A DNA stretch of 37,432 bases from Chloroflexota bacterium (GCA_026713825.1 JAPONS010000089.1:1-37432), one strand, 5' to 3'. Counted from the first letter of the stretch, positions 1-37,432 are shown. Made by a program: numbers and translations. The notes: generated by a model from the sequence alone, not told the origin.

Positions 1-507
1 TCGGGAAACTCCCCGGCGGGGGTTGGGGGGGAGGAAACCAAGGGGGGGGGGGGGCCGCCGCCGCCAACCACCGACCTCCACCCCTGACACGACCGTGTTG
101 CCCCGCCGCCACTCCCTCCGCTACCGTCTCCCCATGGAAGCCGCAACCATCCATCGCAATCGGCAAATGCTCAACGCCCGGCCTGTCACACTGCCAATGA
201 TTTGCTTGACGCCGGCGTCCCTGTCAGGGGTTGGACACGCGGAGGGAGTGTTCTGCACCAAAATAATAGTCTTGAATCTGAAATGCGACAGGCCCCCTAC
301 GAATCAAATGCGAAACAACCTCTGCTGCAGCTAGGGAAGAGTCATGTACGAATGTCAAACGAATGGTGGTTGCCCCGTAGTTCCCGTGCAGAAAGGACCT
401 TCCGCAACCCTCGCTTGGTCCGTTGCCCGGAGACCCCCAGAGCCTCGTGCTCTTGAATGCCCTGACTCATCCTGCTTGCTTACGCGCGTGAGCGGCGCGC
501 GCTGAGC
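1..507. other. Gene-free left edge
   Basis: No convincing gene lies in this stretch. The first 70 bases are dominated by runs of G (one about a dozen long) and C, which may be a contig-edge artefact or a real low-complexity tract. From about 260 to 360 the composition becomes more AT-rich. The open frames here are short, overlap each other and lack recognisable domains or good ribosome binding sites. Confidence 0.5.
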
Positions 508-536
508 GTGACACGTCGCGCGGGGAGGAGTATCAT
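508..536 (+). promoter_or_regulatory. Sigma-70-like promoter of the first Rieske gene
   Basis: The -35 box GTGACA (508-513) and the -10 box TATCAT (531-536) are separated by exactly 17 bp, and each matches 5 of 6 consensus bases. Transcription would start near 543, leaving a leader of about 54 nt before the ATG at 597. This placement argues against a long N-terminal extension of the downstream gene. Confidence 0.6.
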
Positions 537-596
537 ACCGCAACCGCACGGGGTGCCGTGGGGCGCTCCGTCCTGTGTATAGAGGAGAGTGGTGAG

Positions 597-1886
597 ATGT
601 TGAGCGACGCTGACAACGAATACATGTGTCGAGTTGGCCCGGGCACGCCCATGGGCGAGTACGTGCGCCGCTTCTGGGTACCGTTCCTGCTGCCGGAGGA
701 ATTGCCGGAGCCGGATTGCCCGCCGGTCCGCACCACGCTGATGGGCGAAGATCTCGTCGCGTTCAAGGACTCCAACGGCGAGATTGGCCTTGTGGACAAC
801 TACTGTCCGCACCGCCGCGCCAGCCTTTTCTTCGGCCGGAACGAGGAGTGCGGAATCCGCTGCGTCTACCACGGCTGGAAGTTCGACGTGAACGGCGACT
901 GTGTCGACATGCCGTCGGAGCCCGCCGAGTCCAACTTCAAGGACAAGGTCAAGATCAAGGCCTACCCGGCGCGCGAGTACGGCGGCCTCATCTGGGCCTA
1001 CATGGGCCCCGCTGAGTACATGCCGGAGCTGCCGCTCATTGACTGGGCGACCCTGCCGGACAGCCAGCGCGTCATCTCCAAGCGCGTGCAGGAGAGCAAC
1101 TGGGTGCAGTCCGTGGAGGGCGGCATAGACTCCAGCCACATCTCCTTCCTCCACAGCGGCGTCACGCCCTTCATGCGCGACAACCCGGACAAGCGCCCTC
1201 CGGCCCGCGTCGGAAGCCAGACGGTGAACTTCACCACCACAGACACGTCGCCCCGCTTCGTCGTCGATGAGACTGAGTACGGCCTCCTGATCTCCGCTCG
1301 CCGGAACGCCGACCAGGACCGCTACTACTTCCGCATCACCCAGATGCTGATGCCCTTCTACACCATGATTCCCGGCTCCGTTGAGCCCGGACGGCAGATC
1401 GGCGGTCACGCATGGGTTCCTATCGACGACTACAGCTGCTGGAACTTCAGCATCTCCTGGAACCCCTACCGTCCCTTCACCCAGGAAGAGATCAACGAGC
1501 ACTGGAGCGGGACCGGCATCCACGCGCTCACTGACTACAAGTACCGGCCCCTCAGCAACAGCGCCAACGACTACATGATCGACCGCGAGGAGCAGCGCTA
1601 CAGGACCTTCACCGGCATCCGCGGCATCGGCGAGCAGGACATGGGCACGCAGGAGTCCATGGGCGCCCTGACCTGGCGCGCAGGCGAGCACCTCGGCTCC
1701 AGCGACTCGGCTATCATCGCCTACAGGCGCCGGCTGCTGAAGGAGGCCCGCAACCTGCAGGAGGGCATCGAGTCCTACGCAGCCACCCACCCTGAGTGCT
1801 ACAAAGTGCGCTCCGCCTCGGTGCTCATCAACCGAAGCGAGGACTACCGCGTGGCTGCGGCCGACCGGCTGGCAGCCCGAATCTAG
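597..1886 (+). CDS. Rieske [2Fe-2S] aromatic-ring-hydroxylating oxygenase, alpha subunit
   Basis: This is the terminal oxygenase of a Rieske non-heme iron system of the phthalate 4,5-dioxygenase type, expected to hydroxylate or demethylate an organic substrate with electrons from a separate reductase. The 429-residue protein carries the Rieske ligands C70-P-H72 and C89-V-Y-H92, and the mononuclear iron motif D178-S-S-H181-x4-H186. I chose the ATG at 597 because AGGAG (583-587) lies 9 nt upstream and the paralogue at 16955-18292 starts at the same point (MLSxxDNxxMCxVGPGTP). The frame also opens at a GTG at 558, but that has no ribosome binding site. No ferredoxin or reductase gene is nearby, so electron donor and substrate are unknown. 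About 125 bp is nearly identical to the paralogue. Family assignment is firm, substrate unknown. Confidence 0.93.
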   Translation: MLSDADNEYMCRVGPGTPMGEYVRRFWVPFLLPEELPEPDCPPVRTTLMGEDLVAFKDSNGEIGLVDNYCPHRRASLFFGRNEECGIRCVYHGWKFDVNGDCVDMPSEPAESNFKDKVKIKAYPAREYGGLIWAYMGPAEYMPELPLIDWATLPDSQRVISKRVQESNWVQSVEGGIDSSHISFLHSGVTPFMRDNPDKRPPARVGSQTVNFTTTDTSPRFVVDETEYGLLISARRNADQDRYYFRITQMLMPFYTMIPGSVEPGRQIGGHAWVPIDDYSCWNFSISWNPYRPFTQEEINEHWSGTGIHALTDYKYRPLSNSANDYMIDREEQRYRTFTGIRGIGEQDMGTQESMGALTWRAGEHLGSSDSAIIAYRRRLLKEARNLQEGIESYAATHPECYKVRSASVLINRSEDYRVAAADRLAARI

Positions 1887-1908
1887 GGTCATCGGCGCGA
1901 GCTCGTTC

Positions 1909-2013
1909 GCCCTGAGCTTGTCGAAGGGCGGCGCCCCAATCGTCATTCCTGCGGAGGCAGGAATCCAGGGGCGGGCGTCGGGGAAGCTGTTTGCCCTAAG
2001 CCTGTCGAAGGAC
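1909..2013. repeat. Cluster of dispersed intergenic repeats (two types)
   Basis: Two imperfect copies of one repeat lie at 1909-1929 and 1993-2013, sharing the core GCCCTRAGCYTGTCGAAGG. A third copy is at 30031-30051. Between the first two is a different element at 1941-1972, containing the inverted repeat ATTCCTGC/GCAGGAAT (1945-1952 and 1957-1964, 4-nt loop). Its counterpart in opposite orientation lies at 37399-37420. From general knowledge, both words resemble short mobile-like repeats scattered between genes in many bacterial genomes. They could fold in the RNA between the Rieske and dehydrogenase genes. Confidence 0.7.
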
Positions 2014-2050
2014 GACTGGCATACATTTAGTCGAAGAGCGGAGGGACGTC

Positions 2051-3160
2051 ATGGCAGAGAAGTCAGCGGCGGCAGTCATTATTGCGCCAAGGGAGTTCGA
2101 GATCCGGGAATTCGACCTGCCGGACATCCCGCCCGACGGCGGGCTCCTGCGCATCGAGCGCTGCGGCATTTGCGGCAGCGACGTCCACGGCTACGACCGA
2201 ATGGGCGAGGGCGTGCGCATCATGGGCCACGAGAACCTCGGCTGGGTTGCCAAGATCGGCTCAGAGGCGTCCAAGCGCTGGGGCGTGAAGGAAGGCGACC
2301 GGGTTGCGGTGGAAGAGTACGTGCCATGCGGCTCCTGCGAGCTGTGCCGCACTGGGTACCCACGCTTCTGCCCTCAGACCAGCTCCTTCGGTCACACCGG
2401 CGAGAATCCGCGCCTTTGGTACGGCTCCACGCCCATCGACGTGGAGCCAGCCCTCTGGGGCGGCTACAGCCAGTACATGTACATGCATCCGGGCGCCATG
2501 GTGCACAAGGTCCCGGACCATGTCGACGCCTCGGAGGCCGCCTTCTTCCTGCCGTTCAGCAATGGCTACGAATGGGCCGTCGAGTACGGTGGCGCCTCCA
2601 TCGGCAAGACCGTTGTCGTACAGGGCCCGGGTCAGCAGGGTCTCGCGGCTGTCATCGCGGCGCGGGAGGCGGGAGCGTCCATGATCATCGTCAGCGGCAT
2701 GGGCCATGACGAGCACCGCCTGGAGATCGCGCGCCGCATGGGTGCCGACTACACAGTGGACGTAGAGGCCGAGGATCTCGTCGAGAAGGTTATGCAATAC
2801 ACCGGTGGCCACGGCGCGGACGTAGTCGTGAACGTAACCGGTGGTGGCCGTGAGACGGTCAAAGAGGGCATCGACATGGCCGCGTTTAACGCCGTGGTCT
2901 GCCTGCCCGCGGCTGGCAACGAGACCATCTCCGTGGGCGGCACCGGCCGCAAGAACCTCACCATGAAGTGGTGCCATGGCCACTCCTATCGGTCGGTGGA
3001 GCGGGCCATCAGCACCATTGCTTCCGGGCGCTACCCCATCAAGGAGATCGTCACCCACCACTTTGGGTTGAAGGACCTCAAGTATGCCATCGACTCTGTC
3101 GGCGGCATCGGCGCCCCCGGCGCCATTCACGTCAGCATCGACCCATGGATGGACCTCTAG
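2051..3160 (+). CDS. Zinc-dependent medium-chain alcohol dehydrogenase
   Basis: This is an MDR-superfamily NAD(P)-dependent dehydrogenase of the threonine/sorbitol dehydrogenase type (369 aa), oxidising a secondary alcohol or polyol. Likely catalytic zinc ligands are C41 in CGICGSD and H60-E61 in GHEN. The four-cysteine structural zinc lobe is C93, C96, C99 and C107. The Rossmann glycine motif GPGQQG is at 192-197, and the C-terminal substrate domain is complete. The ATG at 2051 follows GGAGGGA at a suitable distance. The gene is 164 bp downstream of the Rieske gene with repeats in between, so joint transcription is possible but not shown. It might act on a product of the oxygenase; that is inference. 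The substrate cannot be read from sequence. Confidence 0.92.
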   Translation: MAEKSAAAVIIAPREFEIREFDLPDIPPDGGLLRIERCGICGSDVHGYDRMGEGVRIMGHENLGWVAKIGSEASKRWGVKEGDRVAVEEYVPCGSCELCRTGYPRFCPQTSSFGHTGENPRLWYGSTPIDVEPALWGGYSQYMYMHPGAMVHKVPDHVDASEAAFFLPFSNGYEWAVEYGGASIGKTVVVQGPGQQGLAAVIAAREAGASMIIVSGMGHDEHRLEIARRMGADYTVDVEAEDLVEKVMQYTGGHGADVVVNVTGGGRETVKEGIDMAAFNAVVCLPAAGNETISVGGTGRKNLTMKWCHGHSYRSVERAISTIASGRYPIKEIVTHHFGLKDLKYAIDSVGGIGAPGAIHVSIDPWMDL

Positions 3161-3181
3161 CTGGACCCTGAGACAGTAAGA

Positions 3182-3216
3182 GGGCCCCGCTCCCAATTGG
3201 AAGCGGGGCCCTTCTT
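3182..3216. terminator. Bidirectional intrinsic terminator
   Basis: The 10-bp perfect stem GGGCCCCGCT (3182-3191) / AGCGGGGCCC (3202-3211) has a 10-nt loop and is followed by TTCTTGT on the plus strand. It lies between the convergent dehydrogenase and secF genes and could serve both, although the T tract is short. Confidence 0.75.
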
Positions 3217-3241
3217 GTCGGTTGTGTGATGTTGGGTTGCG

Positions 3242-4183
3242 CTACCCCCTCGTCGTCGCGTCCGCTGGAGTGCTGCGGCGGAAGGGCAGCCACCCGCGCT
3301 GCTCCCACACGAGCAGCAGCTGGCTCGCAATGCCTATGGAGCTGTACGTCCCCACAATGACACCGATGAGCAGCGTGTAGAGCAGGCTCTGAATAGTGCC
3401 GCCGCCCATGAGCAGCAGCGCCAGGATCACCGTGAGCGTCGTGATGCTGGTGGTAAGGGAGCGGCCCAGCGTCTCCATGATGCTCACGTTGATGGTCGTC
3501 GCGAAGTCACGCGAGATGCGGCGCGCCGTGTTCTCCCGGATACGGTCGAACACCACGATGGTGTCATGCACGCTATAGCCCACCACTGTCAGGATGCCCG
3601 TGATGAACATCGCGTTCACCTCAAGGTCGATCACCTTGCCCAGGATCGAGAACAGGCCAAGCGTGATGAGCACGTCGTGAATACCGGCAATGATTGCGGC
3701 GGCGCCCAGGCGCAGGGAATTCGGCATGAGCCGGAAGGCGAACGAGATGTAGAGCATAATGAAGACCGACGCCACACCCACGGCGATGCCCGCATTCCGG
3801 ATGGTCTCCTTAGCGACAACCTCTGAGACTGCGGAGAGCTCCGAGCTCTCTATTGCGCCGAACTCCAGTTGCAGGCGTTCCTCGATGGTCTCGCGCTCGG
3901 AGACGTCGCCCTCGGTCATGGGGCTCTGCAGCGTGCGGGTACGGATGAGGACACCCGTGTCGCCGAGGCGCTGAACGACAGCTTGGGAGTGTCCGAGGTC
4001 GGCCATAACCTCGCGGATGCGGGCCTCGTCGATTACATCGGCGAAGGTTACTGAGAGGGCTGAACCGCCCTCGAACTCGATGCCCACCTGGAAGCGTGGC
4101 TGAATCACCATGCTGACAATACCCACCAGGATGATGATGGCGGAGAACATGAAGAAGAATTTACGCTTGCCTACAAAGTCCAT
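3242..4183 (-). CDS. secF: Protein translocase subunit SecF
   Basis: SecF is the second half of the SecDF membrane complex, which uses the proton motive force to pull exported proteins through SecYEG. The 313-residue protein has an N-terminal membrane segment (about 10-28), an extracytoplasmic domain (about 35-130) and a cluster of five membrane helices. It retains the family signatures around IIAGIHDVLITLG and VGYSVHDTIVVFDRIREN. It starts 3 bp after the secD stop and is the last gene of the minus-strand operon, ending close to the terminator at 3182-3216. Separate secD and secF genes are common outside bacteria with a fused SecDF. Identification is firm. Confidence 0.96.
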   Translation of the reverse strand: MDFVGKRKFFFMFSAIIILVGIVSMVIQPRFQVGIEFEGGSALSVTFADVIDEARIREVMADLGHSQAVVQRLGDTGVLIRTRTLQSPMTEGDVSERETIEERLQLEFGAIESSELSAVSEVVAKETIRNAGIAVGVASVFIMLYISFAFRLMPNSLRLGAAAIIAGIHDVLITLGLFSILGKVIDLEVNAMFITGILTVVGYSVHDTIVVFDRIRENTARRISRDFATTINVSIMETLGRSLTTSITTLTVILALLLMGGGTIQSLLYTLLIGVIVGTYSSIGIASQLLLVWEQRGWLPFRRSTPADATTRG

Positions 4184-4186
4184 AGC

Positions 4187-5557
4187 CTACCCTCTCCCTC
4201 CCTGGGCCTGGGACCTACGGCCAGGACCCGTGACCGTCGCTCGCCTGCCGGGCACCGGCGTAAAGAGACCGGTGAAGTGGGAGAGCGGCGTCATCGCAAG
4301 AATGCGCAGTAGCGTTTGGCTGATGATGACGGCGGTGAACATGCTAGTCGCAACGCCGATGAAGAGCGTGACCGCGAATCCGGTGACGGCGGACGCGCCA
4401 AACCTGGACCCGAACCAGAACAGGATGGCGCACGTGATCATGGTCGCGACGTTGCTGTTGAGAATAGCTGGCCACGCTCGGCTGAAGCCGGTGGCGATGG
4501 CGCCAAGCAGCGCCCGGCCCGTTCGCAGCTCTTCTTTGGTGCGCTCCGATATGAGGATGTTCGCGTCCACCGCTACTCCGATGGACAGAATGAACCCCGC
4601 AATGCCCGCAAGGGTCAGCGTCACAGGCACCAGTTTGACGATGAACATGACGAGCACGATGTAACAGATGAGGGCAAGGCTCGCCATGATGCCCGGGACT
4701 CGGTAGTAGAGGATCATGAAGAGCACCACGAGCCCGAAGCCGATCATCCCCGCTACAAGGCTGCGGTTCAGTGACTCCTCGCCCAGGGTGGCGTCCACGT
4801 TCTGCTCGGATATGACAGCAATAGGAGTGTCGAGCCGGCCTTCCTCCAGTTGAATGGAGATGGTGCGCACCCGTTCGAAGGTGAAGTCCGGGCCCTCGAT
4901 GAAAGCCTGCCCGCCCAGAATGGGCTGACGCGCGACGGGTGCGACGATCTCGTCATTGTCGAGGAAGATCGCCGTACGGTTGTTGGTCCCGGCAATGCGT
5001 GCGGTCGACTCGGCGAACAGCCGCGCGCCTTCGGAGTTGAACTCAAGGTTGACGATAGGGTTGCCGGTGGTCGGGTGTGTGCCGGCGTAAGCGCGTGCGA
5101 GGAGTTCGCCGGTAAGGCCTATGTCAATGTCGGAGAAGTCCGTGCAGGCCGCATCGTTGCAGATGCGCTCCTTGAATTCGAGCTTGCCCGTCTGCCCGAT
5201 GAGCCGCTTGGCTTCCTCCACGTCCTCCACGCCTGGGAGCTGTATAAGGATGCGGTTCTCCCCGAGGAGTTGGATGGACGGCTCCGTAACGCCGAAGGCG
5301 TTGGTGCGCCGCTCGATCTTTTCTTGTACACCCGCCATTTGCGACGCGGTGACGCCATCTTCGACTGCCTCGTAGATGAGCTGGACGCCGCCCTGCAGGT
5401 CCAGCCCAAGCGTCAGTCCCAGTGGACCGTCATCTTCGCCCCGGGCGAAGTTGAAGGTGAAGATGTTGATGTCGTAGCTCTTCACGGCGAGTCCCCACAC
5501 CGCAACTGCGACGAGGATGACAACGAGGGCCAGCCGCCTCATGTCCCTGTTAACCAT
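4187..5557 (-). CDS. secD: Protein translocase subunit SecD
   Basis: SecD partners SecF in proton-driven Sec export. The 456-residue protein has an N-terminal membrane helix (about 8-26), the conserved GLDLQGGVQL segment after it, a periplasmic-type P1 region, and five C-terminal helices that include the GVAVDANILISERTKEE signature with its conserved Asp. The length is at the short end for the family. The ATG at 5555-5557 overlaps the last 8 bp of the upstream tRNA nucleotidyltransferase-family gene, so translation is probably coupled. An internal ATG six codons later (MRRLAL) is an alternative start. Confidence 0.96.
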   Translation of the reverse strand: MVNRDMRRLALVVILVAVAVWGLAVKSYDINIFTFNFARGEDDGPLGLTLGLDLQGGVQLIYEAVEDGVTASQMAGVQEKIERRTNAFGVTEPSIQLLGENRILIQLPGVEDVEEAKRLIGQTGKLEFKERICNDAACTDFSDIDIGLTGELLARAYAGTHPTTGNPIVNLEFNSEGARLFAESTARIAGTNNRTAIFLDNDEIVAPVARQPILGGQAFIEGPDFTFERVRTISIQLEEGRLDTPIAVISEQNVDATLGEESLNRSLVAGMIGFGLVVLFMILYYRVPGIMASLALICYIVLVMFIVKLVPVTLTLAGIAGFILSIGVAVDANILISERTKEELRTGRALLGAIATGFSRAWPAILNSNVATMITCAILFWFGSRFGASAVTGFAVTLFIGVATSMFTAVIISQTLLRILAMTPLSHFTGLFTPVPGRRATVTGPGRRSQAQGGRG

Positions 5558-7028
5558 GCCGCGCCTCCACGTCGGCGGGCGATCTTCCCAACACTTGGCT
5601 CACCAGGGTCACCGCCTCTTCTCGAGTTTTCACCTCGCCCGCCAAGCCGGACTCCTGCACCATCTCGAGGAGAGGGCGCAACTCCGGGCCGGAAGGCAAA
5701 TTGAACAGCGTCATCAAGTCATGACCGGTCAGCAGCCGTTCGCGGCGCTGTGGGGCCTTCTGGGCGCGGCCCTCGTCCAGCGTGTACCGGATCCGATCGC
5801 AGTGCATGGCCCAGTTGTCCATCTCCAGTTCGGGACCCCGGGCCGCCAGGTAGTCGGCAATGCTAAGGTAGAGTGTGTCAACTGCCACATCCTGCAAATC
5901 GCGGTAGTACCGGTAGACGGCGCGGGCCGTCGGCAGATCGCCCTTCTGTGCCAGTTGGCTGGGACGCAGGTGATGCTCAACCATCACGGCGACTGCCTCG
6001 CGTGCCTTTCCGCTGGTCCGTAAGCGGTGCAGCACGTTTCGGGCCGTTGTCGCGCCCTTCACTGGATGGCCGAGGAACCGCACGCGGCCGTTGGGCTGCA
6101 CCGACTTGGTTTCCGGCTTCGCCACGTCGTGGAGCAGGCAGGCGAATTTCAGGAACGTGGCCCGCGTGTGGCCGTCGGCATACTCCTCCGTAAAGTAGTC
6201 GTCTGCCCAATCCGGCCATGGGATGTGCCTTCCCGCTGGGTCGCTTGCGCGGTAACCCCCGTCGAGCACCTTCTCTGCGAAGTCCACGCAGTGCAGCGTG
6301 TGGTGGAAGACATCCCAGTGGTGCTCCACCGGCTGCGTTACGCCGCGGGCCGGCGCAAGTTCCGGCAGCACTGCGTCGAGCAGCCCAAGCTCGTCCAGTA
6401 ATTCCAGCGAGCGGCCCACATGCGGAAGGGACAATATGGTCAGCAGCTCTTCGCGCAGACGTTCGGCCGAGACGTTGGCCAGCAGCGGAGCATGCTCCAT
6501 GACGGCATGAGCGGTGTCAATGTCAATGAAAAATCCGGTCTGTGCGGCAATGCGCACTGAGCGCAGCGCACGCAGTGGGTCATCGGTGAGAACGCCGGGA
6601 GACGTCATACGAATGACACTGGCGCGCAGGTCCGCCACGCCGCCTGTGGGGTCGACAATCGGCCACTCGGAGACGGGACCGCCCGTGTCCGACAGCGGGA
6701 CGGCTATGGCATCGACGGTGAAGTCTCGGAGACGCAGGTCGTCGTCAATGCCGCTGCCCTGCAAGGTGGAGACGTCGACGCGCCATGTGGCGCCACCGGT
6801 GGGCACGCCGTCTACGCGGTGGATACCACGCTCTGTATTGAGAGCCACCGGCGTGCCGCCCAGGGCCTGCGCGATGCTCGCCGCCAGCGCCTCGGCGCCC
6901 TCATGCACGGCGAGGTCGACGTCGTGGGTGGCGTGGCCCAACAGGGCGTCACGAACGTAACCGCCCACGATGCACGGCTGTGCTCCCGTGGCGGCGCAAT
7001 GCGCACGAAGGCGTGGCAGAAGGTCCAA
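5550..7028 (-). CDS. CCA tRNA nucleotidyltransferase / poly(A) polymerase family protein with HD domain
   Basis: This belongs to the class II nucleotidyltransferase family that adds or repairs the 3' CCA of tRNAs, or in some members adds A residues. Motifs, numbered from the chosen start, are GGYVRD (22-27), the metal-binding DVD (36-38), LRDFTVDAIAV, and DDPLRALRSVRIAAQTGF in the head/neck region. A C-terminal HD domain has the core LLHDVAKPETK. The open frame extends to 7166, deep inside def. I prefer a TTG at 7026-7028 because it directly follows AAAGGA and lies 28 bp after the def stop, giving about 492 aa. No ATG fits this position. CCA addition versus poly(A) activity cannot be separated from sequence alone. 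It is co-transcribed with def and secDF. Confidence 0.88.
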   Translation of the reverse strand: MDLLPRLRAHCAATGAQPCIVGGYVRDALLGHATHDVDLAVHEGAEALAASIAQALGGTPVALNTERGIHRVDGVPTGGATWRVDVSTLQGSGIDDDLRLRDFTVDAIAVPLSDTGGPVSEWPIVDPTGGVADLRASVIRMTSPGVLTDDPLRALRSVRIAAQTGFFIDIDTAHAVMEHAPLLANVSAERLREELLTILSLPHVGRSLELLDELGLLDAVLPELAPARGVTQPVEHHWDVFHHTLHCVDFAEKVLDGGYRASDPAGRHIPWPDWADDYFTEEYADGHTRATFLKFACLLHDVAKPETKSVQPNGRVRFLGHPVKGATTARNVLHRLRTSGKAREAVAVMVEHHLRPSQLAQKGDLPTARAVYRYYRDLQDVAVDTLYLSIADYLAARGPELEMDNWAMHCDRIRYTLDEGRAQKAPQRRERLLTGHDLMTLFNLPSGPELRPLLEMVQESGLAGEVKTREEAVTLVSQVLGRSPADVEARHG

Positions 7029-7056
7029 AGAAGTCCTTTCTAGACGGTGCTCCGGG

Positions 7057-7629
7057 CTATTTCTCTGCCGGTAGGCCGTCGTCTGTTGCCTCGACGGTGT
7101 CCGGCTCGTCGGTGTGTTCACGTCCGTACTGGGGCGGCGGCCCCTCGGACAGCTTCCAGATAGCATCCCTTGCCACCAGATGCTCCAAGTAGAGGTGGCC
7201 GTTCAGGTGGCCGATCTCGTGCTCCAGCGCCTGTGCCAGCAGGTTATCCCTCGCTGTCAGCCGGTGCTTGCGCCCCTGCAGATCTTGGTAGCGCACCTTT
7301 ACTCGCTCCGAGCGGCTGACCAATCCCTGGTACCCAGTCACACTCAGGCAACCCTCGTACAGCTTGCGTTCGCCCTCCTGCGAAACCAGTTCCGGGTTCA
7401 CGAAGACGCGGGCGTTCCCCTCCTCTGGGATCTCGATGACGCAGAGCATGAGCGGTACGCCAATCTGGTTTGCCGCAAGGCCAACTCCATTGGCTAGACG
7501 CATTGTCTCGATCATCTCCTCCACCAGCGGGGGCAGCGATGCATCGAAAGTGGTTACCTTCAAGGTCTTTCTTGTCAGCACCGGCTCCGGGAACTGGCAG
7601 ATGGGTCGAACGTCCAAGCCCGCCCTCAC
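7057..7629 (-). CDS. def: Peptide deformylase
   Basis: This cytoplasmic metalloenzyme removes the N-formyl group from nascent proteins. All three family motifs are intact in the 190-residue protein: GVGLAANQ (48-55), EGCLS (92-96, metal ligand C94) and HEIGH (H137, E138, H141). The start is a GTG at 7627-7629. No clear Shine-Dalgarno precedes it and the predicted transcript begins only about 20 nt upstream, so initiation may be nearly leaderless; an internal TTG five codons in is an alternative. The C-terminal 35 residues after the catalytic helix are charged and variable. It is the first gene of the operon with the nucleotidyltransferase, secD and secF. Confidence 0.95.
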   Translation of the reverse strand: MRAGLDVRPICQFPEPVLTRKTLKVTTFDASLPPLVEEMIETMRLANGVGLAANQIGVPLMLCVIEIPEEGNARVFVNPELVSQEGERKLYEGCLSVTGYQGLVSRSERVKVRYQDLQGRKHRLTARDNLLAQALEHEIGHLNGHLYLEHLVARDAIWKLSEGPPPQYGREHTDEPDTVEATDDGLPAEK

Positions 7630-7656
7630 GAAGAGAGTGTTGATTACAACTAGTCC

Positions 7657-7685
7657 ATTATATGGACGGCCCTAGCCACAGTAAA
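7657..7685 (-). promoter_or_regulatory. Promoter of the def-cca-secDF operon
   Basis: Read on the minus strand, the -35 box TTTACT (7680-7685) and a perfect -10 box TATAAT (7657-7662) are 17 bp apart. The start site would be near 7650, about 20 nt before the def GTG. Confidence 0.6.
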
Positions 7686-7700
7686 GGAGCGGAGGCTCTC

Positions 7701-7775
7701 ATGAAGCAGTCGAGGAGTGGCATTCCCGGCCTCACACGTAGCCTTGACTTTGATATGGGCTGCTGCAAAACTTAG
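7701..7775 (+). CDS. Possible 24-residue peptide upstream of the ABC ATPase
   Basis: An ATG at 7701 follows GGAGG (7691-7695) with 5-nt spacing, one of the better ribosome binding sites here. It opens a 24-codon frame reading MKQSRSGIPG to GCCKT and ends at TAG 7775, 64 bp before the ATPase gene. It could be a leader peptide or chance. It ends in a Cys-Cys pair with no known motif, and no terminator or attenuator hairpin was seen next to it. The Shine-Dalgarno is the only support. Confidence 0.22.
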   Translation: MKQSRSGIPGLTRSLDFDMGCCKT

Positions 7776-7839
7776 CCGACGCTCAGTCCCCTATTAGATT
7801 CGCACATCTACTGACCAATGAGAGGGGTATCCGCGCGCC

Positions 7840-8826
7840 ATGCCTCCGCTGCTGGAAGTCCGTGACCTGCACGCCCACTTCGTCACTCGCATGGGGACCG
7901 TAAAGGCCGTCAACGGTGTGAGTTTCACACTGGAGGAGGGACAGGTCCTCGGACTGGTGGGCGAGAGCGGGTCCGGTAAGAGCACCTTTGCGCTGTCGCT
8001 GGTGCGGCTTACGCCGTTCCCTGGGGAGGTCGTCGGTGGCACGGTAATGCTGAACGGCCGTGACCTCATGCAGATGTCTGAGATCGAGCTGCAGCAGGTC
8101 CGAGGCAAGGAAATCGGCATCGTGCTACAAGATGCCAACGCCGCGCTCAATCCCACACTGCGCATCGATAACCAGATGGTTGAAGCTCTGGAGGGGCACC
8201 TAGCAATGGGCCGCAAGCAGGCGGAGCGCTTGGCCGTCGACCTGTTGCGCGACATGGGGTTGCCGGACGCTCGGGAGATGATGAAGCGCTACCCGTACCA
8301 GGTCAGCGGTGGCCAGGCGCAGCGCATAATGCTTGCCATGGCGCTGGCACTCAGTCCCAAGATCATAGTCGCGGACGAGCCCACGGCCAACCTCGACGTG
8401 ACCATCCAGGCGGAGATCCTTGCGAGGTTGCGGCGGCTGCAGAAGCAAAATGGAGCGGCCATCCTTTATATCACGCACGATTTGGGTGTCGTGAGCCGCA
8501 TCGCCGATGAGATCGCCGTCATCTATGCGGGTTCCATCATGGAGCGGGCATCGACACGAAACCTATTCGACCGGCCGACCAACCCATACACGCACGCGCT
8601 GCTGCGGAGCCTGCCGCGCATCGACGTGAAGCAGCAACGACTCGAATCGATTCAAGGGCAGCCGCCGGATCTGATGGACCTTCCGGACGAGTGCCCATTC
8701 CTGCCGCGATGCGGCAAGGCGTTGGCAACCTGCCGCGTCAACCCCAAGCCCGGTTTGGTCGAGATGTACGAGGCCCACTTCGTCGCCTGCTTCAACCCTA
8801 TGGACCCGGAGGGCAATCTGCGGTGA
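7840..8826 (+). CDS. Oligopeptide/dipeptide ABC transporter ATP-binding protein (OppD/DppD type)
   Basis: This cytoplasmic ATPase would power uptake of peptides or related solutes. The 328-residue protein has the Walker A motif GESGSGKST, a Q-loop (VLQDANAALNP), the signature VSGGQ, Walker B IIVADEP and the H-loop YITHD. The C-terminal oligo_HPY extension ends with CPFLPRCGKALATC, typical of OppD/DppD. It is normally encoded with two permeases, a second ATPase (OppF) and a binding protein. None of these is adjacent; the only binding protein here is at 25758-27563. It may therefore serve permeases encoded elsewhere. The ATG at 7840 has only a distant GAGAGGGG upstream, so the start is moderately certain. 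Confidence 0.92.
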   Translation: MPPLLEVRDLHAHFVTRMGTVKAVNGVSFTLEEGQVLGLVGESGSGKSTFALSLVRLTPFPGEVVGGTVMLNGRDLMQMSEIELQQVRGKEIGIVLQDANAALNPTLRIDNQMVEALEGHLAMGRKQAERLAVDLLRDMGLPDAREMMKRYPYQVSGGQAQRIMLAMALALSPKIIVADEPTANLDVTIQAEILARLRRLQKQNGAAILYITHDLGVVSRIADEIAVIYAGSIMERASTRNLFDRPTNPYTHALLRSLPRIDVKQQRLESIQGQPPDLMDLPDECPFLPRCGKALATCRVNPKPGLVEMYEAHFVACFNPMDPEGNLR

Positions 8827-8846
8827 CGGCCAACCCCTCCCGAACA

Positions 8847-8883
8847 AACAGGAACGGGACGCTCCAAGCGTCCCGTTCCTGTT
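8847..8883. terminator. Long hairpin between convergent genes
   Basis: A 17-bp perfect stem (8847-8863 with 8867-8883, sequence AACAGGAACGGGACGCT and its complement) has a 3-nt loop CCA. It sits between the ATPase and hsp20 stops and can terminate or block read-through from either side. Neither flank has a good T tract, so its strength as an intrinsic terminator is uncertain. Confidence 0.65.
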
Positions 8884-8904
8884 GCCGAGGGAAGACGGCC
8901 GGAA

Positions 8905-9345
8905 TTAGTTGCCGGCGTTGACCGTGAGCTTGCGTGCCTTCTTCTCTTCCGACTTCGGCAGGGTGACGGTAAGGACGCCAAGATCGTAGTTGGTGGCCGC
9001 TTCGTCCGCGTCGACCGACTCCGGCAGGCGGAGAGAGCGATGGAAGGTCCCGGCGCGTCGCTCCCTGACGATGAAGCGCTCGTCCCTGGTCTCCTCAGAG
9101 AACTCTGCCTTGGCATGGATAGAGAGGACGTTGTCCTCGATGGTGACGTCGATGTCCTCCGGCTTGAAGCCCGGGACAGATGCCGTTACCACGACTCCTT
9201 CCTCGCGCTCCGTTACGTCGAGCGGCAGGAGCCACTCGGCGGCGCCGGGGTTCTCTCCCCAGCGGCGGAATCCACGCCAACCGCGGTTGCGCTGGCCGTG
9301 GAACCTTCGCAGCTCCCTGAATGGGTCGTAAAGCAAACTGTACAT
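8905..9345 (-). CDS. Hsp20 / alpha-crystallin family small heat-shock protein
   Basis: This is an ATP-independent holdase chaperone that binds unfolding proteins and hands them to ATP-dependent machines. The 146-residue protein has a short N-terminal arm rich in Arg and Trp, then a complete alpha-crystallin domain (about 45-135). That domain includes the strand around SVPGFKPEDIDV and the conserved GVLTVTLPK box near the C terminus. The C-terminal tail KLTVNAGN carries no clear IxI motif. The start ATG has AGGAGG 7 nt upstream. The gene diverges from dnaJ-hspR-clpC across a 206-bp AT-rich region, so common heat-shock control is likely. Confidence 0.95.
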   Translation of the reverse strand: MYSLLYDPFRELRRFHGQRNRGWRGFRRWGENPGAAEWLLPLDVTEREEGVVVTASVPGFKPEDIDVTIEDNVLSIHAKAEFSEETRDERFIVRERRAGTFHRSLRLPESVDADEAATNYDLGVLTVTLPKSEEKKARKLTVNAGN

Positions 9346-9429
9346 GGTCTACCTCCTTGTTCTTGCGCGTGGGCGCTCCCTTGATGGTATGTACCAGACC
9401 CCAAACCGTGATGTCCAGCTTGGGGCTGA

Positions 9430-9442
9430 CCTTGCTTCAAGG
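9430..9442. promoter_or_regulatory. Candidate operator, palindrome CCTTG-N3-CAAGG
   Basis: This 5-bp inverted repeat with a 3-nt spacer overlaps the predicted hsp20 start site (about 9439 on the minus strand), where a bound repressor would block transcription. It is not the canonical HspR box (CTTGAGT-N7-ACTCAAG), though it shares CTTG/CAAG half-sites. HspR, encoded at 10523, is the obvious candidate to bind it; that is inference. Confidence 0.35.
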
Positions 9443-9445
9443 AAT

Positions 9446-9474
9446 AGCATACTACCGAGCATTCATTCTGTCAA
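9446..9474 (-). promoter_or_regulatory. hsp20 promoter
   Basis: On the minus strand, a perfect -35 TTGACA (9469-9474) lies 17 bp from the -10 TATGCT (9446-9451). The inverted repeat TTTCT-TG-AGAAA (9479-9490) lies just upstream of the -35 box and may be a second regulatory site. The leader is about 95 nt. Confidence 0.6.
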
Positions 9475-9503
9475 TAACTTTCTTGAGAAATAAAAACAAT
9501 AAC

Positions 9504-9532
9504 TTGACATGAACCGTATCATACTTTATTGT
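9504..9532 (+). promoter_or_regulatory. dnaJ-hspR-clpC promoter
   Basis: A perfect -35 TTGACA (9504-9509) and a -10 TATTGT (9527-9532, 4 of 6) are 17 bp apart. Start would be near 9539, only about 13 nt before the first dnaJ ATG. CTTGA words recur at 9482 and 9503 and a related GTTGA at 9531; they might be direct-repeat regulator sites. Confidence 0.5.
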
Positions 9533-9551
9533 TGACTTAAGAGAAGTGTAT

Positions 9552-10523
9552 ATGATGCCCGACTACTACAAGGTTCTCGGTATAGACCGGAATGCCGGCG
9601 AGAAGGATGTGCGCGCTGCCTTCCGTAAGCTCGCGCGCAAGTACCACCCGGACGTCAACCACGGCGAGCCCAGCGCCACCGAGCGTTTCAAGGAGATCAA
9701 TGAGGCGCACGAGGTCCTCTCCAACCCCGAGTCCCGCCGCCTCTATGACCGCTACGGGGACAACTGGCGCGATGCCCAGCACGGAGGAGCGCCGTTTCAG
9801 GGTGGCCGCCGCTGGCGGACCGAGGCCATCGACCCCGAGGCATTCGACGATTTCTTCAACAGCGGGTCAGGCGGCTTCTTTGATTCGTTCTTTCGCACCG
9901 CTCGCGGCACACGGCAGCGTGGCCCCGGACCACAGCGTCCATCGCCGATGGAGCAGCCCGTCGAGCTAACGCTGGAGGAGGCCTTCCATGGCACAATCCG
10001 CGCTTTGCAGGTTGCCGGCCAGACGCCGTGCGCCGCATGCAATGGTGTGGGCGTCATCGGCAAGGCGACGTGCCGCGCATGCCTGGGGCAGGGCTATTCC
10101 TACCAGCCGGTCCGCGGTGAGGTCTCCATCCCGGCGGGAGTGGATAACGGCTCGCGCGTGCGCGTGTCGCCCGGTGGCCAGCAGGTCGTGCTCGTCGTTT
10201 CCGTACAGCCGCATCCGCGATTCGAGCGCAAGGGCGACGACCTCTCCACGGAGGTCACCGTCCCCCTCTACGACGCCATCCTCGGCGCGGAGGCCGTCGT
10301 GCCAACGCTGACAGGCCAAGTAGCGCTGAAGCTGCCGCCGGAATCGCAGAACGGCCGTGTATTCCGGTTGGGCCGTCAGGGCATGCCCAAGTTGGGCGCA
10401 CCCTTGGATCGGGGAAACCTCTTTGTGACTATCAGGGCCGATCTGCCGTCAGACCTCTCCGACGAGGAGCGGCGGTTGTTCGAACGGCTTAGGGACATTC
10501 GCAACAACTCGGGAGGCGAGTAA
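9552..10523 (+). CDS. DnaJ-family (CbpA-like) co-chaperone with reduced zinc finger
   Basis: This J-domain protein stimulates Hsp70 ATPase and delivers substrates. Residues 4-70 form the J domain with HPD at 32-34. A Gly/Phe-rich linker follows (about 100-125), then the C-terminal substrate-binding domains. The usual DnaJ zinc region has four CxxCxGxG repeats; here only two remain (C160-A-A-C163 and C174-R-A-C177), enough for one zinc. The protein is therefore intermediate between DnaJ and CbpA. The frame opens at a GTG at 9546; I use the ATG at 9552, and 9555 is also possible. The stop overlaps the hspR start by one base (TAATG), indicating translational coupling. No dnaK or grpE is in the window. 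Confidence 0.93.
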   Translation: MMPDYYKVLGIDRNAGEKDVRAAFRKLARKYHPDVNHGEPSATERFKEINEAHEVLSNPESRRLYDRYGDNWRDAQHGGAPFQGGRRWRTEAIDPEAFDDFFNSGSGGFFDSFFRTARGTRQRGPGPQRPSPMEQPVELTLEEAFHGTIRALQVAGQTPCAACNGVGVIGKATCRACLGQGYSYQPVRGEVSIPAGVDNGSRVRVSPGGQQVVLVVSVQPHPRFERKGDDLSTEVTVPLYDAILGAEAVVPTLTGQVALKLPPESQNGRVFRLGRQGMPKLGAPLDRGNLFVTIRADLPSDLSDEERRLFERLRDIRNNSGGE

Positions 10524-10894
10524 TGACGACGAGAGAGCAGCCGGGTTGGGACGAACCCTGCTACGTGATTAGCGTCGTGTCCCGCATGGTGGGCGTTACG
10601 GCACAGTCTCTGCGCTATTTCGAGCGCATCGAATTGGTGGAGCCCTCGCGGTCCCGCGGCAACATCCGTCTGTACTCGCCGCGGGACATAGAGAAGCTGC
10701 GGCGCATCAAGACACTGGTACACGACATGGGCGTCAACGCGGCGGGGGTTGAAGTCATCCTCCGCCTGACTGATCGCATCCAACAATTGGAGGGACATGT
10801 GGACTTCCTCCGCGACGAACTTGACCGAATGGTTGAGGGGGCCGAGAGAGACGTTGAGACGCAGACGGTCGAGGGTACCGTGCGCGAAGGCTAG
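10523..10894 (+). CDS. hspR: MerR-family heat-shock regulator HspR
   Basis: HspR proteins are MerR-type repressors that bind HAIR boxes upstream of chaperone operons and in Actinobacteria use DnaK as co-repressor. The 123-residue protein has the MerR winged helix (about 12-80) with VSRMVGVTAQSLRYFERIELVEPSRS and NIRLYSPRDIEKLRRI, then a C-terminal coiled coil (about 88-112). It lacks the effector-binding extension of metal-sensing MerR proteins. It lies between dnaJ and clpC, the placement expected for an autoregulated heat-shock repressor, and probably also controls hsp20. I did not find a canonical HAIR box, so the binding site may have diverged. Confidence 0.88.
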   Translation: MTTREQPGWDEPCYVISVVSRMVGVTAQSLRYFERIELVEPSRSRGNIRLYSPRDIEKLRRIKTLVHDMGVNAAGVEVILRLTDRIQQLEGHVDFLRDELDRMVEGAERDVETQTVEGTVREG

Positions 10895-10919
10895 TGCCGC
10901 TATACCTGGAGGCAGGCTC

Positions 10920-13385
10920 ATGACGATGAATCCCGAAAACTTTACACAATCGGCTGTACAGGCCATCAGGCACTCGCAGGAACTTGTGCGGCATTACCGG
11001 CATTCCCAGTGGGACGTGGAACATGTCCTGATGGCCTTGTTGGAGCAACAGGACGGCGTGCCGGTGCAGGTGTTACGCGAGATCGGCGTTGACACGGCGG
11101 CGCTCCGAGCGGACGTCGCCTCCTCGCTGCAGCGTTCCCCTAGGCTCGAATACGAGTCTCAACAGATCTACCCGACGCCGCGTGTGCAGCGCATCATGCA
11201 CGATGCGTCCGTTGAAGCCGAGAGACTCCGGGATGACTTCATTGGCACCGAGCATCTGTTCATCGCCATCAGCGATGAGCGGACGGGGGAATCGGCTGAG
11301 ATACTACGCGCGCGCCGGGTCGACACGGAGACAATCTATCAGGCTCTCAGCAAAGTGCGTGGCTCGCAGCGCGTTACGGACCCCCACGCGGACGACCGCT
11401 ATCGCTCGCTGGAGAAGTTTAGCCGCGACCTCACGCAGCTTGCACGTGAGGGCCGTTTGGACCCCGTCGTGGCGCGAGATAAAGTCGTGCAGCAGGCGGT
11501 CCAAACGCTCGCTCGGCGTACCAAGAACAACCCGGTTTTGCTCGGCGAAGCGGGAGTAGGAAAGACCGCCGTCGTCGAGGGGCTGGCGCAAGCCATCGCA
11601 ACGGGCGGAGTGCCGGACGCCATCAAGGGCAAGCGCGTCTTGTGGCTGGACATGCCAGGGCTCGTGGCAGGGTCCAAGTTTCGGGGCGAGTTTGAGGAGC
11701 GCCTGAAGGCCGTCATGGACGAAGTCTTCGCAGCTAGGGGTGAGGTCATCCTCTTCATAGACGAGATCCACACCGTCGTGGGTGCGGGCGGCGCGGAGGG
11801 CGCCATTGACGCCTCCAACATGATGAAGCCGGCACTGGCTCGCGGTGAACTCCAGGTCATCGGCGCAACAACCCCCGACGAGTACCGCTGGTACATCGAG
11901 CGGGATTCAGCGCTCGAGCGACGCTTCCGGCCCGTGTGGGTGGACGAGCCCTCGGAGGAGGACGCCATCCTCATGGTGAAGGCGCTGCGCCCACGTTACG
12001 AGGCGCACCACGGCGTCACCATCGATGACGGTGCGGTGGATGCTGCCGTGCGCCTCAGCAAGCGTTACGTAACGGAACGCCACCTGCCTGACAAGGCAAT
12101 CGACCTGATTGATGAGGCCGCGGCCAAGCTGCGTCTGCAAATGTCCAGTATGCCCGAAGGGATCAAAGAGTTGCAGCGCCGCGCGTCGGAATTGCAGGAC
12201 CAGGAGGAGGCGGCCGCCAATCGCGCTGACTACCAGTTCGCGTCCGAACTGCGCGCCGAGCGGGTGCAGGTGGAGCACGCCGCCGCCACGGAGCGCGACG
12301 CCTGGTTGGCCGACGAGAAGCTGGACATGGCCGTCAGGGAGGACGAGATCGCGGCGTTGATCACCGTATGGACAGGTGTTCCCGTGAGCCAACTGATGCA
12401 GTCGGAGGCGGACCGGCTGCTGCACATGGAGGAGGCGCTGCACAAGCGGGTCGTCGGCCAGGAGGAAGCGGTGACGGTAGTGTCCGAGGCTATTCGACGC
12501 GCCCGGGCGGGCCTGAAGGACCCCAAGCGGCCTATTGGCGCGTTCATGTTTCTTGGGCCTACGGGCGTCGGCAAGACTGAGTTGGCTCGGACCTTGGCGG
12601 AGTTCCTCTTCGACGACGAGGAGGCGCTCATCCGCATCGACATGTCGGAGTATATGGAATACCACACCGTCTCGCGGCTGGTCGGCGCCCCCCCGGGCTA
12701 TGTCGGCTATGACGAAGGCGGCCAGCTCACGGAGCAGGTGCGCCGCCGTCCGTTCCGCGTAGTGCTCTTTGATGAGATCGAAAAGGCGCACCCCCAGGTG
12801 TTTAACATCCTGCTTCAACTGCTGGAGGACGGCCGCTTGACCGACGGCCACGGCAACGCGGTCGACTTCCGCAATACGATCATCATCATGACGAGCAACG
12901 TAGGGACGGGAGACATCGGCCGGAGCAACGCCATGGGCTTTCGGCGTGGCGACGCCAGCTATGAAGCCCAGCGCGAGCGCACGCGCGTAACGATTGATAT
13001 TGCTCTGAAGAGGGAGTTCCGCCCGGAGTTTCTCAACCGTCTGGATGAAGCCATCATCTTTGACTCACTGACCCGCGACGACCTGCACCGAATTGTTGAG
13101 TTGATGGCGGTCGCGGTGCAGTCGAGGCTGGAGGAGCAGTCCATCGCTCTACGTGTTTCTGATGCCGCCAAAGACTGGCTGGTGAAGGAGGGCTACGATC
13201 CGGTGTATGGCGCCCGGCCGTTGCGGCGGGCGGTGCAGCGCCACATCGAAAACCCGCTGTCCAACCGCATCCTGAACGGAGACTTTAGTCACGGCGACAC
13301 GGTCTATGTCGACGTGTACGCCGATAGCAACGGGCTATCGTTCGTTGCGACGGCCACACCAGCAGAGACAGTTGTGGCTGCATAG
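10920..13385 (+). CDS. Clp ATPase, ClpC-like double-AAA+ unfoldase
   Basis: This is a Hsp100 hexameric unfoldase of 821 aa. It has the Clp N-domain (about 8-145), AAA-1 with Walker A GEAGVGKT (209-216) and Walker B ILFIDE (277-282), and AAA-2 with Walker A GPTGVGKT (546-553) and Walker B VVLFDE (614-619). The middle region is only about 55 residues (405-460), UVR-like as in ClpC, whereas ClpB has a long coiled coil. The tripeptide MGF at 672-674 sits where ClpP-binding loops occur. I therefore favour a ClpP-partnering ClpC over ClpB. The ATG at 10920 follows GGAGG (10908-10912) by 7 nt; the frame extends upstream to 10797 inside hspR but without a start signal. The gene begins 25 bp after hspR. 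Confidence 0.92.
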
Positions 13386-13406
13386 GCGCTCCGGAGTGGT
13401 TTGAGA

Positions 13407-13444
13407 CGAGGGGGTTAGCCCTGTGCCGCCCCTCGCTTTGTCTT
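13407..13444 (+). terminator. Terminator after clpC
   Basis: The stem CGAGGGG (13407-13413) / CCCCTCG (13429-13435) has a 15-nt loop and is followed by CTTTGTCTT. It marks the end of the heat-shock operon. Confidence 0.6.
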
Positions 13445-13532
13445 GCCCCAACTGTCCCTCGCAGGTATCCTTGCCTCTGCCGGTGCAGCGTGCAGCGGCC
13501 GACTTACGTCCTCGGGCTAGTGAGGTGCAGCC

Positions 13533-14483
13533 ATGCCGGACTTGCCGACGCAAGACGAAGTGCTCGCTTACTTCGAGTCTCTGAGCAACTGGGGTCGCTG
13601 GGGCGACGATGACCAGCTTGGCACCATGAACCACATCACACCGGAAACGCGCCGTCGTGCTGTGTCGCTGGTGCGAGAGGGCGTTACCGTGTCGTGCTCG
13701 CGAACGCTCAACAACGCTCCCGGCCCGGATGTCATGGCACAGCCCGTCCACTACATGATTGAATCGGGTGAGGGCTACGCGCATGACGAGAAGGCAGGGC
13801 CGCCACGGCCCTATCAGACATCATCGGACTTTATCGGCGTGGCCTTCCACGGCCATACCGTCACCCACGTCGACAGCTTGGCGCACTTTTTCTTCGACGG
13901 GAAAATGTACAACGGCAAGCCGTCCAGCCTCGTGTCCACCCGCTACGGCGCCACGTGGGAATCGATTGAAGTGCTGCAGGGCGGCATCCTGACCCGCGGT
14001 GTCCTGCTGGACATCCCTAGGCTGCGCGGCGTCCCGTGGTTCAACCCCGGCGAGGGCATCCTCCGTGAGGATATTGAAGCGGCAGAGGAGGCACAGGGCG
14101 TGCGTGTGGAACCTGGTGACGTCCTGTTGGTGCGCACAGGGCAACTCCGGCGACGTGCCGAGTTGGGGCCGTGGAACATCGCCGGAGAGGGAGGCACCGG
14201 CACGCACGCCAACTGCCTGCCCTTCTACCACGAGCGCTCCATCGCCATGCTCGGCTCCGACACCGGCAACAGCCTGGTACACCCCGGGTTCGACCGGTTG
14301 GGGAACCCGGTTCACCAGGTTGGCATCGTGGCCATGGGACTCTGGATCCTTGACAACGCGGACCTGGAGGCGCTGACAGAGGCATGTCAGGAGCGTGGCC
14401 GCTGGGAGTTCATGCTCACAATCAATCCCCTGCGTATTGAGGGCGGCACTGGCTCTCCCGCAAACCCTGTAGCAGTCTTCTAG
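13533..14483 (+). CDS. Cyclase-family metal-dependent hydrolase (kynurenine formamidase-like)
   Basis: This protein belongs to the cyclase/KynB family (PF04199 type), whose members hydrolyse amides or lactones using a metal. The 316-residue sequence contains the ligand motif H112-V-D114-x3-H118 within FHGHTVTHVDSLAH, and further family segments (PGDVLLVRTG; LPFYHERSIAMLGSD) in the second half. It is longer than the roughly 210-residue KynB enzymes and resembles the longer subgroup often found in degradation clusters. The ATG at 13533 has GAGGTG just upstream. The next gene starts 18 bp later, so the two are very probably one operon. The substrate is unknown. No kynurenine-pathway partner is seen, so a kynB label is not justified. 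Confidence 0.85.
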   Translation: MPDLPTQDEVLAYFESLSNWGRWGDDDQLGTMNHITPETRRRAVSLVREGVTVSCSRTLNNAPGPDVMAQPVHYMIESGEGYAHDEKAGPPRPYQTSSDFIGVAFHGHTVTHVDSLAHFFFDGKMYNGKPSSLVSTRYGATWESIEVLQGGILTRGVLLDIPRLRGVPWFNPGEGILREDIEAAEEAQGVRVEPGDVLLVRTGQLRRRAELGPWNIAGEGGTGTHANCLPFYHERSIAMLGSDTGNSLVHPGFDRLGNPVHQVGIVAMGLWILDNADLEALTEACQERGRWEFMLTINPLRIEGGTGSPANPVAVF

Positions 14484-14501
14484 AAATAAGAGGAATCAGA
14501 C

Positions 14502-16181
14502 ATGGCGCGATTGTCGCCCGGTCAGTCCGTAGTGGAGGCGCTTAGAGCCGAGGGCATTTCCTACGTCTTTGGCATCGTAGGCGGCACATTCCTCGAGATT
14601 CTCGACGCCCTCTATGACGCCGAGGACATCAAGTTCGTCAGCACCCGCCACGAGCAAGGTGCAGCCTTCATGGCGGACGGCTTCGCCCGTGCGTCTGGGA
14701 AGTCGGCCGTTTGCCTTGCAACCAACGGTCCAGGCGCGACAAACCTCGTCACTGGCGTCTACGCCGCCTACACCGGCCATTCCCCGGTCATCGCCATCGC
14801 CGGCGCACCTGCCCGCGACGTCGTCTATCGCGACGCCTTCCAAGAAGCCGATCACGTCTCTCTCTTCCGTCCCGTCACCAAGCGGGCGCTCAGCGTGAAC
14901 ACATCCGAACGCATACCTGAGCTCTTCCGCCACGCCTTCCGCACAGCCATGACTGGCAAGAAGGGCCCGGTCTTCATCGACATCCCTCGCGACCTTCTGG
15001 ACGGTGCCCCTATCGAACACCCGGAGGCAAGTCCGCCATCCTACCGCGTCCACCAGCGGTTGCCCGCCGACCCCGAGCTTGTGGGTCGCTCGGCATCGCT
15101 GCTGGCATCAGCGGAGCGGCCGGTCATCGTCGTGGGCGGTGGCGTAATCCAGAGCGGCGCCTCAGAGACGGTTGTGCAGATCGCAGAGCTTCTCTCTGCG
15201 CCGATGATCACCAGCTATGGCCGCAACGACGCTGTCCCCAACGGTCACGCCCTTTATGTCGGCCCTCTTGGCCGCGCGGGTGCAGTCGAGGCGGGGCAGA
15301 TTTGCGCCCGCGCTGATGTCATCCTCGCGGCGGGGACGCGCCTCTCAAACTTCACCTCCTTCTACGACAACCGCTACATATCGGCGGACGCGAAGGTCAT
15401 TCAGATTGAAATTGACGAGCGAGAACTCGGACGAAACTACCCTGTGGCCGTCGGTATCCAGGCCGACGCGGGCGCCGCGCTGTCAAGCATGCTTGAGGCC
15501 CTGCAGCCCCGAGATGCTCAGCCCGACCGCGCCGCGTGGGCTGCCGAGGGCGCGGCCCTCAGGGCGCAGCGCCGCGCCAGGCTAGAAGACGAGTCAACAT
15601 GGACGGGCACACCACTGAAGCCGCAACGTGTCTACGGCGAGTTGCGGAAGGTGCTGCCGCCGGAGGCCATTATGGTGTTGGACGCCGGTGCTTGCCCCGC
15701 CTTCGGCTACGACCGGCTTGACTTTCACCGTCCTGGAACGCTTATCACGCCGCTCGACTTCGGCGGGCTGGGCTTCGCCTTCCCGGAGGCCCTTGGCGCG
15801 AAGCTGGGCCGCCCCGATGCCCCCGTCGTCGCCATTCACGGCGACGGCGGTTTCCTCTTTAACGTGCAGGAGATCGAAACCGCCGTGCGTGAGGGCATCG
15901 CTATGGTTACCATCGTCATGAACAACAACGTCTGGGGCTCAGAGATGGCCTACCAGCAGGCGCTTTACCCTGGTCGGGAGATCGGCGCGCGCATCACCAA
16001 CCCGCGGTTCGACAAGCTGGCTGAGCTCTTTGGCGCGCGTGGTTATTACGTGGACCGCGCGGAAGATGTCGGCGACGCCGTTACAGAGGCTATCGAGTCC
16101 AACCAGACGTGCGTCATAGAAATCCCAGTGGATCCCGACGAACTTCCCCGGCCTGCGCGGCTCGTGGAATCAGGCCGTTAG
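14502..16181 (+). CDS. Thiamine-diphosphate-dependent enzyme, acetolactate synthase-like
   Basis: This is a ThDP enzyme of the acetohydroxyacid synthase/benzoylformate decarboxylase superfamily (559 aa). It has the N-terminal Pyr domain with the cofactor-activating glutamate E51 (STRHEQGAAFMADG), a central nucleotide-fold domain, and the C-terminal PP domain. The ThDP/Mg motif starts GDGGF (447-451) and ends at NNN (474-476). No regulatory small subunit (ilvN/ilvH) is adjacent, and the gene is paired with a cyclase-family hydrolase. A catabolic carboligase or decarboxylase is therefore more likely than valine/isoleucine synthase; that is inference. A typical ribosome binding site (AGAGGAA) precedes the ATG. 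Confidence 0.87.
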   Translation: MARLSPGQSVVEALRAEGISYVFGIVGGTFLEILDALYDAEDIKFVSTRHEQGAAFMADGFARASGKSAVCLATNGPGATNLVTGVYAAYTGHSPVIAIAGAPARDVVYRDAFQEADHVSLFRPVTKRALSVNTSERIPELFRHAFRTAMTGKKGPVFIDIPRDLLDGAPIEHPEASPPSYRVHQRLPADPELVGRSASLLASAERPVIVVGGGVIQSGASETVVQIAELLSAPMITSYGRNDAVPNGHALYVGPLGRAGAVEAGQICARADVILAAGTRLSNFTSFYDNRYISADAKVIQIEIDERELGRNYPVAVGIQADAGAALSSMLEALQPRDAQPDRAAWAAEGAALRAQRRARLEDESTWTGTPLKPQRVYGELRKVLPPEAIMVLDAGACPAFGYDRLDFHRPGTLITPLDFGGLGFAFPEALGAKLGRPDAPVVAIHGDGGFLFNVQEIETAVREGIAMVTIVMNNNVWGSEMAYQQALYPGREIGARITNPRFDKLAELFGARGYYVDRAEDVGDAVTEAIESNQTCVIEIPVDPDELPRPARLVESGR

Positions 16182-16209
16182 GGCGCGTCCTTATTCCAAC
16201 GGCAAGGAA

Positions 16210-16233
16210 AGAGGGCGTTAGCTAACGCCCTCT
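16210..16233. terminator. Palindromic hairpin after the ThDP gene
   Basis: A perfect 24-bp palindrome has arms AGAGGGCGTT and AACGCCCTCT around AGCT. It lies 29 bp after the stop. No T tract follows, so it may be a terminator or a 3'-end stabilising hairpin. Confidence 0.55.
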
Positions 16234-16368
16234 CCTGATCTGTCCATGTTGTGGCGCGACGTTTGTTGTCTCGGGCCACAAACCGTGCTTTCCGACACCG
16301 GGCGGTTGACTTTGATGTACACCTCGCCGGATCCAAGTTGGTTTCCTTCCGGCTATTAAGTCTGAGCT

Positions 16369-16812
16369 TCACTCCATACCGTCTGAAAACTGCCACCCGT
16401 TGTCAAATGCAAGCCACTTGACGCGCCACACGTACTTGATCCCGCCCTTGTCTAGCGAGACCAGCTTGCATAAATATTTGTCCTCTTGGTTGAGCGAAAT
16501 TGGTGAAGGGCCACCTGAATTGATGAAGTCCAACGCCCGGAGCACTTGCGTATCCCTAGGGCCCTCAACTTGAATCGACCAATAATCGAAGCCACCCTGA
16601 AAGCCCACGCCAGAGAGGTTGTGAAGCTCGACCCTATACGTAAGGGAACCGCTGAAGTAGGCATCGTTGGCAGCCTGGATTTCAGCATTGGCATTCCGGC
16701 GTTCCTCTTCCGCATCCCTGCCATGTATTTGCATCCAATCGCCCATGGACAATCGGTCCAATGGGTTGGTCCTTTGCCAATCGGCTTGGAGCAAAACAGG
16801 GTCGACCACCAT
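16369..16812 (-). CDS. Hypothetical protein, 147 aa
   Basis: I do not recognise this protein. It is soluble, without signal peptide or membrane segment. It begins MVVDPVLLQADWQRTNP, has an Ala/Asn/Glu-rich helical stretch (about 34-50) and then alternating hydrophobic patterns suggesting beta strands, with several Trp in the last 40 residues (VWRVKWLAFDNGWQFSDGME). Base composition is more AT-rich than its neighbours, like the helicase unit at 18375-22433. No good Shine-Dalgarno precedes the ATG at 16812, so it could be an acquired gene or a fragment of a longer one. It stands alone between the convergent ThDP gene and the downstream side of the second Rieske gene. Confidence 0.5.
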   Translation of the reverse strand: MVVDPVLLQADWQRTNPLDRLSMGDWMQIHGRDAEEERRNANAEIQAANDAYFSGSLTYRVELHNLSGVGFQGGFDYWSIQVEGPRDTQVLRALDFINSGGPSPISLNQEDKYLCKLVSLDKGGIKYVWRVKWLAFDNGWQFSDGME

Positions 16813-16903
16813 AATGTCTGCTCGGCACCTATGCAGCCAGGGCTACACTCCCCCGCACCGTAAACAGACTCTCAAATAAAGTGTCACGGATTCCTCCAAA
16901 CAG

Positions 16904-16931
16904 AACGGGGGCCCCAGAAGAGGCCCCCGTT
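16904..16931 (-). terminator. Terminator of the second Rieske gene
   Basis: The 10-bp perfect stem AACGGGGGCC (16904-16913) / GGCCCCCGTT (16922-16931) lies 24 bp beyond the Rieske stop. Read on the minus strand it is followed by CTGTTTGG, a weak T-rich tail. Confidence 0.7.
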
Positions 16932-16954
16932 TCCCAATGCCTGATTGAGGTATC

Positions 16955-18292
16955 TTACCGGTGCGGACCGCGGTCCGCACCCTCAAGCTCCGGCCGGTCC
17001 ACGAACGCCTTGCGCAGATCGCGGGTCGCCTCAAACCAGCCCTGCCCCTTGGGCAAGATGGTGCCGCCCGATCGCTCCTGGTAAAGCTCCGGGCGGTCTA
17101 CCGTGGCGGGAACCATACCTTCCTGCAGGTTGATGGAGGCGCTGATGATGCGTCGCCGGGTCTTGATGACCATGGAGTCGCTTGATCCAAGGTGCTCCTT
17201 GGTACGGTCAGCAATGGCGCCCATTTGCTCCGTCACCGACTGGTCCTGCAGGTGGATGCCGCTGATGCCGGTGAAGATCTTGTTGGTCTTCTGCGCCTCG
17301 CGGTCGATGCGGTAGTCGTTCTCCGCGCGAGCGGCCAGGCGCCAGCGGCCCAGGAAGCCGGTGCCCTGGGGGAGGAACTGGGGAAGGAGGCTGGCGCCCG
17401 GAACGTTGGTTCCTAGGCCGGCGCTGCCGATGCCGCGGGCGACGGGGTTGGGGCCGGAGATGTTCCAGAACATCGTGTGCTCGTCGTCGATCGGCACCCA
17501 TGCCCGCACCAGGATCTGCCACCCCAGCACGCTGGTCGGGATCATGGTGTAGAAGGGCAGCAGAAAGTGGGCGATGCGCCAGTAGATGGAGTCCTCTTCC
17601 GCCGGTCGCCACGCGCCGTAGGACGTGCCGTAGTCCGTGTCGACCACGTCGTAGCCGAGGGGAGCGCGGTCTCTGACCGTATAGTAGTCGTAGGAGCCTG
17701 GCGACAGCTTGTCGGCCGTCACGCTGCCGAGGTGCAGGAAGCCCAGGTGAGACGTGTCGATGTCGCCCTCAAGCGCCTGCACGAAGTTGCAGTCACGCAT
17801 GGCCGTCCAGACCGACTGCTCGACGTCGTCGGGCAACATGTTCGGCTCGATGTCCGGCAGCGGCGGAAGCTCCCTGCGTGGGCCCATGTATGTCCAGATG
17901 ATGCCGCTGCGCTCCATGCAGGGGTAGGCCTTGATCTTGACCTTGTCCTTGAAATTGGACTCGGCGGGTTCCGACGGCATGTCGACGCAGTCACCGTTCA
18001 CGTCGAACTTCCATCCATGGTAGACGCAGCGGAGCCCGCACTCCTCATTGCGCCCGAAGAAGAGGCTCGTGCGCCGGTGCGGACAATAGTTATCGATGAG
18101 CCCCACCTTGCCGTCGGTGTCGCGGAAGGCGACGAGGTCCTCGCTGAGCAGGCGCACGCGGACGGGGTCGCTGTCCGGGCTCGGCAGCTCCCTCGACATG
18201 AGGGCGGGGATCCAATGCTGCCGAATCATCTCGCCGGTGGGCGTCCCCGGCCCCACCTGACACATCAGTGCATTGTCACTGGCGGATAGCAT
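16955..18292 (-). CDS. Rieske [2Fe-2S] aromatic-ring-hydroxylating oxygenase, second copy
   Basis: This is a paralogue of the oxygenase at 597-1886, predicted to hydroxylate an organic compound with an external reductase. The 445-residue protein has Rieske ligands C70-P-H72 and C89-V-Y-H92, at the same residue numbers as its paralogue, and the iron-site motif D179-T-S-H182-x4-H187. The frame opens at 18313, but that ATG precedes the ribosome binding site GGGGAGGAG. The ATG at 18290-18292 follows this site and aligns with the paralogue's start. Identity to the paralogue is near complete around residues 70-124 and clearly lower elsewhere, which suggests different substrates on a common electron-transfer surface. 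It has its own promoter and terminator and stands alone. Confidence 0.93.
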   Translation of the reverse strand: MLSASDNALMCQVGPGTPTGEMIRQHWIPALMSRELPSPDSDPVRVRLLSEDLVAFRDTDGKVGLIDNYCPHRRTSLFFGRNEECGLRCVYHGWKFDVNGDCVDMPSEPAESNFKDKVKIKAYPCMERSGIIWTYMGPRRELPPLPDIEPNMLPDDVEQSVWTAMRDCNFVQALEGDIDTSHLGFLHLGSVTADKLSPGSYDYYTVRDRAPLGYDVVDTDYGTSYGAWRPAEEDSIYWRIAHFLLPFYTMIPTSVLGWQILVRAWVPIDDEHTMFWNISGPNPVARGIGSAGLGTNVPGASLLPQFLPQGTGFLGRWRLAARAENDYRIDREAQKTNKIFTGISGIHLQDQSVTEQMGAIADRTKEHLGSSDSMVIKTRRRIISASINLQEGMVPATVDRPELYQERSGGTILPKGQGWFEATRDLRKAFVDRPELEGADRGPHR

Positions 18293-18331
18293 AGTTTTCT
18301 CCTCCCCTTGCATACGAAAAGACTTGCGGGG

Positions 18332-18360
18332 AGTGTAGTGACTGAGGGTGCAGGCGTCAA
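18332..18360 (-). promoter_or_regulatory. Promoter of the second Rieske gene
   Basis: On the minus strand, the -35 TTGACG (18355-18360, 5 of 6) and the -10 TACACT (18332-18337, 4 of 6) are 17 bp apart. Start would be near 18325, giving a leader of about 33 nt. It sits between this gene and the stop of the helicase gene upstream on the same strand. Confidence 0.6.
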
Positions 18361-18374
18361 GGTGAGGGGGAGTG

Positions 18375-21287
18375 TTACTGGAATACGAGATCCGCCGCAG
18401 CGAGAAGGATAAGGTCGTTGGGATGGCGAAACATTGTGCACCGGCTTGTCAAACGAGCGGCAGCCTCTGAGTCCAGTATATCGAGAAGGTGCCTACGCTC
18501 ATCAGGTTCAAGGGCATGAGGCTCAACACGATAATCAGCCGGCTCAGTCAACATATCACCGAAGAATCGCGGGTGTGCAACAGGTGCTTTTTTTCCCTCT
18601 GGCAAAAATACTGGCAGCAACTCCTCCTCGCTTGCCACACCTTGGTCGTTTTGCCAGCGAAGTTTGAAGAGGGCAAGGGCCCCTGAAACCTCGCTAGGAA
18701 CACTTGCGAATTCGCCTCTGAACTCAGGGGATTGAGCATACTCAATGAGCCACTTGAAGAACTCACTGCGAAAGTCCATTTGAGCTATGTCACCGTGTTC
18801 TTGGGCAAGTTGCCGGTCGGCAGTGACCACTACGTTGGAAGCGCGTGGTCGAAACTCAGAGAAGGCTCCGATGAGTTCCGGGGGCAAGTTTAGCCCTAAT
18901 GCGCGCCCACCAAACCGACGCTCATATGTAATGCCTTTGTACGGGAGAATACCTTCCAAGAAGGCCAATACGTCGCTGGCACCAAGTGCATACAGAGTAG
19001 ATGAGGTCGTTGGATCATACCCTTTCACATTGGCGAACAATCTATCTTGTTGCTCTTTAGCTTCTCTGGCACGTCGCAACGCTTCTTCTACTTCTGCCTC
19101 AGTGTGATTGATGTTCATTGCCTGACTGTTGGCTAGTAGCTCCGCCATGTCAAGCCGTTCTAACAGTTCACCCACGATTTCGGTTTCCATGCCCTCCTGA
19201 TACTCAGCACTGACATGAGCCATATCTTGTGCAATGGCGTACACTCTTTGCAACATGAGGCCAAGCGTTTGATTGTCAAACCCATCGCTAGAAGTCAGAT
19301 TAAACACCATGACACGTTCGTTTTGACCATAGCGATACAGCCGCCCTGCGCGCTGCACAAGACGGCTGGGGTTCCATGGCAGGTCGTAGTTTGCCATGAC
19401 ATGGCAGCGGTAGTGTAAATTGATCCCTTCCCCACCGGCCTCAGTGGAAACCAGGAACATGGCGCTATCGTCATTGGCAAACGCGCTTGTAGTTTCCCGC
19501 TTTTGCTCCAAACTCATGCCACCATTGAGTGTGAGAACACGTGAGAGAGGGAAGCGCTCTTGCAAAGCCTCCACCAAGTAATCTTGTGTGGATCGATATT
19601 CGGTGAATACCAGAAGTTTCTTGGCTTCTTCGTGCAAGGGAGTAGCAATCTCCGACAAGAATGACTCTAACTTCAAGTCCGATGTCTTCACGGCAGGAAT
19701 GGATGCAAGGAGCCCTTCGATGTATTCTTTCTCTCCAGTAAAGAACGTCTGAGCACCCAATAACTGTTCAGTAAGACTATCCGCTGCATTGCCGAGATTG
19801 TCATCACCGTCGGTTCCGTCCTCGTAAGCATCTCTGTCTGTGTCAATGTTCATGGGAGGAGAAATAGGTGCACTGGGCCTTACGGCTACCGTAACCGCAG
19901 AGTCAGTTCGCCTCTCAAGCCGGGCCAGTCTCCTGTTCAGAGCGTCCTCGATTGCCTTGATGCTGGATGATGCTAGTTTCCGGTATGTTGTCATGACAAA
20001 ACCAATTGCTCGCCCTTGAACTCCACCTCTACGAGAAGCGCTATAGCCGTTGCGCAAATACTGCAAAAGTTGCTCACTGAAAGCTTGGGCCTCTGTAGAG
20101 AGCGCAACCTCGATTCTGCGTGTGTCCTGTCCTCTGAAAAGGAACTCTCCGTTGACGTCTGTGGCAAGACTCTTTCTATTGCGAAGCACCATCTCAGGCA
20201 CGACTTGATTGTCAAAGAAAATGTTACGTAAACGTTGATGTAAATCTGGGCGTAGCAGGTTCAATAGATTCACAAATTGCTCGGAGTGTCCTTGATGCGG
20301 CGTTCCAGTCAAGAAAACACACGCGTCAGTTTGAAGCCTTAGTTTTTGGAGAAGATTGTATCGAAGTGTAGTGGCTTGGCCGTGAATCTTGCTCAAATGG
20401 TGAGCTTCGTCACATACAATGACATCCCATACTCCGGAGGCCATAAATCGCTGAAGGTGGTTATCCGTCTTTGCTCTATCTATCGAAACGATCACTTTTT
20501 CGTATAGCCTCCAATGAGAGAGGTTATCGGTAGTGATAGAAAAGTCCAAGCCATAAATGCGGAACTCTTCATTAAACTTGTTCTTCATCTCATCTTGCCA
20601 CTGACGAACCACCGCCGCGGGACAGACAACCAAGACCCGCCGCACTTGGCGCTGCCGCTTCATTGCCGCAAGGAGCAGGCCAACCTCAATAGTCTTTCCC
20701 AAGCCAACATCATCGGCTATGAGCCAATTCCGTTGGTCAGCGGTCATGATGCGATGGACAAGATCTATCTGATGTGGAAGCGGGTCCACATCCAGCCTGT
20801 CAAGGGATCCGGTTACCTGATTCCAAGAATCCAAGGCGTAAGCAAGCGCTTTGAGTCTGAAGCGCTGTACAGCGTCGGGGTCCGAGACCTCGCCGCGCGG
20901 AAACTTGAGGCGCGCGTCCATGACGCGTGCTAGGTTCTCGTACGGCAACCAGCGGCTTTCCCCTGTTGTGTGCAGTTGCACCAACGCGAGTTCGCGATCA
21001 CCAATAGTCCGCACCGCGCGGATTGTACCGGTGCCCAACGAATGCCGAGTATTGGACACAGGTTGGTCTTTGACGACGAAACCTAGCTGGAAACCGCATC
21101 GCAGTTCATCCAACTGATGCCAGCGAAGCCCGTCCCGCCATTTCACCAGAACCAACGTGTTGTCGCCCTGCTCCTTGCGGTCGTTGACTTCTCCGATGGA
21201 GACTGAATCCCTCTGCAAAGGTGTTGCTAGCGACACCCAACAACCTTTGACTGGGACCAGACGCAAGGACGCTTGTGGATGAGTCAT
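18375..21287 (-). CDS. SNF2/RapA-like superfamily 2 DNA translocase
   Basis: This is a Swi2/Snf2-type ATPase of 970 aa that would translocate on duplex DNA and remodel bound proteins. Two small beta-rich segments at about 15-66 and 84-124 resemble the tandem Tudor-like N-terminal domains of RapA. Lobe 1 has motif I DDVGLGKTI (192-200), DEAH (293-296) and TGTP (327-330). An insert with an acidic patch (about 482-505) separates it from lobe 2, which has TEAGGEGINL (615-624) and QRAGRLYRYGQ (645-655). About 300 uncharacterised residues follow. The ATG at 21287 follows GGAGG by 10 nt; a TTG three codons earlier is too close to that site. It starts 24 bp after the acidic-protein gene. Lower GC than the flanks suggests transfer. 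RapA-like recycling of RNA polymerase or phage defence (compare DrmD and DpdE) are both possible. Confidence 0.85.
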   Translation of the reverse strand: MTHPQASLRLVPVKGCWVSLATPLQRDSVSIGEVNDRKEQGDNTLVLVKWRDGLRWHQLDELRCGFQLGFVVKDQPVSNTRHSLGTGTIRAVRTIGDRELALVQLHTTGESRWLPYENLARVMDARLKFPRGEVSDPDAVQRFRLKALAYALDSWNQVTGSLDRLDVDPLPHQIDLVHRIMTADQRNWLIADDVGLGKTIEVGLLLAAMKRQRQVRRVLVVCPAAVVRQWQDEMKNKFNEEFRIYGLDFSITTDNLSHWRLYEKVIVSIDRAKTDNHLQRFMASGVWDVIVCDEAHHLSKIHGQATTLRYNLLQKLRLQTDACVFLTGTPHQGHSEQFVNLLNLLRPDLHQRLRNIFFDNQVVPEMVLRNRKSLATDVNGEFLFRGQDTRRIEVALSTEAQAFSEQLLQYLRNGYSASRRGGVQGRAIGFVMTTYRKLASSSIKAIEDALNRRLARLERRTDSAVTVAVRPSAPISPPMNIDTDRDAYEDGTDGDDNLGNAADSLTEQLLGAQTFFTGEKEYIEGLLASIPAVKTSDLKLESFLSEIATPLHEEAKKLLVFTEYRSTQDYLVEALQERFPLSRVLTLNGGMSLEQKRETTSAFANDDSAMFLVSTEAGGEGINLHYRCHVMANYDLPWNPSRLVQRAGRLYRYGQNERVMVFNLTSSDGFDNQTLGLMLQRVYAIAQDMAHVSAEYQEGMETEIVGELLERLDMAELLANSQAMNINHTEAEVEEALRRAREAKEQQDRLFANVKGYDPTTSSTLYALGASDVLAFLEGILPYKGITYERRFGGRALGLNLPPELIGAFSEFRPRASNVVVTADRQLAQEHGDIAQMDFRSEFFKWLIEYAQSPEFRGEFASVPSEVSGALALFKLRWQNDQGVASEEELLPVFLPEGKKAPVAHPRFFGDMLTEPADYRVEPHALEPDERRHLLDILDSEAAARLTSRCTMFRHPNDLILLAAADLVFQ

Positions 21288-21311
21288 AGTTTCCAAGCCT
21301 CCGGGTAGAGA

Positions 21312-22433
21312 TTACCATCCTAGCCCGTCATGCCAGTCCACAGGGTCATGCCAATCTTGCCGCGCAAACCAAGATTGTGCTCCACGGTCTTGCCGAAACT
21401 CTTCAATATCTTCATAGGTCGTAATCTTGCCAGGCAACTTGGATTTCGGAATGTGTAGCAAGTCCATACTCAGGTCTGGTCTGTACTGCCAGTCCTCTGC
21501 CTCATGAAGCTGTGCTCGGTAGACAGCAAAATCCACCAGTGAGAACAAGCCGTTGTCAACTCGGGTCCATACATTCAGGTTATCCCAGTCCTCAACCCAC
21601 TCCTCGTTGATAATTTCATATATGGCGCAATCGATTCGCGAGTTGATGAGGCGCAAAGCCTTATCGAGGGTAAGCACCCTGTAATCCAGAATCGTCTCCC
21701 AATTCCATGCCCTCTTTTTTTCGGGATCCTTCCGCCACGTCAGCTTTCCCCACAGATCCTCACTTTCGGACCAGTGGGATCGGAAGGCGAGAAACATATC
21801 TAAAGAGCGTCCGTTCCAATTGTTGTCCTTCAACCATGAAAACCATCTGCCAAAGCGGGAACTGCTCATTAGTAACAATGTTTGCATGACCTCGGCCTTT
21901 ACGGTTTCGTTGATCCCGTCAATGCCGCTCAGCCACATACTGATATCCAGTTCCCGTCGGTTGAGATCACCCCTTGGGACAAAGATGGGTTGCCGATCAT
22001 TTTCCAAATCCTCTGGTGTAACGATACTCCACTCTGGGTCATCCAACGGGTCGAAGACTCGTTGGATTGTATGACCGGCATTCTCTTGCGGGATGTCCCA
22101 AACCTCATCCGATTCGGATGAGGTTTCGTCATCTTCCTCAGCCTCGTTAGGAGAGACTGCCCCTTGTTGCGATTCATCGGCCTCGTCATCAGGTGCAACA
22201 AGAGGTACTGTGTCTGGCTCGTCTGAGGCTTCAAGGGGGGCCTCATAGTCCTCGTCAGTGACAAAAACATCTTCTCGGAACAACGGCGTCTCCGACGCCT
22301 GCGGTGCTACCACAGCCTCCCATGGGTCATCTATGAGTTCCGACACAACCAAGGTGGCCGAGTAGTCTTCCTCTGACCACCGGTTGTTGAGCTCAAAGCT
22401 CAACTGGCTAGGTTGATGACGCCGCTGTGGCAT
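21312..22433 (-). CDS. Acidic protein of unknown function, partner of the SNF2 ATPase
   Basis: I do not recognise this 373-residue protein. Residues about 20-140 are strongly acidic and low-complexity, rich in Glu, Asp, Ser and Pro. The rest (about 150-373) looks like an ordered Trp-rich alpha/beta domain, ending in the near-repeat WHDPVDWHDGLGW. There is no signal peptide or membrane segment. I used the ATG at 22433, preceded by GAGG. The frame continues to a TTG at 22493, and an ATG at 22475 would add a Cys-containing N terminus (CMSCALRYPC), so the start is uncertain. The stop is 24 bp before the ATPase start and both genes share low GC, so they form one operon. The acidic region might bind the ATPase or mimic DNA; that is speculation. 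Confidence 0.7.
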   Translation of the reverse strand: MPQRRHQPSQLSFELNNRWSEEDYSATLVVSELIDDPWEAVVAPQASETPLFREDVFVTDEDYEAPLEASDEPDTVPLVAPDDEADESQQGAVSPNEAEEDDETSSESDEVWDIPQENAGHTIQRVFDPLDDPEWSIVTPEDLENDRQPIFVPRGDLNRRELDISMWLSGIDGINETVKAEVMQTLLLMSSSRFGRWFSWLKDNNWNGRSLDMFLAFRSHWSESEDLWGKLTWRKDPEKKRAWNWETILDYRVLTLDKALRLINSRIDCAIYEIINEEWVEDWDNLNVWTRVDNGLFSLVDFAVYRAQLHEAEDWQYRPDLSMDLLHIPKSKLPGKITTYEDIEEFRQDRGAQSWFARQDWHDPVDWHDGLGW

Positions 22434-22499
22434 GGCAATCGGCCTCAAGCACGGGTATCGAAGTGCACAGGACATGCAGCCGACAAAATCCAATACAGG

Positions 22500-22513
22500 T
22501 TAGTGTACACTAA
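22500..22513. promoter_or_regulatory. 14-bp perfect palindrome upstream of the SNF2 operon
   Basis: TTAGTGTACACTAA is a perfect dyad in the 143-bp gap between PAC2 and the acidic-protein gene. Its position just before the operon suits an operator for a dimeric repressor. No regulator gene is adjacent. It could also mark the edge of the low-GC unit. Confidence 0.35.
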
Positions 22514-22561
22514 AGACTGGATAAAGGATGAATAGCGCGAGAGAAGTCGCGACGACAACCC

Positions 22562-22600
22562 CAGCGCCGGACAACCCTAGTTCGGGTTGTCCAGGCGCTG
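22562..22600 (-). terminator. Hairpin at the end of the PAC2 gene
   Basis: The left arm (CAGCGCC plus GGACAACCC, 22562-22577) pairs with the right arm (GGGTTGTCC, one bulged A, GGCGCTG, 22584-22600) around a 6-nt loop. The PAC2 stop codon (22577-22579) lies at the loop edge, so coding and terminator sequence overlap. There is no clear T tract on either side. Confidence 0.5.
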
Positions 22601-23479
22601 GCTCATGTCCGCGAGGAAGCTCTGGATGTCGGCGGGGAGGTCCGAAGCGGCTTCTTCTTCGGCGGAACGCTCCTCCGCCGAGTTGGGGTGGCGCGAGTCG
22701 TAGTAGGATTCCAAGCGCTTGACCAACTCCTGCGCCGCCGGGTTGTTCTTGATCTCCGAGTCGAGCTCTGCGTACTGTTTGCGGCCCGCCTCTGTCTGCG
22801 GGAGGTCTGCAGGCATGGTGTAGACGGTGGCGAGGATTTCCAGCAGCCGCGCCGTGCCCGCGTAGTCGTGCTCCAATTGCGCGTACTGCGGCAGCCGAAC
22901 CATGAAGCTGACATCCTCGACGCCGATCTTGGGTAACTCCTGCGAGAGGAGGTTCATGATCGAGGTTGGCCCCTCGTAGTTGCTGCGCCGCCGCGAGACG
23001 AGCCCCCGCAGGCCCGTCATCGGTTCGCCGTTGAGGGTGCCGGTGACTTGGAGGGGGCGAGTGTGCGGCGCGGCGTCGTACATGGCCCCGATGCGGCTGT
23101 ACCGCTTCACATGTAGCGCCTTCAACACTTCGAGGATGGAGGCGATGTAGTCCTCGGCGTTTGCGTGAGGTTCGCGCACCTGCATCAGAATGATGGGCGG
23201 ATCTGTGAGGCCCGACAAGTGGCTCACCCGGGTGTTGGGGACACGCTGCACGCGCTGCCCGTTGCGAAAACGCGTCGTCGGGCGGTAGCGCGTGAAGTCG
23301 AAGAAGGCGCCTGGCTTCTCCAATCGGCCAAGCTCCTGGGAGCCGAAGTAACGCTCGAGACGGCGCAGGGTGAGTGTGCCCACGCTGCCTGCGTCGAGCC
23401 ATGGGTAGAGCATGGCGATGACGTGCGGCTCTTCAATGTGAGGGATCGGTTCAGTGAACTCAAATGCGCCGATCTTCAT
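22577..23479 (-). CDS. PAC2 (proteasome assembly chaperone) family protein
   Basis: The protein matches bacterial PAC2-family proteins (PF09754 type), related to archaeal and eukaryotic proteasome assembly chaperones. In bacteria the role is poorly defined. The 300-residue sequence begins MKIGAFEFTEPIPHIEEPHVIAMLYPWLDAG, has the family-like core PPIILMQVREPHANAEDY with a following helix, and the segment MTGLRGLVSRRRSNYEGPTSIMNLLSQEL. It ends in an acidic helical tail with a hydrophobic repeat (about 255-296) that could be a coiled coil. A second long frame on the same strand (22500-23402) is a shadow: Arg/Pro/Ala-rich and without any domain. Upstream it diverges from a lipoprotein gene. No proteasome genes are in the window. 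The family call is from pattern memory. Confidence 0.72.
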   Translation of the reverse strand: MKIGAFEFTEPIPHIEEPHVIAMLYPWLDAGSVGTLTLRRLERYFGSQELGRLEKPGAFFDFTRYRPTTRFRNGQRVQRVPNTRVSHLSGLTDPPIILMQVREPHANAEDYIASILEVLKALHVKRYSRIGAMYDAAPHTRPLQVTGTLNGEPMTGLRGLVSRRRSNYEGPTSIMNLLSQELPKIGVEDVSFMVRLPQYAQLEHDYAGTARLLEILATVYTMPADLPQTEAGRKQYAELDSEIKNNPAAQELVKRLESYYDSRHPNSAEERSAEEEAASDLPADIQSFLADMSQRLDNPN

Positions 23480-23682
23480 GGCCGCATGGTGCCAGAAAAC
23501 TCCCAGATTTGCAACTATCCACCCATAGAAACTGCATCCTGACTGCCTTTCTCCCTAAATGAGACCATATCTCTACCCTCTAGGGCCAACCCTGTTTTAC
23601 AATGAAAGACGGTTGCCCATCTTCCGATGTCCTGCCAGTCCTAAGGGGCTTTGCCTCGAAACCCTTACGATGGAGAAGCAAA

Positions 23683-25536
23683 GTGAAATCTACTAATGTG
23701 AGATTGTTCCTGTTGGCAGCGCTTGTGGCGCTCGCGGGCGCCTTCTTGTTTTCGGCTTGCACGGGCGAGCCGGAACCGGAGCCGGTCGCCACAGCGGTGC
23801 CGCCGCCCGTCCCGACCGCGGCCCCCACGGCCGAGCCGACTGCAGAACCGACACAGGCGCCGTCTGAGCCTGCACCCACACCGGCGCCGCAGCCGACTGC
23901 TACTTTCGTGGCGCCTCCCGCTCCGACGCCTACGCCGGTGCCTCCGACCCCCACGCCCGAGCCGACGCCGGAGCCGGTGGGGGTGTCCACTTACACCAGC
24001 GGCGTCTTTGACTTCTCCTTTGACTACCCCGGCGATTGGGACCTGACGCAGGAGGGGCGGACGGTCATGGCCAGCGCCCCGGGGCATGAGGCGGATGTCG
24101 CCGTGGACCTCCACATTCTCACCCGGCCCCTCGATGTGTTCGACTACACGGAGGATGTCGTGCTGGACAAGATGGAGCGCGCGCACCCCTCCTTCTTGGT
24201 CCGGCAGACCGCCGGCCAGCGGGTGAACGGCATGGTTCGGCTGGTGAATCGCGCAGAGTCCACCACGGAAGACGGGGTGGTCACCTATTTCAAGATATAC
24301 ACCGCTGCCGTTGGGCGGGTGGGGATCGTCTTTGTGCTGAAAGGGCCGGAGCAGGCGGCATTGGCCGCGCTGGAGCCGCAGTTCGACACGCTGGTCCGCG
24401 GGGCAAGCTTGCCTAACCCGGCGCTGGAGTTCCCGGACCTCACCATAGCCCGCCAGGGGGTGGGAACGGGCTACTCCAACGTCAGCAAGGCCCCCACGGG
24501 CGAGGACACCGTGTTTTATCCAGACACGCCCGCCCTCGTCGCCGTCGTGCGCTTCGATTCTCTGGGCGCCGACTCCGATGTCGCCTTTCATTGGTTCCGC
24601 GTTGACCGCTTCCACAGCGTGCTGGACGTGCTCGGTCCCACCGAGCCGGACGCCGACGCCGACGTGCATTGGTCCACCCTCACGCCCGATGGAGAGCTGG
24701 AGTTAGGCTTCTACCACGTCGTCGTGGTGGTGGACGGCTCCATCGTAGAGATCATTCACTACTCGGTGATCATGGAAGAGGGCGCGGAGTACCCGGACGC
24801 CAAGACCTTTGAGGACTGGGCGGCCTTCCTCCTGGTCAACGGTGAGCCGGAGCGAGCGGTCTACGCCGCCACCAAGTCCATTGAACTAGACCCGGCGGAG
24901 GCCCAGCCCTACATATGGCGGGCTGAGGCCTACGAGGAACAGTGCAAGATCCGCCCCGCTATCGCGGACCACTCGCGAGCGGTGAGGCTGCTGCCGGACA
25001 ACCCCGTCACCGTGGCCACCAGAGGGCATGCCTATTGGTACGCCTTCGACTATGAGTTGGCACTGGCCGATTTCAACACGGCTTTGGAATTGGTGGAGGA
25101 GCTGCCTCAGGAAACCGACAGGCAAAGGCTTCGCTATACCATCTTGAAGGCCGCATACCACAACAATCGCGCCCTGGTACGCGTCAATCTCCTTCAGATA
25201 GGCGAGGCACTGGACGACATCAATGTATCCATTGAGTTGGAGCCAGACGAGCATAACTACCTGGATACGCGCGCCTATGTCTATTACAAGGGAGGCAGGT
25301 ACGAGGAGGCGAAGGCAGATTACACTCGCGCCTTGGATCTGGGCTTTGAAAACCTCTATGTCTACTTGGGCCACGGCCTGACGCAAATCGCGTTGGGAGA
25401 CCGAGAGGAAGGCCGCGCCAACCTGGAGCTTGGCCTGGAGCTCTTTGATGACTACCAGCAGCGGGACTGCCCGAACCCCCAGCTTGGCGACTTGCTGGCG
25501 GAAGCACGCTCGACACTGCAGACACTCGCGCCATAG
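23683..25536 (+). CDS. Lipoprotein with Pro/Thr linker, PsbP-like domain and TPR repeats
   Basis: This predicted surface lipoprotein of about 617 aa starts at a GTG (23683) preceded by GGAG; the frame continues to 23602 without a start signal. The signal peptide VKSTNVRLFLLAAL ends in lipobox FSAC, lipidated at C26. A linker of about 75 residues rich in Pro, Thr, Ala and Glu follows. Next is a domain of about 145 residues (YTSGVFDFSFDYPGDWDL) resembling PsbP-like or stress-response lipoproteins, then a second beta-rich region (about 265-380). At least four TPR-like units (about 395-590) have the pattern A...A...AIELDP. I know no named protein with this order. It may be an envelope scaffold. 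It is monocistronic and diverges from PAC2. Confidence 0.8.
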   Translation: MKSTNVRLFLLAALVALAGAFLFSACTGEPEPEPVATAVPPPVPTAAPTAEPTAEPTQAPSEPAPTPAPQPTATFVAPPAPTPTPVPPTPTPEPTPEPVGVSTYTSGVFDFSFDYPGDWDLTQEGRTVMASAPGHEADVAVDLHILTRPLDVFDYTEDVVLDKMERAHPSFLVRQTAGQRVNGMVRLVNRAESTTEDGVVTYFKIYTAAVGRVGIVFVLKGPEQAALAALEPQFDTLVRGASLPNPALEFPDLTIARQGVGTGYSNVSKAPTGEDTVFYPDTPALVAVVRFDSLGADSDVAFHWFRVDRFHSVLDVLGPTEPDADADVHWSTLTPDGELELGFYHVVVVVDGSIVEIIHYSVIMEEGAEYPDAKTFEDWAAFLLVNGEPERAVYAATKSIELDPAEAQPYIWRAEAYEEQCKIRPAIADHSRAVRLLPDNPVTVATRGHAYWYAFDYELALADFNTALELVEELPQETDRQRLRYTILKAAYHNNRALVRVNLLQIGEALDDINVSIELEPDEHNYLDTRAYVYYKGGRYEEAKADYTRALDLGFENLYVYLGHGLTQIALGDREEGRANLELGLELFDDYQQRDCPNPQLGDLLAEARSTLQTLAP

Positions 25537-25643
25537 CAGCCGCCTTAACGGCGCGGGTGGCCGAACGCCTTATTGCAGGGCCAAACGCTTTCGTTGATCC
25601 CTCCTTCTCAATGCCCGTTATCCGGGTGTAGTGGCAACTGCTC

Positions 25644-25671
25644 TTGACATAGCGAAATGCCGCTATATACT
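25644..25671 (+). promoter_or_regulatory. Promoter of the solute-binding lipoprotein gene
   Basis: A perfect -35 TTGACA (25644-25649) and a -10 TATACT (25666-25671, 5 of 6) are 16 bp apart. Start would be near 25678, giving a leader of about 80 nt. The strong match fits the high expression typical of binding proteins. Confidence 0.65.
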
Positions 25672-25757
25672 GCCAGCATTCACCCGTACGGCATCGTAGT
25701 TTGGCTTTACGGGGCAATCTGCGCCGGATAAACGGCGTACCATGGGAGGAGGCTTTC

Positions 25758-27563
25758 ATGTCAAGAGCCGTGCAATGGAGACGCGTATTCCTTCTATTTG
25801 CTGCCCTGACTGCGGCAGCCTTGTTTGTCGCCTGTGGCAACAGCGATGATGAGGACACCGGGACGACTGCGGACCCCGTTGCAGCCGTCCCCACGCCGGC
25901 GCCGGTCCAATTTCCCGACGCCAACCTGACTTCGCCGGCAACTCCGGCGCCGGTAACTGCAGACCCCGCGCCGTCTTCGGGCGACGCCATGATGGACAAG
26001 GAAGGCCCCAAAACTACTCGAGTAGTCCTGGGCCTCATTCCGCCGTCGGCCTTGACCAACGCCCCCCGCCACATGGGCTCTACCTCTGCTTTCCAGCTCA
26101 AGCCCATGTATGAGTACCTGATGGACACCCACCCGGAGACCCGTCAGCTCATCCCGGGCCTGGCCAAGAGCTGGGAGGTTGAGCCGAACGGCGCGGGACT
26201 CCGTTTCTTCCTGGAGGAGGGCATCGCCTTCCACGACGTGGACGGTAATGAGTCCGGTGTGATGACGGCGGATGACATTGCCTGGACGCGTGAGGACCTT
26301 ATTCACGAGTCCTCTACCAGCAGTATCCGCGCCTTGATGCGGAATGCCGAGTTTGAGATTGTCAGCGACCACGAAGTGGTATTCCGGTGGGAAGAGCCTG
26401 ACGCCGACGCCCTGGACTTCATCGCCAACCAGGTGGGCGGCATGGAGATCAGCAGCCGCGCCGACCTCAACACCTTCCCCGATGACGACAAGGACAATCG
26501 AATTTCGCGTCCCATAAATGGAACTGGCCCGTACACCTTCGTCTCCCGTGAACAGGACCAGAACATCATCTACAAGAAACTCCCCCAACCGCACTGGCGT
26601 TTGGACGCGGACTTTGAAGAGATAGAGGTTCGCTGGATCACGGAGAACTCCACCCGCCTGGCGGGACTGCTCAGCAACGAGATCCACATCACGAACATCC
26701 CCTTTGAGCAGGAACCCTCCGCTATCGAGAGGGGATTCAAAGTAATCACGGGCAGAGTCAACACAATGCGGACGTTCTTCCAGATGCAGGGCGTCTACCT
26801 GAATGAACCTGATGACCCGAGCGCCGGTTACAAGTTCGACACCCCGTTGTTGAACAGGGACGTTCGTGCCGCCTTGAACCGCGCAATCAACCGTGACGCC
26901 CTGAACGACGCCTTCTTCTTCAACCTCGGACAGAAGATGCACGCAATCCACGTAGCCGAGACACACGGCGCCTTCAACCAGCGGTGGAAGGACGAGTTTG
27001 ACGAGAAGTACGGCTACGACCCGGTGGCCGCTCGCAACCACCTTCGCGCGGCCGGTTACGACTCCAACAACCCGCTGGAAACCAACATGTTCATCTTGGA
27101 GATGCAGCAGTACTCTGGCGGACCGGACGTGATCGAGTCGGTTGCCCAGATGTGGACTGACGTCGGCGTCAAGGTCAATCTACTGACCGTCGACCGCGCG
27201 CAGCGCCTCAACCGCGGCCGCGCGCTGGACTACGACAACCACATCACCCTTGGTGTGCTGATCGCGCCACCGATCTTGGCGTTGCGCCTCGGCCACCACA
27301 CCTCACCGCCTCGCGGCGGCGGCGCCGAGGACTTCATCGTGGAAGAGGTCTTCCAGAAGGCCCGCACGTCCCTGGACCTGGACGTACAGAACCAGTTCAT
27401 TCAGGCAGCCACGAACCGCATCTACGATGAATACCTGGCAATGCCGCTCTTCTGGGTGCCCGTACACGCAACTGTCAACCCTGACGTGGTGGAAGACTGG
27501 GTCTTCCCCGGCACCGTGTCCGGAACCTGGACCCACTTCTGGAACATCCGCGGCACCCGGTAA
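25758..27563 (+). CDS. ABC transporter substrate-binding lipoprotein, family 5 (peptide/nickel type)
   Basis: This extracellular solute-binding protein would capture peptides or similar solutes for an ABC importer. It has 601 aa from the ATG at 25758, which follows GGAGGAGG closely; the frame opens at 25701 but that extension lacks a site and would bury the signal peptide. The lipobox FVAC places the lipid on C26, and a Pro/Thr/Ala linker of about 45 residues follows. The SBP_bac_5 domain then has typical segments (LIPGLAKSWEVEPNGAGLRF, VMTADDIAWTREDL, LLNRDVRAALNRAINRDAL). Permeases are absent on either side; the only ATPase is the orphan at 7840-8826. A terminator follows. Peptide versus other substrate cannot be decided. 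Confidence 0.92.
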   Translation: MSRAVQWRRVFLLFAALTAAALFVACGNSDDEDTGTTADPVAAVPTPAPVQFPDANLTSPATPAPVTADPAPSSGDAMMDKEGPKTTRVVLGLIPPSALTNAPRHMGSTSAFQLKPMYEYLMDTHPETRQLIPGLAKSWEVEPNGAGLRFFLEEGIAFHDVDGNESGVMTADDIAWTREDLIHESSTSSIRALMRNAEFEIVSDHEVVFRWEEPDADALDFIANQVGGMEISSRADLNTFPDDDKDNRISRPINGTGPYTFVSREQDQNIIYKKLPQPHWRLDADFEEIEVRWITENSTRLAGLLSNEIHITNIPFEQEPSAIERGFKVITGRVNTMRTFFQMQGVYLNEPDDPSAGYKFDTPLLNRDVRAALNRAINRDALNDAFFFNLGQKMHAIHVAETHGAFNQRWKDEFDEKYGYDPVAARNHLRAAGYDSNNPLETNMFILEMQQYSGGPDVIESVAQMWTDVGVKVNLLTVDRAQRLNRGRALDYDNHITLGVLIAPPILALRLGHHTSPPRGGGAEDFIVEEVFQKARTSLDLDVQNQFIQAATNRIYDEYLAMPLFWVPVHATVNPDVVEDWVFPGTVSGTWTHFWNIRGTR

Positions 27564-27596
27564 CGGCTGACCTCGTTCCTAAGTAGTGTGGAGTGA

Positions 27597-27635
27597 AGCC
27601 CCCCGGCCCTCACAGGGTCGGGGGGCTCCTCTTTA
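27597..27635 (+). terminator. Terminator after the solute-binding protein gene
   Basis: A 13-bp GC-rich stem (27597-27609 with 27615-27627, one G-U pair) with loop TCACA is followed by CCTCTTTA. It is a good intrinsic terminator. Confidence 0.8.
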
Positions 27636-27747
27636 GTGCGCGTCAACCATAGAATGCGCCGCGCTCTGCTGCAGCACATTGCCCCGCACTCATCCTCCCT
27701 CCTTGCTGTATAGTAGCCGTACCCTACCGCTTGAAGGGCAACGGTCT

Positions 27748-29046
27748 GTGCTCAACCTCATTCTGAGGCGGTTTCCGCTCCTGACCGCGCTTGTGCACCG
27801 GGACTTCCGGTTGTACTGGAGTGGCCATGCGGTCGCCGTGGCCGGCCAGCAGATGGCCATCGTCACTCAGATGTGGCTCATCTTCGATCTGACTGGGTCG
27901 GCGCTTCAATTGGGGTTGCTGGGTCTCGCCCGCGCCGTGCCCGGTATCATCATGAACCTGGTGGGCGGCGTGCTAGCCGACAAGCTGGACCAGCGCAAGC
28001 TGCTCATCGGGGCCTCGACGCTCACGGCCGCGCTCTTCGCCACGCTCGCGACGCTCATCTTCAGCGGCACCGTCGAGGTGTGGCACGTGCTGGCCGTGGT
28101 CTTCGGCACGGGAGCGTGCGAAGCGTTCATGCAGCCCTCCCGGCAGGCCCTCTTCCCCAACCTCATCGACAGACAACACATGATGAGCGCCGTGGGCCTC
28201 AACTCCGCCGTACACCCTGGTACCCGCATGTTCGCGCCTATCATCGCCGGGGTGCTCATTGACCGGGTCGGCATGGGTCTGGAAGGTGCGGCGACCGCGC
28301 TGTACGTGATGTCTGGGCTCACGCTCGTGTTCACCCTCGCCCTGCTCTGGGTTCGCGTACCTCCCATCCGCCGCGCAGCCGCGGGTGGAGGCTTCCAGAG
28401 TCTTGTAGAGGGACTGAGCTATGTGGGGAACAACCGCATCTTCCTGCTCATCATCCTGACGAGTTTCTCAAATGCATTCTTTGGAGGAGGACACATGATC
28501 CTTCTCCCAGTATTTGCCGACAAGCTCCTCGGTGAGGCGACGGGCGTCTCGCTGGCGGTGCTATCGTCAGCGGGCGGCGTCGGCGGACTGACGGGGGCCG
28601 TCGTCGGCGGGTCGCTGGGACGCTTCCGCCGGCACGGTTGGCTCATCTTGGGCGGCTCATGGAGTTTTGGGTGCGCGTTGATTGTGTTTGCCCTTGCTCC
28701 TTGGTTCTGGCTTCTCGTCATGATGGAATGGGTGGCCTCCGCAAGCAACCAGCTGTTCAACGTCACCACGCAGGCAACGCTGCACGCCCTGGTCCCGGAC
28801 GAGTTCCGCGGCAGGGTGATGGGCCTGCGGAGCATGATGCACTCCGTGGCACAGCCCATGGGTGGCCTGCAGATGGGCAGCGTGGCCAACGCCATTGGCG
28901 TCACTGCCGCAGTCGTCATCAGCGCGGGTTTCCTCCTCGCCATAACCACGCTAGGCATCGCAAGGGACGGTCAAGTCAGAGACTTGAGCGGTGCGTTTGG
29001 CAGGAGCACGCAGGCGCCGGCACCGGTTGCGGAGCCCGGGGGCTAG
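27748..29046 (+). CDS. MFS transporter, drug/siderophore exporter type
   Basis: This inner-membrane secondary transporter of about 432 aa has twelve predicted helices and resembles the MFS_3/EntS group of exporters. The first helices carry FRLYWSGHAVAVAGQQMAIVTQMWLI, and the family loop between helices 2 and 3 reads GGVLADKLDQRKLLIG, a close match to the MFS signature G-x-x-x-D-R-x-G-R-R. A second copy in the other half is weaker (PDEFRGRVMGLRSMM). I chose the GTG at 27748, preceded by GAAGGG; the frame opens at 27679 with an unlikely hydrophilic extension. The gene lies between a terminator and a hydrolase gene 99 bp downstream. The substrate is unknown. Confidence 0.88.
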   Translation: MLNLILRRFPLLTALVHRDFRLYWSGHAVAVAGQQMAIVTQMWLIFDLTGSALQLGLLGLARAVPGIIMNLVGGVLADKLDQRKLLIGASTLTAALFATLATLIFSGTVEVWHVLAVVFGTGACEAFMQPSRQALFPNLIDRQHMMSAVGLNSAVHPGTRMFAPIIAGVLIDRVGMGLEGAATALYVMSGLTLVFTLALLWVRVPPIRRAAAGGGFQSLVEGLSYVGNNRIFLLIILTSFSNAFFGGGHMILLPVFADKLLGEATGVSLAVLSSAGGVGGLTGAVVGGSLGRFRRHGWLILGGSWSFGCALIVFALAPWFWLLVMMEWVASASNQLFNVTTQATLHALVPDEFRGRVMGLRSMMHSVAQPMGGLQMGSVANAIGVTAAVVISAGFLLAITTLGIARDGQVRDLSGAFGRSTQAPAPVAEPGG

Positions 29047-29145
29047 CGTCCGCCGAATCGTGTACAATCGCGGCACATCACGCCGAAGACGGTCGACGGC
29101 TGCCTGGGCGCAGGCTCGTTGGACAACGGAAGGAGGAACATCGAC

Positions 29146-30015
29146 ATGGCAACTCGACAGGAACTGCGATACGACCCCTCTGCTTCCTACTCCGTCACTG
29201 AAAAGGACGTTGTGTACCTAAGCACGGACGGCGCCGTGCGCTACGCACGCGTGTACCAGCCCGATGGCCCCGGGCCGTTCCCGGTGCTGGTTAGCGTCCA
29301 CGGCGGCGCCTGGAGCCGCGGTGACCACACCAACAACGCCGTCACCAGCGGTCCAATCGCCGCCAGTGGCGTGGTGGTGATGACCATTGGCCTGCGCGTG
29401 GCGCCCGAGTTTCCCTACCCCGCGCAGGTGCAGGACGCGAACCTCGCAATTCGCTGGGGCAGGATGCATGCCGAGAAGTACAATGGCGACCCGGGCGCGG
29501 TCGGCGCTATCGGCTACTCCAGCGGCGGGCACACGCTGCCCCTGGCCGGCATGCGCCCAAACGACTCGCGCTACAGCGCACTGCTGCTGGAGGGGAGCGC
29601 CGAGGCTAGGCTCGACTGGATGGTCGTCTGCTGGCCGGTCATCGACTCCCATGCGCGGTACGAGGTCGCGAAGGCCAACGGCAGCGAGCGCCTCATCACC
29701 AACACCGAGGGCTACTTCCTGACCGAGGAAGCAATGCATGAGGGCAACCCGCAGGAGCTGCTCGACCGCGGCGAGACCGTAGCGATGCCCCCGACCCTCG
29801 TCATCCACGGCACCGCGGACGAGAATGTCCCCGTGGAGCACGCCGAGCGCTTCGTTGGGTCCTACGCGGCTGCCGGTGGGAGCGTGCGCTTTGAAAAGTT
29901 TGAGGGCGAGCCCCACGGCTTCGCTAATGAGCCTGGTCCGGCGACGGACCGAATGGTTGAGGTCGTGAAGCAGTTCATCGCGGAGCAAGTCAACACACTG
30001 CAGGCCGCCGCGTAA
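29146..30015 (+). CDS. Alpha/beta hydrolase, esterase/lipase-like
   Basis: This is a serine hydrolase of the hormone-sensitive-lipase-like group (289 aa), likely hydrolysing a carboxylic ester in the cytoplasm. Oxyanion-hole motif HGG is at 52-54 and the nucleophile elbow G-Y-S125-S-G at 123-127. The remaining triad residues are D225 (HGTADENVP) and H257 (GEPHGFAN). The ATG at 29146 follows AGGAGG by 9 nt; the frame begins 9 codons earlier without a site. There is no signal peptide. A dispersed repeat copy (30031-30051) separates it from the aldo/keto reductase. The substrate is unknown. Confidence 0.9.
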   Translation: MATRQELRYDPSASYSVTEKDVVYLSTDGAVRYARVYQPDGPGPFPVLVSVHGGAWSRGDHTNNAVTSGPIAASGVVVMTIGLRVAPEFPYPAQVQDANLAIRWGRMHAEKYNGDPGAVGAIGYSSGGHTLPLAGMRPNDSRYSALLLEGSAEARLDWMVVCWPVIDSHARYEVAKANGSERLITNTEGYFLTEEAMHEGNPQELLDRGETVAMPPTLVIHGTADENVPVEHAERFVGSYAAAGGSVRFEKFEGEPHGFANEPGPATDRMVEVVKQFIAEQVNTLQAAA

Positions 30016-30030
30016 AGGGAGGCTCAGTTT

Positions 30031-30051
30031 ACCCTGAGCTTGTCAAAGGGT
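30031..30051. repeat. Dispersed intergenic repeat, third copy
   Basis: This copy keeps the core CCTGAGCTTGTC found at 1909-1929. Its ends, ACCCT and AGGGT, are complementary, so the unit can fold as a short hairpin. It sits in the 71-bp gap before the aldo/keto reductase. Confidence 0.6.
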
Positions 30052-30086
30052 AAGACAGCATCTGACACACCGCAAGGAGACGCAGA

Positions 30087-31085
30087 ATGGAGCACAGGAA
30101 GCTGGGATCAACGGACCTCATGCCCTCAGTCATCGGACTGGGCGGCTATCCATTCGGTCCGCCCTTGTGCGATAAGGAGATGACCGCGCGAGTGCTGGAC
30201 CAGGCGCGTGAACTCGGGGTCAACTACATTGACACTGCGGATATGTACGCCCAGGGCGAGAGCGAGACCAACATCGGCGCCTACTTGGCGGACCACCGCG
30301 ACGACTTCATCCTGGCGACCAAGTTCAACCTCTCCAACTTGGGCGACGAAACGCCCCGGGAGCGCATCATGCGCAAGATCGACGAGAGCCTGACCAAACT
30401 CCACACGGACCATATCGACCTCTATCAGATCCACCACGTGAACCCGGACGTGCCTGCGGAGGAGATACTGGAGCCGCTTGAAGAGCTGGTAAAGGCGGGC
30501 AAGGTCCGCTACGTCGGCAACTGCAACTACGCGTCATGGCGGCAGATGGAAGCGCTGCAGGTTGCGGAAGCCAACGACCTCTCGTGGTTCGTGTCCACCC
30601 AGAACCACTACAACATGTTGTACCGGCACGTGGAACTGGAAATCCTGCCCTTCTGCCGCAAGTACAATACGGCATTCATCCCCTACTTCCCGCTTGCCGG
30701 CGGTTTCCTGACCGGCACCTACCGGCCGGGACAGCCCCCGCCTCCCGGCAGCCGTGCGGACCTGGTGCCGACGGGAATGACGGCCAACGTCCGCAACGAT
30801 CGCACGGAGCACATGCTGCTGCGGCTGGAGGCCTTCGCACAGGAGCACGGCCACACTATTTCGGAGCTTGCATTGGCGTGGCTGCTCTCTCACCCGGAGA
30901 TTCCCGTAATCATCAACGGCTGCGACAGGCCGGAGCACATCATCGCCCACGTGAAGGCGTCTGAGTGGGTACTCACGGCGGAAGAGCGCGCCGAGGTGGA
31001 CGCCATGACCTCGTGGTGGGACGGTTCTTCGGCAGCTGTGGACACTACGGGCGGCGCTCCCCGTGCAGGGACGGGACAGCGTTGA
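30087..31085 (+). CDS. Aldo/keto reductase
   Basis: This NADPH-dependent oxidoreductase of the aldo/keto reductase superfamily (332 aa, TIM barrel) reduces carbonyls. The catalytic tetrad is visible: D49 and Y54 (NYIDTADMYAQGESE), K79 (ILATKF) and H116 (LYQIHH). The C-terminal cofactor segment is present (VIINGCDRPEHI). It is close to the bacterial YajO/general stress type that acts on varied aldehydes. The ATG at 30087 follows AAGGAG by 7 nt. It ends with a Gly/Ala-rich tail and a terminator 33 bp later. The substrate is unknown. Confidence 0.93.
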   Translation: MEHRKLGSTDLMPSVIGLGGYPFGPPLCDKEMTARVLDQARELGVNYIDTADMYAQGESETNIGAYLADHRDDFILATKFNLSNLGDETPRERIMRKIDESLTKLHTDHIDLYQIHHVNPDVPAEEILEPLEELVKAGKVRYVGNCNYASWRQMEALQVAEANDLSWFVSTQNHYNMLYRHVELEILPFCRKYNTAFIPYFPLAGGFLTGTYRPGQPPPPGSRADLVPTGMTANVRNDRTEHMLLRLEAFAQEHGHTISELALAWLLSHPEIPVIINGCDRPEHIIAHVKASEWVLTAEERAEVDAMTSWWDGSSAAVDTTGGAPRAGTGQR

Positions 31086-31118
31086 TCTGTCTCACGTCGG
31101 GAAATTGAGTACAACAGC

Positions 31119-31150
31119 GAGGGGGCGATTGGTCCACCGCCCCCTCTTGG
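31119..31150 (+). terminator. Terminator after the aldo/keto reductase gene
   Basis: The stem GAGGGGGCG (31119-31127) / CGCCCCCTC (31138-31146) has a 10-nt loop and is followed by TTGG. The T tract is short. Confidence 0.65.
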
Positions 31151-31570
31151 CCGGATTGCGACTCTTCCCTCGGCCTGCCCTCGCGTCATTCCTGTAGATG
31201 TTAGGCAATTCGCTGACCGCATCCCCTGACAGGGAGTCATTGTCCTCAACCAACAAACCCCGTTACTTTACGCGAATGAAATACGCACCCTGCCTCCAAC
31301 TCTTGCGTCTCTCCAACGCTTATCGCTTCAATGTAGCTAATCCTTTCGTTGTAAACCGACCCCTGGTGTTTACTCTAGGGCCATCGAGTGTGCGGGAAGG
31401 GGGACTCGTTTCGCCGATTTACAAAATCTTCCTTCCCGAGATGCGGTTCTGTAGCTATGAAACTTACATTCGCAGGAAGATTTCATAGCTACACTGGAAA
31501 AGAAACGAGTAATTCGTTGAATAACTGAGTTCCCGGCAGGTCTCCGAAGACTGTGGTTGGTGTCGGCTCG
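31151..31570. other. Gene-free AT-richer stretch with nested inverted repeats
   Basis: No supported gene lies here. A 96-codon frame (31198-31488) lacks any domain or ribosome binding site and runs through the inverted repeats. The left half (31200-31390) shows no structure I can name except a lone TGTAGCTA at about 31334. The right half holds the nested repeat element described separately. Confidence 0.5.
31393..31510. repeat. Nested inverted-repeat element with alternative foldings
   Basis: Four perfect inverted repeats lie within 118 bp. These are CGGGAAGG (31393-31400) / CCTTCCCG (31431-31438); ACTCGTTTC (31404-31412) / GAAACGAGT (31502-31510); AAATCTTCC (31424-31432) / GGAAGATTT (31475-31483); and the 13-bp TGTAGCTATGAAA (31450-31462) / TTTCATAGCTACA (31481-31493). 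The third and fourth share bases 31481-31483, and the first and third share 31431-31432, so these pairings exclude each other. This could be a structured RNA with two states, a mobile-element remnant or a protein-binding cruciform. Its strand of transcription is unknown. It lies 3' of holA and 3' of the aldo/keto reductase gene. Confidence 0.6.
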
Positions 31571-32593
31571 CTACTGACGTGCGGAGGCCGAGCCCCGTGA
31601 GGCGAATTGGCAGACCTCCGCAATGAGATACTCCAGTGCGAGGCGCTCCGGCAACGCGCCCGTCTTGATGGAGGCGTCAGTGTCCAGCAGTCCCCGATGC
31701 AGGCGCTGAAGAGCACTCGGCGAGAACCGCCGCGCCATCTCGAGCGTCTTCCGCAGCGGGTACGCCGACGTGATGCTCAGTCGGCTGCCAAGCTCGCCCT
31801 GCGGCACCTGCTTCGCCAGCAAGTCCTTGGCCAGCACTGTGAGGCGTACTTGGCGTGCCAGCATCGCGAGCAGGTAAGTCACAGTGGCGTCGCCCTCCAG
31901 CAGCCGCGTTAGGCTGCGCATGGCGACAGCCCCGTTGCCCTCCAGCACGGCGTCAACCATCGCGAAAACACTCACCTCGCGTGCGGAGACCACCAACTCC
32001 TCCACGTCCTCGGGCGTCACCGCCCTGCCCGCGGCGTAGAGTGTGAGCTTCTCCACCTCTCCTGAGAGCGCCCAAAGGTCGGGTCCCACCAGATCAACAA
32101 GAAGCTGCACCGCCTGCGTGGTCATGCTGCCGCCGCAGGCCATGACCCGGGTTTGTACCCAGCCGCGGAGCTCGTTGGGGTTGAGTGGCGGGAACTCTCG
32201 CACCTCTGCGACGACGGTCAGGTCGCGCAGCAGCGGGTGGTTGGGCCGAAGCTGGCCCTCGGCGAAGACCAGGTCCGTCGTGGGGGGCAGCGCTCTGCTG
32301 AAGGAAGCAATTCGCTCACCCCATTCCGCCACTCGCTGTCCCCCGCCGCGCCCGCGTCCGCTGCGGCCATCGCCTGCCAGCGAGCTCAGTAGCCCCTCCA
32401 CAATGACGAGTCGGCGCTCCGCAAGGAAGGGTATTGACTGGCACATAATGACGAGCGTGTCAGGCACGACCTCAGATGCCAGCAAGGTCGTGATGTTGGC
32501 GTCCCGCACGTCGGGCATGCCGACAGCGTCGCGTAGCGTGTCGAGGAACGCCCGAAGCGAGTAGGTGTCCAGTCCGTGCAGGAGGTAGATCAC
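31571..32593 (-). CDS. holA: DNA polymerase III delta subunit
   Basis: HolA is the clamp-loader subunit that opens the sliding clamp at replication forks. The 340-residue protein starts MIYLLHGLDTYSLRAFLDTL, the usual HolA N terminus. It then has the first AAA-like domain (about 1-140, including LAERRLVIVEGL), a linker with FPPLNPNELRGWVQ, and the C-terminal helical collar domain (about 210-335). As in other delta subunits there is no functional Walker A. A Gly/Arg-rich insert (GDGRSGRGRGGGQR) near residues 75-88 is unusual. The start is a GTG at 32591-32593 with GGAGG 10 nt upstream. The gene is divergent from the ychF-like gene. Confidence 0.88.
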   Translation of the reverse strand: MIYLLHGLDTYSLRAFLDTLRDAVGMPDVRDANITTLLASEVVPDTLVIMCQSIPFLAERRLVIVEGLLSSLAGDGRSGRGRGGGQRVAEWGERIASFSRALPPTTDLVFAEGQLRPNHPLLRDLTVVAEVREFPPLNPNELRGWVQTRVMACGGSMTTQAVQLLVDLVGPDLWALSGEVEKLTLYAAGRAVTPEDVEELVVSAREVSVFAMVDAVLEGNGAVAMRSLTRLLEGDATVTYLLAMLARQVRLTVLAKDLLAKQVPQGELGSRLSITSAYPLRKTLEMARRFSPSALQRLHRGLLDTDASIKTGALPERLALEYLIAEVCQFASRGSASARQ

Positions 32594-32641
32594 GCGGTGG
32601 CGGCCTCCGGGAGCCTATTCATGGGAATGCCCCTCCCAAGC

Positions 32642-32647
32642 TATAAT
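32642..32647 (+). promoter_or_regulatory. -10 box for the ychF-hemW operon
   Basis: A perfect TATAAT lies 80 bp before the ychF-like ATG. The best -35 candidate, TTCATG at 32618-32623 (18-bp spacing), is poor, so an activator may be needed. Start near 32654 excludes the upstream in-frame GTG at 32650. Confidence 0.4.
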
Positions 32648-32721
32648 GGGTGCGTGTTAAGTATGAAGAAACGTTCCGGCATTGCCAAGGACGCATTGTA
32701 CCCACTTCCAGACGAGTTGCC

Positions 32722-33789
32722 ATGGACCTCCTGATCATCGGCTTTGCACAGAGCGGCAAGACCTCGTTGTTCAGCGCCCTCACCCACCGGCAAACTGCGC
32801 CGGGCGGGCGGAGCGGCGGCAACATCGGCGTAGCCAAGGTGCCCGACGATCGGCTGGGCCCATTGGCGGAGATGTTCAATCCGCAACGCATAGTGCCCGC
32901 GGAGATCCAGTACATCGACACTCCGGGGATGGGCGGCGGACGTAATCGCGGCGCCGGCGTGAGTGGCGAAATCCTGAACCTGATGCAGCGTGCCGACGCC
33001 TTTGTGCACGTGGTTCGTGCTTTCGACGACGGCGGAGAGCCACCGGAGGACGCCATAGTCTCAATGGACCTGGAGCTCGCTATGGTCGACCTGGGCATCC
33101 TGGAGCGGCGCCTGGAGCGGCTGAACGCATCCCTGAAGGGCGCACGCGCCGCGGACCGTGGCGCCATTGAGCATGAGGCCGCAATGGTCGAGCGAGTCAA
33201 GAATGGCCTGGAGCAGGAAATCCCCGTCTACCAACAGGAAGTCGTGGCCGAGGACAGGGCGACGCTGGCCAATTTCAATCTGACCACAGCCAAGCCGATG
33301 ATGATCGTGCTCAATATCTCTGAAGACGATGTCGCAGATGTGCCGACGTTAGAGGCCGAGTGGCGGGCCCGGCTCTCTCAGACCAGTCGAGAGGTAGTCG
33401 CACTGTGCGCCAGCCTGGAGGAGGAGCTTGCGCAGTTGCCGGAGGATGACGAGGCGGAGTTCCGCGCTTCGCTGGACGCAGGTCAGCCGGGACGCGACCG
33501 CGTGGCTGAGGCGTCCTACGCGTTGTTAGGGCTGGTGTCCTTCCTGACCGTTGGCCCCGATGAGGTCCGCGCGTGGACCATCGCGAGAGAAACACCTGCG
33601 CAACGTGCGGCGGGCAAGGTGCACTCGGACATCGAGCGGGGGTTCATTCGTGCGGAGGTCGTGACCTACGGCGACCTGATGGCGGATGGAGGGCTTGCGG
33701 CAGCCCGCAAGGCTGGACACCTGCGTTCCGAAGGCAAGACCTACCCGGTCCAAGATGGCGACATCATCAACTTCCTCTTCAGCGTGTAG
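32722..33789 (+). CDS. Obg-like GTPase/ATPase of the YchF family, divergent
   Basis: This is a ribosome-associated P-loop NTPase of the YchF/OLA1 family (355 aa), whose members usually hydrolyse ATP. The N-terminal P-loop is GFAQSGKT (7-14). The switch II motif is DTPG (66-69), where most YchF have DxAG, and the specificity motif is N198-I-S-E201, the NxxE that replaces NKxD in YchF. A helical coiled-coil region (about 120-175) and a C-terminal TGS domain (about 280-355) follow, with the typical ending RGFIRAEVVTYGDL to VQDGDIINFLFSV. The canonical NVGKST P-loop is changed to AQSGKTS, so this is a divergent branch. The ATG at 32722 is chosen because the family begins here; its ribosome binding site is weak. 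hemW follows after 12 bp. Confidence 0.85.
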   Translation: MDLLIIGFAQSGKTSLFSALTHRQTAPGGRSGGNIGVAKVPDDRLGPLAEMFNPQRIVPAEIQYIDTPGMGGGRNRGAGVSGEILNLMQRADAFVHVVRAFDDGGEPPEDAIVSMDLELAMVDLGILERRLERLNASLKGARAADRGAIEHEAAMVERVKNGLEQEIPVYQQEVVAEDRATLANFNLTTAKPMMIVLNISEDDVADVPTLEAEWRARLSQTSREVVALCASLEEELAQLPEDDEAEFRASLDAGQPGRDRVAEASYALLGLVSFLTVGPDEVRAWTIARETPAQRAAGKVHSDIERGFIRAEVVTYGDLMADGGLAAARKAGHLRSEGKTYPVQDGDIINFLFSV

Positions 33790-33801
33790 TCCGCCGACAC
33801 C

Positions 33802-35049
33802 ATGAATACGCAACCGCTCGCTCAGCCCCACGTCAGCGAAACAGCCCGCAGCCTCAGTGGCGGCATTGCACTCTACGTTCACATCCCCTTCTGCGAGACA
33901 AAGTGCCCCTACTGCGATTTCAACACCTATGCGGGCATCAACCACCTGCTCCCACCATACCTCTCTGCACTGGAGCGTGAGATTGAGGTGTGGGGCACCA
34001 CCCTTGGACACCCAACGGTGAACACTGTCTTCCTTGGCGGCGGCACGCCCTCGATGCTCTCACCGGTGCAGATGGCCGGGCTGCTGTCGTCCGTGCGCGA
34101 GGCCTTCCCCATCGCCGCCGGTGCCGAGATCACGGCTGAGGTAAACCCCGACGACGCCTCCATCGCGCGTTTGTCGGCGTTCCGGGAGATGGGCGTGAAC
34201 CGCATTAGCCTCGGCGTGCAGTCCCTTGACGAGGCCGAGTTGCGGATGCTCGGACGGCGGCACGGCGCGGCCGAGGCGCTCGCAGCCCTGGCAAACATAA
34301 CTAATGCCGGATTCACCAACTTCAGTGCCGACCTGATGTATGGGCTGCCGCACCAAGGCATGGACACTTGGAGGAGTACCGTCAAGGAGGTAGTCGGGGC
34401 GGGCCCGCAACACGTCTCGGCGTACGCGCTCACGATGGAAGAAGGCACGCCCTTCGGCAAGCAGGCCGCCGACGGTGTCCTGCCGGAGCAGGACACCGAC
34501 CTCGCCGCCGACATGTATTGGTGGGCGGACAATGCCTTCGCCAAAGCGGGCCTCACCAACTACGAGATTTCCAACTGGGCGTGCCCCGGCATGGAAAGCC
34601 GCCACAACATCGCGTACTGGCGCAACGTGCCGTACCTCGGAGTCGGGCCTGGGGCACACTCCTTCCTTGGCGGCTACCGATTTGCCAATATGAGGTCGCC
34701 GGTGGGGTACATAACCAGAGTTCGGGCATGGGAGGCGCTAACTGGCGGCGTAGACGCGCTCTTGCGCGAGCGACCGGGGCCGGTAGCTGACATCGACCCC
34801 ATTGACGCACGTACGGAGATGGCGGACAGCGTCATCTTGGGACTGCGTTTGGGAGAGGGCGTTTCGGAGCGGTCCTTCCACGGGCGCTTTGGCGTTGGCC
34901 TGCACGACGTCTACGGTGAGGCCATCGCAAAGAGTGTGGCGCTAGAGCTTCTGCGAGTCGATGGCGAGGGGCTGAATGCCGTGCTGAGGCTCACAAGACA
35001 AGGCAGGTTCCTGGCTAATGAGGCCTTTGTGCGCTTTCTTTCGGCCTAG
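33802..35049 (+). CDS. hemW: Radical SAM heme chaperone HemW (HemN-like)
   Basis: This radical SAM protein resembles oxygen-independent coproporphyrinogen III oxidase and in characterised cases acts as a heme chaperone. The 415-residue sequence has the [4Fe-4S]/SAM motif C31-E-T-K-C35-P-Y-C38 inside HIPFCETKCPYCDF, then GGGTPSML, the segment EVNPDD, and MYGLPHQ. A C-terminal HemN-type domain follows (about 310-415). HemN proper has a longer N-terminal extension with further residues, so HemW is the better name. It is translated 12 bp after the ychF-like gene and converges with the aminotransferase gene with only 3 bp between stops. Confidence 0.9.
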   Translation: MNTQPLAQPHVSETARSLSGGIALYVHIPFCETKCPYCDFNTYAGINHLLPPYLSALEREIEVWGTTLGHPTVNTVFLGGGTPSMLSPVQMAGLLSSVREAFPIAAGAEITAEVNPDDASIARLSAFREMGVNRISLGVQSLDEAELRMLGRRHGAAEALAALANITNAGFTNFSADLMYGLPHQGMDTWRSTVKEVVGAGPQHVSAYALTMEEGTPFGKQAADGVLPEQDTDLAADMYWWADNAFAKAGLTNYEISNWACPGMESRHNIAYWRNVPYLGVGPGAHSFLGGYRFANMRSPVGYITRVRAWEALTGGVDALLRERPGPVADIDPIDARTEMADSVILGLRLGEGVSERSFHGRFGVGLHDVYGEAIAKSVALELLRVDGEGLNAVLRLTRQGRFLANEAFVRFLSA

Positions 35050-35052
35050 ACC

Positions 35053-36243
35053 CTAGTCGGCCGCAAGGCTCTGGCTGGCGGCGGCAACGCCCGCCCCGGA
35101 CGCTACCTCGTACCCGAACTGCGGCAACAGGGCCTCCAGCGATGACAGCAGAATGAGCACATTGCTGGATGTGGACGACTCGCCCATAAGCCCAATGCGC
35201 CACATCTTGCCCGCGAACTGGCCCAACCCGCCGCCGATCTCGATGTTGTGCTCGGTGAGCAGGCGTCGGCGCAGGCCGGCGTCATCGACGCCTTCCGGCA
35301 CATGGACGCTGGTGAGCTGGTACGTGCAGTAGTCCTCAGGCACCAGCAGCCCAAGGCCGAGGGCCGTCAACCCGGCACGAAGGGCGCGGCCGTTGCGGCG
35401 GTGGCGGGCAATTCGGTTGCCCAGGCCTTCCTGCAACACCAATCGCAGCGCCTCTCGAAGCGCGTAGATCATACTCATGGGCGCCGTGTGATGGTAGATG
35501 CGGGTCCCCCCGGCCCAGTACTGAAGCAGCAAACCCAAGTCCAGGTACCAGCTGCGGGCCTTTTCCGTGCGGCTGCGGATGGCGTCGAGGCCCCTGGCGC
35601 TGACAGCCACAGGAGACATTCCGGGGGGCGCACCCAGGCACTTCTGCGTCGCGCTGTAGGCAAAGTCGATGTCAATGTCGTCAAAGTCCACATGAGAGCC
35701 GCCGAGGGAGGTTACGGCGTCGACGAGGAAGAGGGCATCGTGCTCGTGTGCTAGCTGGGCGAGCTTGTCGAGCGGCTGAAGCACGCCCGTCGAGGTTTCG
35801 GCATGGACGGCTGCGAGCAGCTTTACCTTGGGCTGCTGCTTGAGGACAGCCTTTACGGTGTCGGGGTCGGCAGTCTTGCCCCACTCGACAGGCACGGGCA
35901 CGACCGTTGCTCCCTGCCGGGAAGCAATCTCTTCAAGACGAAGACCAAAGAAGCCGTTCTCGACGACAACCGCAACGTCGCCGGGCTCAAGCAGGTTGGC
36001 GAGGGCAGCCTCCATGCCGGCGGATCCGGTGCCGGAGACAGGTAAGGTGAACGCCTCCTCCGTGCCGAAGACCTCGCGCAGCATCTGCGCTACGCCGTCC
36101 ATGATCTTGATGAACTCCGGGTCCAGGTAGCCCAGGATAGGCGCGGACATTGCGCGAAGCACACGCGGGTCGACGTCACTGGGGCCGGGCCCCAAGAGGG
36201 TACGGCGCGGCGGATTGAGTTCCTCAACGGGGCCGGAAGGCAT
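35053..36243 (-). CDS. Class V aminotransferase, alanine-glyoxylate / serine-pyruvate type
   Basis: This PLP enzyme (396 aa) probably transfers the amino group of alanine or serine to glyoxylate or pyruvate. N-terminal GPGPSDVDPRVLRAM is typical. The cofactor is held by D175 (FLVDAVTSLGG) and forms a Schiff base with K201 (SATQKCLGAPPG). The C-terminal domain is complete, with the usual MWRIGLMGESS-like substrate arginine region. The ATG at 36243 follows GAGGTG closely. It is monocistronic. In other bacteria this family takes part in glyoxylate detoxification or the serine cycle; no partner gene is here to decide. Confidence 0.93.
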   Translation of the reverse strand: MPSGPVEELNPPRRTLLGPGPSDVDPRVLRAMSAPILGYLDPEFIKIMDGVAQMLREVFGTEEAFTLPVSGTGSAGMEAALANLLEPGDVAVVVENGFFGLRLEEIASRQGATVVPVPVEWGKTADPDTVKAVLKQQPKVKLLAAVHAETSTGVLQPLDKLAQLAHEHDALFLVDAVTSLGGSHVDFDDIDIDFAYSATQKCLGAPPGMSPVAVSARGLDAIRSRTEKARSWYLDLGLLLQYWAGGTRIYHHTAPMSMIYALREALRLVLQEGLGNRIARHRRNGRALRAGLTALGLGLLVPEDYCTYQLTSVHVPEGVDDAGLRRRLLTEHNIEIGGGLGQFAGKMWRIGLMGESSTSSNVLILLSSLEALLPQFGYEVASGAGVAAASQSLAAD

Positions 36244-36464
36244 GGCACACCTCTATGCAGGTAGTCTTGGGAAATGCGTCACAAGTGCACAAAGATTAGC
36301 AACCGCACTCTCGGGCGTCAATGCAATTTACTCTTGGCGGCACAAACTGGGGTCCTGTTGCATTTTACGGGGGAGCGCTACACGGCCCGTGCGCCGCTCT
36401 CTCTTTGCATCCGGCCATTGGCCTGTTTTTCCGCGCCTCGACGTAGCCGCGCGTTCCGTGCGCG

Positions 36465-36545
36465 GAATTGTTTTCGGCTATCAATTCGTAGCTGTTAAGG
36501 GTGTCTACAGCTACGAATATGCACGCTCTATCCGGGAAACAATTC
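36465..36545. repeat. GTAGCT hairpin element, copy 1, with outer stem
   Basis: The inner stem ATTCGTAGCTG (36484-36494) / CAGCTACGAAT (36508-36518) is perfect with a 13-nt loop. It is enclosed by a second perfect 9-bp stem, GAATTGTTT (36465-36473) / AAACAATTC (36537-36545), with CGG/CCG adding 3 bp inside it. A stable 81-nt cruciform or RNA can form. Confidence 0.65.
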
Positions 36546-36670
36546 GTATCTGTAGCGGGCGGAAACGTGCGCCGGTTGGGGACTGTGCCGGCGACCCGGT
36601 GCGAGCGCACCCAGTGCGCCCTGCTTTCGCCGTTCATGGCAAGAGGGTAGCGGGGGGAGATGACCAGGCG

Positions 36671-36695
36671 CAAGGGTGCGGTGTCATAGTGTGGT
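36671..36695 (+). repeat. 25-bp direct repeat, copy 1
   Basis: The core GTGCGGTGTCATAGTGTGGT recurs at 37331-37355 with one mismatch over 25 bp. The two copies bracket 635 bp that contain most of the hairpin elements. Confidence 0.7.
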
Positions 36696-36720
36696 TGGGG
36701 CGCGGCGGCCCCCATCCCAA

Positions 36721-36745
36721 CCTTCCCCCGCTCGCGGGAGGAAGG
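36721..36745. repeat. REP-like imperfect palindrome
   Basis: CCTTCCCCCGC (36721-36731) faces GCGGGAGGAAGG (36734-36745). The flank CCCATCCCAA is part of a word seen between genes in many environmental genomes (general knowledge). It is an extragenic palindrome of unknown function. Confidence 0.55.
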
Positions 36746-36865
36746 GATATTACGCGGTGCGGGCGACCACTCCCCCTGAGGTCCTGTTGCGTCCGGGACC
36801 CGGTGCGCTCTGTGCTGAGGAGCATGGGCCGGATTCCAGCACTCGCGGATGCGACAGGCACCCTG

Positions 36866-36908
36866 TTTCGTTTGTAGCTGATATGGCACATTCCAGCTAC
36901 AAACGAAA
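36866..36908. repeat. GTAGCT hairpin element, copy 2
   Basis: A perfect 15-bp stem, TTTCGTTTGTAGCTG (36866-36880) and its complement (36894-36908), has the 13-nt loop ATATGGCACATTC. Just 3', CGAAA-GGCT-TTTCG can form a competing small hairpin, and CAATTCG at 36923 matches the 3' flank of copy 1. Confidence 0.7.
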
Positions 36909-37081
36909 GGCTTTTCGCGGAACAATTCGCAGGATCGACCAGTTGCGTGGCATGAGCGGCGTCGTGGGGCGCGTGCGGGTGACGCCGGTCGCCCCTTGGC
37001 AGGAGGCCATCGACGGGTGTTGCGCAGGGGCCGGTTGTTTCCCTGAGTCGCCGTAGCTGCGGGAGATTGGTTCCGGTTGTT

Positions 37082-37114
37082 TTTGTAGTTATCTTTGCAC
37101 ATTCCAGCTACAAA
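37082..37114. repeat. GTAGCT hairpin element, copy 3
   Basis: TTTGTAGTT (37082-37090) pairs with AGCTACAAA (37106-37114) with one G-U pair. The loop keeps GCACATTC as in copy 2. GGTTGTTTCCC occurs at 37033-37043 and 37121-37131, on either side, with a lone GTAGCTG at 37053. Confidence 0.55.
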
Positions 37115-37156
37115 CCTGACGGTTGTTTCCCCCGTGACCGCACCCTCGGCCTTCGC

Positions 37157-37190
37157 TTTGCAGCTGCGGCGGCACAGTTCAGCTACAAGG
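37157..37190. repeat. GTAGCT hairpin element, copy 4 (degenerate)
   Basis: A TTGCAGCTG arm near 37157-37166 faces CAGCTACAA near 37180-37188 with one mismatch and a 13-nt loop, CGGCGGCACAGTT. The loop retains GCACA at the same place as in copies 2 and 3. Confidence 0.45.
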
Positions 37191-37330
37191 TGAATGCTTG
37201 CCGCAGCATAAGCAACCTCCGCACTTCAGGCCGTGGACGGGATGCGGTCCTGGGCGGGGCGGGTTGGCCGGCTGGGGGGCGTGGCGGTGTTGCGCATGGG
37301 GTGACGGTAGCGGACGGGGCGGGGTTGGGG

Positions 37331-37355
37331 CAAGAGTGCGGTGTCATAGTGTGGT
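37331..37355 (+). repeat. 25-bp direct repeat, copy 2
   Basis: Partner of 36671-36695 with a single A/G difference. It is followed by GGGGC in both copies, after which similarity ends. Confidence 0.7.
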
Positions 37356-37398
37356 GGGGCGGGTTTGCTGGGGTTCCCCTGCCTTCGCAGGGGCAGGC

Positions 37399-37420
37399 TT
37401 TGCCTGCGCAGGAACGACGG
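37399..37420 (-). repeat. Dispersed repeat at the right edge
   Basis: Read on the minus strand, this contains CGTCGTTCCTGCGCAGGC, a variant of the element at 1941-1964 (CGTCATTCCTGCGGAGGC). A neighbouring palindrome, CCCCTGC-CTTC-GCAGGGG (37378-37395), may be part of the same unit. Confidence 0.55.
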
Positions 37421-37432
37421 GGGGCGGGGACA

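Follow-up and report, generated by a model that had tools for sequence, protein, structure and literature searches.

Of the components of DISARM, BREX type 3, Dpd and ARMADA, the SNF2 translocase has the most poorly understood role. An architecture of Tudor, Swi2/Snf2 and alpha+beta regions has been reported for both RapA and BrxHII (PMC12839542), and the RapA-like architecture of BrxHII, from BREX, and of ArmA, from ARMADA, has been described (PMC12839542, PMC12458937). Here we describe a gene pair, located in a 37,432-nt stretch of DNA (the window), in which a SNF2 ATPase of similar architecture is encoded beside an acidic protein, its partner. The first-pass annotation had raised the possibility that the two genes form a new, compact pair for defence or transcription remodelling, a reading that is supported by conservation of the pair, its enrichment near defence genes, the separation of its ATPase from RapA, and a partner without a known family.

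Organization of the locus

Both genes are on the minus strand, with the partner gene first and the ATPase gene downstream after a gap of 24 bp; the positions of the open reading frames bear out the earlier description of two genes on one strand at this spacing. The partner gene (21312..22433) begins at an ATG at 22433, has a stop codon ending at 21312, and encodes 373 aa; this start is supported by an N-terminal motif, WSEEDY...DDPW, that is found again among its relatives. The SNF2 (Swi2/Snf2) ATPase gene (18375..21287; 970 aa) extends from an ATG at 21287 to a stop at 18375, with a Shine-Dalgarno sequence, GGAGG, about ten bases upstream of the ATG. An in-frame TTG is located near the ATPase start, at 21296. 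A Rieske oxygenase gene (LigXa_C-like; 16955..18313, minus strand) flanks the unit on the left and a gene for a PAC2-family protein (22577..23479, minus strand) flanks it on the right, and both lie outside it. The pair had been noted as lower in GC than its flanks, and it has 51.6% GC, whereas the remainder of the window has 62.8% and the two flanking genes have 64.8% and 63.6%; a 60-base line at 19021, counted by hand as 47%, is 46.7% GC. Searches of the locus gave no Rfam match and no promoter or terminator signals above chance.

The ATPase is RapA-like in architecture

The ATPase matches Pfam PF00176 and PF00271 above cut-off and contains the motifs DDVGLGKTIE, DEAH, TPHQG, STEAGGEGIN and QRxGRLYRYGQ; the SNF2 motifs are invariant or nearly so across 51 ATPase relatives. 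All of the motifs are present in two RecA-like lobes, as in members of the SNF2 family of SF2 ATPases. This core (Pfam SNF2-rel_dom and Helicase_C; residues ~139-690; 19218..20873, minus strand) is preceded by two small Tudor/SH3-like beta-barrels (residues ~12-122; 20922..21254, minus strand), which are beta-rich with a pLDDT of ~90 in the AF2 model and include the conserved LxPVxGCWV and WLPYExL; both the full set of SNF2 motifs and the Tudor-like N-terminal segments had been recognised at first reading. An alpha+beta region follows (residues ~700-970; 18378..19190, minus strand), with an arrangement like that in RapA and BrxHII. The order of small barrels, SNF2 core and C-terminal alpha+beta region in the model is that of RapA, which is the best PDB match and spans nearly the full length of the ATPase; Foldseek aligns the model with 6bog_A over 1131 columns. 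The first-pass annotation left about 300 C-terminal residues unassigned; some 270 residues are indeed present, but they are not fully unassigned, since their architecture matches that of RapA and BrxHII (PMC12839542) and the C-terminus is thereby explained in outline. No nuclease motif is recognisable among the conserved columns of the ATPase.

The partner joins an acidic tract to a conserved helical domain

The partner was described earlier as an acidic low-complexity half combined with a Trp-rich domain, and both parts are evident. The acidic half includes one 40-mer with a net charge of -17, and the C-terminal half is 7.9% Trp. The acidic low-complexity tract (residues ~68-150; 21984..22232, minus strand) is predicted to be disordered from its charge and low pLDDT, the latter being mostly below 55 up to about residue 130. 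The helical C-terminal domain (~165 aa; residues ~155-320; 21474..21971, minus strand) has pLDDT values above 90 in the predicted structure. It is common to all partners, and two of its Trp residues are nearly invariant. Acidic stretches, defined as 40 residues with a net charge of -12 or lower, are present in 70 of 78 partners compared with 23 of 502 neighbour proteins. The layout is constant among partners, with a variable N-terminus, a strongly acidic tract and then the helical domain; the N-terminus can be acidic only, TPR-like (some Pseudomonadota) or coiled-coil (others), these last two labels being assigned by eye, and there are 1160 residues in Deinococcus.

Profile and structure searches, as had been advised, place the partner in no known family: there are no matches in Pfam, NCBIfam, PADLOC or the PDB, and Foldseek and VIA-align give no convincing fold, the best being a designed helical protein (Z 5.8, 66 residues). 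BFVD similarly yields no fold match, although this lack does not prove that the partner has a new fold. Because its conserved positions are dominated by Trp and hydrophobic residues and show no catalytic signature, the partner reads as a putative adaptor rather than an enzyme. No nuclease, methyltransferase or toxin domain is recognisable in either protein.

The two genes are conserved together

A single scan covering 84,980 species genomes identified 80 full-length ATPase relatives with roughly 35-59% identity, and three further full-length relatives (~40% identity) are on plasmids of Deinococcus aquaticus, D. actinosclerus and Nitrosococcus halophilus. All three plasmid relatives have an unannotated gene directly upstream, and the upstream proteins share a C-terminal domain. 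A tblastn search with the partner alone found nothing in its own phylum, in plasmids or in phages; the partner was recognised only by inspecting the DNA upstream of ATPase relatives, where the neighbour of each was picked by position alone. An iterated profile seeded from the window partner reached all of these position-picked proteins, with no matches to reversed decoys; a BLASTP comparison of the window and Nitrosococcus partners alone is not significant, and the link between them depends on the profile chain.

The partner family is encoded directly upstream of the ATPase and on the same strand in 78 of the 80 genome loci, the remaining two being truncated at the end of a contig. Conservation of the pair across genomes, proposed earlier as a check, thus extends to all 78 testable loci, which argues that the pairing is not due to chance. 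When run against 19,089 ORFs from 200 loci, the partner profile also matched the window and each of the three plasmid loci, and neither the 80 viral-contig loci nor those of other SNF2 proteins gave a match; SNF2 relatives are present in IMG/VR, and the partner is beside none of the best 80. Each of 24 whole genomes has exactly one partner copy, always at the pair. Record titles indicate at least eight phyla (Chloroflexota, Pseudomonadota, Desulfobacterota, Acidobacteriota, Gemmatimonadota, Latescibacteria, Deinococcota and Bacteroidota), and a search of E. coli with a Vibrio DNA query, run in distant mode only, recovered no copy. The partner diverges far faster than the ATPase (median identities of 18% and 43%), and distances among partners and among ATPases correlate (Mantel r 0.84, p 0.0005, 47 loci).

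The genes are tightly coupled or overlapping, and the partner gene is always first. This is the order of many antitoxin-toxin pairs, and an abortive-infection or toxin-antitoxin-like device could be envisaged in which the free ATPase is harmful and the acidic partner is an inhibitor released on infection, a role that a DNA-like acidic tract would suit. However, a toxin domain is absent and DNA translocases alone are not usually toxic, and we consider such a device improbable.

The pair is horizontally inserted

Three genomes of the same genus provide an empty site, in which the Rieske gene neighbours the PAC2 gene directly and only 129-210 bp separate the two. The closest congener has 88% DNA identity on both sides, and the extra ~4.2 kb in the window (18360..22565, ends approximate) contains the pair alone. 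None of five close relatives has this ATPase, and one of them has a different SNF2 gene. Across the class, the partner is present in 4 of 393 genomes, with one of the four being a short, relic-like match. The Nitrosococcus copy, carried on a plasmid, is near Dsr1 and a restriction endonuclease. At the ends of the insertion we found no terminal repeats, target-site duplication, tRNA or integrase. The pair is horizontally inserted, as indicated by the drop in GC, the empty sites, the sparse distribution and plasmid carriage, and we are virtually certain that it constitutes a conserved mobile two-gene unit.

Genomic neighbourhood

Enrichment near known defence genes was examined in 20 genomes (1e-20), with control proteins drawn from elsewhere in these genomes. 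The 92 neighbour proteins matched 196 PADLOC models and the 91 control proteins matched 7; the model counts are inflated, exceeding the protein counts, because restriction-modification models are redundant, but the contrast is still large. Recurrent neighbours include type I (HsdM/HsdS) and type III restriction-modification systems, McrBC, GmrSD, Z1, TIR domains and WYL regulators. At the window locus the flanking genes are metabolic and there is no defence island. No third gene family is conserved in more than 9 of the 80 loci. An HEPN-like third gene is adjacent in only 5 of 80 loci, and we therefore discounted it as a core component.

Of the defence and transcription-remodelling readings, this context favours defence. 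Because the two genes are always together in at least eight phyla and mostly among anti-virus genes, the pair is probably an uncatalogued two-gene defence system; we found no published description of it in the open literature. The pair is widespread, yet its partner is missing from Pfam, NCBIfam, PADLOC and the PDB. If the function is defence, the pair would represent a minimal device of just two genes, centred on a SNF2 translocase and lacking both a nuclease and any additional enzyme, and the contribution of the SNF2 ATPase itself would become directly testable.

A proposed mode of action

We think it likely that the pair is a mobile module acting against phages or mobile elements, composed of a nuclease-less translocase and an acidic adaptor. 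How the two might work together can be outlined more tentatively. The RapA/BrxHII-like SNF2 ATPase would translocate on double-stranded DNA without a nuclease of its own, and the C-terminal helical domain of the adaptor would dock on it to form a complex. The acidic disordered tract, often accompanied by a TPR-like or coiled-coil N-terminus, could mimic DNA and, as a decoy, hold the ATPase in check up to the point of engagement with invading DNA; alternatively, it could capture basic DNA-binding proteins or RNA polymerase stripped by the ATPase. By using ATP to strip the invader DNA of its transcription or replication complexes, the ATPase would block invader expression without cutting. That the partner diverges rapidly fits a conflict with phage factors.

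A further version, which we regard as rather unlikely, is that RNA polymerase or basic DNA-packaging proteins are evicted from invader DNA by the ATPase and are captured or replaced by the fast-evolving adaptor, acting as a chaperone, so that the invader is silenced uncut. If correct, eukaryotes would offer a parallel, since SNF2 remodellers are paired there with acidic histone chaperones.

The pair ATPases are distinct from RapA

A tree of 70 SNF2 proteins, including RapA, HmaA-like, BrxHI/HII-like and other defence-associated groups, was constructed by a quick method, and RapA is on a long branch in it. All 26 pair ATPases in the tree form one clade (SH-aLRT 100), and by tree position, profile scores or both they are distant from RapA, DrmD, DpdE, BrxHI/HII and HmaA. 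A pair-ATPase profile gives 1086-1332 bits for the full-length members scored, compared with 612 for the nearest outsider and 188 for RapA.

RapA (HepA) resembles the pair ATPase in its tandem small beta-barrels, SNF2 core and C-terminal alpha+beta domains, but the two are only ~16% identical in structural alignment. The ATPase scores 166.2 bits with the RapA model NF003426, well below its equivalog cut-off of 576; the grouping with housekeeping RapA that would have told against the first-pass reading is therefore not seen, either by this score or in the tree. Furthermore, E. coli rapA sits between rluA and polB and has no such partner.

In Bacillus, the acidic disordered tail of the RNA polymerase delta subunit acts beside HelD, an SF1-type ATPase that releases RNA polymerase. 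We draw a functional analogy only and claim no sequence relation to the pair. By this analogy, the pair might be the cell's own machinery for transcription remodelling or polymerase recycling rather than defence, with the ATPase freeing stalled polymerase and the acidic partner displacing nucleic acid. The best solved-structure match over the full length is RapA, a relative of the same fold that is unrelated to defence; the acidic disordered tracts are conserved, and some copies, including that in the window, are among metabolic genes. However, the low RapA score and the distance in the tree speak against this role, and the accessory distribution (4 of 393), the empty sites and the defence-island neighbours do not fit housekeeping; on this analysis we judge it unlikely, and we prefer the defence reading.

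Comparison with known defence systems

The first-pass annotation remarked that the other genes of the DISARM and dpd clusters are absent, and this is so in the window, where the insert holds only the pair and the scanned flanks are metabolic or housekeeping. DISARM DrmD, the best NCBIfam match of the pair ATPase, has a SNF2 core and similar length, but the match (317 bits) falls short of the cut-off of 610, the PADLOC DrmD score is 294 bits, and no DrmA, DrmB, DrmC or DNA methyltransferase gene is conserved across the 80 pair loci. DpdE is likewise a SNF2 ATPase, and the pair ATPase scores 205.7 bits against its cut-off of 500; since no other neighbour gene is conserved, there is no dpd cluster at the pair loci.

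BrxHI/HII is the closest PADLOC model, and BREX BrxHII and ARMADA ArmA share the RapA-like arrangement of Tudor, Swi2/Snf2 and C-terminal alpha+beta regions with the pair ATPase. The latter nevertheless scores 324 bits with this model compared with 1296 for a true member (L012) and forms a separate clade, and PglZ, BrxC and methyltransferase genes are not conserved beside the pair in the 80 loci. HmaA is a SNF2 ATPase of small defence operons and a partial match, but its partner differs, and the pair ATPase scores 260 bits compared with 1632 for a true member (L016). These partial matches to DrmD, BrxHI/HII, HmaA and DpdE, and the recurrence of type I and type III restriction-modification genes nearby, could suggest that the pair serves neighbouring restriction systems as an accessory, or is a DISARM, BREX or Dpd remnant, rather than forming an independent system. 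The wide gap in score to true BrxHI/HII and HmaA members, the lack of a recurrent third gene family and the insertion of the pair alone make this highly improbable. By the libraries searched and the open literature, the pair is a previously uncatalogued two-gene module, which we interpret as a probable variant of SNF2-based defence.

Partner motif and neighbouring genes

A short motif, W-x-x-E-D-[FY]...DPW, lies near the N-terminus of eight partner proteins (about 22320-22379 in the window) and occurs in none of 502 neighbour proteins; it is a possible binding motif. In Alcanivorax-type loci a gene for a HEPN-like protein lies directly upstream of the partner gene or overlaps it (L087:1572-2393, L090:5922-6578, L098:6021-6674, L103:5819-6472 and L109:5580-6644), and this arrangement suggests that the protein is an optional RNase third component of the pair. 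The HEPN-like protein carries an RNQxxH motif within a conserved C-terminal stretch.

A same-order genome contains a short partner-like match of 111 aa (locus L253, G695:C59:21973-22140), an apparent relic of the pair.

Flanks of the insertion

The Rieske (LigXa_C-like) oxygenase (16955-18313) belongs to a striking expansion, with at least 28 paralogues per genome in the genus (counted genome-wide in G000). The right-hand boundary of the insertion has a palindrome-like sequence at 22543-22595, CAGCGCCGGACAACCC / GGGTTGTCCAGGCGCTGG, which extends across the stop codon of the PAC2 gene; it was not seen in the empty sites of three same-genus genomes.

SNF2 proteins on viral contigs

The top-scoring SNF2 protein beyond the pair clade is encoded on an IMG/VR viral contig (L121:7242-10529); by eye, it has an apparent N-terminal fusion to a phospholipase-D-like domain, and it is possibly another uncatalogued single-gene defence protein. 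A neighbouring SNF2 group, also on IMG/VR viral contigs, includes L126:1-4079 and the related loci L122-L131. The SNF2 gene of L126 is followed, after 3 bp, by the start of a gene for a 434-aa protein, and the two may form a different two-gene SNF2 module.
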